Below, piece after piece: positions 1-64,000 of a DNA stretch of 64,000 bases. Made by a program: the position numbers and the translations under genes. Position 1 is the stretch's first letter. Each line of letters starts with the position of its first letter. Source of the stretch: Martinezella tropici (lineage in GTDB: Bacteria; Pseudomonadota; Alphaproteobacteria; Rhizobiales; Rhizobiaceae); the NCBI RefSeq assembly GCF_003287875.1, contig NZ_QMKK01000054.1:434001-498000 (forward strand), given 5' to 3'. Under the pieces are notes generated by a model. It had not been told where the DNA came from, made no database searches, and was given only the letters and a program-made list of their open reading frames with translations.

Positions 1-893
1 CCAGCGGATTCGGAAGCCGCGGGATGCGTACCTTCGATACGCCGGCCATTACGAGGACAGCGCCCACGCAGGCAGCACCCATTGACCGGACGATGACGCA
101 GCGGCCGCCGCAGCAGACGACGAGCCAGCCGCCGCTTGGCGCGCCACAGCGTCCAGGCCTTTTCGGCGGCTTCGGTGGGTCGATGATCGGCGGACTGATC
201 GCCGGTGGCCTTCTCGGCATGCTGCTCGGCCATGGTTTCGGTGGCGGAATCGGCTTCCTCGGTATGCTGCTGCAGATCGGCTTGATCGTGCTGCTCATCA
301 GCTTTGCCATGCGGTTCTTCGCAAACCGCCAGCGCACGCAATATGCAGCACCGGGATCAGGCACGCCCTACAATGTGAATCCGATGAACAATGCGAGCGC
401 CTCGCAGCGTCCCTCCTTCTCCATCCCGTCTCTCGGTGGCGGAGCGGCGGCTGCGCAGAAAGCACGTCAAGCCAATGACGAGATCGGGTTGCACCAGGCC
501 GATCTCGATCGCTTCGAGCATCTCCTGACCGAAATCCAGTCGGCCTATGGCAAGGAAGACTACGCCACGCTGCGCCGGCTGACCACGCCGGAGGCGATGT
601 CCTATCTGGCCGAAGAGCTTGGGGAAAACGCGACGAATGGCGTGCGCAACAGCGTTTCCGATGTCCGCCTGCTGCAGGGCGATATTGCCGAGGCCTGGCG
701 CGAGGATAACGCCGAATATGCAACGCTTGCGATGCGCTATTCGAGCATCGATGCTCTGGTCGATCGCACGACGGGAAAGCTCGTTGATGGCGACGATCGC
801 AATCCTTCGGAAACGACCGAACTGTGGACCTTCGTGCGCAAGCCGGGTTCGGACTGGACGCTTTCAGCAATCCAGGGAACGGAACAGCACTAA
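1..893 (+). CDS. Tim44-like domain membrane protein, 5'-truncated by window edge
   Basis: The frame is open from base 3 (reading SGFGSRG before the first in-window Met at 24), so the real start and probably a signal sequence lie outside the window. What remains is a Pro/Gln/Thr-rich linker, a Gly-rich hydrophobic stretch of about 45 residues (GGSMIGGLIAGGLLGMLLG and following) with one or two membrane passes, then a soluble C-terminal domain of about 150 residues with the Tim44/NTF2-like pattern (LHQADLDRFEHLLTEIQSAY, ending WTLSAIQGTEQ). Family members in alphaproteobacteria are inner-membrane proteins of uncertain function; the mitochondrial homologue tethers Hsp70 to the import channel. 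Family call fairly confident, function open. Confidence 0.8.
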   Translation, partial: SGFGSRGMRTFDTPAITRTAPTQAAPIDRTMTQRPPQQTTSQPPLGAPQRPGLFGGFGGSMIGGLIAGGLLGMLLGHGFGGGIGFLGMLLQIGLIVLLISFAMRFFANRQRTQYAAPGSGTPYNVNPMNNASASQRPSFSIPSLGGGAAAAQKARQANDEIGLHQADLDRFEHLLTEIQSAYGKEDYATLRRLTTPEAMSYLAEELGENATNGVRNSVSDVRLLQGDIAEAWREDNAEYATLAMRYSSIDALVDRTTGKLVDGDDRNPSETTELWTFVRKPGSDWTLSAIQGTEQH

Positions 894-914
894 TCCTACG
901 CAGCTTCCGCAAAG

Positions 915-942
915 GGCCGCCCCACGAGGATCGGGGGCGGCC
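915..942. terminator. GC-rich hairpin after the Tim44-like gene
   Basis: Perfect 9-bp inverted repeat GGCCGCCCC / GGGGCGGCC with a 10-base loop, 21 bases after the stop codon. No T-run follows, so it may act as a transcript-end stabiliser or a Rho-assisted terminator rather than a classical intrinsic terminator. Confidence 0.45.
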
Positions 943-1055
943 AGCCTTATCCGAAAACTGACTGTGCTCCCCGTTTGACCCTGGAGAGGTCGAGCAGATG
1001 TCGAGGACGATCGGCATCCGCCTTGACTCGCCAAATCCGTCCTCTAATGTGCTTG

Positions 1056-1073
1056 TGTGGAAACGTTACCACA
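1056..1073. promoter_or_regulatory. LacI-family operator candidate
   Basis: TGTGGAAACGTTACCACA is an 18-bp palindrome around a central AACGTT with one mismatched pair. It ends 14 bases before the start codon of the first gene of the sugar cluster, whose last gene is a LacI-type regulator. Position and symmetry fit a repressor site; a related core, GGTAACG, occurs at 4835-4841 ahead of the dehydrogenase gene. Confidence 0.6.
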
Positions 1074-1087
1074 TCGGGAGGAAACAG

Positions 1088-1912
1088 ATGAAATCGGCGC
1101 GGCTCAACCGCCTCTTCGGCGTGTCCGGAAATTGCTTCGATGTTGCCATCGATCATGGCATGTTCAATGAACGGACCTTTCTTTCCGGCATCGAGGATAT
1201 GCGGACAGCGATCAAGGTCATTGCCGATGCCGCGCCCGATGCCATCCAGCTTCCGCCGGGCACTGCGCCGATCCTCCAGGCAATTCCCGGCAAACATCGG
1301 CCGGCTCTGGTGCTGCGGACCGATATCGCCAACATCTACGGCAATCCGCTGCCCTCGGCGCTGTTTTCCGAGATGATCGACCGGGGTGTCGAGCAGGCAT
1401 TGGTATTGGATGCAGCCTGCGTCGTCGTCAATCTTCTGATGCTGCCTGACCAGCCGGAGGTTTATCGCGCCTGCGTGCGCAACGTGAACAGCCTGAAGCG
1501 CGAATGTGAGATTTACGGCATGCCGCTGATGGTCGAGCCGCTGGTCATGCAGGACAATTCCAAGGGCGCCTATATGGTCGATGGCGCGATCGACAAGATC
1601 CTGCCGCTGGTACGCCAGGCTGCCGAACTCGGCGCCGACATCATCAAGGCGGACCCCTGTGACGACGTGCAGGAATATCACCGCGTTATCGAGATCGCTC
1701 AGGGCTTGCCCGTACTGGTGCGAGGCGGCGGCCGCGTCTCGGATCAGGAAATTCTTTCCCGCACGAAACAGTTGATGGAGCAGGGCGCCCGCGGCATCGT
1801 CTATGGCCGCAACGTCATCCAGCACAGTAACCCCGCTGGCATGACGCGCGCCCTGATGGCGATCGTCCACGAGGAGGCTTCCGTCGAAGACGCCTCGCGG
1901 CATCTCGTCTGA
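1088..1912 (+). CDS. class I aldolase, DeoC/FbaB/LsrF-like
   Basis: A 274-residue TIM-barrel aldolase of the DeoC/LacD/LsrF group. Visible landmarks are the N-terminal VAIDHG motif, the probable Schiff-base lysine in DIIKADPCDD, and the phosphate-binding end LVRGGG...GARGIVYGRNV. Such enzymes cleave or thiolyse phosphorylated sugars to C3 units. The start at 1088 is chosen because GGGAGGAAAC lies directly upstream; longer upstream in-frame extension from 998 would run through the operator. First gene of a tight operon with a dehydrogenase, isomerase and sugar kinase, so it probably performs the final carbon-carbon cleavage. The true substrate cannot be told from sequence. Confidence 0.85.
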   Translation: MKSARLNRLFGVSGNCFDVAIDHGMFNERTFLSGIEDMRTAIKVIADAAPDAIQLPPGTAPILQAIPGKHRPALVLRTDIANIYGNPLPSALFSEMIDRGVEQALVLDAACVVVNLLMLPDQPEVYRACVRNVNSLKRECEIYGMPLMVEPLVMQDNSKGAYMVDGAIDKILPLVRQAAELGADIIKADPCDDVQEYHRVIEIAQGLPVLVRGGGRVSDQEILSRTKQLMEQGARGIVYGRNVIQHSNPAGMTRALMAIVHEEASVEDASRHLV

Positions 1913-1933
1913 CGCATCCTGGGAGGAGGAAAC

Positions 1934-3091
1934 ATGAAGAAGGTATTTCGCTTCGGCGTCATCGGCTGCGGCCTGATGGGGCGTGAATTCGCAAGCGCTG
2001 CGGCACGCTGGCTGCATCTTGCCGACACCAGGGCACGGCCGGAAATCGTTGCCGTCTGCGATACCAATGCGGCACTGCTGGACTGGTTCAAGGACAATGT
2101 GCCGTCGGTCCGGCAATTCACCAACGACTATAAGGAACTGCTCGCCAATCCGGATGTCGACGCGGTCTATTGCGCCGTGCCGCATGTGCTTCATCAACAG
2201 TTTTACGTCGATATCCTGAAGGCCGGCAAGCATCTGCTCGGCGAAAAACCGTTCGGCATGGATGCGGCACAGAACCGCGAGATCATGGCGGTGCTTGCCG
2301 AGAATCCGAAGCTTCTGGTTCGTTGCTCGTCGGAAATGCCCTTCTTCCCTGGAGCGCAGAAGGTCATTGCGCTCGCTGAAAGCGGCGAGATGGGCGATAT
2401 CCTCGAAGTCGAGGCCGGTTTCCTGCATTCTTCCGACATCGACAGGCAAAAGCCGATCAATTGGAAGCGCATGGCCGATATTAATGGCGACTATGGCTGC
2501 ATGGGTGATCTTGGCATGCATGTGCTGCATGTGCCCCTGCGGCTCGGCTGGCGCCCGCAAACCCTCCATGCGCAGCTGGTCAAGAAGATCACCGAGCGCC
2601 CGGACGGCAAGGGCGGCATGGTGCCGTGCACGACCTGGGACAATGCAACGATCAGCACACGCGTCAGTGCAGGTGGCCAGGATTTTCCGATGGTGCTGAA
2701 GACGTGGCGCATCGCGCCGGGCGAAGCCAATAACTGGTATATTCGGATCCTCGGTATGAAGAAGAGCGCGTTCTTCACCACCAAGTCGCCGCGGCAATGG
2801 CAGTGGATGGACTATACCGGTGGCGCGCAGGCATGGAGCACCGAAGATTTGGGATACGGTTCGCTTTTCCCGGCGATAACAGGCAAGATCTTCGAGTTCG
2901 GCTTCGCCGATGCCATCCAGCAAATGTGGGCCGCCTTCGTCGACGAATTGGCAGGCGGAAACGCCAATGGCTTTGCCTGTGCGACGCCCGAAGAAGCGCA
3001 GGCGCATCACGCAGTGCTGACGGCGGCGCTGAAATCCGGCCGTGAAAATATCGTCGTACCCGTCGATTACGAAGGAGCGGCCGCCCGATGA
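1934..3091 (+). CDS. Gfo/Idh/MocA family oxidoreductase
   Basis: A 385-residue NAD(P)-dependent sugar or polyol dehydrogenase. The Rossmann motif GVIGCGLMG is at residues 8-16 and the family hallmark EKPFG follows in LLGEKPFGMD; the C-terminal half matches the family's substrate-binding beta-sheet domain. GGGAGGAGGAAAC precedes the ATG. It starts 21 bases after the aldolase and its stop overlaps the next start (ATGA), so it is cotranscribed. In context it likely oxidises the incoming sugar or an acid/lactone derivative; the exact substrate is unknown. Confidence 0.9.
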   Translation: MKKVFRFGVIGCGLMGREFASAAARWLHLADTRARPEIVAVCDTNAALLDWFKDNVPSVRQFTNDYKELLANPDVDAVYCAVPHVLHQQFYVDILKAGKHLLGEKPFGMDAAQNREIMAVLAENPKLLVRCSSEMPFFPGAQKVIALAESGEMGDILEVEAGFLHSSDIDRQKPINWKRMADINGDYGCMGDLGMHVLHVPLRLGWRPQTLHAQLVKKITERPDGKGGMVPCTTWDNATISTRVSAGGQDFPMVLKTWRIAPGEANNWYIRILGMKKSAFFTTKSPRQWQWMDYTGGAQAWSTEDLGYGSLFPAITGKIFEFGFADAIQQMWAAFVDELAGGNANGFACATPEEAQAHHAVLTAALKSGRENIVVPVDYEGAAAR

Positions 3092-3759
3092 AGCGCTCCG
3101 AAATCAACGAAGCGCTGCGGCGCGCAAGCAAAACCCTAGACCATTGGCGCTGGTCGCTGCCGGAATGGGGTTATTGGACTGCGGCGGATTTCGCCACCAA
3201 TCAGGAGGCGGCGCGCTATTTGCGTGCCCATCAATTGGGGTGGGACGTCACCGATTTCGGCTCCGGCCGCTTTGCCGAATGCGGCCTCGTGCTCTTCTGC
3301 CTGCGCAACGGTATCGTCGGTGTCGAAGGCGAGCGGACCTATGCCGAGAAGCTGCTTTTCGTCGAGGAAGGGCAGATGACACCGACGCATCGTCATCAAG
3401 CCAAGATGGAAGACATCATCAACAGGGCCGGCGGTGATCTCGTCATCGAATTCGCCGCGACCGACGCGGAAGGCAATGTGCTGCAGGATGATGTCACCGT
3501 TCCGGTTGACGGCTTGCCGAGGAAGCTTGCCGTATGGGAGCCGCTGGTTCTCTCGCCCGGCCAAAGTGTCACGATTCGAACTGGGCTCTATCATCGGTTC
3601 TACGGCCGCAAGGGCGGCGGGCCTGTGTTCGTCGGCGAGGTCAGTCAAGTCAACGACGACAATACCGATAATTACTTTCTGGAACCGATCGGGCGCTTCG
3701 CCGCGATCGAGGAGGACGAGCCGCCGCTCAGACCCCTATGGAATGAGGCAGGTGGCTGA
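3088..3759 (+). CDS. D-lyxose/D-mannose-type sugar isomerase (cupin)
   Basis: A 223-residue cupin of the D-lyxose isomerase family. The metal ligands expected for the family are visible: His101, His103 and Glu108 in THRHQAKMED and His169 in GLYHRF. Characterised relatives interconvert D-lyxose and D-xylulose or D-mannose and D-fructose using a divalent metal. Its ATG overlaps the stop of the dehydrogenase by four bases and its own stop overlaps the kinase start (TGATG), indicating translational coupling. The natural substrate here could be a different aldose. Confidence 0.88.
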   Translation: MKRSEINEALRRASKTLDHWRWSLPEWGYWTAADFATNQEAARYLRAHQLGWDVTDFGSGRFAECGLVLFCLRNGIVGVEGERTYAEKLLFVEEGQMTPTHRHQAKMEDIINRAGGDLVIEFAATDAEGNVLQDDVTVPVDGLPRKLAVWEPLVLSPGQSVTIRTGLYHRFYGRKGGGPVFVGEVSQVNDDNTDNYFLEPIGRFAAIEEDEPPLRPLWNEAGG

Positions 3760-4817
3760 TGCGGACCGGGGAGGAGGTTCAAGGCGGCGAAAAGAAAGAC
3801 AAGGGAGGTATCGTTTGCGCGGGAAACTTCATCGTCGACCGCGTGCACACGCTGTCCTATTGGCCCGAGCAGGGTGATCTCGCCCATATCCTGCATCAGG
3901 ATGTGGGGGTCGGGGGAGGGGCTGCCAATGTCGTCACCGACCTGGCCTCGCTCGGCTTTCCCGGAAAGCTCGCCGCCGCCGGCTGTATCGGCGCGGATAT
4001 CGACGGAGAGATCGTCAAGACACGGCTTCAGAGCGCCGGCATCGATGCGAGCGGTCTGCGGCAGCTTCCGGACCACGCGACGGCGCACACGCATGTCATG
4101 AACGTGCCGGGGCAGAACCGCACCTTCTTCTATCATGGCGGCGCCAACGACGCGGTGACGGATGCGCTCGTCTCAGCCGGCGTCTTTGCGGATGCCGGCT
4201 ATCGCTTGTTCTATCTCGGCTATCTCATGCTGCTGCCCGGTCTCGACACGCTCGATGCGGACGGCCGATCCGGGGCATCGCGCCTTTTGGAGGCCGCGCG
4301 CAATGCGGGCCTGACCACCTGCGTCGATTTCGTCTCCAGCGAAGATCCGGAGTTTGCGGTCAAGGTTGGCGCGGCGCTGCCATATTGCGATTTCCTTGTC
4401 ATCAATGAAATCGAGGCGGGGCGGGCAACCGGCGTAACCGTACGCGACGGGAAGGGAGAGTTGATCGAAGCCGCACTTCTGACGGCCGGCGAGCGGCTGC
4501 TGGCGGCAGGCGTCGCCAGGGGTGCGATCATTCATGCTCCGGAAATCTGCTTCTGGTTTGCGCCTGGGCACTCGCCTATTGTTTGCAGATCGCGGCCGGT
4601 CGATCCGGCTGAAATCGTCAGTACGGTCGGCGCCGGCGATGCCTTCTGCGCCGCCGTACTTTACGGCCTGCATGAAGATTGGCCCGTCGAGCGCATCTGC
4701 GCCGCCGCCCATGCCGCCGCTGCCCGTTGCCTGGGAGGCGCGACCGCGACCGACGGCATCCCCGACATGGCAACGCTTCTGGAGGATGTGACGGCGATGC
4801 AGCATGCCTGCGTATGA
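3759..4817 (+). CDS. PfkB/ribokinase family carbohydrate kinase
   Basis: A 352-residue ATP-dependent sugar kinase. The N-terminal glycine-rich segment GVGGGAANVVTDLASLG and the C-terminal PfkB signature with the catalytic aspartate (STVGAGDAFCAAVLYG) are intact. About 18 polar residues precede the first beta strand, so a later start is possible, but no better-placed start is evident and the ATG overlaps the isomerase stop. It probably phosphorylates the ketose made by the isomerase before aldol cleavage. Confidence 0.9.
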   Translation: MRTGEEVQGGEKKDKGGIVCAGNFIVDRVHTLSYWPEQGDLAHILHQDVGVGGGAANVVTDLASLGFPGKLAAAGCIGADIDGEIVKTRLQSAGIDASGLRQLPDHATAHTHVMNVPGQNRTFFYHGGANDAVTDALVSAGVFADAGYRLFYLGYLMLLPGLDTLDADGRSGASRLLEAARNAGLTTCVDFVSSEDPEFAVKVGAALPYCDFLVINEIEAGRATGVTVRDGKGELIEAALLTAGERLLAAGVARGAIIHAPEICFWFAPGHSPIVCRSRPVDPAEIVSTVGAGDAFCAAVLYGLHEDWPVERICAAAHAAAARCLGGATATDGIPDMATLLEDVTAMQHACV

Positions 4818-4920
4818 CGTGTCGGTTGCGAAGCGGTAACGCGTATCATTGGATGCTATGGTGCCGACGGGAGCGGCGCGATAGGATCAGGAAATTGAAC
4901 CTTATGCTCGGAGGAGGAGA

Positions 4921-5931
4921 ATGAGGGCAGTCCGTTTGGAAGCGATCGGATCCATGGCCATGCGCAATGTGGAAAAGCCGAGCGCCGGACCTGGAGACAT
5001 CATCGTCCGGGTGCTGGCCGCCGGCGTCTGCGGATCCGACCGGCATATGTACAAGGGCGAATATCCGACTTCCATGCCTGTCGCGTTGGGCCATGAATTC
5101 TGTGGTCTCGTCGAGGAAGTGGGCGAGGGTGTTTCATCCTTCATGGGCGGTGAGCTCGTGACGGTGGACCCGAACATTGCCTGCGGTACTTGCCACGCCT
5201 GCCGGCACGGGCGGCCGAATCTCTGTGCCAATCTGAAGGCCATCGGGGTGACGCGGGATGGCGGCTTTGCAGACTATGTCGCGGTTCCCTGCGGCCAGGC
5301 GTTCACCCTGCCTCCCGATCTCAATCCCGTCCACGGCGCTTTTTGCGAGCCGCTTGCCTGCTGCATTCATGCCATCGACAAGGCGAAGATCCGCCGGGGC
5401 GATAGCGTCGCTATATTGGGCGGCGGCGTGATCGGCCTGCTCATGGTGCAGCTGGCCCGCCTGGCCGGCGCGGACCGGATCATCCTGATCACGAGACAGC
5501 TGTCGCGGCGCGAGGCGGCGCTGCGGCTGGGGGCGACGCTGGCCCTCGATCCGACGGCGACCGATGCCGTTGCCGCCGTCCGGGATGCGACCGGCGGTGG
5601 CGTGGATGTCGTCATAGAATGCGCCGGCGTTCCCGAAACGCTGCAGACCGGCGTACGGATGGCGCGGCGCGGCGGAGTCTTCGTCCTCTTCGGGGTAACG
5701 CCGGCGGGTCTCGAAGTGCCCGTTCTGCCGTTCGATCTGCTCGTCAACGAGGTCGAGATCAGGCCGGCCTATCTCAATCCCTTCACCCATTCCCGCGCGG
5801 CCGCCATGGTGGCGAGCGGTATTCTGGAACTGGATTCGCTTGTCACGAAGACCATAGGTCTTGAAGAGGTGGCGAGCGTGGTCGGCAGCGCACCATTGGC
5901 CGGTGAGATCAAGGTCATTGTCCGACCGTAA
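4921..5931 (+). CDS. zinc-dependent alcohol/polyol dehydrogenase (MDR family)
   Basis: A 336-residue medium-chain dehydrogenase. Catalytic-zinc residues are seen in GVCGSD and GHEF, the structural-zinc cysteine cluster is CGTCHACRHGRPNLC, and the NAD-binding loop is AILGGGVIGLL. A strong GGAGGAG precedes the ATG. It is separated from the kinase by 103 bases containing a partial operator-like GGTAACG, so it may have its own control as well as readthrough. Likely oxidises a polyol or sugar alcohol belonging to the same pathway as the upstream genes. Confidence 0.9.
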   Translation: MRAVRLEAIGSMAMRNVEKPSAGPGDIIVRVLAAGVCGSDRHMYKGEYPTSMPVALGHEFCGLVEEVGEGVSSFMGGELVTVDPNIACGTCHACRHGRPNLCANLKAIGVTRDGGFADYVAVPCGQAFTLPPDLNPVHGAFCEPLACCIHAIDKAKIRRGDSVAILGGGVIGLLMVQLARLAGADRIILITRQLSRREAALRLGATLALDPTATDAVAAVRDATGGGVDVVIECAGVPETLQTGVRMARRGGVFVLFGVTPAGLEVPVLPFDLLVNEVEIRPAYLNPFTHSRAAAMVASGILELDSLVTKTIGLEEVASVVGSAPLAGEIKVIVRP

Positions 5932-5955
5932 AAGCCGATTGACGGCGGTGCGCAT

Positions 5956-6975
5956 TCATTTGCGGACAGGGCCGGTGGAGTCGCGCGTGATCAATCTGAC
6001 AGGTATTTTGACGATCGCGTCTTCTCGCGATTCGCCGTCTGCCTCTTGCTCTTCGATCAGGGCCTCCAATCGCCGGACTGCCTGCTCGCCAACACCGCGG
6101 ATCGGCTGCGCGACGGTCGTCAGGCGTGGAAAGACATAGGCGGCCTCCGGCAGATCGTCGAAGCCGATGACGGAATAGTCGCGTGGTACGGAAAAGCCGT
6201 GATCCTGAACGGCATGGATTGCGGCGATCGCCGAAATATCTGTTGTGCCGATGACGGCTGTTACTTCGGGCCTGGAGGCCACCAATTTCCTTGCGAGCGG
6301 ATAGGTCGCCGCGAAGCTTTGTTCCTCGGCCATGGCCACCACCGCCGGTGCTATGCCAATCTCGGCCATTTCCGCCCCGATGCCGCGAAGGCGAAGCTGG
6401 ACCGGCTGGCTATGGGCAGGGGCGCCAACAATGCCGATTACGCGATGGCCGAGGCTGATCAGATGGCGGGCCATCAGGCGCCCGCCCTCCTCATGATCGG
6501 CCATGACGGCATCGCCGGCAATTCCAGTCAGTTCACGGTCTATGGCGACGATCGGGATCTGCGCGTCGCGCAGCGCTTCGAAATGTTCGGTGCTCCCGAA
6601 GGCGCTCGCGACGATGACGCCGTCGACGCGCTGGGATAGGAGCATGGAGATGTAGCGCGCCTCGTGATCCATATTTTCGGCCGTGCTGCAGATCAGGGTC
6701 TGATAACCGCGCCGGAACAGTTCCTGCTCGATGGCATGGGCCAGAATGCCGAAGAAAGGCACGTCGATCGATGGCAGCATCAGCCCGATCATCCGGCTCG
6801 GTGCGCCGCGCAGCATGCGTGCTCCCTTGCTCGGCGTATAGTTGAGCGTGCGGATGGCGGCCTCCACACGCTCCCGCAGCTCCGGAGAGGCATAGCCGCT
6901 ATTATTCAGCACGCGCGAGACTGACGAGACCGATGTTCCTGCGAGCTTGGCGATATGTCTGATGCTGGTGGTCAC
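5956..6975 (-). CDS. LacI family transcriptional regulator
   Basis: A 339-residue LacI/GalR repressor. The N-terminal helix-turn-helix reads IAKLAGTSVSSVSRVLNNSGY, followed by the hinge (LNYTPSKGARMLRG) and a periplasmic-binding-protein-like effector domain. It is convergent with the zinc dehydrogenase (24-base gap) and is the obvious candidate to bind the palindrome at 1056-1073. The inducer is presumably the unknown sugar handled by the cluster. Confidence 0.92.
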   Translation of the reverse strand: MTTSIRHIAKLAGTSVSSVSRVLNNSGYASPELRERVEAAIRTLNYTPSKGARMLRGAPSRMIGLMLPSIDVPFFGILAHAIEQELFRRGYQTLICSTAENMDHEARYISMLLSQRVDGVIVASAFGSTEHFEALRDAQIPIVAIDRELTGIAGDAVMADHEEGGRLMARHLISLGHRVIGIVGAPAHSQPVQLRLRGIGAEMAEIGIAPAVVAMAEEQSFAATYPLARKLVASRPEVTAVIGTTDISAIAAIHAVQDHGFSVPRDYSVIGFDDLPEAAYVFPRLTTVAQPIRGVGEQAVRRLEALIEEQEADGESREDAIVKIPVRLITRDSTGPVRK

Positions 6976-7379
6976 GGGCTCGCATTTCTTTGTCTGGCGG
7001 TCGAATAGTCGTAGGACAAGTTATCAAAACTCGATCCGTATGCCGTGGACTAAATCACTGGCGGGAAACGGCATCAAGCGTGATGCGGCGCTCAGCATTC
7101 ATATCTCGCCACACTCCTTTTCGACCGTCTCAGGTTTGCGGTCCAGGTGCGGAATGGAAACATCTCCGCTCGTCTCGGCAATCCCATGGGCATTTATAAG
7201 ATTTTTATATCTTCCCCTGTCGGCCCGTCTCGAACCTTAATGCGGTTCGGTCGCATATTGTATGGCGAAGATACACCTGAAGTGCTCTTCCCCCAGGCAG
7301 AATGAAAAGAGGCGCCTTCATGCAAGGCGCTCCCTACTATTTTCTGTCATCAACAATAACAATCAAGGACTCGCGATCG
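6976..7379. other. intergenic control region between LacI gene and kdp operon
   Basis: About 400 bases without a credible gene. It holds the upstream region of the leftward LacI gene and of the rightward kdp operon. The only clear element is the KdpE-like box at 7193-7209; the remainder up to the first kdp frame would be a leader of roughly 140 bases. Confidence 0.6.
7193..7209 (+). promoter_or_regulatory. KdpE-binding-site candidate upstream of kdp
   Basis: The sequence TTTATA-N5-TTTATA (TTTATAAGATTTTTATA), followed by TCTTCCCC, resembles the T-rich direct-repeat KdpE box of the Escherichia coli kdp promoter (TTTATA-N5-TTTACA, from memory). It lies 170 bases before the first kdp reading frame and is strikingly AT-rich for this genome. 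A promoter would be expected just downstream, near 7220-7260. Confidence 0.55.
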
Positions 7380-7463
7380 ATGATGGACATTATTCTTGTC
7401 GGGATCGGCGTTTTATTCTTCCTCCTTTGCGTCGCCTATACCAAGGCTTGCGACAGCCTATAG
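7380..7463 (+). CDS. 27-residue single-pass membrane protein ahead of kdpF
   Basis: Reading frame ATG ATG GAC ... CTA TAG gives a 27-residue peptide: hydrophobic core IILVGIGVLFFLLCVAY followed by a short polar tail TKACDSL. It sits 14 bases before kdpF in the same orientation. Similar tiny frames occur before kdp genes in other alphaproteobacteria as far as I recall, which supports it being real, but the ribosome-binding site is weak. It could be an extra KdpF-like accessory subunit. Confidence 0.55.
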   Translation: MMDIILVGIGVLFFLLCVAYTKACDSL

Positions 7464-7477
7464 TCGGAGAGACGGCA

Positions 7478-7567
7478 ATGCTTCTCGATTACATTCTCGG
7501 TGGCGGCGTGACGATCTTTCTCACCGTCTACCTGGTCTATGCTCTTATTCGCCCCGAGCGCTTCTGA
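7478..7567 (+). CDS. kdpF: potassium-transporting ATPase subunit KdpF
   Basis: A 29-residue single-membrane-span peptide (MLLDYILGGGVTIFLTVYL, ending YALIRPERF). The C-terminal YALIRPERF is the KdpF signature. KdpF is a small stabilising subunit of the KdpFABC complex in the inner membrane. The start at 7478 follows GGAGAGACGGCA; the gene is 27 bases before kdpA. Confidence 0.9.
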   Translation: MLLDYILGGGVTIFLTVYLVYALIRPERF

Positions 7568-7594
7568 CAGCGCTGGATAGGGAAAGTTACCTCC

Positions 7595-9298
7595 ATGACC
7601 TTCAACGGATGGCTTCAGATCCTCCTTTATATTGGGATCCTTCTCCTGCTCGTCAAACCGCTCGGCGGTTACATGACGCGTGTCTTTACCGGCGAGCGCA
7701 CCTTCCTCTCCTTCGTCCTCCGTCCTGTGGAACGGGGGCTTTATCGTTTGGCCGGCACGGATGAGCGCGAAGAGCAGCACTGGACGACCTACTCGGTTTC
7801 CATGCTGCTGTTCAGCCTCGCGGGCTTCCTCGTTCTTTACGCGCTGCAGCGACTGCAAGGCAGTCTGCCGTATAATCCGGCCGGCATGACCGCAGTCGGC
7901 CCGGAACTGTCCTTCAACACGGCAACGAGCTTCGTCACCAATACCAATTGGCAGAACTACGGCGGCGAAAGCACGATGTCCTACCTCGTGCAGATGGCCG
8001 GCCTGACGGTGCAGAACTTCGTGTCTGCAGCAACCGGCATTGCGATCGCCATTGCGCTGATCCGTGCTTTCGCACGTGCTTCGGGTAAGGCGATCGGCAA
8101 CTTCTGGGTCGATATGGTCCGCGCGACGCTCTACGTCCTCTTGCCGATCTGCATCGTGCTGACGATTGTTTTCGTCTATCTCGGCGTGCCGCAGACGCTC
8201 GGTCCCTATGTCGATGCTACGACGCTCGAAGGCGCGCGGCAGACGATCGCCGTCGGTCCCGTCGCCTCGCAGCTTGCCATCAAGATGCTCGGCACGAATG
8301 GCGGCGGCTTCTTCAATGCCAACTCGGCGCATCCGTTCGAAAACCCCGATGCCATCTCCAACCTCCTGCAGATGCTGGCGATCTTCGCCATCGGCGCAGC
8401 GCTGACCAACGTCTTCGGCCGCATGGTCGGCAGTCAGCGCCAGGGCTGGGCGATCCTGGCTGCGATGGGCACGCTGTTCATCGCCGGCGTGATCGTCACC
8501 TATTGGGCTGAAGCGGCAGGCAATCCGCTTGTTCATGCGCTCGGTATCCAGGGCGGCAATATGGAAGGCAAGGAAGTCCGCTTCGGCATTGCCGCCTCTT
8601 CGCTCTTCGCCGTCATCACCACGGCCGCATCCTGCGGCGCGGTCAACGGCATGCTCGACAGCTTCACCGCGATCGGCGGCCTGATCCCGCTCATCAACCT
8701 GCAGCTTGGCGAAGTCATCGTCGGCGGCGTCGGCGCCGGTTTCTATGGCATCCTGATGTTCGTCGTCATCGCCATCTTCGTTGCGGGTCTGATGGTTGGG
8801 CGCACGCCGGAATATCTCGGCAAGAAGATCGAGGCCAAGGACGTGAAGATGGCAATGCTTGCCGTGCTTTGCCTGCCCTTCGGCATGCTGATCTTCACGG
8901 CGATCTCCGTTGTATTGCCCTCCGCCGTTGCCTCGATCGCGAATGCCGGTCCGCACGGCTTCTCGGAAATCCTCTATGCCTACAGCTCGGCCGCGGCAAA
9001 CAACGGCTCGGCCTTCGGCGGTCTGACCGGCAATACCTCCTGGTACAACATCACGCTCGGTATCGTCATGCTGATCGGCCGCTTCCTGGTCATCGTTCCG
9101 GCCCTTGCGATTGCCGGTTCTCTGATCAGCAAGAAGACGGTTCCTGCCTCGGCCGGTACCTTCCCGACGGATGGCCCGCTCTTCGTCGGCCTCCTGGTCG
9201 GCACGATCCTGATCGTCGGCGGTCTGACCTTCTTCCCGGCGCTGGCACTCGGACCGATCGTCGAACATCTGTCGATGATCGTAGGCCAGACCTTCTAA
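7595..9298 (+). CDS. kdpA: potassium-transporting ATPase subunit KdpA
   Basis: A 567-residue polytopic membrane protein, the K+-selective channel-like subunit of KdpFABC and related to the Trk/Ktr/HKT family. The four pore loops are visible: [40 protein letters not shown] and NNGSAFGGL. About ten hydrophobic helices run through the protein. Length is normal for the family. Part of the operon kdpF-kdpA-(small frame)-kdpB-kdpC-kdpD-kdpE, expected to be induced at low external potassium. Confidence 0.97.
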
Positions 9299-9310
9299 GG
9301 AATGACGGCC

Positions 9311-9472
9311 ATGAGCCAACCGCTTCTGGGCAAGCTTAGAAAAGTCATCGATCCACGCCCCTTCGACAGGGGGCGTGGCCCGGCCGGAACGACCTGCGCG
9401 TCCGATGCCATCTTGCTGGCAATGGCCGCACTGTTCCTCGGCATTGTCGTCTTCGGATTTTTGATCGGCTGA
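9311..9472 (+). CDS. 53-residue putative membrane protein between kdpA and kdpB
   Basis: A short frame that fills most of the 222-base gap between kdpA and kdpB. The peptide starts MSQPLLGKLRKVIDPRPF, has a polar basic N-terminal part (about 30 residues) and one C-terminal membrane helix (ILLAMAALFLGIVVFGFLIG). AAGGA lies 8 bases before the ATG at 9311; an earlier ATG at 9302 overlaps that site and is less likely. The canonical kdp operon has no gene here. I do not recognise the family; an accessory or regulatory microprotein of the Kdp pump is an inference from position only. Confidence 0.6.
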   Translation: MSQPLLGKLRKVIDPRPFDRGRGPAGTTCASDAILLAMAALFLGIVVFGFLIG

Positions 9473-9520
9473 TCGGCGGCGTTCCGATCTGACGTTTTCC
9501 TCTTCACGCTGGAGCCTCTT

Positions 9521-11608
9521 ATGAGCCAGTTAAAATCAGCGAGTATTCTGGATTCTCGCATCCTCGTTCCGGCGATCGGCGCTTCGTTCAAGAAACTGAA
9601 CCCGCGCACGCTTGCCAAGAACCCCGTCATGTTCGTGGTCGCCGTCGTTTCGATGCTGACGACCGTCCTCTTCCTGCGCGATCTCGTGACCGGCGGCGGC
9701 AATCTCGCCTTCTCGCTGCAGATCAATATCTGGCTGTGGTTCACGGTGCTGTTTGCCAATTTTGCCGAAGCGGTAGCGGAAGGTCGCGGCAAGGCGCAGG
9801 CGGATTCGCTGCGCAAGTCGCGCACCGAAACGCAGGCGAAGCTGCTCGTCGGCAACAGCCGCACCGATTACAAGATGGTGCCCGGCACCAGCCTTAAGGT
9901 CGGCGATGTCGTCCTGGTCGAAGCCGGCGATATCATCCCCTCGGATGGTGAGGTCATCGAAGGCGTCGCTTCCGTCAACGAAGCCGCGATCACCGGCGAA
10001 TCTGCGCCTGTCATCCGTGAATCGGGCGGCGACCGCTCTGCTGTGACTGGCGGCACGCAGGTCCTGTCGGACGAGATACGTGTGCGGATCACCGCTGCCG
10101 CTGGTTCGACCTTCATCGATCGCATGATCGCGCTGGTCGAAGGTGCAGAACGGCAGAAGACGCCGAACGAAATCGCGCTCAACATCCTGTTGGCCGGTAT
10201 GACGCTGATCTTCGTGCTCGCGACCGTCACCATCCCGAGCTTCGCCGCTTATGCCGGCGGCTCGATCCAGACTGTCGTGCTTGTTGCGCTCTTCGTCACG
10301 CTGATCCCGACCACCATCGGCGCTTTGCTTTCGGCGATCGGCATTGCCGGCATGGACCGTCTGGTGCGCTTCAACGTGCTCGCTATGTCCGGCCGCGCCG
10401 TCGAAGCCGCCGGGGACGTCGACACGCTGCTTCTCGACAAGACTGGTACGATCACGCTCGGCAACCGCCAGGCGACCGCCTTCCGCCCGGTCCGGGGGAT
10501 CAGCGAGCAGGACCTTGCCGATGCCGCGCAGCTTGCCTCCCTTGCCGACGAGACGCCCGAGGGCCGCTCGATCGTCGTGCTTGCCAAAGAGAAATATGCG
10601 ATCCGTGGCCGCGACATGACGAGCCTGAAGGCGACCTTCGTTCCCTTCACGGCCCAGACCCGCATGAGTGGCGTCGATCTCGATGGCTCCTCGATCCGCA
10701 AGGGCGCTGTCGATGCCGTGGTCGCCTATGTCGAAGGTGCGGCCAATGACACGACGGAAGGCACGGCCGTGATGTCGCGCACGACGAGTGAAACGTTGCG
10801 CGAGCTGCAGGTGATCGCCGACGAGATCGCCAAGGCCGGCGGCACGCCGCTTGCCGTGGCGCGAGACGGTCGTCTTCTCGGCGTCATCCATCTTAAGGAT
10901 ATCGTCAAGGGCGGCATCCGTGAGCGTTTTGCGGAACTGCGCCGCATGGGTATCCGCACCGTGATGATCACGGGCGACAATCCGCTGACGGCCGCCGCCA
11001 TTGCCGCCGAAGCCGGCGTCGACGACTTTCTCGCCCAGGCAACGCCCGAAATGAAGCTGGCGCTGATGCGTCAGGAGCAGGCACAGGGCAAGCTGGTCGC
11101 CATGTGCGGCGACGGCACGAACGATGCGCCAGCGCTCGCCCAGGCCGATGTCGGCGTCGCCATGAATACCGGTACGGTCGCCGCCCGCGAAGCCGGCAAC
11201 ATGGTCGATCTCGACAGCGACCCGACGAAGCTGATCGAGATCGTCGAGATCGGCAAGCAACTGCTGATGACGCGCGGTGCGTTGACCACCTTCTCCATCG
11301 CCAACGACATCGCCAAGTATTTCGCCATCATTCCGGCCATGTTCATCGCCTTCTATCCGCAGCTGAAAATGCTGAATGTCATGGGGCTGGCAACGCCGCA
11401 AAGCGCCATTCTTTCGGCCATCATCTTCAATGCGCTCATCATCGTCGGACTGATCCCGCTATCGCTGAAGGGGGTCCGCTACCGGCCGATCGGCGCCGGC
11501 GCGCTGCTCAGCCGCAACCTGCTGATCTATGGCCTCGGCGGCATCATCGTCCCCTTCATCGGCATCAAGGCCATCGATATGGCGATCACCGCCATCGGCC
11601 TCGCCTAA
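9521..11608 (+). CDS. kdpB: potassium-transporting ATPase subunit KdpB (P-type ATPase)
   Basis: A 695-residue P1A-type ATPase that hydrolyses ATP to drive K+ uptake through KdpA. The phosphorylated aspartate is Asp306 in [12 protein letters not shown], the actuator motif TGES is at 158-161 (its serine is the residue phosphorylated for inhibition in E. coli KdpB), and the hinge motif [18 protein letters not shown] is intact. Membrane helices flank residues 35-80, 220-275 and the C-terminal 110 residues. Length and order are normal. Confidence 0.97.
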
Positions 11609-11620
11609 GGAGTTTCTCTC

Positions 11621-12226
11621 ATGTTGAAACAAATCAGACCCGCCATCGTCATGATCGTCGCCACGACCGTCCTGACCGGCCTTGCCTATCCGCTTGCCAT
11701 GACGGGTGTCGCCCAGACGCTCTTTCCCCACCAGGCCAATGGCAGCCTGGTGGAGAAGGACGGCAAGGTGATCGGCTCCAGCCTCATCGGCCAGAATTTC
11801 ACGGCGGATAAGTATTTCCACGGCCGCCCTTCGGCCACGACCGGCGCCGATCCGAATGATCCGACCAAATCGGTTTCCGTACCTTACAACGCCGCCAACT
11901 CCGGGGCCTCCAATCTCGGTCCGACCAATTCGAGCCTGATCACCCGTATCAAGGGGGATGCTGCGACATTGCAGGCGCAGAACCCGAATACGCCGGTTCC
12001 GGTCGATCTGCTCACCACTTCGGGCAGCGGTCTCGACCCGGATATCTCGCCTGAAGATGCCTATTTCCAGGTTCCGCGCGTCGCCAAGGCCCGCAACATG
12101 GATGAGGCTAAGGTCAAGTCGCTCGTCGATGCTGCCATCGAGCCCCGCGAGCTCGGCGTTCTCGGCGAGCCTGTGGTCAATGTGCTGGCATTGAACCAGG
12201 CGCTCGATGCTTCTATGACTCAATAA
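11621..12226 (+). CDS. kdpC: potassium-transporting ATPase subunit KdpC
   Basis: A 201-residue protein with one N-terminal membrane helix ([19 protein letters not shown]) and a soluble domain containing the family landmarks [28 protein letters not shown] and the C-terminal [19 protein letters not shown]. KdpC completes the KdpFABC complex. AAGGAG precedes the ATG and the gene follows kdpB by 12 bases. Confidence 0.96.
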
Positions 12227-12236
12227 GTTGAAGGGA

Positions 12237-12260
12237 TTGAGACGGTTAGCGCCGTCTCAA
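12237..12260. repeat. inverted repeat between kdpC and kdpD
   Basis: TTGAGACGG-TTAGCG-CCGTCTCAA is a perfect 9-bp stem with a 6-base loop, beginning 10 bases after the kdpC stop and ending 24 bases before the kdpD start. No T-run follows. It could attenuate transcription or stabilise the 3' end of the pump mRNA relative to the sensor genes. Confidence 0.6.
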
Positions 12261-12284
12261 CCTATCAGGAAAGACGACTCTCGA

Positions 12285-14996
12285 ATGGCAGACGACAGCC
12301 GCGACATGTTGAGCAGGCCTTCCCCCGATGCGCTTCTCGAAAAGGCGCGGGCCGAGACACGCGGACGGCTGAAGATATTCCTGGGAGCGGCACCCGGCGT
12401 CGGCAAAACCTATGAGATGCTGATGTCAGGCAGGGCGAAGATCGCCGACGGTGTCGATGTCGTGATCGGCGTTGTCGAGACCCACGGCCGCCGCGAGACG
12501 CAGGCGCTGCTGGAAGGGTTTGAGATCGTTCCGCGAGTCAATGTCGACTATAAGGGCAGGGCGCTCGAGGAGATGGATCTCGATGCCATCCTGAAACGCC
12601 GCCCCGACCTGGTGCTGGTCGACGAACTTGCTCATACCAATGCCCATGGCAGCCGGCATCCCAAACGCTACCTCGATGTCAAGGAACTTCTTGACCGTGG
12701 GATCGATGTCTACACGACGCTGAATATCCAGCATGTCGAAAGCCTGAATGACGTCGTCTCGCAGATTACCCGCATCCGGGTGCGCGAGACGGTACCGGAT
12801 TCGATCATCGACATGGCCGATGATGTCGAGATCATCGATCTGACGCCGGATGATCTCATCAAGCGGCTACATGACGGCAAGGTCTATGTCTCGAAGACGG
12901 CCGAGCGGGCGCTGACCAATTATTTCACGCCCGGCAACCTGACGGCCTTGCGCGAGCTGGCGCTGCGACGCACCGCCCAGCGCGTCGACGACCAGCTGCT
13001 GACCCATATGCAGGCGCACGCGATCCAGGGCCCTTGGGCTGCCGGCGAGCGCGTGCTCGTCTCTATCGATCATCACCCGCGCTCTGCCGCGCTGGTCCGC
13101 TACGCCGCACGCATGGCCGCGCGCTTGCGTGCCCCCTGGGCAGCCGTCTATGTGGAGACCAACCGCTCGATCAGTTTGAGCGAGGCGCAGCGCGACACGA
13201 TTGCCGCAACGCTCAGGCTCGCCGAACAGCTTGGTGGTGAAGCCATCACACTTCCAGGTCGGGAGGTGGCGGAGGAGCTGCTTCGTCATTCTGCCAGCAA
13301 CAACGTCACACACATCGTTATCGGTTCGCCGAAAATCGGCTCATGGCGTGATTGGTCTCGCCGCTCAGTTTCTTATGATCTCATTCGCAAGGCCGGGGAT
13401 ATCAGCGTCCATGTCATTTCCGGTAGCGAAGCGGATGGTCAGGCAGCGAGCCGCGGCGTCAAGGTCGCGCCTTCACCGCCTCCCTTCCAGCTTCGCGGCT
13501 ATGTTCTGGCGACGCTCTATGTCGCCATCGCGCTGGGCTTTTGCGTCATCCTCGATCAGGTGCTGGATGTCCGCAATCTGGCGCTCGTTTTCCTGATGGC
13601 GGTGCTGGTAAGCGCCGTGACCCAGGGTCTGCGTCCGGCACTTTACTCCTGTTTTCTCGGCGCGCTTGCCTTCAACTTCTTCTTCCTGCCGCCGCGCTAT
13701 ACGCTGACGATCAGCGATCCGGAAAGCGTGCTTGCCTTTTTCTTCTTCCTTGGTGTCGCGGTCATTGCGAGTAATCTGACGGCGACGGTGCAACGGCAAG
13801 CGGCTGCAGCGCGACAACGGGCACGAACGACGGAAGACCTCTATCTCTTCTCCAAGAAGCTCGCCGGCACAGGTACGCTCGATGATGTTCTCTGGGCCAC
13901 CGCCTTTCAGCTGGCCTCGATGCTGAAGCTGCGGGTGGTGCTGCTTCTTCCCGAACATGGCACGATCGCCGTCAAGGCCGGCTATCCGCCCGACGATACG
14001 CTCGATGATGCCGATATTGCCGCGGCCCGCTGGGCCTGGGAGCACAATCATGCGGCAGGCCGTGGCGCGGATACCCTGCCTGGCGCGAAGCGCCTTTATG
14101 TTCCGCTCCGCACCGGTCGAACCGCTGTCGGCGTCATCGGCCTCGACAGCGATCGCCGCGACGGTCCGCTTCTGACGCCGGAACAGCAGCGGCTGCTCGA
14201 TGCGCTCGCCGATCAGGCCGCACTTGCCATCGAGCGCGTGCAGCTGGTGGCCGATGTCGACCGCGCGAAACTCGCCGTTGAGGCCGACCGGCTGCGCTCC
14301 GCACTGCTGACCTCGATTTCGCATGATCTGAAGACGCCGCTCGCTGCCATCCTCGGCGCAGCGGGAACGCTGCGCGACTACCTTCATTCGCTACCGCCTG
14401 AGGATCGCGTCGATCTCCTGTCGACGGTCATCGACGAATCGGAACGCCTCAACCGCTTCATCGCCAATCTTCTCGACATGACCAAGATCGAGTCCGGTGC
14501 GATGGAGCCGAATTACGCCCTGCATTATGGCGGCGATATCGTCGGCAGCGCGCTGCGGCGGGCGGAAAAAATCCTGGCTCATCATCGCGTCGATGTGCAG
14601 ATGCCCGTCGATCTGCCGATGGTGAAGGTCGATCCGGTGCTGTTCGAACAGGTGCTGTTCAACCTGCTCGACAACGCCGCCAAATACGCGCCTGAGGGAT
14701 CGGCCATCCGCCTGGAGGCCTGGGCGGATGTCGACAATATCGTCTTCCGCGTGATGGACGAGGGACCCGGCATTCCGCCCGCCGACCTCGAACGCGTCTT
14801 CGATACGTTCTACCGCGTGCGCAAGGGCGATCAGGTGCGCGCCGGCACCGGCCTTGGCTTATCCATCTGCCGCGGCTTCATCGAGGCGATGGGCGGCACG
14901 ATCGCCGCCGGCAATAGAACTGATCGGCAAGGGGCTGTCTTCACTATTCGCCTGCCGAAACCAACAGATGTCCCGAAGCTGGATGAACTGAAATGA
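12285..14996 (+). CDS. kdpD: sensor histidine kinase KdpD
   Basis: A 903-residue turgor/K+ sensor kinase. Domains in order: KdpD N-terminal ATPase-like domain with Walker A GAAPGVGKT (residues 34-42) and VDELAHTNAHGSRHPKR, a universal-stress-protein domain (about 240-370), four membrane helices (about 395-490), a GAF-like segment, then the kinase core with phospho-acceptor SISHDLKTPLAAIL and the ATPase motifs NLLDNAAKYAP, DEGPGIP and GTGLGLSIC. The ATG at 12285 (MADDSRD) is preferred over a TTG at 12228 because the latter would translate through the hairpin and lacks family similarity. Overlaps kdpE by ATGA. Confidence 0.95.
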   Translation: MADDSRDMLSRPSPDALLEKARAETRGRLKIFLGAAPGVGKTYEMLMSGRAKIADGVDVVIGVVETHGRRETQALLEGFEIVPRVNVDYKGRALEEMDLDAILKRRPDLVLVDELAHTNAHGSRHPKRYLDVKELLDRGIDVYTTLNIQHVESLNDVVSQITRIRVRETVPDSIIDMADDVEIIDLTPDDLIKRLHDGKVYVSKTAERALTNYFTPGNLTALRELALRRTAQRVDDQLLTHMQAHAIQGPWAAGERVLVSIDHHPRSAALVRYAARMAARLRAPWAAVYVETNRSISLSEAQRDTIAATLRLAEQLGGEAITLPGREVAEELLRHSASNNVTHIVIGSPKIGSWRDWSRRSVSYDLIRKAGDISVHVISGSEADGQAASRGVKVAPSPPPFQLRGYVLATLYVAIALGFCVILDQVLDVRNLALVFLMAVLVSAVTQGLRPALYSCFLGALAFNFFFLPPRYTLTISDPESVLAFFFFLGVAVIASNLTATVQRQAAAARQRARTTEDLYLFSKKLAGTGTLDDVLWATAFQLASMLKLRVVLLLPEHGTIAVKAGYPPDDTLDDADIAAARWAWEHNHAAGRGADTLPGAKRLYVPLRTGRTAVGVIGLDSDRRDGPLLTPEQQRLLDALADQAALAIERVQLVADVDRAKLAVEADRLRSALLTSISHDLKTPLAAILGAAGTLRDYLHSLPPEDRVDLLSTVIDESERLNRFIANLLDMTKIESGAMEPNYALHYGGDIVGSALRRAEKILAHHRVDVQMPVDLPMVKVDPVLFEQVLFNLLDNAAKYAPEGSAIRLEAWADVDNIVFRVMDEGPGIPPADLERVFDTFYRVRKGDQVRAGTGLGLSICRGFIEAMGGTIAAGNRTDRQGAVFTIRLPKPTDVPKLDELK

Positions 14997-15685
14997 ACAC
15001 CACTGCCGTCAAGATTCTCGTTGTCGATGATGAGCCGCCGATCCGCAAATTGCTGCGCGTGGGCCTCGGTGCCCAGGGCTATGTCGTCAATGAGGCGCAG
15101 AGCGCCGCGTCAGCCCAGGCGTCGATCGATGAAGACCAGCCTGATCTGATCGTGCTCGATCTCGGCCTGCCGGATAAATCAGGCCATGATCTGTTGCTCG
15201 GTTGGCGCGAGGATGGGGTGCAGATCCCGGTCGTCATTCTGTCAAGCCGCACGGATGAGGCGGGCATCGTCAAGGCGCTCGAGAGTGGCGCCGACGATTA
15301 TGTGACCAAGCCTTTCGGCGTCAACGAGCTTGCCGCCCGCATCCGTGTGGCGCTGCGCCATCGGCTGCAACAGCAGGGCGAGAAGGCGATTTTCCAGACC
15401 GGCGGTCTTTCCATCGATCTCGTCAAGCGCATCGTCAAGGTCGACGGCAAGGAGATCAAGCTGTCGCCGAAGGAATACGACATCCTGCGCGTGCTCGCCC
15501 AGCACGCCGGCAAGGTGCTGACGCACCAATTCCTGCTGAAGCAGATTTGGGGACCGGCGGCCGATGTGCAGTATCTGCGCGTCTATGTCCGCCAGCTCCG
15601 ACAGAAGATCGAGGAGATTCCCGATCAGCCGCACTATATCACCACCGAGACGGGCGTCGGCTATCGCCTGCGCGAGCCGGATTGA
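14993..15685 (+). CDS. kdpE: response regulator KdpE
   Basis: A 230-residue OmpR/PhoB-type regulator. Receiver domain: acidic pair in VVDDEPP, phosphorylated Asp56 in IVLDLGLPD, and Lys in DDYVTKPFG. The C-terminal winged helix ends with the typical YLRVYVRQLRQKIE and TGVGYRL. Starts four bases before the kdpD stop, so sensor and regulator are coupled. Expected to activate the kdp promoter, plausibly through the box at 7193-7209. Confidence 0.96.
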   Translation: MNTTAVKILVVDDEPPIRKLLRVGLGAQGYVVNEAQSAASAQASIDEDQPDLIVLDLGLPDKSGHDLLLGWREDGVQIPVVILSSRTDEAGIVKALESGADDYVTKPFGVNELAARIRVALRHRLQQQGEKAIFQTGGLSIDLVKRIVKVDGKEIKLSPKEYDILRVLAQHAGKVLTHQFLLKQIWGPAADVQYLRVYVRQLRQKIEEIPDQPHYITTETGVGYRLREPD

Positions 15686-15787
15686 AGCCATCAAGACTTC
15701 GGATCCGTTATCGAGGTGGCTTAGCCTCGATCTTCCGGCGATGAAAATCATTCCAGAACGACCGATTGCCCGACTCTGAGTGCGACC

Positions 15788-16243
15788 ATGGACCTTTCCA
15801 CGATCATTCTTCCCGAACACGTCTTTGTCGGATTGGCGGCTCCGACCAAGTGGCGGGCGCTGCAGATGCTGTCGTCGAAGGCGGCGAGTTGCTTCGGCTT
15901 GGATGAGGCAATGGTTCTGCGCGTACTGGAGGCTCGCGAGAAGCTCGGCACCACAGGCATCGGCAACGGCGTTGCCGTTCCGCATGCCGCCATTGCCGGC
16001 ATGACGAGGCCGCGCGGATTGATGGTGCACTTTGCCCATGCCGTCGATTTCGAGGCTATAGACGATATTCCGACGGAATGGGCGTTCGTGCTGCTTTTCG
16101 GGGAAGGCGGACGGAGCGACTATCTGAATGTGCTTGCCGCGATTGCCAGACGGCTGCGGACCGAGGGCGTTCTGACGGCGATGCGGCAGGCCAGGAGCGC
16201 CGACGAACTCTATTCGGTCTTCATGTCCGACTCCATCGCCTGA
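15788..16243 (+). CDS. ptsN: PTS EIIA-Ntr-like regulatory protein
   Basis: A 151-residue EIIA domain of the nitrogen/fructose type. The phosphorylated histidine is His66 in GIGNGVAVPHA. There is no EIIB or EIIC nearby, so it is regulatory rather than part of a sugar importer. In E. coli the unphosphorylated EIIA-Ntr binds KdpD and stimulates kdp expression; the location 102 bases after kdpE fits a dedicated copy linking the PTS-Ntr state to potassium uptake. The symbol marks the family; rhizobia can carry more than one such gene. Confidence 0.82.
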   Translation: MDLSTIILPEHVFVGLAAPTKWRALQMLSSKAASCFGLDEAMVLRVLEAREKLGTTGIGNGVAVPHAAIAGMTRPRGLMVHFAHAVDFEAIDDIPTEWAFVLLFGEGGRSDYLNVLAAIARRLRTEGVLTAMRQARSADELYSVFMSDSIA

Positions 16244-16358
16244 GGTGCTTGGATCGCACCCTCGTCGCTGTTCGGGAATGTGATTTCACTTTTCAAGATT
16301 CTATGGGATGCTGTTCTCCGGAGTTCCTTAAAACGGGAACGGTCTTCGTTACTTTATA

Positions 16359-16372
16359 CGACCAAGTTGATA
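16359..16372 (+). promoter_or_regulatory. shared upstream motif, copy 1 (sulfate operon)
   Basis: CGACCAAGTTGATA, 30 bases before the sulfate-binding-protein gene, fits the pattern C[T/G]AC[C/T]AA-N4-ATA also seen at 63124-63137 (minus strand) and 63407-63420. The surrounding bases (ACTTTATA before, GGGTTTA after) also resemble the 63.4-kb copy. A common regulator is inferred, not shown. Confidence 0.35.
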
Positions 16373-16402
16373 GGGTTTAAGGACAACGAAGGGGGTGCAT
16401 CC

Positions 16403-17431
16403 ATGCAGACGATAAAGCTTTCCCGGCTTCTCGCCACCGCAGTTCTGATCGGTAGTTTTTCGGTCGCGGCCGTCGCGCCGACCTGGGCGGCGGACAAGAC
16501 GTTTCTCAATGTTTCCTACGATCCGACGCGTGAATTGTATAAGGATTTCAACGCGGCTTTTGCCGCCAAGTGGAAGAAGGACACGGGCGAAACCATCAAT
16601 ATCAAGGCTTCGCATGGCGGTTCCGGCGCGCAGGCCCGTTCGGTCATCGATGGTCTCGACGCCGATGTCGTGACGCTGGCGCTCGAAGGCGATATCGATG
16701 CGATCGCCAAGGCGACGCACAAGATTCCCGCCGACTGGAAGACCAAGTTCCCGAACAATTCCGTTCCCTATACTTCAACCATCGTCTTCCTGGTGCGCAA
16801 GGGCAATCCTAAAGGCATCAAGGACTGGGGGGATCTGGTCAAGGACGGCGTTGAAGTCATTACGCCGAACCCGAAGACGTCGGGTGGTGCCCGCTGGAAC
16901 ATTCTGGCAGCATGGGCCTGGGCCAAGCAGGCCAATGGCGGCGACGATGCCAAAGCGCAGGACTACGTCGCAAAGCTCCTGAAGCATGTCCCGGTTCTCG
17001 ATACCGGCGCGCGCGGCGCGACGACGACCTTCGTGCAGCGTGGCCTCGGCGATGTTCTGCTCGCCTGGGAAAACGAGGCCTATCTCTCGCTCGACGAGCT
17101 CGGCCCCGATCAATTCGAGATCGTGACTCCGTCCGTCTCGATCCGAGCCGATCCTCCGGTTGCCGTTGTCGACGGCAATGTCGACACGAAGGGTACACGC
17201 AAGGTCGCGGAAGCCTACCTCAACTATCTGTACTCGGATGAGGGTCAGAAGATCGCCGCCAAGCACTATTATCGGCCGATCAAGCCGGAAGCTGCAGACC
17301 CCAAGGATGTTGCCCGTTTCCCGGCCTTGAAGCTGGCAACCATTGACGATTTCGGCGGATGGTCTCAAGCTCAGCCGAAATTCTTCGCTGACGGAGGCAT
17401 CTTCGATCAGATCTACAAGCCGGGACAGTAA
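16403..17431 (+). CDS. sulfate/thiosulfate ABC transporter substrate-binding protein
   Basis: A 342-residue periplasmic binding protein of the Sbp/CysP family. It has a signal peptide ([20 protein letters not shown], cleavage after TWA-ADK), then the family start [34 protein letters not shown] and the C-terminal YYRPIKPE. The start at 16403 is chosen because it begins the signal peptide and AAGGGGGTGC lies upstream; an in-frame extension from 16280 is unlikely. First gene of a four-gene importer operon; sbp and cysP cannot be separated on sequence alone. Confidence 0.93.
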
Positions 17432-17437
17432 GACTGA

Positions 17438-18295
17438 ATGCATTCTATAACCCGCAAACGGTGGCGGTTACGGCAGCCGAGCGTCATTCCGGGCTTCGGA
17501 TTGGCGCTCGGTGTTACCTTGGCTTGGCTCATCTTTATCGTTCTTATTCCGCTGTCGGGCTTGCTGTGGAAGAGCAGCGCTCTCGGCTGGGAAAAATTCT
17601 GGGCTTTGGCTCTTGATGTTCGCACGCTCTATGCGCTGCGCATGAGCTTCGGCGGCGCCTTCATCGCCGCGCTCGTCAATGCGGTGCTCGGGCTTATCCT
17701 TGCCTGGGTGCTGGTGCGCTATCGCTTTCCGGGCAAGCGCATCCTAGATGCGATGGTCGACCTGCCATTCGCCCTGCCGACGGCAGTTGCCGGCATTGCA
17801 CTGACGACGCTCTATGCGCCGAATGGCTGGATCGGTCAGTTCCTGACACCGCTCGGCATCAAGATCGCCTTTACTCCGGTCGGGATCGTCATCGCGCTGA
17901 TTTTCGTCGGTCTGCCTTTCGTGGTGCGCACCGCGCAGCCCGTCATGGAGGAGATCGACCGCGAAGTCGAAGAGGCGGCGGCAACCCTTGGGGCGAACCG
18001 CTTTCAGACGATCACGCGCGTACTTCTGCCGGGATTGGCGCCTGCAGCGCTGACAGGTTTCGCGTTGGCATTTGCGCGCGCGGCCGGCGAGTACGGATCG
18101 GTGATCTTCATCGCCGGCAACAAGCCCTATGTTTCGGAAATCGCACCGCTGCTCATCGTCATTCGCCTGGAGGAATATAATTATTCCGCAGCGACGGCGA
18201 TTGCGACGCTGATGCTGTTCATTTCCTTCACCATGCTTTTGATCATCAATCTCATCCAGTCGTGGAGCAGAAGGAGATATGGCTATGGCGCATGA
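17438..18295 (+). CDS. cysT: sulfate/thiosulfate ABC transporter permease CysT
   Basis: A 285-residue inner-membrane permease with six predicted helices. The N-terminal segment ([20 protein letters not shown]) and [25 protein letters not shown] are characteristic of CysT (CysU), and the EAA loop [22 protein letters not shown] contacts CysA. It starts 6 bases after the binding-protein gene and overlaps cysW by 17 bases. Confidence 0.95.
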
Positions 18296-19157
18296 TCTTT
18301 CTGCAGCTGCCGAAACGGGTCATTCCGTCATCACCGAAAGCCGGCTCGCGCGCATCACCTTCATATTGATTTCGCTCGCCTTTTTGACGTTGATGGTGCT
18401 CCTGCCCCTGGCCGCCGTCTTTGTCGAGGCTTTCCGCAAGGGGATCGAGACCTTTTTTGGAGCTCTGGTCGACGAGGAGACCTTCGCAGCGATCCGGCTG
18501 ACATTGATCGTTGCTGGCATCAGTGTGCCGTTGAACCTCGTCTGCGGCATTGCGGCCGCCTGGGCGATCGCCAAGTTCGAATTCAAGGGCAAGGCCTTAC
18601 TGACGACGCTGATCGATCTGCCATTCTCGGTGTCGCCGGTCATATCGGGCCTTGTCTTCGTGCTGTTGTTCAATTCGAACAGCACACTCGGCCCTTGGCT
18701 GCAGGGCCACGGCATTCAGATCCTGTTTGCGGTTCCCGGGCTGGTGCTGGCGACGATGTTCGTCACCTTTCCCTTCGTCGCGCGCGAATTGATCCCGCTA
18801 ATGCAGGAGCAGGGCAGCGCGGACGAAGAGGCGGCGCTGTCGCTCGGGGCCAATGGCTGGCAGACCTTCTGGCATGTCACGCTGCCGAACATCAAATGGG
18901 GCCTGCTTTACGGCGTGCTGCTCTGCAACGCCCGCGCCATGGGTGAGTTCGGAGCCGTTTCGGTCGTTTCGGGTCATATCCGCGGCGAAACCAACACCAT
19001 GCCCCTGCAGGTCGAAATTCTTTATAACGAATATAATTTTTCGGGGGCATTCGCGGTTGCCACGCTCCTGGCCCTGCTCGCCCTTGTCACATTGATACTG
19101 AAGACGCTGCTGGAAATGCGCTATAGCGAAGAGATCGCAGCTAGCCGGCGTCACTGA
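18279..19157 (+). CDS. cysW: sulfate/thiosulfate ABC transporter permease CysW
   Basis: A 292-residue permease with six hydrophobic helices. [21 protein letters not shown] and the EAA loop [22 protein letters not shown] are CysW hallmarks, as is [27 protein letters not shown] precedes the ATG at 18279, inside the end of cysT. Forms the membrane channel with CysT. Confidence 0.95.
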
Positions 19158-19168
19158 AGGAATTCTTG

Positions 19169-20215
19169 ATGGAAGTTCGCGTTCAAAACCTGCGTAAGGA
19201 ATTCGGTCGCTTTCCCGCATTGCATGACGTGTCGCTGGATATCCGCTCGAGCGAATTGATTGCGCTTCTTGGTCCATCGGGCTCCGGCAAGACGACGCTA
19301 CTGCGCCTGATTGCCGGATTGGAGACCCCGACGGAGGGGCAGATCTTCTTCGGCGAAGAGGATGCGTCGCGAAAGACGGTGCAGCAGCGCAATATCGGCT
19401 TCGTGTTTCAGCACTACGCGCTGTTTCGGCACATGACCGTGCTCGACAACGTCTCTTTCGGCCTGAAAGTCCGCTCGGCATCGCGTCGTCCGCCACGCGA
19501 TGAAATTCGCCGGCGTGCCCTGGAGCTGTTGGAGCTGGTGCAACTGAACGGCCTAGAGAAGCGTTATCCGGCCCAGCTTTCCGGCGGTCAGCGCCAGCGC
19601 GTTGCACTGGCGCGCGCCATGGCCGTCGAGCCAAACGTGCTGCTTCTGGACGAGCCCTTCGGCGCTCTCGATGCTCAGGTCCGCAAGGACCTGCGCAAGT
19701 GGCTGCGGGAAATCCATGACCGGACCGGCCATACTACCGTCTTCGTGACCCATGACCAGGAGGAGGCGCTGGAACTCGCCGACCGCGTCGTCGTGCTCAA
19801 CAAGGGGGCTATCGAGCAGGTCGGAACGCCGGACGAGATCTACGACTCGCCGAATTCTCCTTTCGTCTACGGCTTCATCGGCCAGTCCAACCGTCTCAAG
19901 GTGCGCATCACCAGCGGCGAGATCTGGTTCGATGACAAGCCGCTGGGGCTCAGCACGCCGCATGAGCCTGATGGCGAAGCCTATCTCTATTTCCGACCCC
20001 ACGATATCGAGATCCGCGACGGCGATGGCGGCGCGATTGCAGGTTTGCTCGTTGCCAGCAGGCGCGTGGCAGGCACCCGCCATCTTGAGATCAACATCGG
20101 TGCCGAGCACGATCCTATCGAGATCGAGCTGCCGCCGAACAAGGCGGATGCCTTGGATCGCAACCGTATCGCCTTCAGGCCGACACGCTGGAAGCTGTTT
20201 CGCGACGGCAGCTGA
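19169..20215 (+). CDS. cysA: sulfate/thiosulfate ABC transporter ATP-binding protein CysA
   Basis: A 348-residue ABC ATPase. Walker [10 protein letters not shown], signature [14 protein letters not shown], Walker [13 protein letters not shown] and the H-loop [16 protein letters not shown] are present; the last 110 residues form the regulatory TOBE-type domain usual for CysA. The ATG at 19169 is taken rather than the adjacent TTG; GAAGGAATT is upstream. Last gene of the importer operon, followed by palindromic sequence at 20216-20309. Confidence 0.95.
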
Positions 20216-20250
20216 AGCGGTTCAGTTTTTCACGGAATCTCTGAACCGCT
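20216..20250. terminator. inverted repeat in the cysA-udh convergent gap
   Basis: AGCGGTTCAG and CTGAACCGCT form a perfect 10-bp stem with a 15-base loop directly after the cysA stop. Together with the second palindrome at 20269-20309 it probably forms a two-way terminator. The sequence resembles palindromic units that I recall being frequent in Rhizobium intergenic DNA. Confidence 0.55.
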
Positions 20251-20268
20251 CCGTCTCGTCGTTTTCCA

Positions 20269-20309
20269 GCAATTCCAGGAAAGCCGCAGTGTAATTTTCC
20301 TGGAATTGC
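20269..20309. terminator. second inverted repeat in the cysA-udh gap
   Basis: GCAATTCCAGGAAA and TTTCCTGGAATTGC form a perfect 14-bp stem with a 13-base loop, ending 7 bases from the stop codon of the leftward udh gene. Stem sequence is of the AATTCCAGG type common between rhizobial genes. Likely terminates or protects both convergent transcripts. Confidence 0.6.
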
Positions 20310-20316
20310 CTGAGGG

Positions 20317-21114
20317 TCAGTCTTCCGGATGGCCGGCCGAGGCGAAGCCGCCGCCCTGGTAGATGACGGTCGGATCATTGGGATCCTCCGGCGGTGCTTT
20401 CGATAGGATTTCGGCCCGCCACGGCGCTGCGCTATCGCGCGGCTTCCAGCCGAGGAAGGCAGCGTTGCTATTGTCCCACCATTGTTCGTCATTGTCGGAG
20501 GCGCCGTAGACGATCGTGTGCCCGAGCCTTGGTGCATCGAAAGCACAGCCGCAAAGGGAAAGAAAGTCCCTGACGCTGAACCAGGTGGCCAGCATGCGCG
20601 TATTGCGCGGCTCGGGGAAGCAGGAGCCAATGCGCACCGAAAGCGTCTCCTGGCCGAACTTGTCGAAGTAGAGGCTCGCGACCGCTTCGCCGAACACCTT
20701 GGAAACACCATAGAGCGAATCCGGTCGGGTCGGCACCTTGTTGTCGATCCGCTCGTCGCGGCGATAGAAGCCAATCGTGTGGTTGGAGCTCGCAAAGACG
20801 ATACGCGGCCTGCCGGCGGCGCGCGCCGCCTCGTAGAGATTATAGAGGCCGACGATATTCCCCTGCAGGATCATGTCGAAAGGCTTCTCCACCGAGATGC
20901 CGCCAAGATGGATGATGCCGTCGACACCCTTGACCATGGCATCGACGCCGCCGCGATCGGAAAGGTCGCAGGCGACGAAACGCTCGTTCGGACGGAGATC
21001 GTTTATCGGCGTCAGATCGGACAATACAACGCTCTCGGCAATCTGCGGCAGAAGCGGCCGGATTGCCTGGCCAACACCGCCGGCGGCGCCGGTCAGCAAC
21101 AGAGTTTTCAGCAT
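20317..21114 (-). CDS. udh: uronate dehydrogenase
   Basis: A 265-residue NAD-dependent short-chain/epimerase-fold enzyme. TGAAGGVG near the N-terminus binds NAD; HLGGISVEKPF, IVFASSNHTIGFY, the YGVSK catalytic Tyr-Lys pair and YFDKFGQET match Agrobacterium uronate dehydrogenase closely and the length is the same. That enzyme oxidises galacturonate or glucuronate to the aldarolactone. No other uronate genes are adjacent, so it is an isolated copy here. Confidence 0.88.
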   Translation of the reverse strand: MLKTLLLTGAAGGVGQAIRPLLPQIAESVVLSDLTPINDLRPNERFVACDLSDRGGVDAMVKGVDGIIHLGGISVEKPFDMILQGNIVGLYNLYEAARAAGRPRIVFASSNHTIGFYRRDERIDNKVPTRPDSLYGVSKVFGEAVASLYFDKFGQETLSVRIGSCFPEPRNTRMLATWFSVRDFLSLCGCAFDAPRLGHTIVYGASDNDEQWWDNSNAAFLGWKPRDSAAPWRAEILSKAPPEDPNDPTVIYQGGGFASAGHPED

Positions 21115-21217
21115 GATTGTCTCCCGGATCGGTCATTTCGGCGGGGAGCCTATAAGATGGTCCGTCGCCCGTCATCACATATATCGGTGGGATCAACATG
21201 AAGCATGTCGATAGCGT

Positions 21218-22057
21218 TTAGGCAGTCTGTGAATGCGCCCGGGCGTCGAAGTCGAGCGCTTCCAGACTGACCACGGCCTTGATGGGCAGGTGATCGGAAG
21301 CCACGCGCGCCAGCGGCGAGTCATGCACCTCGACCGCCGAGATCATGCCGCGGCGGTTTGCCATGATGCGATCGAGCGCCAGAAGCGGCAGCGTCGAGGG
21401 AAAGCTCGGAACAGCGGGAGGAAGCGGGCCGAAGGCGGCCTGAAAGGTGTTGAGCGATGAGCGATCGCCCAGCCGCCACTCGTTGAGGTCGCCGAGCAAG
21501 ATGGTCGGGACCTCGCCGCCATCGCTCATCAGGTCGACGATCAGGCGGGCCTGCTGCGCCCGCGACCGGTGCAGCAGGCCAAGATGCGCGGCAATGATCC
21601 TGATGCTTCCGCCACGCGCCAGTTCCAATTCGGCGATCAGGGCACCGCGCGGCTCCAGCCCCGGCAGGCTTATCTGATGCACGTCGCGCACCGTGCCCTG
21701 TTTGAAAAGAACGACATTGCCATGCCAGCCATGTGCCTTGGTAACGCCGGCGACAGGCACCGGGGTAAGCCCGGTCTCGCGTTCGAGCCGGCGCAGATCG
21801 AGGATGCCCGTGCGTTCGCCGAAACGCGTATCGGCCTCCTGCAGGCCGATGACGTCGGCATCGATTTCATGAATGACCCGGCTGGTCCTTTCCGGATCGA
21901 AGCGCCGGTCGGCGCCGACGCATTTATGGACATTATAGGAGGCGATCAGCGTGCCCTGAGGGCGATCAGGCTTGCCGACCGGCTTGGCGCGCGATTTGTT
22001 CCGGCTCTTCAGGCTTTCCAGAATGCTCGCACGGAGACTTTCTTTCTTTTTCTTCAT
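21218..22057 (-). CDS. endonuclease/exonuclease/phosphatase family protein
   Basis: A 279-residue EEP-fold hydrolase. The Mg-binding and catalytic motifs are SYNVHK, IGLQEAD, ILLGDLNEW and the C-terminal SDHLPIKA. About 30 lysine/arginine-rich residues precede the domain and there is no signal peptide. The next gene upstream on the same strand is cardiolipin synthase, a pairing that suggests a lipid head-group or phosphodiester substrate, but a nuclease role cannot be excluded. Confidence 0.8.
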   Translation of the reverse strand: MKKKKESLRASILESLKSRNKSRAKPVGKPDRPQGTLIASYNVHKCVGADRRFDPERTSRVIHEIDADVIGLQEADTRFGERTGILDLRRLERETGLTPVPVAGVTKAHGWHGNVVLFKQGTVRDVHQISLPGLEPRGALIAELELARGGSIRIIAAHLGLLHRSRAQQARLIVDLMSDGGEVPTILLGDLNEWRLGDRSSLNTFQAAFGPLPPAVPSFPSTLPLLALDRIMANRRGMISAVEVHDSPLARVASDHLPIKAVVSLEALDFDARAHSQTA

Positions 22058-22180
22058 CTATCCGTCGACCGTTCTTTGATCAGATCATGTCGGACACATG
22101 CATGGGAGTATAAGAAGCGATAATCGGCCTTGTCATGTAAAAAGGCTGCGACAGGGATAGATTGTCTATGGGCTCGACCG

Positions 22181-23644
22181 TCAGAGATAGGGCGAACCGA
22201 GCCAGAGAACCTTCTCGATGAGCCTGACGACGAAGGGACGTGCCCGGAGCTTTTCGAGATCGACCGGACGCGCCGTTTCCAGGATTGCGCCGATATGAGC
22301 ATCGATCGTGCCGGCGAAACCGCGATCGAGCACCTCCAGATCCACTTCGAAATTGAGTCGCAGGGAGCGGGGATCGAGATTGGAGGAGCCGACATAGGCC
22401 CAGATTCCATCGATCGCCAGCAGCTTGGAATGATTGAACGGGCCTTCGGCGCGCCAGATGCGGCAATAGTTCTTCAGCATCTGGTCGAACTGCGCCGTCA
22501 TGGCACGGTCGACAAGCACGAGATTGTTGGCGGTCGGCACGACAATGTCGACCTCGACGCCGCGCCGGGCTGCCGTGACCAGCGCGCTGATCAGCTCCCG
22601 ATCCGGCAGGAAATACGGCGACATGATGCGGATCGATTTATGTGCAACCGACAGGGCACCGATGAGCATCTTGTGGTTGGTCTCGACGCTGCGGTCCGGG
22701 CCGGAAGCGACCACCCGCATGAAGACAGCCGCTCCCGGCTCATTGGAGGGCGCTGCAATCCGCCATTCGTTTCCGCTGAGGACCTCGCCGGTGGTAAAGC
22801 GCCAGTCCTCGGCGGCTGTATTGAAAAGATCGGCAACCGCCGGGCCTGTCACGCAGAAATGCATGTCGCGGGCGCAATGGTCATGGGCAAATTCCCGCGT
22901 GAATCCCTGGCGGATATTCATGCCGCCGGTAAAGGCGATCCGTCCGTCGATGCTCAGAATCTTGCGGTGGGTGCGCAGATTGGCGTAGGGCAGTCTGAGG
23001 CCCATGATGACATTGCCGTTGAAGACGTCGACCTCGACGCCGCCCTGACTGAGATAGCCCATGATGCTTGGCACCGAATAGCGGGCCCCGACGGCATCGA
23101 TCAGCACGCGCACGCTGACGCCGCGTTTGGCGGCGGCGATCAGGGCGTCGGCGATGCGCAGGCCGATCGGGTCGCGATCGAAAATATAGGTCTCCATCAG
23201 GATGCTGCGTTCGGCGCCATCTATCGCAGCTTTCATTGCCCCGTAAGCGGCGTCGCCGCTGGTCAGCATTTCGATCGTGTTGCCGGTGCTCATCGTATAG
23301 CGGACGACGCGGTCGCCGAGCGTTTTCATCGAGCCGAAACGCTCGCCGAAAAGCCGCCGCACCCGGTCGTCCTCGGCATCGAAGCTGGAGAGTTCTCCGT
23401 TCGCATCCTTGCGAAAAAGCGCATCTCGCTGTGAACTGAGCGAGGCCCTGCGGATGCGGTTGATGCCCGCAAAAGCATAGAGCGCGGCGCCAATGATGGG
23501 CGACAGGATCACGACACCGACCCAGCCGATCGCCGCGCGAACATCCTCTTTGGTCATTGCCGCATGGATCGCGGCGGCTGCCCCCAACCCAATGGACAGG
23601 ACAGCGAGAACTTGGCCCCAATGGGCATCCACCAGGTCGATCAT
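22181..23644 (-). CDS. cls: cardiolipin synthase (phospholipase D family)
   Basis: A 487-residue membrane enzyme with two N-terminal helices (VLAVLSIGLGAAAAIHAAM and VVILSPIIGAALYAFAGI) and two HKD motifs: HRKILSIDG and HSKLLAIDG, each followed by the usual GG/SS strand end. It joins two phosphatidylglycerol molecules into cardiolipin at the inner membrane. It lies 123 bases upstream of the EEP gene on the same strand and may be cotranscribed. Confidence 0.92.
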   Translation of the reverse strand: MIDLVDAHWGQVLAVLSIGLGAAAAIHAAMTKEDVRAAIGWVGVVILSPIIGAALYAFAGINRIRRASLSSQRDALFRKDANGELSSFDAEDDRVRRLFGERFGSMKTLGDRVVRYTMSTGNTIEMLTSGDAAYGAMKAAIDGAERSILMETYIFDRDPIGLRIADALIAAAKRGVSVRVLIDAVGARYSVPSIMGYLSQGGVEVDVFNGNVIMGLRLPYANLRTHRKILSIDGRIAFTGGMNIRQGFTREFAHDHCARDMHFCVTGPAVADLFNTAAEDWRFTTGEVLSGNEWRIAAPSNEPGAAVFMRVVASGPDRSVETNHKMLIGALSVAHKSIRIMSPYFLPDRELISALVTAARRGVEVDIVVPTANNLVLVDRAMTAQFDQMLKNYCRIWRAEGPFNHSKLLAIDGIWAYVGSSNLDPRSLRLNFEVDLEVLDRGFAGTIDAHIGAILETARPVDLEKLRARPFVVRLIEKVLWLGSPYL

Positions 23645-23992
23645 GGCGCGAGTATATCTCTGCCCGCAAAAGCTGCAACGAGCTGGCTTGCGATTGCAGA
23701 TCTTTGGCCGATTATGGTGCTAAAACTCATCCTATTAGATATTTTTAATTGAAGACAGTTGTTGGCGCCTTCATACTTAGGGTGCTTCGGCTGCTTCGCT
23801 ACCGTCCCCCACGGTAACTTTGTTTCTTGTTTGAAGCGCCACTGCGTTCGGGAGCCGAGACCGAAGAAAACAAGCCTGGCATTGTTTAGGCCATGGCGTC
23901 TCGGATGCTCGGGGGAGGCGTGAAAGCCCGCGTTTCAAGAACGGGCATTGTTCATCGAAACCATGTTCAATGATGCGAACGGAGAACAGCAG
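23645..23992. other. intergenic region before the DUF2934 gene
   Basis: About 350 bases with no convincing frame. It separates the leftward cls gene from the rightward small-protein genes and so should hold two promoters. A short GCCCG...CGGGC stem is present near 23920-23945. I could not identify a clear sigma-factor consensus. Confidence 0.5.
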
Positions 23993-24253
23993 ATGTTGGA
24001 ATCTCGGGACGAATGGATCAAGAAGCGCGCATATGCCATCTGGGAGGAGGAGGGCCATCCCTTCGGGCGCGATGTCGAACACTGGGAACGGGCGAGCGGT
24101 GAACGCATCGCGCTCGACGAAAGTGCCGCGATCGCTATCGGAGGCGAAGCAAAGCCCAAAGCCAAACGCAAGCCGACCGCCGCCGCTGCCAAGGTGGTCG
24201 CCAAGCCGACGGCAAAGAAGGCATCGAAGAAAGCCGCAGTTGCAAAGGCGTAG
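23993..24253 (+). CDS. DUF2934 small protein with histone H1-like tail
   Basis: An 86-residue protein. The N-terminal 45 residues (RDEWIKKRAYAIWEEEGHPFGRDVEHWERA) are the DUF2934 domain, common in Rhizobiales and of unknown function. The C-terminal 40 residues are almost only Ala, Lys and Pro, like bacterial histone H1-like proteins, and may bind nucleic acid. The ATG at 23993 is chosen because GGAGA lies 7 bases upstream and it begins the domain; a TTG at 23948 is less likely. Followed by a good intrinsic terminator. Confidence 0.8.
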   Translation: MLESRDEWIKKRAYAIWEEEGHPFGRDVEHWERASGERIALDESAAIAIGGEAKPKAKRKPTAAAAKVVAKPTAKKASKKAAVAKA

Positions 24254-24287
24254 GGCGCGCTGGTTTTAGAGGTACGGCAAAGACCGG

Positions 24288-24325
24288 GGCGGTTCGATGG
24301 CAGACATCGAGCCGCCTCTCTTTTT
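24288..24325 (+). terminator. intrinsic terminator after the DUF2934 gene
   Basis: GGCGGTTCGATG and CATCGAGCCGCC form a 12-bp stem with one G-U pair and a 5-base loop, followed by TCTCTTTTT. This is the clearest Rho-independent terminator in the window. Confidence 0.8.
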
Positions 24326-24429
24326 GGGCTGTTGCAGGAGAAATATTCGCAATAATTTCGGTCATTTGGGGCCTGATCGCGAAATAGCTGTCACACAGCG
24401 ATGCTACCAAGTGAAAAGGGAGCCACGCA

Positions 24430-24525
24430 ATGAGCTGCAGCCATATCGATGATCTGGAAATGACTGGTACTACGATCGTCACAGCATACTGCCTTTTGCG
24501 TTTTGGCGGCAGTGCCGGGGGGTGA
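24430..24525 (+). CDS. 31-residue possible leader peptide
   Basis: Frame ATGAGCTGC...GGGGGGTGA encodes a 31-residue peptide beginning MSCSHIDDLEMTG. AGGGAG is 8 bases upstream of the ATG, and the stop overlaps the GTG start of the next small gene (GTGA), the layout of translational coupling. No family recognised; it may be only a leader that feeds ribosomes into the next frame, or chance. Confidence 0.3.
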   Translation: MSCSHIDDLEMTGTTIVTAYCLLRFGGSAGG

Positions 24526-24725
24526 TTGAGGTGACGTCCCTTCTCGTACTTGCGGCGATCTATCTTGTGGCGGCGCTGATCCTCATCCTGATCATCGACC
24601 GTTCCGTCGGCATGTTTTTCCCGGCATCAGCCAAACGCCGGGCGACGCGGCAGCACGATCGGCGCCTGTGGCCGTTTTCGGCCAATCGCAATTCTCCCGG
24701 CCAGGTATCGGAACCTTTTCCGTGA
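24522..24725 (+). CDS. 67-residue single-pass membrane protein
   Basis: Starts with GTG inside the stop of the preceding 31-residue frame. One strong N-terminal membrane helix (LLVLAAIYLVAALILILII) is followed by a polar, Arg-rich tail ending in PFP. An alternative GTG start is nine bases further on. No family recognised. Its 3' end overlaps a candidate stress promoter for the next gene. Confidence 0.45.
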   Translation: MIEVTSLLVLAAIYLVAALILILIIDRSVGMFFPASAKRRATRQHDRRLWPFSANRNSPGQVSEPFP

Positions 24726-24734
24726 CGACGTGTT
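24710..24734 (+). promoter_or_regulatory. EcfG/RpoE2-type general stress promoter candidate
   Basis: GGAAC-N16-TGTT fits the alphaproteobacterial EcfG consensus (GGAAC, 16-17 bases, CGTT) in all but one position. It ends 30 bases before the ATG at 24765, a normal distance for a short leader. Confidence 0.45.
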
Positions 24735-24764
24735 GCTCTTTCTTCCATAGTAAGGAGAAAGATC

Positions 24765-25079
24765 ATGCCACGAGGAGACAAATCGGCCTATACCGACAAG
24801 CAGAAACGCAAGGCCGAGCATATCGAGGAAGGCTATGAAGACCGCGGTGTCTCGCATGGAGAGGCGGAACGACGCGCGTGGGCGACCGTAAACAAAGAAA
24901 GCGGCGGCGGCAAAAAGTCCGGCTCGGGCCGCGGCCATGCGGAAAGTCATGAATCTTCCGAGAAGGGCGGCAAGATCGGCGGACGCGCCGCCGCAAAACG
25001 CCCGGCGTCGGAACGCTCCGCTTCCGCAAAGAAGGCGGCCGCGACACGTAAACGTCATGAACACCGAGCGCATTCATAG
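24765..25079 (+). CDS. small basic protein of the plasmid-stabilisation/KGG type
   Basis: A 104-residue, lysine- and glycine-rich hydrophilic protein. The N-terminal part DKQKRKAEHIEEGYEDRGVSHGEAERRAWATVNKE... belongs to a widespread family often annotated as plasmid stabilisation protein, without experimental function. The C-terminal half (GKIGGRAAAKRPASERSASA) is low-complexity and basic. AAGGAG lies 7-8 bases before the ATG. The candidate EcfG promoter suggests induction in general stress. Confidence 0.75.
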   Translation: MPRGDKSAYTDKQKRKAEHIEEGYEDRGVSHGEAERRAWATVNKESGGGKKSGSGRGHAESHESSEKGGKIGGRAAAKRPASERSASAKKAAATRKRHEHRAHS

Positions 25080-25259
25080 GCTGCGCTTGAATGCCGAATT
25101 CTGGGTTGGCGCGCATTGACCGGTGAGGTGATGTCATTTCGTCGGCTCGCGATCGTCGACACCCTTCCGTTCCGGAATATGGATTTCTGCGCGAGGCCAA
25201 CCGGTGATTCACGCCGATCGTCGCTGGTAGCCTATTCAATTCTCGGGAGGGAAAGCCGA

Positions 25260-25997
25260 ATGCCTTATGAACTCTACTATTGGGACGGCATCCAGGGACG
25301 TGGCGAATTCGTCCGGCTGGCATTGGAGCAGGCCGGCGCCGACTATATCGATATCTGCCGTGGCAAGGCGAGCGCAGGGCAGGGAATGCCGGCTATGCTG
25401 GCGATCATGGAAAATGGCGAAGGGTCCAATATCCCGTTTGCTCCGCCGTTTTTAAAGGACGGTGACGTCATCATTCCGCATGTGGCAAATATTCTGATGT
25501 ATCTCGGCTTGAAATTCGGCCTTGCACCAAAGGACGAAGCACAGCGTCATGTGTTGAATGGCCTGCAATTGACGATCACCGATCTCGTTGCCGAGGTGCA
25601 TGATACGCATCATCCTATAGCCATTTCGAAATATTATGAGGACCAGAAGCGAGAAGCCAAGGCTCGCGCCGCCGAATTCATCGACAATCGTATTCCGAAG
25701 TTCCTCGGATATTTCGAGCGGGTACTGCAGCAAAATCCGGACGGACCGAACCATATTTTCGGCAAGAGCCTGACCTATGTCGATCTCTCGCTGTTCCAGA
25801 TCTATGAGGGGTTGCGTTATGCCTTTCCGCGCGCGACCGCACATCTGGACCGTCGCTATCCGCACTTGGCGGCACTGCATGCCGCTGTCATGAAACTGCC
25901 CAATATTGCTCGCTATCTTCAATCCGATCGCCGCATCCCCTTCAACGAGGACGGCATTTTCCGGCACTATCCGGAGCTGGATAAAGATATGGCGTGA
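25260..25997 (+). CDS. glutathione S-transferase family protein
   Basis: A 245-residue GST with an N-terminal thioredoxin-like domain (YELYYWDGIQGRGEFVRLALEQAG) and a C-terminal helical domain (KSLTYVDLSLFQIYEGL). GGGAGGGAAA precedes the ATG at 25260; an in-frame extension from 25116 is not supported. The spacing of the N-terminal domain is nonstandard, with an insertion (MPAMLAIMENGEG) before the PPFLKDGD strand. The substrate is unknown; general detoxification is usual. Followed after 3 bases by a membrane methyltransferase-like gene. Confidence 0.85.
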   Translation: MPYELYYWDGIQGRGEFVRLALEQAGADYIDICRGKASAGQGMPAMLAIMENGEGSNIPFAPPFLKDGDVIIPHVANILMYLGLKFGLAPKDEAQRHVLNGLQLTITDLVAEVHDTHHPIAISKYYEDQKREAKARAAEFIDNRIPKFLGYFERVLQQNPDGPNHIFGKSLTYVDLSLFQIYEGLRYAFPRATAHLDRRYPHLAALHAAVMKLPNIARYLQSDRRIPFNEDGIFRHYPELDKDMA

Positions 25998-26000
25998 GCG

Positions 26001-26567
26001 ATGCTCCTCTATCAATTCATTCCCGCGTGCTGGATCATCTGGCTGCTGATCTGGTTTTTTGCGTCCTTCGGCGGCAAGAAAACCGTGCGGCAGGAAGATC
26101 CGTTGTCGCGGCTTGGCAATACCGCGCCGATCTGGATCGGCGCGTTTTTTCTGGCGGTCAATCCTTCCTGGCTGGGGCCTCTGCGGTTTCGCCTAATCCC
26201 GCAGGATCTGACGTTCTATATGATCGGTGCGGCTTTGACCTTCGTCGGGCTCCTCTTCGCGATATGGGCCCGCTACCACATCGGTCGCAATTGGAGCGGG
26301 GTGATTACCCTCAAGGAAGATCACGCACTGATCCGTTCCGGACCCTACGCTCTTGTCCGCCATCCAATCTATTCCGGGCTGATGCTCGCCATCGTCGGTT
26401 CGGCCATCGCACGCGGCGATATCGCAGCCGTCCTTGCGATCGTCGCGGTGCTTTATGCCGTTTTGCGACGCGTATCCATCGAGGAAAGCTGGATGAGTGA
26501 GACTTTCGGTTCGGCTTATGCCGACTATAAAGCGAGCACGCCGGCACTAGTCCCGTTTCTTCTATAG
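26001..26567 (+). CDS. isoprenylcysteine carboxyl methyltransferase-like membrane protein
   Basis: A 188-residue integral membrane protein with about five helices. The C-terminal motif GPYALVRHPIYSGLM followed by EESWMSETFGSAYADYK is the SAM-binding signature of the ICMT/PEMT family. In bacteria such proteins methylate lipids or unknown small substrates. Begins 3 bases after the GST stop, probably in the same transcript; its stop is 2 bases from the end of the convergent ligD-type gene. Confidence 0.82.
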   Translation: MLLYQFIPACWIIWLLIWFFASFGGKKTVRQEDPLSRLGNTAPIWIGAFFLAVNPSWLGPLRFRLIPQDLTFYMIGAALTFVGLLFAIWARYHIGRNWSGVITLKEDHALIRSGPYALVRHPIYSGLMLAIVGSAIARGDIAAVLAIVAVLYAVLRRVSIEESWMSETFGSAYADYKASTPALVPFLL

Positions 26568-26569
26568 CG

Positions 26570-27457
26570 TCAGACTTTGAGCGGCGATGCCGCCGCGAAA
26601 AAATCGGCCCAGGGATCGGCGCTCGATCGGCTCAAACGCGAGGCTGCGTTGCCAATGGTGAAAGAAGCCGGGCCGATCTTGCCGTCCAACTCCTCCCAGC
26701 CGATCGGCATCGAAACCGCGGCACCCTTTCTTGCGCGCGTCGAATAAGGGGCGACCGCGGTATTGCCGCGGCCGTTGCGCAGGTAGTCCACGAAGATGTG
26801 GCCGGTCCGCTTCGCCTTGCTGGCGACCGACAAATATGTCTGCGGGCTATCGGCGCTCATGGAATGCGCCATCGTCTCGGCTGCCTCCTTGACCTGCTGC
26901 CAGTTTGCTTGTGGTGTAAGGGATGCGACGACGTGTAGGCCTTTGCCGCCCGAGGTCTTGATGAATGAGGTCAATCCCTGGGCGGAAAAGCGTTCCCTTA
27001 TTTCCTTCGCCGCAGCGGTGACCTTGCCCCAGGTGACGTCTTCGCCCGGGTCGAGATCCATGATGATCATGTCGGGCTTTTCCCAGTGACGGATGGTCGT
27101 GCCCCAGGGATGTATTTCCAGCGCCGCCGACTGAACGAGGGCAGCCAGTCCGTCGAAGTCTTCGATCTTCAAAAGCTTTGCCGCATCCTTGTCTTCAGGA
27201 TCGGCAATCTCCTCGATATGCGGATTGATGCCCTTCCAGGCATGTTTCTGGAAAAACTTCGGCCCATCGATGCCGTCGGGGCAGCGCAGGAGGGCGAGGG
27301 GGCGATTGGTGACGAAGGGTTGCATCCGCTGCCAGGCAAGCGCGTAGTAATCGAGGAGATCCTGCTTGCTGACACCGTCATCGGGCCAGTAAACCCGCTC
27401 CGGATGCGTCAGTTCCACCGAGGTCTTGATGTTGTTCTGAATGGGCGTCTTTGCCAT
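26570..27457 (-). CDS. stand-alone LigD polymerase domain (NHEJ primase-polymerase)
   Basis: A 295-residue protein that covers only the archaeo-eukaryotic primase-like polymerase domain of LigD. Start VELTHPERVYWPDDGVSKQDLLDYY, the metal-binding DLDPGED and KTSGGKGLHV motifs, and AVAPYSTRARKGAAVSMP are all present. There is no ligase or phosphoesterase domain fused, and no Ku gene nearby. Such proteins fill gaps with ribonucleotides during end joining. It starts cleanly from an ATG, so it appears to be a complete single-domain gene, not a fragment. Confidence 0.88.
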   Translation of the reverse strand: MAKTPIQNNIKTSVELTHPERVYWPDDGVSKQDLLDYYALAWQRMQPFVTNRPLALLRCPDGIDGPKFFQKHAWKGINPHIEEIADPEDKDAAKLLKIEDFDGLAALVQSAALEIHPWGTTIRHWEKPDMIIMDLDPGEDVTWGKVTAAAKEIRERFSAQGLTSFIKTSGGKGLHVVASLTPQANWQQVKEAAETMAHSMSADSPQTYLSVASKAKRTGHIFVDYLRNGRGNTAVAPYSTRARKGAAVSMPIGWEELDGKIGPASFTIGNAASRLSRSSADPWADFFAAASPLKV

Positions 27458-27542
27458 CTCGCGCGCGCTCCATTTTCTGCGACGGATGGGCCGCAGCGCC
27501 GGATAAGACTAGCATTGTCCGGCGCATGAAGTCGATTGGCTG

Positions 27543-28337
27543 TTACGGCATGAGTTGGCCGCCATTGACCTCGACGACCTGGCCGGTGATATAGCCGGAC
27601 AGCGTTGCCGAGGCGAGGAAGAGATAGGCGCCGACACAATCCTCCGGCGTACCGACGAAACCCATGGGGATCGTCTTGCGTTGAATTTCCATCTGTTCGT
27701 CGTTGGTGTAGCGCTCGTGGAAGGGCGTCGCGATCACGCCAGGTGCGACCGCATTGACCCGGATCTTGTCGTTGACGAATTCCTTGGCATGGCCGTGGGT
27801 GATCGTCGAGACAAACCCCTTGGAGGCTGCATAGAGGATCGCGCCGTTGCCGCCGCCGTTGCGCGCGGCAATCGAGGTCGTGTTGATCACGAAGCCGCCC
27901 TGTTGCTTGAGGTATGGGTGGGCCGCGCGGGTCGCCGCGAGCACGGAGCGGGCGTTGAGGTTCATCACCCGGTCGTAATGTTCATCGGTCATGTCGACGG
28001 TGGGAAGCCGCCCCAGCATGCCGCCGGCATTGTTGACCAGCCCATCGAGGCCGCCCAGCGCTTCGGCCGCGTCCGTGACGACGCGTTCGGTCTCGCCGCC
28101 TTGCGAGACGTCACCCTGGATCAGATGAACCACGCCGCCGCTGGCCTCGATGTCTGCCGCCAGCTTTTCCGCCGGTTCGCGGCTGGCATTGAAATGAAGG
28201 CCGACCTTCATCCCCTGCGCGGCAAAGGCCCGTGCGACGGCAGCGCCGATGCCGGTCGAAGCCCCTGTTATCAACACCCGTTTTCCGGCTAGATCTGGGA
28301 TGCGGATGGACGCAAGCAATTGCGCGAGTTCTGCCAT
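27543..28337 (-). CDS. SDR family oxidoreductase
   Basis: A 264-residue classical short-chain dehydrogenase. NAD(P) motif TGASTGIG, structural NNAGG, and catalytic YAASK are present. GAGGAGGAGTTGTC precedes the ATG. Resembles 3-oxoacyl reductase/glucose-1-dehydrogenase-like SDRs; the substrate cannot be assigned. Located upstream of, and in the same direction as, the LigD-type gene with an 85-base gap. Confidence 0.88.
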   Translation of the reverse strand: MAELAQLLASIRIPDLAGKRVLITGASTGIGAAVARAFAAQGMKVGLHFNASREPAEKLAADIEASGGVVHLIQGDVSQGGETERVVTDAAEALGGLDGLVNNAGGMLGRLPTVDMTDEHYDRVMNLNARSVLAATRAAHPYLKQQGGFVINTTSIAARNGGGNGAILYAASKGFVSTITHGHAKEFVNDKIRVNAVAPGVIATPFHERYTNDEQMEIQRKTIPMGFVGTPEDCVGAYLFLASATLSGYITGQVVEVNGGQLMP

Positions 28338-28722
28338 GACAACTCCTCCTCAATGTCAATCAATCATATGACGAAATATGCCCTGTCTTATCAGGCGGAA
28401 GGGAGGAAAGGCAATTGGGGCAGGGCCAGACAAAAGGACGCGATATGCTCTTGGGATCGCATTTCCGCTCTGCAAACTCTCGCTTTTGCATCAAAATGGC
28501 ACTCCAGGATTTTACCGTAAATTTTTGAAATTATGATCATTTCCATAAATGAAAAACTTCATTCTCTACTTTAACAAGGTGCAATCCGCGGAGATTGACA
28601 CGAAACGATCTGGTCTGACAGTGCCGCGGCAGATAATGAGGGTGCTCCGGGAGTCGGCCGCTCCTTACAGTGGTGAGGCGCTGGCGGCCGCGGCTTCGAC
28701 AACAAGGAGAGACCGAACAATC
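28338..28722. other. divergent promoter region between SDR and RidA genes
   Basis: About 385 bases without a supported gene. An AT-rich stretch around 28500-28570, including ATGATCAT, stands out from the local GC content and is the likely promoter zone. An open frame runs into ridA from 28549 but lacks protein-like sequence. Confidence 0.5.
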
Positions 28723-29118
28723 ATGAGCAGGAACAAACTGATCCGTTTCGATGTTGCCGACAATCAGGCCGGTGGCCAGCGCCGTCCCTTCGCCAAGGCA
28801 GTCCGCGCCGGCGATTTCGTCTATGTCTCGGGCCAGGTGCCGACCATCAACGGTGAAATCGTCGTCGGCAATATCGTGACCCAGACCGAGCAGGTCATTG
28901 CCAATATCAAGGATGTTCTTGCCCTCGCCGATTGCACGCTCGAGCACGTTGTGAAGGTCAATGTCTGGCTGGACGATGCCCGCGATTTCTCGAGCTTCAA
29001 CGCGGTGTTCGAGAAACATTTCATCGATCACCCGCCAGCGCGTTCCACTGTCCAGTCGCCGATGATGGTCGATGTCAAGGTCGAGATGGATGTCGTGGCT
29101 TACAATCCGCTCGACTGA
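28723..29118 (+). CDS. RidA family protein
   Basis: A 131-residue RidA/YjgF/UK114 protein. Typical stretches are PFAKAVRAGDFVYVSGQVP, TEQVIANIKDVLALA, VVKVNVWL and the C-terminal arginine motif PPARSTVQSP...KVEMDVVAY. Archetypal RidA hydrolyses reactive enamine/imine intermediates from amino-acid metabolism; some paralogues act on other substrates. The start at 28723 is fixed by AAGGAGAG. A hairpin lies just after the stop, so it is probably a separate transcript from the downstream importer. Confidence 0.9.
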   Translation: MSRNKLIRFDVADNQAGGQRRPFAKAVRAGDFVYVSGQVPTINGEIVVGNIVTQTEQVIANIKDVLALADCTLEHVVKVNVWLDDARDFSSFNAVFEKHFIDHPPARSTVQSPMMVDVKVEMDVVAYNPLD

Positions 29119-29128
29119 GTAGAGATTG

Positions 29129-29150
29129 CTTTGCGATTACGATCGCAAAG
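29129..29150. terminator. hairpin after the RidA gene
   Basis: CTTTGCGAT-TACG-ATCGCAAAG is a perfect 9-bp stem with a 4-base loop, 10 bases after the ridA stop. No T-run follows. Confidence 0.5.
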
Positions 29151-29460
29151 GTGCGGCGACTGCATCGTCATATCCGCGAATGCCGCGGTGACGGCCGTTC
29201 GATAAATTTCTGCCGCGCCTAACTCCCGCGCTTTCGATGCCGGCTCTCTGTATGTCGGCATCAAGGTGGCGTTTCCATATCATCGGTATGCGGCATCAAT
29301 GCCCTGTTCGCTCCGCCGTTGCAGACAGCGGCGAACCGCAACGATTTCCCCAATCCCAATCGCCCGATATCGCCGCCTCATCGGCGACTGCGCCCATTAG
29401 GTCCAATCCATCCCTGTTGATTTCCAATCAGCGATTGACGAGTCTCAAAACTCACGATTA

Positions 29461-29473
29461 AATCAATTTGATT
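29461..29473. promoter_or_regulatory. AT-rich palindrome before the importer, possible regulator site
   Basis: AATCAA-T-TTGATT is a perfect 6-1-6 inverted repeat 29 bases before the ATG of the binding-protein gene. Position is right for an operator or for the promoter itself; the ROK regulator at the other end of the cluster is a candidate ligand. Confidence 0.35.
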
Positions 29474-29502
29474 GACTACTCGAAAACGAGAGGGAACGAC
29501 AA

Positions 29503-31197
29503 ATGGGAATGAGGAAAAGGACACTGCGCAATCTTTTAAACCGGACGCCTTGGGCGGCCGCGGCGGCACTGAGCGCCTCGCTGGTATTCGGTTCCGGCAT
29601 CGCCTCGGCGGCGGAATCCGTGCTGACGATGCATATCGAGGAGCAGACCAGCTGGGTCAGCAACTTCAATCCCTTCGATCTGGCCGGTCGTCGCCAGAGC
29701 ACGATGGATTTCATCTACGAACCGCTGGTCATCTTCAACGCCAATGATGGCGGCAAGCCGGTCTGGCGGCTTGCGACCAGCTACAAGTTTTCCGACGATC
29801 TGATGTCGATCACCTATGAGCTGCGTCCGGGCGTGAAATGGTCGGACGGTCAGCCGCTGACCTCGGCCGACGTGAAATACACGATCGATCTGATGCTGAA
29901 GAACCCGGCCGTCGATACCGTCGGTGTCGGCCAGACGGTCGCCTCCGTCGAAGCGCCGTCGCCAACGCAGGTGAAGATCAACCTCAAGGCTGTGAATTCC
30001 GAATTCCCCGAATCGCTGGCCGATCTCGCCGTCGTACCCGAGCATATCTGGAAAGACGTTCCCGATCCGGTCGCCTTCAAGAACGAGAAGCCCGTCGGTT
30101 CCGGCCCGATGACCGAGGTTCGCCGCTTTACGCCGCAAGTCTATGAGCAGTGCCGCAACCCGAACTACTGGGATGCCACATCGCTGCATGTCGATTGCCT
30201 GCGTCTGCCGCAGATTTCGGGTAATGACCAGATGCTGGCGCTGCTGCCGGAAGGCACCGTCGATTGGATCGGTTCGTTCCTGCCGCAGATTGACAAGACC
30301 TTCGTCGCGCTCGACCCGCAGCACAATGGTTACTGGCAGCCGCCGGCGGAAACCGTTGCTTTCGAGATGAACTTCAAATCCACGAATGCCGGTAATCTCG
30401 AGGCTTTCAAGGACCTGAACTTCCGTCATGCCTTCAGCCTGGCGATGGATCGCAAGTCGATGGTCGACATTGCCGGCTTCGGCTACCCGGTCGTCAACCT
30501 GCATGCCAGCGGCCTGCCGCCGCGCTTCGAAAGCTGGCGAAACAAGGCAGCCGAAGGCGACAAGGACGCCTTCATGGGCTTCGACACCGACAAGGCAAAC
30601 AAGATCCTCGACGATGCCGGCTACAAGAAGGGTGCGGATGGTTTCCGCACCACGCCGAGCGGCAAGCCGATTACCTTCCCGATCATCGTACCGAACGGCT
30701 GGACCGACTGGATTGACGCAGTGCAGATCGCCGTCGAAGGGTTGCGCGCCGCTGGCATCAACGCCTCGGTCACCACGCCCGAATACGAGCAGTGGCGCAA
30801 GCAGCTTCTCGATGGCAGCTTCGATGTCGTCATGAACTCGCGTGCGGATAGCGCAACCCCGTTCCAGGGCTATTATCAGAGCCTGTCGACGGCCTATGCC
30901 GGCAAGCTCACCGTCGCCGCGGCACGCTATTCCAACCCGAAGCTCGATGCGCTCTTCGATCAATATCTGAAGTCGTCTTCCGATGATGATCATAAGAAGA
31001 TCTTCAACGATATTCAGGTGCTGATCGCCGACGATTTCCCGGTCGTTCCCGTCTTCAACGGCCCGACCTGGTACCAATATTCGAGCAAGCGTTTCACCGG
31101 TTGGGTCACGGACAAGGATCCCGTGATGAACCCGGAAAACCACGACAACAACCGCATGCGTCTCATGCATCTGCTGCGTCTGAAGCCGGTCCAATAA
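29503..31197 (+). CDS. ABC transporter substrate-binding protein, family 5 (Dpp/Opp type)
   Basis: A 564-residue periplasmic binding protein with a signal peptide (basic N-terminus, hydrophobic AAAAALSASLVFGSG, cleavage near ASA-AES). The family-5 pattern is evident: YEPLVIFN, TYELRPGVKWSDGQPLTSADVKYT cut by the usual lobes, and a DFPVVPVFNGP end. Family 5 includes oligopeptide and also chitin-oligosaccharide binders. Here the operon carries a hexosaminidase, so a GlcNAc-oligomer ligand is favoured over peptides. That is inference. Confidence 0.9.
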   Translation: MGMRKRTLRNLLNRTPWAAAAALSASLVFGSGIASAAESVLTMHIEEQTSWVSNFNPFDLAGRRQSTMDFIYEPLVIFNANDGGKPVWRLATSYKFSDDLMSITYELRPGVKWSDGQPLTSADVKYTIDLMLKNPAVDTVGVGQTVASVEAPSPTQVKINLKAVNSEFPESLADLAVVPEHIWKDVPDPVAFKNEKPVGSGPMTEVRRFTPQVYEQCRNPNYWDATSLHVDCLRLPQISGNDQMLALLPEGTVDWIGSFLPQIDKTFVALDPQHNGYWQPPAETVAFEMNFKSTNAGNLEAFKDLNFRHAFSLAMDRKSMVDIAGFGYPVVNLHASGLPPRFESWRNKAAEGDKDAFMGFDTDKANKILDDAGYKKGADGFRTTPSGKPITFPIIVPNGWTDWIDAVQIAVEGLRAAGINASVTTPEYEQWRKQLLDGSFDVVMNSRADSATPFQGYYQSLSTAYAGKLTVAAARYSNPKLDALFDQYLKSSSDDDHKKIFNDIQVLIADDFPVVPVFNGPTWYQYSSKRFTGWVTDKDPVMNPENHDNNRMRLMHLLRLKPVQ

Positions 31198-31219
31198 GAC
31201 CACAGCGAAGGAAGCAGAG

Positions 31220-32203
31220 ATGCGTGTTTCAAGCCGGCGCCTCGGCGTCTACGCGGTGGCCCTGGCCTTCGCGATCGTCGTGAACTTCATTCTTCCCCGG
31301 CTTATGCCGGGGAGTCCCGTCGACGCCATGGTCGCGCAACTCGGGCCGCGGGCCACGCCCGCGGCCGTGGAGGCGATCAAGGCCCGTTTCGGCGAGATCG
31401 ATCAGCCGATCATGATGCAGTTCTTCGACTACCTTAAAGGCCTTGCCACCTTCGACCTTGGCGTTTCGGTCAAGTATTACCCGCAGACGGTGGTCCAGGT
31501 GCTGAGCCGGGCCACTCTGTGGACCATCTTCCTGGTGGTAACGGCGATCATCTTTTCGCTGTGTGTCGGCGTCGTGCTCGGCGCCATCGCGGCCTGGAGG
31601 CGTGGCGGGCGGTTCGATACGATCGTATCGCCTTTTGCCGTCATCCTGTTTTCGATCCCGCCCGTCATTGTGGCGCTCACGACCCTGTTCGTCTTCGCCG
31701 TATCGTTGCGCTGGTTTCCTGTGGGATATGCCTATGATCCCAATCTCGATCCAGGCTTCAATTTCACCTTCTTCGGCAGCGTGTTCATGCACTCGATCCT
31801 GCCGGTGCTGACGCTGTCGCCTTTCCTGATCGGCGAGTTCCAGACCACCATGCGCTCATCCATGATCGTCGTGCTCGGCGAGGATTACGTGACGATGGGG
31901 CGGGCCAAGGGGCTGAGCAATCTCGCCGTCATGTTCGGCTATGGCGCGCGCAATGCGCTTCTGCCGGTCCTCACCAATCTTGCTCTGATGCTTGGTGCCG
32001 TTTTCGGCGGCTCGATCGTCACGGAGATCGTCTTCAACTATCCAGGTCTCGGCCTGACGCTGTTTACCGCCAGCGTGGCGCGCGACTATCCCGTCATCCA
32101 GGGGCAATTGCTGCTGATGACGCTCGCAACCCTGGGCGCCAATTTCCTCGTCGACATCATCTACGGTCTCGTCGATCCGCGATTGAGGGAGGCAGGCCGA
32201 TGA
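31220..32203 (+). CDS. ABC transporter permease, DppB/OppB-like
   Basis: A 327-residue inner-membrane permease with six helices. N-terminal LPRLMPGSPVDAM, and the EAA loop DYVTMGRAKGLSNLAVMFGYGARNALLP are diagnostic of DppB-type subunits. GAAGGAAGCAG precedes the ATG; it follows the binding protein by 22 bases and overlaps the next permease by four bases. Confidence 0.93.
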   Translation: MRVSSRRLGVYAVALAFAIVVNFILPRLMPGSPVDAMVAQLGPRATPAAVEAIKARFGEIDQPIMMQFFDYLKGLATFDLGVSVKYYPQTVVQVLSRATLWTIFLVVTAIIFSLCVGVVLGAIAAWRRGGRFDTIVSPFAVILFSIPPVIVALTTLFVFAVSLRWFPVGYAYDPNLDPGFNFTFFGSVFMHSILPVLTLSPFLIGEFQTTMRSSMIVVLGEDYVTMGRAKGLSNLAVMFGYGARNALLPVLTNLALMLGAVFGGSIVTEIVFNYPGLGLTLFTASVARDYPVIQGQLLLMTLATLGANFLVDIIYGLVDPRLREAGR

Positions 32204-33102
32204 GCTTCTCCTTCCGATCCATTTTCAGCCAGAAAAAGGCGCTTGTCGGCTTCGTCATCGTCGCCGCGCTATGCCTGATGGCGATCTGCGCGCCGATCAT
32301 CGCGCCAGGCGAAGCAGGAGCCCGTGTCGGCCGCTCGCATCAGCCGCCATCTGTCGAGCATGTCTTCGGCACGACAAAGATGGGCCGCGATGTCTACAAG
32401 CAATTTGTCTGGGGCGCCAGAAGCTCGCTTTCCGTCGGCTTTGCCACGGGCATCGCGATCACCGTGCTCGGCACCGCCATCGGCCTCATCGCCGGCTATA
32501 CCGGCGGCAAGACGGATGCGGCGCTCGATCTCGCTACAAACGCCGTGCTTGTTATCCCGAACATGCCGCTCCTCATCCTCCTCGCTTCCTTTGCGGGTAC
32601 TGTCGGCCCGATAACGATCATGACCATCATTGCGCTAACGTCCTGGCCGTGGGGCGCGCGCATGACACGCTCGCAGACGATGGCCTTACGCAACCGCGAT
32701 TTCGTCACCGCTGCCAAGATGATCGGCGAGCCGGCCTGGCGCATCATCTTCGTCGAGATCTTGCCAAACCTGACGCCGCTCATCGGCATCAATCTGGTCG
32801 GCAGCATCATCTATGCGATCGTCGCCCAGACCACGCTCGAATATCTCGGCTTCGGCGATCCGCTGAAGGTCACCTGGGGTACCATGCTCTATAATGCCCA
32901 GAATGCCTCGGCCATCATGGTCGGCGCCTGGTGGGATATCGGCGTGCCGGCGATCGGCATTGCGCTGACGGGGCTTGGTCTCGCGCTGATCAACTTCACT
33001 TTCGATGAAATCGCCAATCCGCAATTGCGTTCCGGCCCGGCCTTGACCCGCTGGTTCCGCCTGACGCGTGCCCGCAACCGCATGATGAGGGCCGAGCAAT
33101 GA
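32200..33102 (+). CDS. ABC transporter permease, DppC/OppC-like
   Basis: A 300-residue permease. HVFGTTKMGRDVYKQFVWGARSSL and the EAA loop RDFVTAAKMIGEPAWRIIFVEILPN identify a DppC-type subunit. Its ATG overlaps the stop of the preceding permease, and its stop overlaps the next start, so the transporter genes are translationally coupled. Confidence 0.93.
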   Translation: MSFSFRSIFSQKKALVGFVIVAALCLMAICAPIIAPGEAGARVGRSHQPPSVEHVFGTTKMGRDVYKQFVWGARSSLSVGFATGIAITVLGTAIGLIAGYTGGKTDAALDLATNAVLVIPNMPLLILLASFAGTVGPITIMTIIALTSWPWGARMTRSQTMALRNRDFVTAAKMIGEPAWRIIFVEILPNLTPLIGINLVGSIIYAIVAQTTLEYLGFGDPLKVTWGTMLYNAQNASAIMVGAWWDIGVPAIGIALTGLGLALINFTFDEIANPQLRSGPALTRWFRLTRARNRMMRAEQ

Positions 33103-33914
33103 GCGACAATCTGCTTGAGATCGAACACCTCAATATCGACTATCTGCTCGACAAGGGCGATTTCCGCGCGGTGAAGGATGTATCCCTCAGTATTGGCCGG
33201 GGTGAGATCTTCGGTCTTGCCGGCGAATCCGGCTGCGGCAAGAGCACGATCGCCTATGCGATCACGCGGCTATCGAAGGCGCCGGCCTGGGTCAGCGGCG
33301 GAAGCATCCGGCTCGACGGGCAGGATCTGCTGAAGATGCCGGAAGGCGAGCTGCAGAAGATCCGCTGGAAGCGCATCGGCATGGTATTCCAGAGCGCCAT
33401 GAATTCGCTCAATCCGCTGATGCGGGTGGAGGCGCAGTTCCACGACGTCCTGCATCGCCATACCGGCTGCTCACGCCAGGAATCGCGCGCCCGTGCTGAA
33501 GAGATGTTCAAGCTGGTGGGTATTCCTCCGCATCGCGTCAGCGATTATCCGCACCAGTTTTCCGGCGGCATGCGCCAGCGCATCGTCATCGCCATCTGCC
33601 TGGCGCTGCGTCCTGAACTCATCATCATGGACGAACCGACAACGGCGCTCGATGTCGTCGTGCAGCGAGAAATCCTGGAACAGGTTCTCGACCTGCAGCA
33701 GACCTATGGTTTCTCGGTGCTCTTCATCACCCATGACCTGCATCTGATGGCCCAGCTTTGCCATCGCATCGGTGTCATGCTGAAAGGCGAATTGGTCGAG
33801 GTCGGCGATGTCGCCCAGGTCAGCCAGTCGCCCGTTCACGAGTACACGCGCAAGCTCTGGAATGCCATCCCGCAGCTTCCGGCCAGCGCCCATTCTCCCG
33901 GAGTTTTCGCATGA
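33099..33914 (+). CDS. ABC transporter ATP-binding protein, DppD/OppD-like
   Basis: A 271-residue ABC ATPase. Walker A GESGCGKST, Q-loop GMVFQSAMNSLNP, signature FSGGMRQRI, Walker B LIIMDEPTTALD and the H-loop FITHDLHLMAQ are intact. It is shorter than typical DppD and lacks most of the C-terminal iron-sulfur/oligopeptide extension. Overlaps its neighbours by four bases each. Confidence 0.92.
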   Translation: MSDNLLEIEHLNIDYLLDKGDFRAVKDVSLSIGRGEIFGLAGESGCGKSTIAYAITRLSKAPAWVSGGSIRLDGQDLLKMPEGELQKIRWKRIGMVFQSAMNSLNPLMRVEAQFHDVLHRHTGCSRQESRARAEEMFKLVGIPPHRVSDYPHQFSGGMRQRIVIAICLALRPELIIMDEPTTALDVVVQREILEQVLDLQQTYGFSVLFITHDLHLMAQLCHRIGVMLKGELVEVGDVAQVSQSPVHEYTRKLWNAIPQLPASAHSPGVFA

Positions 33915-34837
33915 ACCCGCAGATACAGGCCGTAACTGCAGAACCCATCATCCGGCTTGATGATATCCAGCGCCACTTTGGCCCCGTGCACGCATTGAAG
34001 AGCGTTTCCTTTTCGCTATTCGCGGGAAAGGCGCTGGCATTGGTCGGCGAATCCGGCTGCGGCAAGACCACGTGCGCCCGCATTATCGCCCGGCTCGACA
34101 AGCCGACGGCCGGCAGGCTGCTGTTTCGTGGGCAGGATCGCACGGCACGAGGGTCGGGCAGGGAAGAGCGGATGTACCGCAAGGATGTCCAGATGGTCTT
34201 CCAGGATCCGTTCTCATCGCTCAACCCGGCCTTTACCATCAATCATCACATCGCAAGGCCGCTGCAATTGCACGGCCAGGACAAGCCGAAGGCCGAGCGG
34301 GACGAGGATATAGCGAAGCTGCTCGAAAGCGTTGGGCTCGATCCTTCGGTGACGCGTCAGAAGTTCCCGCACGAACTCTCCGGCGGCCAGCGTCAGCGCG
34401 TCAATATCGCCCGTGCGCTGGCGGTTTCCCCGAGCGTGCTGGTGGCGGATGAGCCGACCTCGATGCTCGATGTCTCGATCCGCAAGGACATTCTCGATCT
34501 GCTGGCGCGGGTAAAGCGCGAAAACGATCTCGCCATGCTCTACATCACCCATGATATCGCGACGGCAGCCCATGTTGCGGAGGAGATCGTGGTAATGTTT
34601 GCCGGCCAGATGGTCGAGTGGGGCGAAACCAATGCCGTGCTTGCCAATCCGAAGCACCCCTATACGCAGCTTCTGCTTTCGGCCGTGCCGGATGGCGGCC
34701 GCAGGTTTGTGACCGGCGGCAGCGCTCGCTTCCTCGAACAGGCGGAAAAGATCCGCGCGCTCAGCCGACCGGTCTCGACGGTGGTCGAGGAGGTCGGCCC
34801 CAATCATTTCATGCGTGCGCTGGTCGCATCGAATTAG
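33911..34837 (+). CDS. ABC transporter ATP-binding protein, DppF/OppF-like
   Basis: A 308-residue ABC ATPase with Walker A GESGCGKTT, Q-loop VFQDPFSSLNP, signature [14 protein letters not shown], Walker B VLVADEPTSMLD and a C-terminal oligopeptide-transporter extension (HPYTQLLLSAVPDG). The ATG at 33911 (ATGA overlap with the preceding gene) is used; a longer in-frame start at 33758 lies inside the upstream gene and adds no homology. Confidence 0.92.
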   Translation: MNPQIQAVTAEPIIRLDDIQRHFGPVHALKSVSFSLFAGKALALVGESGCGKTTCARIIARLDKPTAGRLLFRGQDRTARGSGREERMYRKDVQMVFQDPFSSLNPAFTINHHIARPLQLHGQDKPKAERDEDIAKLLESVGLDPSVTRQKFPHELSGGQRQRVNIARALAVSPSVLVADEPTSMLDVSIRKDILDLLARVKRENDLAMLYITHDIATAAHVAEEIVVMFAGQMVEWGETNAVLANPKHPYTQLLLSAVPDGGRRFVTGGSARFLEQAEKIRALSRPVSTVVEEVGPNHFMRALVASN

Positions 34838-34849
34838 GAGGAATTCCCG

Positions 34850-35320
34850 TTGGACTATCTGGTCAATCTATCGACCCTGCCGATCGACACGCAATCGCCC
34901 GGGCGCATGGCGAAGGCTGATGTCACCATCCGGCGCGCTCTGCCGCCGGAACTGCGTGTTATCACCGCTTGGGTGGCTGAACATTTCAGTGAGGGCTGGG
35001 CGAGCGAGACGACGGTCGCGATGAGCCGCCAACCGCCGACATGCTTCATCGCCACCCGTAATCGCGAGCTTGTCGGCTTTGCCTGCCACGAAGCGACGGC
35101 GCGCGGCTTCTTCGGTCCGACCGGCGTCGACGAAAGCGTGCGCGGCCTCGGCATTGGTCGGGCGCTGCTGTTTGCCTGCCTCAACGACCAGAAGGCGATG
35201 GGCTATGCCTATACGGTCATCGGCGATGTCGGCCCATCGGAATTCTATGAGAAGACGGTCGGCGCCATCCAGATCCCCAATTCCGCACCCGGCATTTATG
35301 CCGGCATGCTCAAGCTTTGA
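34850..35320 (+). CDS. GNAT family N-acetyltransferase, TTG start
   Basis: A 156-residue GNAT protein. The acetyl-CoA loop is VRGLGIGRALLFACL and the fold ends with GDVGPSEFYEKTVGA. The start is a TTG at 34850 because AGGAGG sits 8 bases upstream and no in-frame ATG occurs before the conserved core region begins. It lies between the transporter ATPase and the hexosaminidase in one operon, so it could acetylate an amino sugar released by or imported with the oligosaccharide; this is inference, since GNAT substrates vary widely. Confidence 0.85.
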   Translation: MDYLVNLSTLPIDTQSPGRMAKADVTIRRALPPELRVITAWVAEHFSEGWASETTVAMSRQPPTCFIATRNRELVGFACHEATARGFFGPTGVDESVRGLGIGRALLFACLNDQKAMGYAYTVIGDVGPSEFYEKTVGAIQIPNSAPGIYAGMLKL

Positions 35321-35347
35321 ACGATCCTTCAGGAAGAGAGAATACTC

Positions 35348-37369
35348 ATGTCCACACCGCGATCCCTGGCTCTGCGGCTTGAAACAACCTGGAACCCGCC
35401 GACAGACGACAAGGAATTCTCCTATGTCCTGCGGCTGAAGAACCTGTCGTTAGAGCCGCTTTCCGGCTTTTCGCTCTGCGTCAGCGGCCCTGGCCGCGTC
35501 GATCCGGCCGGCGTCGTCGAAGGTGCGACGGTCACGAAACGGCTGTCCAATTTCACCGAATTCCAGCCGCCGGAAGGCTTTGTGCTGGCCGGTGGCGAGA
35601 CATGGACCATCATGGTGCACGCGCTCAGCTGGCCGTTCCGCCATTGGACTGACGGTGCGACCAGCGCCTATCTTGCACTGCCGGATGGCACGGCGGTATC
35701 GCTCGCCGCCGAGCCGACGCGCACATCGTCGAGCAATGCGCCGCTGAAGCGCGGTGCCGAAATCTATCCCGTTCCAGCCAATCCTCCCGTTCCGCTGGCG
35801 ATCATTCCCTGGCCGAACCGTGTAGCCGTTTCCTCCCGCCGTCCGCTGCCGGCAGGCTTTGCGCTCAAAGCCGATACGTCGGCAGCGCAGGCGGCGGCTG
35901 CAAGCTTCACGGCTCTGGTCGAGCATCTCTTCGCAGCTGAAGGCCTCATCCGCCCCGAGGCGGAAGGCGGCACCACGGTGGTGCTGCGTCAAACGGAAGA
36001 TCTTGGGCCTGAGGCCTATAGGCTGGAGTTTTCGCCTGAGACCGTCACTGTCGCGGCGAGCACCCAGACCGGCTTCGTCTATGGCCTCGTGACCATCGGC
36101 CAGATCTGGCGCGGCGCGCGCCTGCATCCGCAGGCTTTCCACTTCCCGGCGGCTGGCGAGATCGTCGACGAGCCATCCATGAGCTGGCGTGGCCTGCATC
36201 TTGACGTCTCCCGCCAGTTCTACGCGACCGCCGAAATCAAGAAGCTGATGGCGGTTCTTGCCTGGAACAAGCTCAATCGTTTCCACTGGCACCTGTCGGA
36301 CGACGAATCCTGGCGCGTCGAGATCGATGCCTATCCGGCATTGACGGAGATCGGTGCATGGCGGGGCCACGGATTGCCGTTGCCGCCGCTGCTCGGCTCC
36401 AGCCCGGCCCGCACCGGCGGCTATTATACCAAGGCGGCGGTGCGCGAGATCGTCGCTTACGCCAAGGGTTTCGGTATCGAGATCCTGCCCGAGATCGACA
36501 TGCCCGGTCATTGCTATGCGATGCAGCAGGCGATCCCCGAGCTTCGCGATCCGAACGAGGCCGGCAGCTATTATTCGGTGCAGGGCTTCCCGGATAATTG
36601 CATCAATCCGGCGCGCGAGAAGACCTACGAGGTCATCGAGACCATCCTTTCCGAACTGATCGAGCTCTTCCCGTTCAAGACGATCCATATCGGCGCCGAT
36701 GAAGTGCCGCTCGGGGCCTGGTCCGGGTCGCCGGAGGCGCTTGCCCGTCTGCGCGAACTTGCCGGCGCCGACGTTGCGGACGCCCATGCCAAGCGTCTGA
36801 ACGTCATCACCAACACCCATGGCGCCGACGATATTCACGGCTCCGGTGCTGCCATCCTGCAGGCGGAGTTCCTGGAGCGCGTCCAGGCATTCCTTGCCTC
36901 GAAAGGCTGCGTGACCGGCGGCTGGGAGGAGGCGGCGCATGGCGATAGGATCGACAAGGACAAGAGCTATCTCTGCAGCTGGCGTAACGTCGAGGTGGCG
37001 GCCGAGCTTGCGGGGCGCGGTTATGAGATCGTCGTCTGCCCGGGCCAGGTCTACTATCTCGACATGGCGATGCGTCCCGATTGGGACGAGCCGGGCGGCA
37101 GCTGGGCCGGATATTCCGATGCGGAGAAGATCTACACCTTTGATCCCGTTGGTGGTTGGACGGATGCGCAGAAGGAGAAGCTTCGCGGCATCCAGGCCTG
37201 CATCTGGTCGGAACCGATGACCGACCGCGCTGTCTTCGACCGGCTCGTCTTTCCGCGCCTGTCGGCGCTGGCGGAAACCGGCTGGACGAAGCCCTCGGCC
37301 AAATCCTGGGAGCGGTTCAAGGCGCTGGCCGGCACCATGCCCCTGCTTTACGGCCTGCATCAATTTTGA
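35348..37369 (+). CDS. beta-N-acetylhexosaminidase (GH20)
   Basis: A 673-residue glycoside hydrolase family 20 enzyme. The N-terminal 150 residues form a beta-rich domain, followed by the GH20 zincin-like domain and TIM barrel: SWRGLHLDVSRQFY, FHWHLSDDESWRVEI, and the catalytic Asp-Glu pair in IHIGADEVP near residue 451. There is no signal peptide, which suggests cytoplasmic action on imported oligomers. It would release terminal GlcNAc or GalNAc. Last gene of the importer operon. Confidence 0.93.
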   Translation: MSTPRSLALRLETTWNPPTDDKEFSYVLRLKNLSLEPLSGFSLCVSGPGRVDPAGVVEGATVTKRLSNFTEFQPPEGFVLAGGETWTIMVHALSWPFRHWTDGATSAYLALPDGTAVSLAAEPTRTSSSNAPLKRGAEIYPVPANPPVPLAIIPWPNRVAVSSRRPLPAGFALKADTSAAQAAAASFTALVEHLFAAEGLIRPEAEGGTTVVLRQTEDLGPEAYRLEFSPETVTVAASTQTGFVYGLVTIGQIWRGARLHPQAFHFPAAGEIVDEPSMSWRGLHLDVSRQFYATAEIKKLMAVLAWNKLNRFHWHLSDDESWRVEIDAYPALTEIGAWRGHGLPLPPLLGSSPARTGGYYTKAAVREIVAYAKGFGIEILPEIDMPGHCYAMQQAIPELRDPNEAGSYYSVQGFPDNCINPAREKTYEVIETILSELIELFPFKTIHIGADEVPLGAWSGSPEALARLRELAGADVADAHAKRLNVITNTHGADDIHGSGAAILQAEFLERVQAFLASKGCVTGGWEEAAHGDRIDKDKSYLCSWRNVEVAAELAGRGYEIVVCPGQVYYLDMAMRPDWDEPGGSWAGYSDAEKIYTFDPVGGWTDAQKEKLRGIQACIWSEPMTDRAVFDRLVFPRLSALAETGWTKPSAKSWERFKALAGTMPLLYGLHQF

Positions 37370-37386
37370 CAGCTTGATGCATGGCC

Positions 37387-37418
37387 CTCAGGCGCGGCCC
37401 CGGCGGGTCGCGCCTGAG
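37387..37418. terminator. hairpin between hexosaminidase and ROK genes
   Basis: CTCAGGCGCG and CGCGCCTGAG form a perfect 10-bp stem with a 12-base loop in the gap between the two convergent genes. It probably serves both transcripts; no long T-run on either side. Confidence 0.6.
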
Positions 37419-37451
37419 CAAGGTTGACTGGATATAAGTCGAATCGTTTGC

Positions 37452-38672
37452 CTAACCTATGACGGCGCGGTGCGTCAGTGGCTTCTGAAGGACATCGAAC
37501 TGCGGATTGGTCTCGGAGAAGATCGGCAGGGCCGCTGCACCGAGAATGGCGGTATCCTTGCCGGTGGCGCCGATCATCAACCGCGGAATGCTGCGCTCTT
37601 CGGTTGGGTTGACCGGGGTGTGGAGAGGTTCGACGCTTTCGGCCAGCCCCGTCATCAGGGATGTTGGTGCACTGCCGCCAAGCACAATCGTCTGCGGATC
37701 GAAGGCCAACTCAAGAAAGTCGATCGTCTGGCGCAGCGGCTGTACCGCCTGTTCCAGCCATGCCTTTAGGCCATGGCCGTTTGCCGCGATCAGCGCATCT
37801 AGATCGTCGGGGTCCAACTCCTGTGCATTCTGGATGCCCAGACACTCGTAAGCGACAGATGGCGAGACATAGCGATCGAGACAGCCGCGCTTGCCGCAGG
37901 TGCAAAGCCTGCCATGCGGCTCGACGATGATATGGCCGATTTCGCCGGCGTTGGCGCGGCTGCCTTTGTAGAGGTGGCCATCGAGGAACATGCCGGCGCC
38001 GATACCCCCGTCACCCGCCAGAAAAAGATAGACGAAACTCCCAAGGCCGCGGGCGACGCCATAGAGCCGCTCGCCGATCGCCGCCGCCGTCGCGTCGTTT
38101 TCGACGAGGACGGGCAGCTCGATGAGCCGTTCCAGCTCGCGGGCAACCGGGAAATCCTGCCAGCCGGGCAGGTTGAGCGGGCTCAGCGATGTGACGCCGC
38201 CATCGGCATAGCGCCCCGGCAGGGCGATGCCGGCGCCAAGCAGCCGCGCACGATCGAAGGAAAAGGCCTCCTGCAATTCTCTGACGATCTCGGCAAAGAT
38301 CGGCATTGCCTCCTTCGGTCCTGGCCTGTCGACGTGGCGGTCAATACGGGCACAAACCGTGCCGGAAAGATCCGTGAGCACGCCGGCCGCGCGCTGGCGG
38401 CCGAGCTCGAGGCCAATGGAATAGGCTCCCATGGGATTGATGGTGTAGGGAATGATCGGCTGGCCGCGGGCGATCCTCTGTGCCTCCATGGGGATCAGCA
38501 GGTGCGAGCGCGCGAGTTCCTCCACAATATTCGAAACCGTCTGCGTGGTCAGTGCTGTCATGCGCGCAATCGCAGCGCGCGACATCGGTCCGTTGGTGCG
38601 AATGGCCTCGATCACGACACGCCGGTTATGCGATTTGGCCTGTTCGAGATTCGTGCCTGAAATTATCTTCAT
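37452..38672 (-). CDS. ROK family transcriptional regulator
   Basis: A 406-residue NagC/XylR-type repressor. An N-terminal winged helix (NRRVVIEAIRTNGPMSRAAI, TTQTVSNIVEEL) precedes the ROK domain with ENDATAAAIGE, GDGGIGAGMF and the zinc motif CTCGKRGCLDRY. The start at 38672 (MKIISGTNLEQAKSHN) matches the usual beginning of ROK regulators; 47 extra residues upstream are unlikely. Convergent with the hexosaminidase operon, which it most likely controls in response to an amino sugar. Confidence 0.9.
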   Translation of the reverse strand: MKIISGTNLEQAKSHNRRVVIEAIRTNGPMSRAAIARMTALTTQTVSNIVEELARSHLLIPMEAQRIARGQPIIPYTINPMGAYSIGLELGRQRAAGVLTDLSGTVCARIDRHVDRPGPKEAMPIFAEIVRELQEAFSFDRARLLGAGIALPGRYADGGVTSLSPLNLPGWQDFPVARELERLIELPVLVENDATAAAIGERLYGVARGLGSFVYLFLAGDGGIGAGMFLDGHLYKGSRANAGEIGHIIVEPHGRLCTCGKRGCLDRYVSPSVAYECLGIQNAQELDPDDLDALIAANGHGLKAWLEQAVQPLRQTIDFLELAFDPQTIVLGGSAPTSLMTGLAESVEPLHTPVNPTEERSIPRLMIGATGKDTAILGAAALPIFSETNPQFDVLQKPLTHRAVIG

Positions 38673-38962
38673 GAGTGGATGGGGATTTTCTGTATCGGCG
38701 TTCGGTTGGCGTTGTTGCTTGTCACGAGCCGCCGTTGGCGTGACGGGGAAATGGCCGATTTTGCCGGTGTCTGCCCCAGCAGGTATTTTCCATTCTTTTG
38801 TCGAGCTCTTCAAGTGGCCGCGCGTTTCTGCCTGGCGACTGTGCGCCTGTCAAAGCGGGGCGGCAGCCCTTGGTCGGCGGAAAAGCGTTGGAAACGCCCC
38901 TCTGTGGCGTCGCACATCACCGCAGGCGGGGATTGCAATGCCTGCCTGCGAACCAGATCATC

Positions 38963-39595
38963 TCATTGTTTGCGATAGGTTCCCTGCAAGGTCACGCCCT
39001 CGGCAAGATTGCAGACACCTGTCTGTGACACGCGCCAGGTCTTTGCGTTGAGGCGCTCAAAATCGACCTTGCAGGCGTCTCTGGAAAGCTGGGTATGTTC
39101 CTTTACCAGCGGAACAACGCCGTCCATGCCATCGGCATTGACATCGCCCGCTTCGGCACCACCCGGGCCGACAGAGGTCGATGAGATCGAAATTGCGATA
39201 AGGCCGTCGACCGGTCCGAAAATCGAAAGATGGCTCTCATTGCCGTCAGTGTTGTTCGACTGGAAATCCATCGATGCGCTTCGCCCGCCCTTGGTCATCA
39301 GGAGGGAGCCGATCTGGTCATCATAGGCCTGCCGGATGCAAGCCGCATCGCCGCAGGACTGCACTTTCGTAATCCAGCGCCGCTGCCGTTCCCGGATCTT
39401 ACCTCTATCGTCCTGCTTCAGGGCGGAAGCATACAGCGCGCCCATCATGTTATCCCGTGAAAGCAGCGATTTATCCTGGCAAATCATATGATCGCTCGTC
39501 GAGGCAGGCTTGGCGCAATCGATGCCGGCCGCTTCGACGGGCAGTGCAAACAGCATGACGACGACCATCGCTGATGCGGATATCGAAGTCCTCAT
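38963..39595 (-). CDS. secreted LprI/DUF1311-like protein
   Basis: A 210-residue exported protein. After a signal peptide (MRTSISASAMVVVMLFALPV, cleavage near EAA) comes a DUF1311/LprI-type region with paired cysteines: DCAKPASTSDHMICQD, RQRRWITKVQSCGDAACIRQAYDDQI. The remaining 110 residues form an extra C-terminal domain that I do not recognise. GGAGG lies just before the ATG at 39595, so this start is chosen over the ATG 12 bases upstream. LprI proteins can inhibit lysozyme; that role here is unproven. Confidence 0.75.
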   Translation of the reverse strand: MRTSISASAMVVVMLFALPVEAAGIDCAKPASTSDHMICQDKSLLSRDNMMGALYASALKQDDRGKIRERQRRWITKVQSCGDAACIRQAYDDQIGSLLMTKGGRSASMDFQSNNTDGNESHLSIFGPVDGLIAISISSTSVGPGGAEAGDVNADGMDGVVPLVKEHTQLSRDACKVDFERLNAKTWRVSQTGVCNLAEGVTLQGTYRKQ

Positions 39596-39761
39596 GGGCA
39601 CCTCCATTCTTCGATATTTCAGCTAATTATGCCCGGGAGCGGCTTCGTAAAGGCTCTGCCTGCGCCTCAGGCAAATTCAACAGATACTGCGCCGGCGTTT
39701 GACGATCGCAGGCATCCTTCTAGTTTCAACCCTCTGGGCATGAGATCGACAGGGAGGTCAT

Positions 39762-40268
39762 ATGGCGGGCGAAACGCAACTATCCGGCAGGATCACATTC
39801 CTGATCGTCGGCTCCGTGTTTCTTGCCGTCACTATCGGGATGGGAGCCTTGGCGGTCCACCTCTACCGGACCTATGCGAACCCGACCGCTATGGCGGCAT
39901 GTACGGTTTTTTCCTGGGCATTCGGCAGCATGGTCATGTCGATGATGCTCGTGCTTCTGACGTCGGGGCGGAAAACCAGAGGCAGGATCGGCACCAGGAG
40001 AGGGCAGGTCACCGTCATGCTTGGCAGCAGATCGCCCGCTTCCAGCGGCCACATTATCGGTGATGGCATCGAGGCCGAAGGCGAGGCGGGAACGCGCATC
40101 ATAAGCGTGATCCCGTCTCTTTTCCTCATCGCATCTTCGCTTGGACTGGCTCTTCTCGGCCTGTTCCTCTTCGGCCGCCACCGGCTCGATCTGATCGGAT
40201 CCGGAATGTTCATCGCCGTGGTGTTCTACATCGCGAATTGGAGCAGGCTGGCCTGGCCGCGAAAATAA
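39762..40268 (+). CDS. membrane protein of unknown function
   Basis: A 168-residue protein with four predicted helices in two pairs (ITFLIVGSVFLAVTIGMGAL; VFSWAFGSMVMSMMLVLL; LFLIASSLGLALLGLFLF; SGMFIAVVFYIANW) separated by a polar central loop of about 45 residues. GGGAGGTCAT precedes the ATG. No family recognised. Stands alone, with its 3' end 11 bases from the convergent monooxygenase gene. Confidence 0.7.
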   Translation: MAGETQLSGRITFLIVGSVFLAVTIGMGALAVHLYRTYANPTAMAACTVFSWAFGSMVMSMMLVLLTSGRKTRGRIGTRRGQVTVMLGSRSPASSGHIIGDGIEAEGEAGTRIISVIPSLFLIASSLGLALLGLFLFGRHRLDLIGSGMFIAVVFYIANWSRLAWPRK

Positions 40269-40279
40269 GTTTGGAGGCT

Positions 40280-41542
40280 TCAGGCGGCGTTCTTTCGATC
40301 TATGGAATGACTTACGCCCAGCGGGGCGAGATCGGCTCGATACGCAAACAATTTGCGGCCAGCCCTGACGCTGATCGGAATAAAGAGAGGCAGAAGCAGA
40401 TCCCTCAGAAACAGGCTAAACCGGTTGGTTTTTCGCTTCCGCGAGGCATTTCGCCGAGTAAGTTTCACCACGCGGGCAATGCGTGGGCGCCGCAGGTCTT
40501 CATAGCGGGCGAAGGCAGCGCCGTAGTCGAGTGTATCGGCGAGGCAGGCGGACAGGACAAGGGCATCTTCTATAGCCATCGATGCGCCTTGGCCGGCATG
40601 CGGGCCGATCGCATGGGCAGCATCGCCGAGCAGCGCCACGCGCCCGTTGGACCAGACAGGAAGCTGCGGCATATCGAAGATGGGATAGCTGCGCCCGATC
40701 CCGCCGACCGCACGCAGGATCGACATGGTGGGTTCCGGATCGTCCGCATGCATCTGGCGAACATGGGCAGCCAGCGCCTCTGGCTCCAATGTGCGTAGTG
40801 CATCGGACGCGTCGGCGGGGAAGGAATCGAACCAGTAAACCGGATGGGACGCCGTCTTGATATAGCCGAAGAAGGCCTTCTCTCCGAAGGTCATACGCAT
40901 TATGCCATCCGTATCCGGTACATCCGCGTCGACGATCCCTCCGGTGCCGATCAGCCCCGTAAACTGCGGCAGGGGGTAATCTGGGAATATTTGCGCGCGG
41001 ACGGAGGATCGCAATCCGTCGCAGGCCACCAGCAGATCGACGGCGATAGCGTTACTTTCGGAGAAGGCGAGAGTCACGGCATGCGCGTGATTGTTGACCC
41101 TGGTCACGCGACGGCCAAACTGCACGATGATGCCATCCGCCAGGCACTTCTCGATCAGAATATTCGCCAGAGCGCCGCGCCTGATCGTCACGGCGGGCGC
41201 GCCGAAGGTTGCAAGGTGATCGTTTTGATCCACGAGCGCGAGCCGTTTGCCTCGCGCATTGCAAAGCTCGATGGCGCAGGTCTCCAATCCGTGGCGCAAT
41301 ACCTCCTCGTAGCAGCCCACCGCCCGAAGCCCGTTCAGTCCGTTCGGGGCGAGCGTCAGAAATTCTCCTTCCGACAAGGCGGCTTCCTTTGAGCGGGCTT
41401 CGAACAATATCGGACGAAAGCCTAGCTTTGCCAGCCGGAGTGCAAGCACCAGCCCGCCAACGCCGGCGCCGCATATGCCAATCAACGTTTCCGGATGCAT
41501 TGCCTGATTGCCAGTTGCGGCATGCTCGCCGATGGGGCACAT
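40280..41542 (-). CDS. FAD-dependent aromatic-type monooxygenase
   Basis: A 420-residue flavoprotein of the para-hydroxybenzoate hydroxylase/TetX-like class. The FAD-binding dinucleotide motif is ICGAGVGGLVLALRLAKLG, the DG motif is CDGLRSSVR, and the ribityl-binding motif is LLGDAAHAIGPHAGQGASMAIEDA. Two starts are possible (41542, or the ATG at 41500 before HPETLIG). It is divergent from a MarR regulator, so it is probably induced by an aromatic compound or antibiotic that the regulator senses. Confidence 0.87.
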   Translation of the reverse strand: MCPIGEHAATGNQAMHPETLIGICGAGVGGLVLALRLAKLGFRPILFEARSKEAALSEGEFLTLAPNGLNGLRAVGCYEEVLRHGLETCAIELCNARGKRLALVDQNDHLATFGAPAVTIRRGALANILIEKCLADGIIVQFGRRVTRVNNHAHAVTLAFSESNAIAVDLLVACDGLRSSVRAQIFPDYPLPQFTGLIGTGGIVDADVPDTDGIMRMTFGEKAFFGYIKTASHPVYWFDSFPADASDALRTLEPEALAAHVRQMHADDPEPTMSILRAVGGIGRSYPIFDMPQLPVWSNGRVALLGDAAHAIGPHAGQGASMAIEDALVLSACLADTLDYGAAFARYEDLRRPRIARVVKLTRRNASRKRKTNRFSLFLRDLLLPLFIPISVRAGRKLFAYRADLAPLGVSHSIDRKNAA

Positions 41543-41556
41543 TGGTTCTCGCTTCT

Positions 41557-41579
41557 AATAGTTTGATAAATGAATTATT
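41557..41579. promoter_or_regulatory. MarR operator candidate
   Basis: AATAGTTTGATAAATGAATTATT is an imperfect 23-bp palindrome (arms AATA-TT and AA-TATT) in the only AT-rich stretch between the divergent monooxygenase and MarR genes. It lies over the first possible MarR start codon, which would suit autoregulation. Confidence 0.4.
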
Positions 41580-42064
41580 TGATGATAGAACAAAAATCAA
41601 ATGAAGACGAGCAGCATCTCGCCGAAGCCATCGGGTTTGCCTGCATGCGCTGGCAGGAGGCGACTGAAAGCTTTGACGAGGCCTTCGGCAAGTTGCATGG
41701 GCTCAACAGCGCCGAGCGACGCTGTCTCAGCGCGATCATGCGCGCACCGCAACCCGCAAACGCCGTCGCCAAGGCCATCGGCCTTGCGCCGCCATCGGTG
41801 ACGGCGCTGATCGACCGCCTTTCGGCACGCGACCTTGTCCATCGCATTCCCGATCCGAACGATCGACGTCGTGTGCTGGTCGCCCCTTCCGAGAAAGCAA
41901 TCAGGCTGGGGAAGGAGGGCTATGGCCCGATCCAGGAGGCCGGCATGCGGATGCTGAAGCAGTTTTCCGCCGCGGAAAAGCAGGTGGTCCTGCGGTTCAT
42001 CACGCAGGCCATCGAGATGCAGGAGCGCGAACTTGCTCGGCTGTTGATGGACGACAAGGACTGA
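41570..42064 (+). CDS. MarR family transcriptional regulator
   Basis: A 164-residue winged-helix regulator with the MarR pattern ANAVAKAIGLAPPSVTALIDRLSARDLVHRI followed by the wing DPNDRRRVLV. Start may be 41570 or the ATG at 41582; neither has a strong ribosome-binding site. Divergent neighbour of the FAD monooxygenase and its probable repressor. Confidence 0.88.
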   Translation: MNYLMIEQKSNEDEQHLAEAIGFACMRWQEATESFDEAFGKLHGLNSAERRCLSAIMRAPQPANAVAKAIGLAPPSVTALIDRLSARDLVHRIPDPNDRRRVLVAPSEKAIRLGKEGYGPIQEAGMRMLKQFSAAEKQVVLRFITQAIEMQERELARLLMDDKD

Positions 42065-42171
42065 TCTCGATCGCCGCGGATGGCGCTCCGATTCTAGACG
42101 CGCTGTGCGTCTTGCCATGGTCTACGGCATTCCTTTACCATCCGGCGTTATAATCGGGCCTGGGGATAAAT

Positions 42172-43776
42172 TTGAAGACCCTCTGGGAGAAGATGCTGGA
42201 CGCGGAAATCGTTGCATTCCTGGAAGCGTGTCCGATGGCGGCACTTGTGCTCGACGCCGTCGGCACGATCGTCTTCGCCAATGCGGGAGCCCGGGAACTC
42301 TTTGTCCTTTCAGATGCGTCCCACGAGCTATCGGTCTCGAATTTGATACCGGACTGGCCGCTGCCTGCCACTGCCTCGCAGCCACTGCTCGTGACAGGCG
42401 CCGGTCATCGACGGGACTGCCGGGTCGGCGTCATGACGTGGTCCTCGGCGTCAGGAAGATTGACGGCGGTTCTGATCGAACCGGAGAGTGAAGACCGCCA
42501 TGCCGCGGTGGCGGCGAGAGAGGCCAATCTGCGCCTTCGATATGTGATCGAGATGCTGCCGGAAGCCGTGTGCGTCTTCGATGCGAATGATCGCTACGTT
42601 CTCTGGAACGAGAAATATGCCGAGCTTTATCCGGATATCGCCGATCACCTCAAGCCGGGCATCGCTTTCGAAGATATTCTGAAGATCAGCCTTGCCAGCG
42701 GCCGCATGCCCGAAGTCGTCGAAGACAGGGATATGTGGCTGAAGCAGCGCATGCGAAAATTTCGCCAGCCGGTTTCGCAGGAGGAGCAGCAGCTCAAGGA
42801 TGGGCGATGGCTTCGGCATGATGATCGGCGCACGCCCGACGGCGGGGCCATCGGCATGCGGATAGACATCAGCGAGTTGAAGCAACGTGAGGAGCGGTTG
42901 CGCCAGCTTTTCGATGCCAATCCGATGCCGATGCTCCTGTGCGATGGCAGCAGTCTGCAGATCCTGCAGGTCAACCGGGCGGCGATCGACTTCTATGGCT
43001 TCGCAAAAGCGACGCTGCTCTCGCGGAGGGCGTGCGACATGCATGTCGAGAGCGAGGCGGATCGCTTTGCAGATGGGCTTCTGGAACTCGAAGGCGATTG
43101 CGAGGCGAGAACCGTCTGGCGCCAGAGAGTGGCCGATGGGACGGAACGCCACGTGCTTGTTTACGTTCGGCTGCTCCATGAAGGCCTGGACCGTCGCCTC
43201 CTCCTGACCATTGCCGATGTCAGCGATCGCATTCTCGCTGAGGCCGAAGCCAATCGCCTGGCACGGCACGACATGCTCACCGGATTGCCGAACCGGATGT
43301 GCTTCTACAAGGCCCTCGATGACGCCTTGAAGATGAACAATGGAATGGGCGTCGCCGTTTTCTGTCTTGATCTCGATGGGTTCAAGCCGGTCAACGACAC
43401 TTTCGGGCATGCGGCCGGCGACGAGGTTCTCAAGATGGTGGCCGAGCGGCTGCGCGGTGCAGCCAGAGGCCACATGGTCGCGCGCTTGGGCGGCGATGAG
43501 TTTGCCATCCTGATGACCGGGGATGTGGGTGATATCGCCGATGTTGCGAAGGGTTGCATTGCAGCCTTCAAATCCTCGTTTCGCATCGAGGGTGCCATCG
43601 TCGATATCGGTATCAGCATCGGCGTTTCGGCAGCGCCGGAGAACGGCGAGAACGGAGAGGTTCTCATTCAGGAAGCAGACCGTGCCCTCTACCGAGCCAA
43701 AGCCAACGGCCGGAACACATGGCGGACGGCGAGTAGCGACCATCGCCAACAGACCGTTTCAGGGCGTATGAGATAA
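42172..43776 (+). CDS. PAS-containing diguanylate cyclase
   Basis: A protein of about 534 residues with three PAS-like segments (about 10-70, 115-235, 240-355) and a C-terminal GGDEF domain with the intact signature LGGDEF near residue 440. It makes cyclic-di-GMP. The usual RxxD inhibitory site five residues before GGDEF reads RGHM, so product inhibition at that site is probably absent. No EAL domain and no membrane helix, so a soluble sensor. Start is either the TTG at 42172 or the ATG at 42193. Confidence 0.87.
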   Translation: MKTLWEKMLDAEIVAFLEACPMAALVLDAVGTIVFANAGARELFVLSDASHELSVSNLIPDWPLPATASQPLLVTGAGHRRDCRVGVMTWSSASGRLTAVLIEPESEDRHAAVAAREANLRLRYVIEMLPEAVCVFDANDRYVLWNEKYAELYPDIADHLKPGIAFEDILKISLASGRMPEVVEDRDMWLKQRMRKFRQPVSQEEQQLKDGRWLRHDDRRTPDGGAIGMRIDISELKQREERLRQLFDANPMPMLLCDGSSLQILQVNRAAIDFYGFAKATLLSRRACDMHVESEADRFADGLLELEGDCEARTVWRQRVADGTERHVLVYVRLLHEGLDRRLLLTIADVSDRILAEAEANRLARHDMLTGLPNRMCFYKALDDALKMNNGMGVAVFCLDLDGFKPVNDTFGHAAGDEVLKMVAERLRGAARGHMVARLGGDEFAILMTGDVGDIADVAKGCIAAFKSSFRIEGAIVDIGISIGVSAAPENGENGEVLIQEADRALYRAKANGRNTWRTASSDHRQQTVSGRMR

Positions 43777-43936
43777 GAGGCGGTTCAGTACACACGTCCA
43801 TATGTGGCTCTTGAACTTGGCGTGATCTCTCCTCATTTCAGTATCTACTGTTTCAATCTGTCGAACCGACAGCCTCCTGCTTTCCAACAGTTGCTGCCGT
43901 TCCTCTATGCGACGCGTCCGCGTCGGGGGAGTTTTC

Positions 43937-44899
43937 ATGGGCTTTATTGATCGCGACATTCAGCCGTCATCCGATGCCGGGCTGCTGGATGCCTATTCTC
44001 AATCGGTATCGAGCGCCGTCGATCTCGTCGGTCCGGCCGTCAGCCGTATCGAGCGATTGGGCGGCCGTGCCGGGCATGGTTCCGGTTTTGCCATTTCGCC
44101 TGACGGCCTTGTGGTGACCAATAATCATGTCGTCGACGATGCCAAAGCCGTACGTATCAAGACCCCGGAAGGGGCAACCGTCGAGGGAAGGGTGCTGGGG
44201 CGCGATCCGGATACAGACCTCGCGCTCATTCGCGCCAATGACTGGCCAGGCAACTGGGCGAGACTTGGCGATTCCAAATCGCTGAAGCGCGGTCACATCG
44301 CGATCGCCATCGGCAATCCCCTCGGTTTCGAATGGACCGTCACGGCCGGCATCGTCTCGGCGCTTGGCCGCTCCATGCGCGCGGCGAGCGGTCGGCTGAT
44401 GGAAGACATCATCCAGACCGATGCCGCCCTCAACCCAGGTAATTCCGGCGGTCCGCTGGTCTCGTCGGCGGGTGAGGTTATCGGCGTCAATACCGCCGTC
44501 ATCCAGGGCGCGCAGAGCATCGCGTTTTCGGTCGCCTCAAACACGGCTAAGCACGTCGTATCCGAGATCCTGCGTTTCGGCCATGTCCGGCGCGCCTATA
44601 TCGGCATTGCCGCCGACACGGTGGAACTGCATCGGCGGATCGCGCTGGAAGCCGGCGTCACGCATTCGACCGCCGTGCGCCTGCGTCGTGTCGAGAAGGA
44701 TAGCCCGGCCGCAAAGGGCGGCTTGCAGGAGGGTGACTACCTGCTTGCCATCGACGGCCAAGCCGTCTCCGGGATCGACGATGTCGTGCGGCTGCTCGAT
44801 GGCGACAAGATCGACACCGAGATCGAAGTTTTGATCTTCAGCGTCGGCGGCCTGATCGAGCGAAGGCAGGTCAAGCCTTCGGCACGGCCGGCAATCTAG
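43937..44899 (+). CDS. HtrA/DegP-like S1C serine protease with PDZ domain
   Basis: A 320-residue trypsin-fold protease followed by one PDZ domain (about 215-315). The catalytic triad is His64 (TNNHVV), Asp94 (DTDLALI) and Ser170 (NPGNSGGPL). No signal peptide or membrane anchor can be seen with the start at 43937, which is supported by GGGGGAG upstream; a start at 43907 adds ten residues but no signal. A cytoplasmic location would be unusual for the family. Confidence 0.85.
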   Translation: MGFIDRDIQPSSDAGLLDAYSQSVSSAVDLVGPAVSRIERLGGRAGHGSGFAISPDGLVVTNNHVVDDAKAVRIKTPEGATVEGRVLGRDPDTDLALIRANDWPGNWARLGDSKSLKRGHIAIAIGNPLGFEWTVTAGIVSALGRSMRAASGRLMEDIIQTDAALNPGNSGGPLVSSAGEVIGVNTAVIQGAQSIAFSVASNTAKHVVSEILRFGHVRRAYIGIAADTVELHRRIALEAGVTHSTAVRLRRVEKDSPAAKGGLQEGDYLLAIDGQAVSGIDDVVRLLDGDKIDTEIEVLIFSVGGLIERRQVKPSARPAI

Positions 44900-44956
44900 C
44901 CAATACGCGAATTGGTAATGTCGGCAGCGCCGTGCTCACGACGCTGCCGATTGCTT

Positions 44957-45733
44957 TTATCCCCTGCCGACGAGCGGCATCTTCGTTGCCATGACGGTCA
45001 TGGAAAGAACGTTGGCATCGAGCGGCAGCGTGGCCATGTAGACGACGGCGCGGGCGACATGCTCTGCCGAAATCGTCGGCTCTGCCGCGGTCTCCCCATT
45101 TGCCTGCAAGACGCCGGCGCTCATCCGTGCGGTCATGTCGGTGGCGGCATTGCCGATATCGATCTGGCCGCAGGCGATATCGAAGGGACGGCCGTCGAGC
45201 GCCGTCGATTTTGTAAGGCCTGTAATGGCGTGTTTCGTGGCCGTATAGGGTGCGGAATGCGGCCGTGGCGTCGTTGCCGAGATCGAGCCGTTATTGATGA
45301 TACGACCGCCTTGCGGCGTCTGGGCTTTCATCAGACGGAAAGCCTGCTGCGTGCAGAGGAACGCGCCGGTCAGGTTTGCGCCGACAATAGCATTCCATTG
45401 CTCGAAACTCAGTTCCTCCATCGGCACGGCCGGCAGGCCCGTGCCCGCATTGTTGACCAGAAGGTCGAGGCGGCCATAGCGACCTGCAATGGTGTCGAAA
45501 AGGCTGCGGACCGAATTGGGGTCGCTGACATCGGCCGCCACCGCAAGAAATTCTGCCCCTGTCTCCTTGGAGAGCTCGCGGGCGGATTTTTCGAGAACGT
45601 CCGCACGACGCCCCGAGATGACGATCTTGAAGCCGGCCGAGCCGAGTGCCTTGGCGATAGCGCGACCAATGCCGGTGCCGCCGCCGGTCACCAGTGCGAT
45701 TGCGCTTTGTGCGTTCGATGACGCCTCCGTCAT
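44957..45733 (-). CDS. SDR oxidoreductase in the tetronate operon
   Basis: A 258-residue short-chain dehydrogenase with [14 protein letters not shown] and catalytic YTATK. Its ATG overlaps the stop of denD by four bases, so it is the last gene of the tetronate operon. None of the characterised threonate/erythronate pathways I know needs this extra enzyme; it may feed a related acid sugar or polyol into the pathway. Confidence 0.85.
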
Positions 45734-46716
45734 GCGACCCTCCCGTCCAATTCGTCTTCGATATGTGCCTGCAGGATCTCGTCGAAGCTCTGTTCGGCCT
45801 TGAAGCCGAGGTCGCTCGCGCGCTTGGCGTCGAACTGCGTCGCCCAGCCGGAAACGATGCGCTCGATCACCGGATCAGGCTGACGGCGGATCAGCGCAAC
45901 CGCCTTGTCGCCGCCGACACGGCGCAGCGCATCGATCTCATCGGAAACGAGTGCAGAAAGCCCGGGCATGGTAAGATTGCGCCGCGGCCCGACCTTCGCC
46001 GTATCGAGCGTTGCCGCATGCACAAAGAAACCGACCGCCGCCCGCGGGCTTGCGAACCAGTGGCGCACCGTATCGCTGACGGGCAGAACAGCCTCTTTGC
46101 CGACCAGCGGCTCGCGCAGGATGTTGGAAAAGAAGCCGGAGGCCGCCTTGTTCGGAGTGCCGGGGCGAACGCAGATGGTCGGTAGTCGGATGCCGATGCC
46201 ATCGAAAATGCCGCGACGCGAATAATCGGCAAGCAGGAGTTCCGCGATCGCCTTCTGCGTGCCGTAGCTCGTCAGCGGTGCGGTCAGGAATTCGTCACCG
46301 ATAACCTCGGGGAAGGGGGTGCCGAACACCGCAATGGAAGAGGCGAAGATGACGCGCGGCGTATAGGCGGATTTCAGGCCTTGCTGGCGGATGGCTTCGA
46401 AGAGAGCTCGCGTGCCATCGAGATTGACGGAGTACCCCTTGTCGAAGTCGGCCTCGGCCTCGCCGGAGACGATGGCGGCGAGATGGAAGACCATATCCGG
46501 ACGGTCTTCGATGAGTTTTTCCGTAACACCCGGTGTCGCAAGGTCGATCGTCAAAGCCTTGGACACGGATTGAAGCGCTTCCGGCACCGGCGGCTGGAAA
46601 GCGTCGACCAGCGTCAGGCGATCGATAGCCTTGCCGAGAATCGTCGGTTCGGCGGCGATGCGGTTGACAAGCTTGCGGCCGACCATGCCCGCGGCACCCA
46701 GGATCAAAACATGCAT
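45730..46716 (-). CDS. denD: D-erythronate dehydrogenase-like NAD-dependent epimerase/dehydratase
   Basis: A 328-residue extended-SDR enzyme: [13 protein letters not shown] for NAD binding and YGTQKAIAE as the catalytic Tyr-Lys motif. It matches the DenD type found with OtnI, OtnK and OtnC, which oxidises D-erythronate to 2-oxo-tetronate. GGGAGGAAA precedes the ATG at 46716; further upstream in-frame codons belong to the intergenic space. Assignment relies on context as much as sequence. Confidence 0.85.
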
Positions 46717-46810
46717 ATCGGATTTTCCTCCCAGTAGACGAGTGTCAGTCTTCGGGATCAGTCCCGAGTGAATAAGTTTGACGGCCGCATCCGGGACGCC
46801 AACCGCCGTT

Positions 46811-47575
46811 TCATCTGTAAGTCTGCAGCCAGGTGAGCCCCGCATTCGTCGTGGTTGCCGGCCGATATTCCGCGCCGATCGGCCTGTCATAACCAAGCAT
46901 TTCCAGGACCTGCAGAATGTGACGATAATCGATCTCTCCGTGATCCGGTTCGCGCCTGTCCGGAACAGCAGCGATCTGGATATGGCCGATTGCTCCCATA
47001 TGCGCTTGCAGCCTATGTGTCAGATCGCCCTGCATGATCTGGAGGTGATAGCAGTCGAACATCAGTTTGAGATTATCAGCGCCCACTTCAACGATGATGT
47101 CCAGCGCCTGATCGGCAGTCTGGAGGAAGTAGCCTGGTGCATCGCGATAGTTGAGCGGCTCGATCAGGATGGTCGCTCCCATCTTGCTGGCGCGTTCGCA
47201 GGCATAGCGCAGATTGGAAATGAAGGTGGCCCGTGCGTCATCGCCGGCGGTCTTGCCTGCCATCACATGCACATTTCGCGCCCCGATGGCGTCTGCATAG
47301 TCGATAGCCTGATCGATGAGCAGGCGGGCTTCTTCCTCGCGTCCCGGGATGGCGGCAAGTCCGTTGTCGCCGGCCGCGACATTGCCGCGGGCAGTATTGA
47401 GGCCGAGCATGGCGAGGCCGGTTTCCTCCAACGCCCGACGCACGGCTTCAGCGGGCGTGTCGTAGGGGTAGTGGCATTCCACGGCGTCGAAGCCGGCGGC
47501 CTTGGCGGCGCGGATGCCGTCGGGAAGGGAAAGCTCCTGCCACAGGAAACCCAGATTGGCGGAAAAGCGTGTCAT
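46811..47575 (-). CDS. otnI: 2-oxo-tetronate isomerase (hydroxypyruvate isomerase family)
   Basis: A 254-residue TIM-barrel isomerase. MTRFSANLGFLWQEL is the usual OtnI/Hyi start; metal and catalytic residues lie in ILIEPLN, MFDCYHLQIMQGD and the C-terminal GAEYRP. It interconverts 2-oxo- and 3-oxo-tetronate. The ATG at 47575 is preferred; one 12 bases upstream overlaps the otnC stop. Confidence 0.88.
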   Translation of the reverse strand: MTRFSANLGFLWQELSLPDGIRAAKAAGFDAVECHYPYDTPAEAVRRALEETGLAMLGLNTARGNVAAGDNGLAAIPGREEEARLLIDQAIDYADAIGARNVHVMAGKTAGDDARATFISNLRYACERASKMGATILIEPLNYRDAPGYFLQTADQALDIIVEVGADNLKLMFDCYHLQIMQGDLTHRLQAHMGAIGHIQIAAVPDRREPDHGEIDYRHILQVLEMLGYDRPIGAEYRPATTTNAGLTWLQTYR

Positions 47576-47577
47576 GT

Positions 47578-48228
47578 TCAGTCCCATTCCACATCATAAG
47601 TGCGGACGAGATCGGCGATTTGCGCATCCGTCAGCAGCGAAGGATTAGCCCCACGGGTCAAGATGGCAAGCTTAGCCGTCTCTTCCAGTTCTTCGATCGC
47701 ATAGATAGCGGCTTCCAGATCCTTGGCCGAAACGACAGGGCCGTGTGCTGCCAGCATCACGGCGCTGCGCTTGCCGGCAAGGCCGCGAATGGCATCGCCC
47801 ATCGCCGGATCGCCCGGCATGAAATAGGGCAACAACTTCACCTTGCCGAGCTTCATGATCGAATAGGCGGTCAACGGCGGCAGCATGTTGTCGGCATCGA
47901 CGCCGGGCAGGATCGAAAGCGCCACCGAGTGGCTGGAATGAAGATGGACGACGGCGCCTGTCTTTTTCGGTCGTGTCTCATAGAAGGCGGCATGCAGCGG
48001 CATCTCCTTCGTTGGCTTGTCCCCGCCGATCAGGCGCCCTTCATCGTCGAAGAGCGAGAGGCGGGCGGGATCGAGGCGTCCGAAGGAGCTGCCCGTCGGC
48101 GTCACCAAAAGCCGTCCGTCGCTGAGCCGCGCCGAAATATTGCCGGAGGAGCCGGCGGTCAGGCCGCGATCGTAAAGCGATTTGGCCATCATGCAGATCT
48201 GTTCGCGCAGCGCGGCTTCCTCGCTCAT
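47578..48228 (-). CDS. otnC: 3-oxo-tetronate 4-phosphate decarboxylase (class II aldolase family)
   Basis: A 216-residue class II aldolase/adducin-fold enzyme. Zinc ligands are in HLHSSHSVAL and LAAHGPVV; the early GLTAGSSGNISARL is the family phosphate-binding motif. OtnC decarboxylates 3-oxo-tetronate 4-phosphate to dihydroxyacetone phosphate. The start at 48228 overlaps the otnK stop (ATGA); earlier in-frame codons lie inside otnK. Confidence 0.9.
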   Translation of the reverse strand: MSEEAALREQICMMAKSLYDRGLTAGSSGNISARLSDGRLLVTPTGSSFGRLDPARLSLFDDEGRLIGGDKPTKEMPLHAAFYETRPKKTGAVVHLHSSHSVALSILPGVDADNMLPPLTAYSIMKLGKVKLLPYFMPGDPAMGDAIRGLAGKRSAVMLAAHGPVVSAKDLEAAIYAIEELEETAKLAILTRGANPSLLTDAQIADLVRTYDVEWD

Positions 48229-49499
48229 GCCGCCCTCAATCCATCGAAAGCGTCTGTAAAGAAGGTTTCCCCGCCGAAATTGCCGGACTTTAGAGCTAGA
48301 GCGACTGTTTCGCCCCCAAGGGTCGTGAAAGTCCAAGGCACGCCGGGTGCTATTTCCGGCCCGATAGTCAAATGCGCCGCCCCGAGCGCCTGCGTGATCG
48401 CGCCGGAGGTCTCGCCGCCGGCAACGACGAAGCGGCGGGTGCCGCCATCGAACGCCGCGCGGGCGATCTCGGAAAGCGCGTTCTCGACGACCTGGCCCGC
48501 CTTGTCCCGCCCCAACCGCTCCTGCGCCTGCCGTACCTCATCGGGTTCGGCGGTCGCGTAAATGAGTTTCGGCGCATCGGGGGACTGTTGACGCAGCCAT
48601 TCCAGCGCAGTACCGGCGCCTTCCTCTGCAAGCACGACCGGATCGAGCTGCAGGCTGGCGACCTTGCCGGCGTAATTGACAACCTGCTTCCGCGTCATGG
48701 CGGAGCAGCTGCCGGATAGGACGATCGAGCCGCCGGCGACCTTCGGCGGCGCCTGTCTATGTTCGGAGAGGCCAACGAGACCCTGCTCCATGTAGAATCG
48801 CGGAAGCTGGCCGGCAATTGCGCTGCCGCCCGTCAGCAGCGGCATGTCGAAGGATGCCGCCGCGATCGTGCGGAGATCGTCGTCGGATACGGCATCGACG
48901 ATCACATGTTGAATGCCGCCGCTGCCGAGTTGCGCCAACTTTGCTCTCAGCGCCGCTGCACCCTTCGAGACGATATTACGGCTGGCAAGGCCGACAGCGC
49001 CATTCACCTGCGGCGTCAGAAGCCGCAAGAGGCTTGAATCGCGCATCGGCGTCAGCGGATGGTCCTTCATCGGACTTTCCGACAGAGGCTGCTCGCCGAC
49101 GAAGAGATGGCCCATGAAGACGCTACGCCCATTTTCCGGAAAGGCAGGACAATAGATTGTCTGGGTCGCACTCGTCTCCGCCAGCAGCATCTCAGCGACC
49201 GGACCGATATTGCCTTCGGCCGTGCTGTCGAATGTCGAGCAATATTTCCAGAAGAAACGGTTTGCTCCCGCTTCCTTCAGCCAATCCAATGCTTGCCGAG
49301 CCTGCTTCACGGCGATCGCGACCGGCGATGTCCGGCATTTCAGGGCGATGACCTCGAAGGCAGCCGTCTCGTTCCGGTCGCGCTTCTCCGGCGGTATGCC
49401 GATCCGCAGCGAAACGGGCAATCCGCTGCGCGCCAGCAGCGCGGCAAGGTCGGTCGCCCCGGTAAAGTCATCCGCGATGCAACCAAGCAGGAGCGCCAT
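48225..49499 (-). CDS. otnK: 3-oxo-tetronate kinase (DUF1537 family)
   Basis: A 424-residue four-carbon acid sugar kinase. N-terminal GCIADDFTGATDLAALLARSG is the substrate-binding DUF1537_N signature, and the C-terminal nucleotide-binding motif is VVAGGETSGAI. It phosphorylates 3-oxo-tetronate. Follows ltnD by 3 bases and overlaps otnC. Confidence 0.92.
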   Translation of the reverse strand: MALLLGCIADDFTGATDLAALLARSGLPVSLRIGIPPEKRDRNETAAFEVIALKCRTSPVAIAVKQARQALDWLKEAGANRFFWKYCSTFDSTAEGNIGPVAEMLLAETSATQTIYCPAFPENGRSVFMGHLFVGEQPLSESPMKDHPLTPMRDSSLLRLLTPQVNGAVGLASRNIVSKGAAALRAKLAQLGSGGIQHVIVDAVSDDDLRTIAAASFDMPLLTGGSAIAGQLPRFYMEQGLVGLSEHRQAPPKVAGGSIVLSGSCSAMTRKQVVNYAGKVASLQLDPVVLAEEGAGTALEWLRQQSPDAPKLIYATAEPDEVRQAQERLGRDKAGQVVENALSEIARAAFDGGTRRFVVAGGETSGAITQALGAAHLTIGPEIAPGVPWTFTTLGGETVALALKSGNFGGETFFTDAFDGLRAA

Positions 49500-49502
49500 G
49501 GT

Positions 49503-50411
49503 CTAACCTTTCACGCCCGGCAGGCTGGCTCCGCTCTTGGCGGCCAGGATTTTTGCGACGGCTGCGTCATCTTCAAGACCGAGACCCGCTTGCGATGCTT
49601 CAACGAAGAGATCGAGCGCCGTTGTTGCAAGCGGGGTGACGGCACCGGCCTTGCCGGCCTCCGAAGTGACGATGCCGAGGTCCTTGACGAAGATATTGAC
49701 CGCCGAGCGCGGCGTGTAATCGCCTGAAACGATGTGCTCGCCGCGGTTCTCGAACATCCAGGACGAGCCGGCGGAAACACGAATCACCTCGTAGAGCGTT
49801 TTCAGATCGATACCTGCCTTGGCGGCAAGCGTCATGGCCTCGGCTGTCGCGGCGATATGCACGCCGGCCAGCAGCTGGTTGATCATCTTGACCTGCGAAC
49901 CGGCGCCTGGGCGATCGCCGAGCCGGAACACCTTGGTCGAAATGGCATCGAGCACCGCGGATGCGCGATCGAAGGCCTCGGGCATGCCGGACGCCATGAC
50001 GGTGATCTCGCCTGCAAGGGCGCGCACGTGACCGCCGGAGACGGGCGCGTCGATGACGAGCATGCCTGCCGCTTCCAGCCTTTCCGCAATGGCTATTGTG
50101 GCGCTCGGGGCCATAGTGGCGCAGAGCAGGAACACCGTCGACGGCCGCGCTGTTTCCAGCGCACCGTTCTGCCCGAAAAGCACGTCCTCGGTCTGCTTGT
50201 TGTTGACGACATAGACGAGGATCACGTCGGCATCTTCCGCCGCCGACGCCGGCGTCGTGCAGGGTGTGCCGCCGTTCTCGGCAAAACAGGCGAGAGCCTC
50301 GCTGCGAAGATCGCAGCCGCGCACGTTAAAGCCAGCTCTCAGAAGCGACAAAGCGGCGCCCCAGCCCATGGACCCCAGACCGATAACGGCGGCCTTCTTC
50401 GTATTCTGCAC
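49503..50411 (-). CDS. ltnD: L-threonate dehydrogenase-like 3-hydroxyisobutyrate dehydrogenase family enzyme
   Basis: A 302-residue beta-hydroxyacid dehydrogenase. NAD motif VIGLGSMGWG, substrate-binding DAPVSGGHVRA, and the catalytic lysine in GAGSQVKMINQLLAG are present. In clusters with otnK, otnC and otnI this enzyme is LtnD, oxidising L-threonate to 2-oxo-tetronate. First gene of the leftward operon, 21 bases from the 38-bp palindrome. Confidence 0.88.
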   Translation of the reverse strand: MQNTKKAAVIGLGSMGWGAALSLLRAGFNVRGCDLRSEALACFAENGGTPCTTPASAAEDADVILVYVVNNKQTEDVLFGQNGALETARPSTVFLLCATMAPSATIAIAERLEAAGMLVIDAPVSGGHVRALAGEITVMASGMPEAFDRASAVLDAISTKVFRLGDRPGAGSQVKMINQLLAGVHIAATAEAMTLAAKAGIDLKTLYEVIRVSAGSSWMFENRGEHIVSGDYTPRSAVNIFVKDLGIVTSEAGKAGAVTPLATTALDLFVEASQAGLGLEDDAAVAKILAAKSGASLPGVKG

Positions 50412-50432
50412 GGCGCTACCTCTGCGATTTTC

Positions 50433-50470
50433 AGCCTATGTTACCGATACCGGTATCGGTAACATAGGCT
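50433..50470. promoter_or_regulatory. perfect 38-bp palindrome, LacI-type operator of the tetronate operon
   Basis: Each arm of 19 bases is the exact reverse complement of the other; the centre is GATACC-GGTATC and the outer arms read AGCCTATGTTACC. It sits between ltnD (leftward) and the LacI gene (rightward), 21 bases before ltnD. The inner 22 bases look like a standard LacI site, and the outer arms double its length. Strong candidate for control of both directions. Confidence 0.8.
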
Positions 50471-50579
50471 CATTTCTCGAGGAATTGTCAATAGGCTCAT
50501 GTTTGCCTTTTCGGCGAAACATTCTATGAAGGAGAGCGGCATTGTGCCAGCCGCATGGTTCATCGAGGGTTGCTTGGGG

Positions 50580-51578
50580 ATGCGCAAACCCACTCTGGAA
50601 GAAGTCGCGACCGAAGCGGGCGTCAGCAAGATGACGGCGTCGCGCGCTTTGCGCGGCGTTGCCGACGTCTCCAGCGAGACGCGCGACAGGGTGATCGAGG
50701 CGGCAACGCGGATGAACTATGTGGGCAACAGGCTGGCACTCTCACTATCTTCTCAGCGCACCAATCTGGTCGCTGTTGTCGTTCCCAGCATGTCGAACAT
50801 TGTTTTCCCGGAGATTCTTGCCGGCATTTCCGCCGGGCTTGATGGTTCCGGCATGCAGGCCGTGTTCGGCATATCCGATTATGACATGGCAAAGGAGCGC
50901 GACATCATCCGCGATATGCTCTCCTGGCAACCCTGTGCCATCATCGTCACCGGCCTGGATCAACCCGAGGAAACGGTGGACTTGCTCCGCCACGCCAATA
51001 TTCCGGTCATCCAGCTCATGGATCTCGATGGTGCGCCGATCGATTTCAATGTCGGGCTGTCGCATGGCGCGGCGGGCGAAGACATGGCCGAAGCGCTCAT
51101 TGCCGCCGGCCGTTGGCGGTTCGGCTATGTCGGCAGCGCGCTGGAAAAGGACCTGCGTGCCGGCAAACGCAAGGCCGGCTTCGAGCGCATATTGCGTACG
51201 CATGGTCTCGATTTCATCGAGCAGCGGATTGACGATGCCTTTTCCTCAATCGCACTGGGAAAGCGGCTGACGATGGCAATGCTCGCGGCTGCGCCCGATA
51301 TCGATTGCATTTATTATTCGAACGACGACATGGCGAGCGGCGGATTGTTCGCCTGTATGCAGCTCGGCATTGAGGTTCCTGGCCAAGTGTTGATTGCCGG
51401 ATTCAATGGGCTGGATCTGGTCGGCTCCCTGCCGGCGCCGATCGCGACCTCCCGCTCGCCAAGGCGCGCCATGGGCGAGATGGCCGCACAGCTGGTTCGC
51501 CACGCTGTCGCCGGCGAGGGCGATATCGGCGAGAAAACCATCGCGTTCAAACCGACGATCACTGGCATCGAGCGCTAG
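50580..51578 (+). CDS. LacI family transcriptional regulator of the tetronate operon
   Basis: A 332-residue LacI/GalR (GntR-like) repressor. The DNA-binding domain is LEEVATEAGVSKMTASRALRG with the hinge NYVGNRLALSLSS, and the effector domain follows. The start at 50580 gives a normal LacI N-terminus; an upstream GTG near 50544 with AAGGAG before it, or the ATG at 50526, would add 12-18 residues. Divergent from ltnD across the palindrome at 50433-50470. Confidence 0.9.
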   Translation: MRKPTLEEVATEAGVSKMTASRALRGVADVSSETRDRVIEAATRMNYVGNRLALSLSSQRTNLVAVVVPSMSNIVFPEILAGISAGLDGSGMQAVFGISDYDMAKERDIIRDMLSWQPCAIIVTGLDQPEETVDLLRHANIPVIQLMDLDGAPIDFNVGLSHGAAGEDMAEALIAAGRWRFGYVGSALEKDLRAGKRKAGFERILRTHGLDFIEQRIDDAFSSIALGKRLTMAMLAAAPDIDCIYYSNDDMASGGLFACMQLGIEVPGQVLIAGFNGLDLVGSLPAPIATSRSPRRAMGEMAAQLVRHAVAGEGDIGEKTIAFKPTITGIER

Positions 51579-51889
51579 GATATCTCCGTCTGGATGACGA
51601 AGCGGGGATATCAGGCCGGGTATTGAGGGCAGCACGGCCTCTTACGTTCAGCAACAAGATTTCCCATAAATTCCATCGTGCAGAAACATTCGGACAGGGG
51701 CGGAGCGAGCTCGTCAGCTAGACAGATATCGGGTTTGCTATCCAGCGAGGTTTCCGAGTGCCGATGCTTTCCATAAATTCGCGGCGATGCGCTGAAAGCC
51801 CGAATTCTGGCGATCGCATCATCATGTGAGCAAGTTGTCATTTCGTAGGCTTGATACTAATTTGGGTAGCATCAGGGGATTGGGGATTC
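51579..51889. other. intergenic region after the LacI gene
   Basis: About 310 bases in which I see no credible gene, strong hairpin or promoter consensus. The upstream control of the small membrane protein at 51890 should lie in its last part. Confidence 0.45.
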
Positions 51890-52246
51890 ATGTACGACGA
51901 TTCGATCCTGCCAACAGAGATTGCCGTTTTGCTTGGTTTGGTCTGCAATATCGGCGCGCCGCTTTTGGCTTTCTGGGCGGCGGGAAAATTACCTCGACTA
52001 CGCCTCTGGTTTCATGCAGCCGCCTTTGTCGCGATCCTGGCCTCGCCGCTGGTGGCCATGAGCCTTGGGCTGCCGGATCTTTTTCCTGAAGAGGAAGACA
52101 GCCCAGGCGCCCATTTTGCTTTCCTGCCGCTGATCATAGAAACGGCCATTATCGTGTTGCTTTATTGTCTCGCCGCCGCAATGCTTCTGTCCCAGTCGGT
52201 TCATTCTGCCATCACCGATTGGCGGGATGGAGATCATACGTCCTGA
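51890..52246 (+). CDS. 118-residue membrane protein of unknown function
   Basis: Three hydrophobic segments (EIAVLLGLVCNIGAPLLAFW; LWFHAAAFVAILASPLVAM; IIETAIIVLLYCLAAAMLL) with an acidic loop (PEEEDSPG) between the second and third. The ATG at 51890 is chosen because of the GGGGATTGGGGATTC upstream and the hydrophobic start soon after. No family recognised. Confidence 0.6.
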   Translation: MYDDSILPTEIAVLLGLVCNIGAPLLAFWAAGKLPRLRLWFHAAAFVAILASPLVAMSLGLPDLFPEEEDSPGAHFAFLPLIIETAIIVLLYCLAAAMLLSQSVHSAITDWRDGDHTS

Positions 52247-52511
52247 CGCGTGGTACGCGAAAATAGGTAGCGGTTTTCGCGAGATTGGCGCGGTTTGGCT
52301 GCAGACTGCTGGCATGAATCTCGAGGACATGGAATTTTGCTGGCTGTCGAGGAAATTGCGAGCGCCTCTGCGCGGCCGTCAATGGCTGGTCCGTCGATAG
52401 TCCCTTGACGTTCGACCCTGTGCTATGATCACGCTCCGGCGGCGTTCAGGCAGAGTTCAGGCGAGCTGGTGTATCTCTGCCTCGTCCATAAGAGAAAATG
52501 GGGTAAGGGAA

Positions 52512-52883
52512 ATGTTGGAACGTTTCGTACGAGTATCGCGCGTCGCCCTGATCGGGCTGGCCGCGTTGCAACTGATGACCTCTGCCGCCTCGGCGCAGTA
52601 CTATGGTGGCGATGACGGCTACGCGCCGCCGCCCTGGCAGCGTGACCAGGGTCGTGATTGGAACCGCCCGCCGCGCGGATGGGACCGCGACCGGGATCGC
52701 GATTGGGACCGTGATCGCGGCTGCAGCCGGCGCGAGCTCATGCGAGCCGCCCGTGCCGAAGGCTTCCGGCGCATCGATTCAATTGACAGCAATGGCCGGC
52801 GTATCGTCGTTCGTGGCTGGAATGATGGCGGCCCGGACCGTATGGTCTTCGCCAATCGGAGCGGCTGCCCGGCTCTCAACTGA
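52512..52883 (+). CDS. secreted Asp/Arg-rich small protein
   Basis: A 123-residue exported protein with a signal peptide (SRVALIGLAALQLMTSAASA, cleavage before QYYGG). The mature part has a Gly/Pro/Trp linker, a run of alternating Asp-Arg and Trp residues, then a small domain with two cysteines (GCSRRELMRAARAEGFRRI ... SGCPALN) that probably form a disulfide. The C-terminal domain resembles short periplasmic proteins common in rhizobia. GGGGTAAGGGAA precedes the ATG. Function unknown. Confidence 0.7.
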   Translation: MLERFVRVSRVALIGLAALQLMTSAASAQYYGGDDGYAPPPWQRDQGRDWNRPPRGWDRDRDRDWDRDRGCSRRELMRAARAEGFRRIDSIDSNGRRIVVRGWNDGGPDRMVFANRSGCPALN

Positions 52884-53018
52884 TAGCCGATATAGCGCAA
52901 GCGGAAGCCGAGTGTGGATCGGCTTCCGCTTACCTTCGCGGCCGCGCATCCTTTCGACTGGCTAAAAAAGGATGCGCCGTTGCCGCTTTAGAGCTTTGTT
53001 GCCGTTTGTCGCGCAGCC

Positions 53019-53462
53019 TTAGGCGGCGGCGAATTTCTTTTTCGCGGGAACAGTGCCGCTGGTCTTGTCGGATATGACTGCCGCTTCGACGCCATCGCTT
53101 TGCGACGTCACGATGAACTGCCAGGATACACCCCAGGGATCTACCACCGGGCTGTGACTATCCTTCGAACTGCCCTTTTCCAGAGCAGCGCGCAAACGAT
53201 CCGCTTCGGCCTTCGTTTCGCATTCGAAGATGATGGAAGAGCAATGCTCCGAGCGATCGAGCGGCCCGGCCTCAAAGCCCATGAAGGAACGGTTGCCGAG
53301 TGTGAAGCCTGCGAATTTCACGCTGCCGGCCGGACCATTCGGATTATCGGTCAGGATATTCGAGATCCACCCGGTTGCCGAATTCGGAATAAGCGTCGCG
53401 TAGAACTCGATCGCCGATTCCATATCACGCCGAAACCAGAGATGTTGCCTGACTTTCATCAC
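53019..53462 (-). CDS. VOC family (PhnB-like) protein
   Basis: A 147-residue vicinal-oxygen-chelate protein of the PhnB/3-demethylubiquinone-methyltransferase-like type: HLWFRRDMESAIEFYATLIPNS, FMGFEAGP, and the C-terminal DPWGVSWQFI. Such proteins fold as paired beta-alpha-beta-beta-beta units; substrate unknown. An Ala/Lys-rich tail of about 15 residues follows. Start may be the first or second of two adjacent ATGs. Confidence 0.82.
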   Translation of the reverse strand: MMKVRQHLWFRRDMESAIEFYATLIPNSATGWISNILTDNPNGPAGSVKFAGFTLGNRSFMGFEAGPLDRSEHCSSIIFECETKAEADRLRAALEKGSSKDSHSPVVDPWGVSWQFIVTSQSDGVEAAVISDKTSGTVPAKKKFAAA

Positions 53463-53542
53463 TATTCGCTTTCTTCAAGTCCCGCCTGGATAGGGCGCCG
53501 CATGAAGGAGGCATGTCTGCCGTATTGATGGGTAGAACTCGT

Positions 53543-53586
53543 GCCGCCGGCGAGCCGCCTTCTTGGTGAGCGGTGTCGCCGGCGGC
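53543..53586. repeat. inverted repeat upstream of the VOC gene
   Basis: GCCGCCGGCGA and TCGCCGGCGGC form a perfect 11-bp stem around a 22-base loop. Lies about 80 bases upstream of the leftward VOC gene. Could be a terminator remnant or a dispersed palindromic unit. Confidence 0.5.
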
Positions 53587-53607
53587 ATGCTGAAGAGTTG
53601 CTGCTGG

Positions 53608-53640
53608 CCGTCCGTGCCCACCCCTGCGGGGCACGGACGG
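53608..53640. terminator. hairpin after the 73-residue gene
   Basis: CCGTCCGTGCCC and GGGCACGGACGG form a perfect 12-bp stem with a 9-base loop, 10 bases past the stop of the leftward gene at 53651. Probable terminator or mRNA-end structure; no T-run. Confidence 0.55.
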
Positions 53641-53650
53641 GTACGCAACA

Positions 53651-53872
53651 CTATTTTTCGGCAACTCTACCAGCGAGAGCCATGACGTAGTCGTCGGCGA
53701 TGTCGGCGAGGGTCAAAGCGACTTCCGGTTCATTCCAGCCGGCAGCAAGCACCATTTGTACGAAATCGCGAAACGCTACTTCCAGAACCTCTTCACGTTC
53801 GACGGCGCGATAGGCGTCGGTGGAAGGATGTTGAGGCTTGCTGATGGTCATTGTCTGGCGGGTCGATACCAT
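53651..53872 (-). CDS. 73-residue conserved-type hypothetical protein
   Basis: A small, acidic, mostly helical protein: REEVLEVAFRDFVQMVLAAG and EPEVALTLADIADDYVMAL. No membrane segment or signal peptide. The ATG at 53872 (MVSTRQTM) is preferred over one 51 bases upstream because of the GGGAAC before it. No family recognised with certainty; protein-like composition and the hairpin after its stop support it. Confidence 0.6.
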   Translation of the reverse strand: MVSTRQTMTISKPQHPSTDAYRAVEREEVLEVAFRDFVQMVLAAGWNEPEVALTLADIADDYVMALAGRVAEK

Positions 53873-54148
53873 TGCTATGTTCCCTAAAGCTTTGCCGTGG
53901 TGGACGGAGGGTACATTCGCCACTCACCAGGGCCTTGGTGTCCAAACGATTATTATGCTTCTTTTCTAATAGGTTACGTGCGACATGTCGTTAGCCGTGC
54001 ATCCTGAAACTTGCAGCAGCGTCCATTTTCGCAATTGCTGAAGTGCGATCCGGCGGCCGAGCGCCGAGATCGCGGAGGCGAACGTATCGCCCGGCGCGCG
54101 AAGCAATCCGCTTTGCGCGCGTTCAAGGGATGTCAAAATCCATCGTCT

Positions 54149-55333
54149 TTAGTGATAGTAGCCGAGGGTCCTCAGCCATTCTTCGAAGGAATGGGTGTCA
54201 GGCGATGCCGGCGAAGCGACTTGTCCAAGATAGCGTGGAATGGTGAGATTTCTTGCTTCACGAGGACTGTAGCCAAATTCCTTGCTGAATGCCCGGCTGA
54301 AATGTGCTGCCGATGAAAAACCGACGCTAAAGGCAATATCGAGGATCTGCTCCCGGTTCGCCGGATCGCTGAGCGCGGCATGGGCCGACAGAAGACGGCG
54401 TCGCTGAATATAATGATGCACGCCGCCATATTGCTCGAAGATTTGGTAGAGCCTGGTGCGGGATATGCCGAGCTGCCGGCATATCTGCTCCACCGTCAGG
54501 TCGCCCGCAGCAAGATTGCTTTCGACGAACCGCCGCACGCGCTCCGTTACTGCCAGAGTGCTATGTTGCTCGACGCCTGTCGATTGGGCCGCCGATGTCG
54601 AAACGGACGCCACGATCATGTTGCGCACCGTCTGAACGATATGCGGCAGGTCGGTCGCCGCAAAGCGAGGAAGATTGTCCGTGACGCTGTCGAGATATTC
54701 GATCAGCATGCCCGTGAAGATCCCGGAAAGGGCGATGTTGTTTTCGATCTCGACGGGGGCGGGAACTTCGAACAGCAATGCTCGCGGCAGAAAGAGCGAG
54801 AGGGTTTTCGCTTCGGTCGATCGTCCCCGAAAAGGATGCCCGAGAGAGCGCAATTCTATCTTGCCCGGCTCGCCTTCCAGCACACGCCCGTCGACCTCCG
54901 TCCATGTCCGGCCATCGCTCAGGACGGAAATATGCCAATGATCGATGAGGTTGGCTTTTACCTTCGCCTGCGAGCGCATGTAGCTGTGAGGAGGCGTATC
55001 CTGCTGAACGATGAGCATGCCACCGAGATTCCAGGCCACATGATCTGCGGGAAAACCGGTTTCCGGCGAGACATTATCCGGCAGGCGGATGTCAACCAGG
55101 GGTGCGATATAGGTCTGCCAGGCGGCAAATTGTGCCGCCGGTTCGAGCTCGCGCGTCGAAAACCGCAGCGGCTGCAAAGCCGGCAGTGGCAACACTTCCT
55201 CGCTCGCCGGCTTTTCCGGCCGCGGAAAGCGCCGCCGATCTGACGGCTGGGGCCTTCTGTCCTCGCGCCACGATCGATCCTTCGCCTCGATGGACGCAGA
55301 TGCGGATTGTTCTTCGCGCCGCAAATCAGACAA
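54149..55333 (-). CDS. AraC family transcriptional regulator, TTG start
   Basis: A 394-residue regulator. Residues 1-50 are charged and low in complexity, 55-230 form an AraC-binding/cupin-like domain, and the last 100 residues are the double helix-turn-helix: LTVEQICRQLGISRTRLYQIFEQYG and ILDIAFSVGFSSAAHFSRAFSKEFG. The start is a TTG at 55333 with GGAG 6-7 bases upstream; no good ATG is available near the domain start. Its target is not evident from the neighbourhood. Confidence 0.87.
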   Translation of the reverse strand: MSDLRREEQSASASIEAKDRSWREDRRPQPSDRRRFPRPEKPASEEVLPLPALQPLRFSTRELEPAAQFAAWQTYIAPLVDIRLPDNVSPETGFPADHVAWNLGGMLIVQQDTPPHSYMRSQAKVKANLIDHWHISVLSDGRTWTEVDGRVLEGEPGKIELRSLGHPFRGRSTEAKTLSLFLPRALLFEVPAPVEIENNIALSGIFTGMLIEYLDSVTDNLPRFAATDLPHIVQTVRNMIVASVSTSAAQSTGVEQHSTLAVTERVRRFVESNLAAGDLTVEQICRQLGISRTRLYQIFEQYGGVHHYIQRRRLLSAHAALSDPANREQILDIAFSVGFSSAAHFSRAFSKEFGYSPREARNLTIPRYLGQVASPASPDTHSFEEWLRTLGYYH

Positions 55334-55938
55334 TCCGGTCTCCTCGAATACCGTCGGGATAAAACATGAGCACCGCCTTCAAACGGCCACTCACGATGCC
55401 GGCTGATAGATGGTCGCCTGTTTCAACAGGAATAAGGTTCAAAGCCTGCTTCGGGCTGTCTTTTCTCCAGCGAAACGACATGTTGCACCTGCCGTATCCT
55501 TAGCTACCTGATGATGCCAAACCCTTTCATTTGCAGCGCGATTTCGAAAAGGCAAGTCCCGCGGGTCATCAACCTCATATTCGCGTGGCAATTGCCCTGA
55601 ACTATGGCGCCAGGTGGTGTGGATTCGTGTCGTATTGGCACATACCGAGCGATTTCGGGACGGCGGGCCGATCGGATATCTGCAAGAGTGGACGGACTTT
55701 GGGCTGCGCTGCAGACCAATGTCGCCCCGGTATTTGATTGAAGGCGTTGCCGACTTCCGGCAATAGCTTTATGCCGCACATAACGAGGCTTGGCATGGTC
55801 CGGTCTCCATCATATCTTTGCGGAACTCCCCACCGGCGCGCTTTGCGAGCAACCCTTCCGTTTTTCATGCGTAGTTTGCATTTGCCCATCCAGCCAATTT
55901 TTCCTACGCAGATATCAACCACAGTTTTGGAATGAGAC
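55334..55938. other. 605-base non-coding region
   Basis: No frame here looks like a protein in either direction. The segment around 55620-55735 (coding in one frame for a short YWHIPSDFGTA-like string) reminds me of dispersed intergenic repeats of Rhizobiales rather than a gene. The region should also hold the promoters of the leftward AraC gene and the rightward dipeptidase. Confidence 0.4.
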
Positions 55939-56976
55939 ATGACCGAATCCTCGATAATCCCCGTCTTTGATGGCCACAACGACGTGCTGCTCCGGCTGCG
56001 CCGCGGCGGCTTGAATTCCGTCGACGCTTTCCTGAATGGCGAAGCTGCCGGGCATATCGACCTGCCTCGTGCGCGCCGCGGTGGCCTCGCCGGCGGGCTA
56101 TGCGCCATATTCATTCCGTCGCCGGATCAGCCGAAGCCCGAAAACGCCGATTTTGTCACGCCTGCCCAGCCCGACGCGCTGAACGAGACCCTGGCCATGG
56201 CGCGGCTTTTGCTAGCGATCGAGGCCCGCTCCAAGGGAGCGGTAAAGGTTTGCCGTTCGGCCGCCGATATCAAGCGCTCCATTGCCGAGGGCCAATTCGC
56301 TGCGATTTTCCACATCGAGGGCGCGGAGGCTGTCGCGGCCGATCTCGATGCTCTTTACGTCCTGCATCAGGCCGGGCTACGCACGCTCGGGCCTGTATGG
56401 AGCCGCTCGAACGTCTTTGCTCATGGCGTGCCGTTCCGCTTTCCCTCGACGCCGGATATCGGCCCTGGCCTCACCGATGCCGGCAAGGATCTGATCCGCG
56501 CCTGCAACGAGCTCAGGATCATGATCGATCTATCGCACATGAACGAGCAGGGTTTTTGGGATATCGCGAAATTGTCGAATGCGCCGCTGGTCGCCTCGCA
56601 TTCCAACGCGCATGCCATCAGCCCGCACAGCCGCAATCTGACCGACAGGCAGCTCGACGCGATCCGCGATACGGGCGGCCTGGTCGGCATCAATTTCGGC
56701 GTGCTCTTCCTGCGCGATGACGGCGCGAGGAACATGGATACGCCGCTCGACATCCTCGTTCGCCACGTCGCCTACATTGCCGAGCGCATTGGCATAGAGC
56801 ACGTCGCGCTCGGTTCCGATTTCGATGGTACGACCATACCGGCAGCACTAGGCGATGCGAGCGGGCTGCCGAAGCTGATCGACGCCCTGCGCGCGCATGG
56901 CTTTGACGACCAGGCGCTCGCCAAGATCGCGCATCAGAACTGGATTCGCGTCCTCGATCAGACCTGGGGCGGCTGA
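55939..56976 (+). CDS. membrane dipeptidase-type M19 peptidase
   Basis: A 345-residue renal-dipeptidase family metalloenzyme. Binuclear zinc ligands are in PVFDGHNDVLLR, FHIEGAEAV, SHSNAHAISPHSRNLTD, and the active-site ALGSDFDGT follows. No signal peptide, so it is cytoplasmic in spite of the family name. It would hydrolyse dipeptides or N-acyl/D-amino acid derivatives. Convergent with the importer-monooxygenase operon; a functional link is possible but not shown. Confidence 0.9.
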   Translation: MTESSIIPVFDGHNDVLLRLRRGGLNSVDAFLNGEAAGHIDLPRARRGGLAGGLCAIFIPSPDQPKPENADFVTPAQPDALNETLAMARLLLAIEARSKGAVKVCRSAADIKRSIAEGQFAAIFHIEGAEAVAADLDALYVLHQAGLRTLGPVWSRSNVFAHGVPFRFPSTPDIGPGLTDAGKDLIRACNELRIMIDLSHMNEQGFWDIAKLSNAPLVASHSNAHAISPHSRNLTDRQLDAIRDTGGLVGINFGVLFLRDDGARNMDTPLDILVRHVAYIAERIGIEHVALGSDFDGTTIPAALGDASGLPKLIDALRAHGFDDQALAKIAHQNWIRVLDQTWGG

Positions 56977-57040
56977 GAAGAGCCGTCTCCGTCCAAGCCG
57001 GGGCAGCTGCGGAAGATCGCGGCGGCCCCTTGCCTGAAGC

Positions 57041-58438
57041 CTATCCGGCGCGTCTGGATAGGGCCGCAGCTTCCCCAAGATTGCGATAGCCGGCCGCCGG
57101 ATGCGGTGCCGTGAGTCTTGGGCCGCTGCCGCCGAGCTTCTCGCGCAGGGTGCCCGCGCGATATTCGGTCTTGTAGACGCCGCGCTTCTGCAGCTCCGGC
57201 ACCAGAAGATCGACGGCATCTTCGAAGCTTTCGGGCGTGACGGCATAGGCAAGATTGAAGCCGTCGACGTCGGTATCCTCGATCCATTCCTGCATGAGGT
57301 CCGCGACCGTCTGTGGCGAGCCGACAAAGACCGGGCCGAAGCCGCCAATGCCGACCCAATCCGCCATTTCGCGCACCGTCCATTCCTTGCCTGGGTCGAT
57401 GGTGGTGAAGGTCTCGACAGCAGATTGCACCGCATTGGTATGGCGATGGCGCAGCACCTCGTCGGGCGAGAACTGGCCGAAATCGATGCCCGTCCAGCCG
57501 GAGATCAGCGCCTGCGCGCCTTCGAGCGAAACATATTGACGGTATTCGTTGAACTTGCGCTGCGCCTCGGCATCCGTCTCACCGAGAATCACAGTCTGAA
57601 GATTGAAGGAGAGGATTTCTCGGGGATTGCGGCCGATGCGCTCGGCGGCTTCGCGAACATTGGCGACATAGCGTTTCAGGACCGCTTTTGACGGTGCGGC
57701 GACGAAAATGCATTCGGCATGCGCGCCGGCGAAATCCTTGCCGCGGCTGGAGGCGCCCGCCTGGTAGAGCACAGGCGTGCGCTGCGGCGACGGTTCGCAG
57801 AGATGAATGCCGGGTACGCTGAAATGCTTGCCGGAATGGCGGATCGGATGCACCTTTTCCGGTCTCGTAAAGATGCCGCTCTCGCGATCGCGGATGACGG
57901 CGTCGTCTTCCCAGCTGCCCTCCCAAAGCTTGTAGCAGACTTCGAGATATTCCTCGGCCAACGCATAACGATCGTCATGTTGTGTCTGGGCCGATTGACC
58001 GATGTTGAGCGCGCCGCTGTTCAAATAGGAGGTGACGATGTTCCAGCCGACGCGCCCTTTCGTCAGATGATCGAGCGTCGAGATGCGCCGTGCGAAGGTA
58101 TAGGGATGCTCGAAAGAGAGCGAAGCCGTCAGACCGAAGCCGAGATGCTCCGTTTCATAGGCCATGGTCGGGATGAGCTGCAGCGGATCGTTGACCGGCA
58201 CCTGTGCCGAATGGCGCAAGGCCGCATCGACATTGCCGTTCAGAACGTCATAGACCCCAAGCACGTCGGCGATGAACAGGCCGTCGAACTTGCCGCGCTC
58301 CAGCGTCTTTGCCAGATGGACCCAATAATCGAGGTCCTTGTAGGTCCAGGATTTGTCGCGCGGATGGCGCCATAGGCCCGGTGACTGGTGTCCGACGCAG
58401 TTCATGTCGAAGGCATTGAGCCTGATTTCGCGTGTCAT
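57041..58438 (-). CDS. LLM-class flavin monooxygenase (NtaA/SnaA/DszA family)
   Basis: A 465-residue FMNH2-dependent monooxygenase. Family landmarks are SPGLWRHPRDKS, FDGLFIADVLGVYD, TKGRVGWNIVTSYLNS, and YQAGASSRGKDFAGAHAE, with the C-terminal GFNLAYAVTPESFEDAVDLLVPEL cut by a Phe-rich helix. Relatives oxidise nitrilotriacetate, EDTA, pristinamycin precursors or dibenzothiophene sulfone and need a separate flavin reductase, which is not in the window. Last gene of a five-gene operon with a CUT2-type importer. Confidence 0.9.
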   Translation of the reverse strand: MTREIRLNAFDMNCVGHQSPGLWRHPRDKSWTYKDLDYWVHLAKTLERGKFDGLFIADVLGVYDVLNGNVDAALRHSAQVPVNDPLQLIPTMAYETEHLGFGLTASLSFEHPYTFARRISTLDHLTKGRVGWNIVTSYLNSGALNIGQSAQTQHDDRYALAEEYLEVCYKLWEGSWEDDAVIRDRESGIFTRPEKVHPIRHSGKHFSVPGIHLCEPSPQRTPVLYQAGASSRGKDFAGAHAECIFVAAPSKAVLKRYVANVREAAERIGRNPREILSFNLQTVILGETDAEAQRKFNEYRQYVSLEGAQALISGWTGIDFGQFSPDEVLRHRHTNAVQSAVETFTTIDPGKEWTVREMADWVGIGGFGPVFVGSPQTVADLMQEWIEDTDVDGFNLAYAVTPESFEDAVDLLVPELQKRGVYKTEYRAGTLREKLGGSGPRLTAPHPAAGYRNLGEAAALSRRAG

Positions 58439-58474
58439 CTTGCTATTCCTGCGATTGTATCGTTGGGCCGGCGA

Positions 58475-59452
58475 TCAGACGCCGACGGCTTTCTTGTTGA
58501 CGAAGCTGAAGGCGAGCACGGCGAAGATCAAAAGGCCGGTGCCGACCTGCTGCCAATAGAAGTTCAGGCCCGTCAGCAGCAGGCCGTTGGCAACGATGCT
58601 CAACAGCAGAACGCCAAGAACGGTGCCGGCGACATTCGGCCGACCGAGTGGCGAAAAGGTCGTGCCGATGAAGGTGGCGCCGATGGCGTTCAGCATGAAG
58701 CCGTTGCCGGAGGAGGGGATATAGACGGTGACCGTCGCCGTCAGGATCAGCCCGGCAAAGGCGGCAATCGTGCTTGCAAGAATGAAGGTCACGGCGACAT
58801 GCTTTGCCAGTCCAATCCCGGAATAGCGCACCGTCCGCGGTTGGATGCCGATCGCAAGCACGACTCGGCCGAAGCGCATGCGCCCGAACAACAGTGCTGC
58901 GCCCGCGATGATGACCGCGGCGATCAGAAGCGGGACCGGCAGGCCGGCAATCGTTCCATGACCGATAAAGCGGAACGCTGCGGGGACGCCGGAAGGCGGC
59001 AGATAGACCGGATTGCCACCGTCCGTGAGCAATTGCTGAATGCTGCGGCCGATGAACAGCGTTCCGAGTGTTGCCAGGAATGGCGAGACGCCGATCGCCG
59101 AGATCAGCGCCGCATTGACGCTGCCGACCACGGCTCCGGCGCCAAGGCCCGCCAAGGCGGCCAGCGGCACGGGCAGGCCTGCAAGAATACCGGAGACGAA
59201 GGCGAAGCTTGCGAAATCGACCGCCGTTCCGACGGAGAGATCGATGCCGCCGGCGGCAACGGCGAAGGTCATGGCGATCGAGACGATGGCCAGCAGCGTG
59301 AAGTTATTGACGAGAATGCTCTGCAGATTGCCGATGCTGAGAAATGTCGGTGCCACGATCGAAAACAGGGAAAAGACGACGACAAGGGCGACAATGAGTC
59401 CATAGCGGGCGAGGCCGGCGAATGATCGTGTCGGAGCGATGGCAGCGGTCAT
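58475..59452 (-). CDS. ABC transporter permease, RbsC-like (CUT2), second copy
   Basis: A 325-residue permease with eight or more helices. AAGGIDLSVGTAVDFASF is the canonical RbsC-type motif and GATFIGTTFSPLGRPNVAGTVLG cut near the C-terminus is the second hallmark. Starts 3 bases after the other permease gene, so the channel is probably a heterodimer. Confidence 0.92.
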   Translation of the reverse strand: MTAAIAPTRSFAGLARYGLIVALVVVFSLFSIVAPTFLSIGNLQSILVNNFTLLAIVSIAMTFAVAAGGIDLSVGTAVDFASFAFVSGILAGLPVPLAALAGLGAGAVVGSVNAALISAIGVSPFLATLGTLFIGRSIQQLLTDGGNPVYLPPSGVPAAFRFIGHGTIAGLPVPLLIAAVIIAGAALLFGRMRFGRVVLAIGIQPRTVRYSGIGLAKHVAVTFILASTIAAFAGLILTATVTVYIPSSGNGFMLNAIGATFIGTTFSPLGRPNVAGTVLGVLLLSIVANGLLLTGLNFYWQQVGTGLLIFAVLAFSFVNKKAVGV

Positions 59453-59455
59453 GGC

Positions 59456-60475
59456 TCAGATCTCCCGTTTGCGCAGCAGGGTGGTGGCAGAAACCACGAT
59501 GAGGATCAGAAGACCTTGAACGCCGCTGACCAGCGTGCTTGGCAGGTTGAGCAACTGAAAGCCATTGATGAGAAAGCCGACGAACAGCGTCGATATGAGC
59601 GTGCCGCCGATGGTCGGTACGAGCCGGCGCGAGAAGACAGAGCCGAGCAAGGCCGTTACGACGACGGGAAGCAGCATTTCGCCCGAACCGGTGGTGCTGC
59701 CGCTGAGATAGGCGACCGACAGGATGCCGGCGATGCCGCCGCAGAACCCGCTGGCGACGAAAGCGCCCGCGACCAGGCTCCTCAACGGCAATCCGGCGGC
59801 GCGTGCGGCCTCCGGAAACTCGCCGACGGCATAGAGCCTGAGGCCGAGTGGGGTGAATTGAACGATCGCCGTGGCGATGATGGTGAAGCCGATCAGCACA
59901 TAGGCGAGGATCGGAATGCCGAAGCCGTCAGACGATGACAGAAGGGCAAGGAGGTCAGTCGAGGCGGGAAGCACGGTATTCTGCGTCAGCACCAGCTCCA
60001 GCCCGGCGACCACGTTCATTACGGCGAGGGTCGCCAGCAATGGTACGATGCCGGCAAAGACGATCGCCAGCGCATTGACGGCGCCGATCGCCAGACCGGT
60101 CGCCAGCGCGCCCGCCGCGGCGACCAGGTCACTGAAGCCGAGCTGGATGAGGCTTGCGTAAACCGCGGCGCTCAGCCCCATATTGGCGGCAAGCGAGAGG
60201 TCTATGCCACCGGTGACGACATTGGAGCCGCCTGCAATCAACACGATCGTGAGGCCGATGGCAAGAACACCCGAAATGGCCGATTGTCCGAGCACGTTGC
60301 CGATATTGCCGACCGTCAGAAAATAGGGCGCCGTCAGCGCGAAAATCACCAGAATGGCTGCAAAGGCAAGCAGCGAACCGAACCGCAGGGCAGCAGCGGC
60401 AAGCCTGCCGCCGGTCGGTAAGGCTTTTGCCGTCGAAGTTTCAGGCAGCGAGGCAAATTGAACATCAGCCGACAT
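59456..60475 (-). CDS. ABC transporter permease, RbsC-like (CUT2), first copy
   Basis: A 339-residue permease. IAGGSNVVTGGIDLSLAANMG is a variant of the RbsC motif with a short insertion before GGIDLS. The ATG at 60475 lies inside the end of the ATPase gene (11-base overlap); a start 21 bases further upstream adds no homology. Two different permeases in one CUT2 operon is less common than a homodimer. Confidence 0.92.
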   Translation of the reverse strand: MSADVQFASLPETSTAKALPTGGRLAAAALRFGSLLAFAAILVIFALTAPYFLTVGNIGNVLGQSAISGVLAIGLTIVLIAGGSNVVTGGIDLSLAANMGLSAAVYASLIQLGFSDLVAAAGALATGLAIGAVNALAIVFAGIVPLLATLAVMNVVAGLELVLTQNTVLPASTDLLALLSSSDGFGIPILAYVLIGFTIIATAIVQFTPLGLRLYAVGEFPEAARAAGLPLRSLVAGAFVASGFCGGIAGILSVAYLSGSTTGSGEMLLPVVVTALLGSVFSRRLVPTIGGTLISTLFVGFLINGFQLLNLPSTLVSGVQGLLILIVVSATTLLRKREI

Positions 60476-62015
60476 GGCGCAATCCTTCCAAGGCACCGGT
60501 GGATGCCGACAGAACTTCGTCCGTTGTGGTCTGAGAGGAAATCAGTTCACGCGTCACGCGACCGCGGAATAGCACAAGGATCCTGTCCGTGATGCCGACA
60601 AGCTCCTGAAGATCCGAAGACAGCACGATCACACCGGCACCGCGGGCGGCAAGTTCGCCGATCAGCGAATAGATTTCGACCTTCGAGCCGATGTCGACGC
60701 CGGCGGTCGGCTCGTCGAGCAGGTAGATATCCGACCGGCGGCTCAGCCATTTGGCAATCGCCACCTTCTGCTGATTGCCGCCCGAGAGCGTCCGCACCAA
60801 TGCCTCGCGTCCAGCCGTCTTGATCTGCAGCCGCTTGATCAGCTCGTCGGTGTCGGCGCTTTCTCGCTTTTTGTTGAGAAAGCCGAAGCGCGTATAGCGG
60901 CCCAGGCTCGACAGGGTGATGTTTTCACGGACGCTGAGCTCCAGACCTACACCGTGGCCGCGCCTATCCTCCGGTACCAAGGCGATCTGGTGATCGACGG
61001 CTTCGACCGGGTTGCGCGGCTTCAGGCCACGCGCATCGACATCGATCGTCCCATCTGTTGCGGCCTGCAAGCCAAACAGGGTGCGAACGAGATCCTTTGC
61101 CCCCGAGCCGAGAAAGCCCGTAATACCGAGGATCTCGCCGCGATGCAGTGAGAAGCTGACATCGTGAAAACGGCTGGCTGCCGAGAGATTCCTGACCTTG
61201 AGGATTTCCTTGCCGAGTTCGACCTGCCGCTTGGGAAACATGTCGGCGATATCGCGTTCGACCATCAGGTTGGCAATCTTACCTGCCGAGATTTCGCTTG
61301 CCCTCAGAGAAGCTACATCGATACCATTGCGCAGAACCGTAACATCGTCGCACAAGGCCTCGATTTCATTGAGATAATGCGAGACATAGACAATGGTCAC
61401 GCCCTCACCGCGCAGGCGACGGATGAGGCGGAACAGGATCTCCGCTTCCTGGCGCACCAGCGCCGCGGTCGGCTCGTCGAAGACAAGGATCTTCGGTTTA
61501 TGCAGCAGCGCGCGGGTGATCTGCACGATCTGGCGTTCGGCCGTCGAGAGCTCGCTGATGAGCGCGTTCTTCGGCAGATCGACGCCGAAATAATTGGCAA
61601 GGAGCTCTGCTGCCCGCCGCTGCATGGCGCTGCGGTCGAGGAAAGGCGTCTTGCCGAGGCGGGTCTCTCGCCCGAGAAAAAGCGATTCTCCGACGGTGAA
61701 GGTCGGGACCAGCAGCCGATCCTGGTGGATGAAATGAATGCCGAGCTCTTCGCACAGATGCGGCGTCAGGCGATCATAGGCCCGGCCCTCGATCTCGATC
61801 CGTCCCTCGTCCGGGGTATGCAGACCGGCAAGGAGCTTGATCAAAGTGGATTTGCCCGCTCCGTTCTGACCGACAAGTCCGTGGACGGTGCCGCGCCTGA
61901 TGGCAAGTGACGCTCCGGCCAGCGCCTGCGCGCCGCCGAAGCGTTTGACGATGCCATCGAAGCGCAGGATGTGCGACTCGTTGTCTGCTGTGGTCGCATG
62001 CTCGGCTGCGGTCAT
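60465..62015 (-). CDS. sugar-type ABC transporter ATP-binding protein (RbsA-like)
   Basis: A 516-residue protein with two ABC domains, as usual for CUT2 importers. First domain: Walker A GQNGAGKSTLIK, signature LSTAERQIVQITRAL, Walker B ILVFDEPTAAL. Second domain: degenerate Walker A GFLGSGAKDLVRT, signature LSGGNQQKVAIAKWL, Walker B IYLLDEPTAGVD. The loss of the P-loop lysine pattern in the second domain is typical of the family. Downstream permease starts inside its 3' end. Confidence 0.93.
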   Translation of the reverse strand: MTAAEHATTADNESHILRFDGIVKRFGGAQALAGASLAIRRGTVHGLVGQNGAGKSTLIKLLAGLHTPDEGRIEIEGRAYDRLTPHLCEELGIHFIHQDRLLVPTFTVGESLFLGRETRLGKTPFLDRSAMQRRAAELLANYFGVDLPKNALISELSTAERQIVQITRALLHKPKILVFDEPTAALVRQEAEILFRLIRRLRGEGVTIVYVSHYLNEIEALCDDVTVLRNGIDVASLRASEISAGKIANLMVERDIADMFPKRQVELGKEILKVRNLSAASRFHDVSFSLHRGEILGITGFLGSGAKDLVRTLFGLQAATDGTIDVDARGLKPRNPVEAVDHQIALVPEDRRGHGVGLELSVRENITLSSLGRYTRFGFLNKKRESADTDELIKRLQIKTAGREALVRTLSGGNQQKVAIAKWLSRRSDIYLLDEPTAGVDIGSKVEIYSLIGELAARGAGVIVLSSDLQELVGITDRILVLFRGRVTRELISSQTTTDEVLSASTGALEGLRHVG

Positions 62016-62076
62016 GAAAGAGGCCTTTCGCCTTTGGAGGAGCGATGCGGGGAGATCCGCATCGCCGGTTTGCAGG

Positions 62077-63084
62077 TCAGCCGATGCCGAGCTTCTTGAT
62101 CACGTCGGCGACATTGCTTTTGTTTGCCAGCAGGGCAGGGACGTAGGTTTCGCGCGGCAGCGTCTGCCCCGAGAGCAGCTTGGCGACATTGCGGATAGCC
62201 GTACGACCGATCTCCGCCGGCTGCTGGGCAGCATCGGCGCCCGCCGGTGAATTGGGATCGGCGACGAGCTGCAGCACTTCCGGGCTGCCGTCGACGCCGT
62301 AGGTGCGGATCTCCGTGCGGCCGGCGGCGGCGAGAGCCTGCGTGGCACCAAGCTGCGGAATGTCCCAAGCCGACCAGATCGCTTTGATCGACCCCTTTTC
62401 CGGATATTTATTGAGGATCGCTGTGATCTGGGTGAATGCGTCCTGAACCGTATTCGGAATGACGTCACGCAGCTCCGGCTGGATAATCTTCACCTTCGGG
62501 AAGTATTTGACGACGTTGACGAGCTGGTCGTAGCGGATCGCGCAGGGCGTCACGCCGTAGAAGCCGTTGAAGGCGACGATATTGCCTTCGCCGCCAATGT
62601 CGGAGACGAGCTGCAGCGCCAGGTCCTTGCCGATGCCCCAATTGTCCGAGGTGGTGTTGTTGATCGAGTTGGTCGAGCCGACATCGACGGTCAAAACGGG
62701 AATGCCGGCGTCGCGGGCCTTCTTCAGCCAGGGGTCGATGACGCTCAGCGTGCCGAGGATCTGGACGATCGCGTCCGGCTTCTGGGCGATCAGCGTCTGC
62801 AGCTGCGAGACAAGCTTGCCGTCATTGCGGCCGGCATCGACGGCAATCGGCGTGCCGCCCAGGCGCTTCACTTCGTCGATTTGTGCGTTGTAGGCCTGCA
62901 GGTCGAAATAGTGGTCGGTTCCCGTCGCGCTTATGGCGATCCGCTTGCCTTTCAACGACAATGCATCATCGGCAGCTGCCGCGGTTTTGGACAGAATGCT
63001 CGAGGCCGCGAGCGCCGTTCCGGCAACCGCCGTCAGTTTAAGAATATCCCGGCGTCCGAGGCCGATCGTCTGTTCCTTGGTCAT
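62077..63084 (-). CDS. ABC transporter substrate-binding protein with Tat signal
   Basis: A 335-residue periplasmic-binding-protein-1-fold protein. The N-terminus has a twin-arginine signal (GLGRRDILKLTAVAG) and cleavage near AAA-ADD. The mature part follows the ribose/galactose-binder pattern: GKRIAISATGTDHYFDLQ, IAQKPDAIVQILG, and IWSAWDIPQLGATQALAAAG. GGAGAGGA lies before the ATG at 63084; 39 further in-frame codons upstream are unlikely. Export by Tat is unusual for binding proteins and suggests folding or cofactor/ligand loading in the cytoplasm. Ligand unknown. Confidence 0.9.
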   Translation of the reverse strand: MTKEQTIGLGRRDILKLTAVAGTALAASSILSKTAAAADDALSLKGKRIAISATGTDHYFDLQAYNAQIDEVKRLGGTPIAVDAGRNDGKLVSQLQTLIAQKPDAIVQILGTLSVIDPWLKKARDAGIPVLTVDVGSTNSINNTTSDNWGIGKDLALQLVSDIGGEGNIVAFNGFYGVTPCAIRYDQLVNVVKYFPKVKIIQPELRDVIPNTVQDAFTQITAILNKYPEKGSIKAIWSAWDIPQLGATQALAAAGRTEIRTYGVDGSPEVLQLVADPNSPAGADAAQQPAEIGRTAIRNVAKLLSGQTLPRETYVPALLANKSNVADVIKKLGIG

Positions 63085-63123
63085 GAAAGCATCCTCTCCA
63101 GCAATCCATAAATGCCAATAGAA

Positions 63124-63137
63124 TATAAAATTGGTAG
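63124..63137 (-). promoter_or_regulatory. shared upstream motif, copy 2
   Basis: On the minus strand CTACCAATTTTATA, 39 bases before the Tat-type binding protein gene, preceded by ATTTAAAT. Fits C[T/G]AC[C/T]AA-N4-ATA. Confidence 0.35.
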
Positions 63138-63406
63138 ATTTAAATGATTTGCGGGAGGAACGTTTTTCCAAAACTGGAGCGGCCTGGGAAATTTCCGTCA
63201 TCCAGCCTTCTAATGTACAGATCGGGTTTCCGTGGCTCGTGCAGTGATTGACAGGTCAAGGTCTGCCTTTTCGGACGCTGCTCTATCGCCATCACCCGAA
63301 CTGGCTATCTGCGAGATTGCGCGATCTCGTGGGCAAGCCCTTGCCGCCAAGCCTTCCCGTCGCGAACAAAGAATCTCCGAAGGCGGGCAAAATCGGATAA
63401 TTTAAT

Positions 63407-63420
63407 CTACTAAAAACATA
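63407..63420 (+). promoter_or_regulatory. shared upstream motif, copy 3
   Basis: CTACTAAAAACATA, 84 bases before the binding-protein gene at 63505, preceded by ATTTAAT and followed by GAGTTTATAG. Same pattern and same orientation relative to the gene as copies 1 and 2; the flanks on both sides also resemble copy 1. Confidence 0.35.
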
Positions 63421-63504
63421 GAGTTTATAGCTAAATAATTGCACGCGTCGCAGGGTCATCATTCCGTCAGACGACGCTTCCGATTGATCGTGAGGGTCGC
63501 GACA

Positions 63505-64000
63505 ATGAAATTTCTCACACGGCTTGTCCTGTCGGCCGTTGCTCCTCTTCTTCTTGCGCAGACTGCGCTGGCTGGCGGTGTGAATGGCGCTCCCGCGCCC
63601 TTTGATAAAGGGGGCGTAAAGATCGCCTTGGTCAGCTACATATCCGCCGGCGATTTCTTTCAGGCTTATCAGGCCGGTGCGGAAGCGCAGGCGAAGGCGC
63701 TCGATATCGATCTACGCGTCTTCCCCGGCCGTCAGGATGCCGCAGCTCAGCGCGAACAGATCCTCCAGGCAATCAATCTTGGCGTCTCTGCCATCGTCAT
63801 CGATCACGGCCTGCCGGAATCGCTTGGCGATGTCGTCCAGCAGGCGCTCGACAAGGGCATCAAGGTCGTCGCTTTCGACGTCAATCTCAACAATCCGAAG
63901 ATCCCCCAGGTCGAGCAGAGCGATCATGAGCTTGCCGATCTCGCTTTGAAGCAGGCCGTCAAAGACAACGGGAACAGTTTCAAGGCAGGTTATGTCTATG
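63505..64000 (+). CDS. ABC transporter substrate-binding protein (RbsB-like), 3'-truncated by window edge
   Basis: The frame opens at ATG 63505 and stays open to the window end (165 codons). It starts with a signal peptide (MKFLTRLVLSAVAPLLLAQT, cleavage after ALA) and continues as a periplasmic-binding-protein-1 fold: GGVKIALVSYISAGDFFQAYQ, AQREQILQAINLGVSAIVIDHG and KVVAFDVN. These are hallmarks of CUT2 binding proteins. It is divergent from the Tat-type binding protein operon and presumably begins a second importer operon beyond the window. Confidence 0.85.
   Translation, partial: MKFLTRLVLSAVAPLLLAQTALAGGVNGAPAPFDKGGVKIALVSYISAGDFFQAYQAGAEAQAKALDIDLRVFPGRQDAAAQREQILQAINLGVSAIVIDHGLPESLGDVVQQALDKGIKVVAFDVNLNNPKIPQVEQSDHELADLALKQAVKDNGNSFKAGYVY

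Follow-up and report, generated by a model that had tools for sequence, protein, structure and literature searches.

The window, by which we mean the whole stretch of 64,000 nucleotides from Martinezella tropici that was analysed, carries a minus-strand run of genes that profile searches assign to the catabolism of four-carbon sugar acids. Its first gene is ltnD for L-threonate dehydrogenase (49503–50411; NCBIfam NF043037, 412.5 bits, cut-off 350), followed in the operon by otnK for 3-oxo-tetronate kinase (48225–49499; NCBIfam, 530.1 bits, cut-off 350), otnC for 3-oxo-tetronate 4-phosphate decarboxylase (47578–48336; NCBIfam, 298.9 bits, cut-off 250), an otnI-like gene for 2-oxo-tetronate isomerase (46811–47587; NCBIfam, 303.6 bits, below the cut-off of 325) and denD for D-erythronate dehydrogenase (45730–46725; NCBIfam, 366.9 bits, cut-off 325). 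The last of the run encodes an SDR-family dehydrogenase (44957–45733; PF00106).

On the plus strand lies the gene for a LacI-family regulator (50580–51578). The protein scores 52.9 bits against Pfam PF00356 (cut-off 27) and is also above the cut-offs of PF00532 and PF13377; it has the LacI helix-turn-helix and the periplasmic-binding-like domain of a LacI/GalR-family repressor. Its top NCBIfam hit is a GntR model, but the GntR models NF052440 (293.9 against 400) and NF011563 (166.4 against 433) stay below their equivalog cut-offs. Hence, we call the regulator GntR-like and not GntR. The recognition helix, KMTASR in the window, reads GVSKMTASRALR in 61 of 67 proteins and GVSKMTVSRALR in 6. Another LacI-family DNA-binding domain is found at about 6829–6963 of the window on the minus strand (G000:C47:440829-440963), and the genome holds 28 such domains.

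Between the start of ltnD (50411) and the likely start of the regulator gene (50580) there is a perfect 38-bp palindrome (50433–50470), whose arms (50433–50451 and 50452–50470) are 19 nt each, 100% complementary and separated by a loop of 0 nt. The initial annotation had described just such a palindrome between ltnD and its LacI regulator; the arms are free of mismatches, and the NCBIfam and Pfam searches agree with the gene identities. The palindrome is far above chance expectation. Zero-loop perfect palindromes with arms of at least 19 nt are expected 5.2e-7 times per window and 5.7e-5 times per 6.95 Mb, and the longest arm per run was 7 to 11 nt in first-order Markov simulations (n=30). The rest of the window has just two further zero-loop perfect palindromes with an arm of at least 8 nt, both with an arm of 8.

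For the comparison with relatives, loci were picked by the LacI-type regulator protein and never by DNA. The protein search covered 148 genomes of the genus, a named genome collection that gave 59 loci, 394 genomes of the family, 11 of which matched at E 1e-100, and 385 genomes of the class, 3 of which matched at E 1e-85; the resulting 117 upstream stretches came down to 79 after identical ones were dropped. Each was scored with the pattern TGNTAYCGRTAYCGRTAYCGRTANCA, which has 24 scored positions, and a core was called at a score of at least 22. A 26-bp core, TGNTAYCGRTACCGGTAYCGRTANCA (50439–50464 of the window), is conserved in 73 of the 79 non-duplicate loci, window counted, and 56 of the 73 reach the full score of 24. 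Written as TGTTACCGATACCGGTATCGGTAACA, the core has three CG steps at 6-bp intervals. It is seen at every locus where the regulator is more than 53% identical, and its spread takes in Rhizobiaceae, Brucellaceae and more distant alphaproteobacteria. The six loci that lack it are L085, with a regulator 53% identical, and L087, L088, L089, L090 and L099, with regulators 27–44% identical. None of 20 control upstream stretches of paralogues 41–47% identical has the core (top score 17), and several of them carry another palindrome with TGGCAGCGCTGCCA. A search of the window's own genome for the 24-bp inner pattern with up to three mismatches found no second copy. At one mismatch the core matches in 5 of the 385 class genomes, among them the window's own and one with an orthologue, against 3 for a reversed-pattern control; hence, there is no sign that the core is used more widely.

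Across the 73 loci, the invariant columns to the left (−) and right (+) of the centre are −7, −6, −4 to +4, +6, +7, −12, −10, −9, +9, +10 and +12, and the variable ones are −5, +5, −8, +8, −11, +11, −13 and +13. Outside ±14, every column within 8 bases has at most 0.72 bits. The initial annotation had proposed an operator region larger than the usual 14–22 bp of a LacI-type site, and the 26 bp kept in relatives bear this out. They also exceed the inner 20 or so bases whose conservation alone it had set as the outcome that would speak against it. The idea that inner and outer arms are conserved alike fails, as the outer 6 + 6 bases are not kept. We rejected the 38-bp palindrome as a functional unit, because conservation spans 26 bp and the window, with its arm of 19, tops the 73 loci that carry the core.

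The left outer arm (50433–50438) is not conserved, and the right one (50465–50470) shares bases with the −10 region predicted for ltnD on the minus strand. Among the 73 loci, the full outer arms AGCCTA/TAGGCT occur in the window only, so that perfect outer arms are, by this alignment, confined to the window's lineage. An outer symmetric run of at least 5 is found in 5 of the 23 close loci including the window (L002, L010, L014, L020 and L022), of which L010 and L014 are almost identical. With kinship not corrected, the mean outer symmetric run is 1.65 in the 23 close loci against 1.13 for swapped pairs (p 0.0076); the remaining 50 loci average 0.56, with 0.27 for swapped pairs (p 0.0009). This uncorrected comparison mildly favours symmetry beyond the core, and it hints faintly at outer arms shaped by symmetry-driven evolution. 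The window also has a direct repeat, ATAGGCTCAT, at 50464–50473 and 50491–50500. The first copy contains the window-specific right outer arm, where close relatives often have TAGCCT, and the second copy may have served as the template for this arm.

The layout of the core is TGTTAC CG ATAC CG GTAT CG GTAACA, and a 14-bp LacI-type operator is centred on each CG step. Operator A (TGTTACCGATACCG, 50439–50452) is centred between 50445 and 50446, and operator B (CGGTATCGGTAACA, 50451–50464) between 50457 and 50458; their centres are 12 bp apart, and they have only the central two base pairs in common. The junction operator O (CGATACCGGTATCG, 50445–50458), centred between 50451 and 50452, reads the inner half-sites in the opposite direction. 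The core points to more than one dimer site. The initial annotation had suggested a second dimer in the outer arms, and its proposal of a further dimer is supported, with strong conservation over 26 bp and not 38. In A and B the innermost bases are CG, as against TG/CA in a lone operator, and each is therefore an imperfect operator. The canonical LacI-family operator, as described in the article text of Ravcheev 2014 (PMC4052901), is an even palindrome of 16–22 bp with a CG centre. All three operators have the CG centre, but only O is perfectly symmetric, over 14 bp, and A and B are imperfect.

Numbering outward from the CG, operator positions 1, 3, 4 and 6 are fixed and position 2 is mostly a pyrimidine (left strand sense). 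In the outer half-sites position 5 varies freely, as seen in column −11 (T 52, G 17, A 4). Columns ±2 serve as position 5 of A and B and as position 2 of O, columns ±5 serve as position 2 of A and B and as position 5 of O, and columns −8 and +8 belong to A and B alone. Changes were counted on a quickly built protein tree with 67 rows, from which six loci with too little coding DNA were omitted and in which 21 of 64 inner branches have support of at least 95 amid long-branch warnings. The fewest changes are 0 and 0 at −2 and +2, 7 and 8 at −11 and +11, and 7, 9, 2 and 18 at −8, −5, +5 and +8. Columns −5 and +5 show transitions only, whereas transversions fill 9 of 134 cells at −8/+8. This pattern is what would be expected with constraint on all three registers. 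By itself it does not imply a dimer bound at O, and columns ±2 could instead be fixed for contacts at the A/B junction. As a separate matter, we considered compensation between A and B at outer position 2, where the two bases are opposite (one C, the other T) in 39 of 58 rows. These counts are suggestive, yet they come down to 4 independent pairs on starred branches with a median p of 0.25, and we rejected the idea.

The block TGTCAA at 50486–50491, which is TTGACA on the minus strand, is the predicted −35 hexamer of the ltnD promoter, with 1.76–2.0 bits per column over 62 aligned loci. Its distance from the core is constant: GTCAA starts 20–22 bp to the right of the core in 64 of the 73 loci, 63 of these with the full TTGACA, and L016, one of the nine loci outside this count, is a first-match artefact. 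The predicted −10 region (50462–50468, minus strand) reads CTATGT at a spacing of 18 or CCTATG at 17, and lies across the final core bases and the right outer arm. It is a weak match that varies among relatives (CTATGT in 7 of 64 loci, CTTGTT in 19), and a consensus promoter scan left it unflagged, its sole flag being a different minus-strand site. Since the fixed-distance TTGACA sets the −10 region at the edge of the core, repression by blocking RNA polymerase seems likely. Between the operator and the regulator gene there is a possible promoter for the latter, TTGCCT-16-TATGAA (50503–50530, plus strand), which lies in conserved blocks of the 62-locus alignment and whose consensus was read by eye. 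Its TATG (50525–50528), behind TTGCCT, is invariant over the aligned loci and may be the regulator's own −10. In that case the operator would stop ltnD from being transcribed and sit upstream of the regulator's promoter.

In 42 of the 59 named loci ltnD adjoins the regulator on the opposite strand, and wherever ltnD is the neighbour, the core precedes it. In L055 a denD-like gene takes this place, and likewise in L078, where an ABC-transporter ATPase-like frame comes after it (read from translations). Hence, the operator appears to track the pathway and not one gene. Eleven loci without ltnD beside the regulator keep the core (L053–L055, L058–L061, L063, L065, L066 and L069); they belong to the R. 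etli/phaseoli-like and Neorhizobium-like groups.

At L085 (Donghicola) the regulator gene has a lone operator, CTGGTATCGGTACCAG, upstream of it and no three-register core. Judged by its letters, this operator shows the basic unit and is the counterpart of operator A, a natural contrast to the core. Lone operators of the form TGNTAYCGRTANCA occur at 5 places in the window's own genome. Three of the five, which read TGTTATCGATAACA, lie at 2287, 9793 and 12337 of L145 (G000:C47:734500-749500), a second sugar regulon with an ABC transporter, an SDR, a 2-hydroxyacid dehydrogenase and a gluconolactonase-like gene. The LacI-family gene L165 (helix PMTVSR) sits among the three sites, and cross-talk between these sites or L165 and the window's regulator is possible.

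The 26-bp core is probably the operator of the adjacent GntR-like LacI-family repressor, with three overlapping 14-bp registers covering the ltnD promoter. The conserved core, the three-register columns, the −35 hexamer at a fixed distance, the recognition helix and the gene context were observed; from them we infer binding, its mode of occupancy, repression and the effector. The core would act as a 6-bp-periodic array, with A and B at 12 bp and O made from the same inner segments read oppositely. Without the inducing sugar acid, the repressor would sit on the array, with a dimer on each of A and B or a single dimer in whichever register, and would cover the ltnD promoter from the −10 to the start. 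The likely inducer is D-erythronate, L-threonate or a compound derived from either.

As to how dimers would use the array, we tentatively put forward a (CGRTAY)n operator whose inner half-sites are read both ways, on which one dimer shifts between A, O and B, or two bind at 12 bp with a local DNA deformation unlike canonical LacI structures. It is rather unlikely that the core is an ordinary tandem pair, in which only A and B function with two cooperative dimers and O is a by-product of abutting palindromes ending in GG and CC. The cores of L081, L083 and L098 do come near to two abutting 12-bp palindromes, E. coli gntK has a pair of GntR sites of this kind, and CodY shows structurally that two dimers can bind sites that overlap (PMC10415144). 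But in a tandem pair columns ±2 should vary like ±11, and they are unchanged on the tree and never show the letter that prevails in the outer half-sites, T to the left and A to the right. A single long operator is improbable. In this arrangement one dimer would bind at O, with flanking contacts to the outer TGTTAC and GTAACA made alone or by a second protein. O is indeed the most symmetric register, with 7-bp halves free of mismatches in 55 of the 73 cores, but the outer segments are invariant like the inner ones at the expected half-site positions, and a lone 16-bp operator is enough in L085.

That the core serves some protein other than the adjacent regulator is very improbable. L165 among the lone TGTTATCGATAACA sites makes cross-binding conceivable, but the core goes with the regulator and is absent from the paralogue stretches. 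Scarcely credible is a cruciform or hairpin element with selected perfect complementarity, although the initial annotation had raised a cruciform formed by the outer arms. A single strand of the palindrome folds well (−17.4 kcal/mol as DNA, z −8.4), and symmetry in the outer flanks exceeds that of swapped pairs when kinship is left uncorrected. But just 12 of the 73 cores are perfectly symmetric, and in the other 61 one or more bases fail to match across the centre. At columns −8/+8 the two bases are complementary in 19 of 73 cores, where 31.8 are expected and 0.1% of shuffles go as low, and at −5/+5 in 55 against 55.9; −11/+11 (48 against 43.5) and −13/+13 (67 against 63.7) lean slightly to pairing. 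No compensatory pair changes were seen in relatives, and a search for an intrinsic terminator (GC-rich stem, short loop, T run) found 0 in 50380–50620. With few cores symmetric, −8/+8 pairing below and −5/+5 at chance, a cruciform is unlikely as a target of selection, and the perfect symmetry of the core is, on these column counts, not under selection.

The array that we favour has one of its closest known relatives in E. coli GntR. The E. coli helix KMTVSR (GVTKMTVSRFLR) is almost like the KMTASR of the window's regulator, the two proteins are 32% identical over 312 residues, and the half-site TGTTAC is common to the core and the E. coli GntR operator (ATGTTACCGATAACAG in the text of PMC10450161). 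Like the window, E. coli gntKU has two abutting operators before a sugar-acid operon. The gntK sites TGTTACCGATAACA and GTTACCCGTAAC differ from A and B in that their centres are 13 bp apart instead of 12, with no in-register third centre. Pseudomonas GntR binds AGCGCT-type sites, according to the text of PMC12195362, unlike the core. In Brucella, VdtR represses the same erythronate/threonate pathway at the ltnD promoter, but is described there as a DeoR-family protein and not a LacI-family one (PMC10580937). In the open-access literature on the pathway we found no LacI-family regulator for it.

Overlapping operators as such have been described. The article text of Ravcheev 2014 (PMC4052901) reports LacI-family sites that overlap at a distance of about 13 bp upstream of 110 operons, conserved in some orthologous groups, and cites GntR at gntKU among them. 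Two conserved sites at about this distance are also what we find: the centres of A and B lie 12 bp from each other, and the core recurs in 73 of 79 loci. Nothing closer turned up in the open-access literature on overlapping LacI-family operators, and the same article text, supplement and RegPrecise aside, speaks of pairs at about 13 bp without mention of a 12-bp three-register array. With the same two sources aside, the form at the ltnD locus looks like a new variant of the published overlapping sites. CodY, as described in PMC10415144, binds overlapping sites as two cooperative dimers on one side of the DNA with deformation of the minor groove. It belongs to an unrelated protein family, and its 15-nt sites overlap by 6 nt, unlike those in the core. 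For LacI-family dimers, Ravcheev 2014 notes in the article text that at about 13 bp they would overlap in their contact zones, which is hard to fit with the structures, and suggests a special binding mode. How such dimers use these sites is the question that the article leaves, and the core at ltnD, together with the lone operator of L085 as a contrast, is a clean natural case for asking it: one dimer or two, on A and B or on O.
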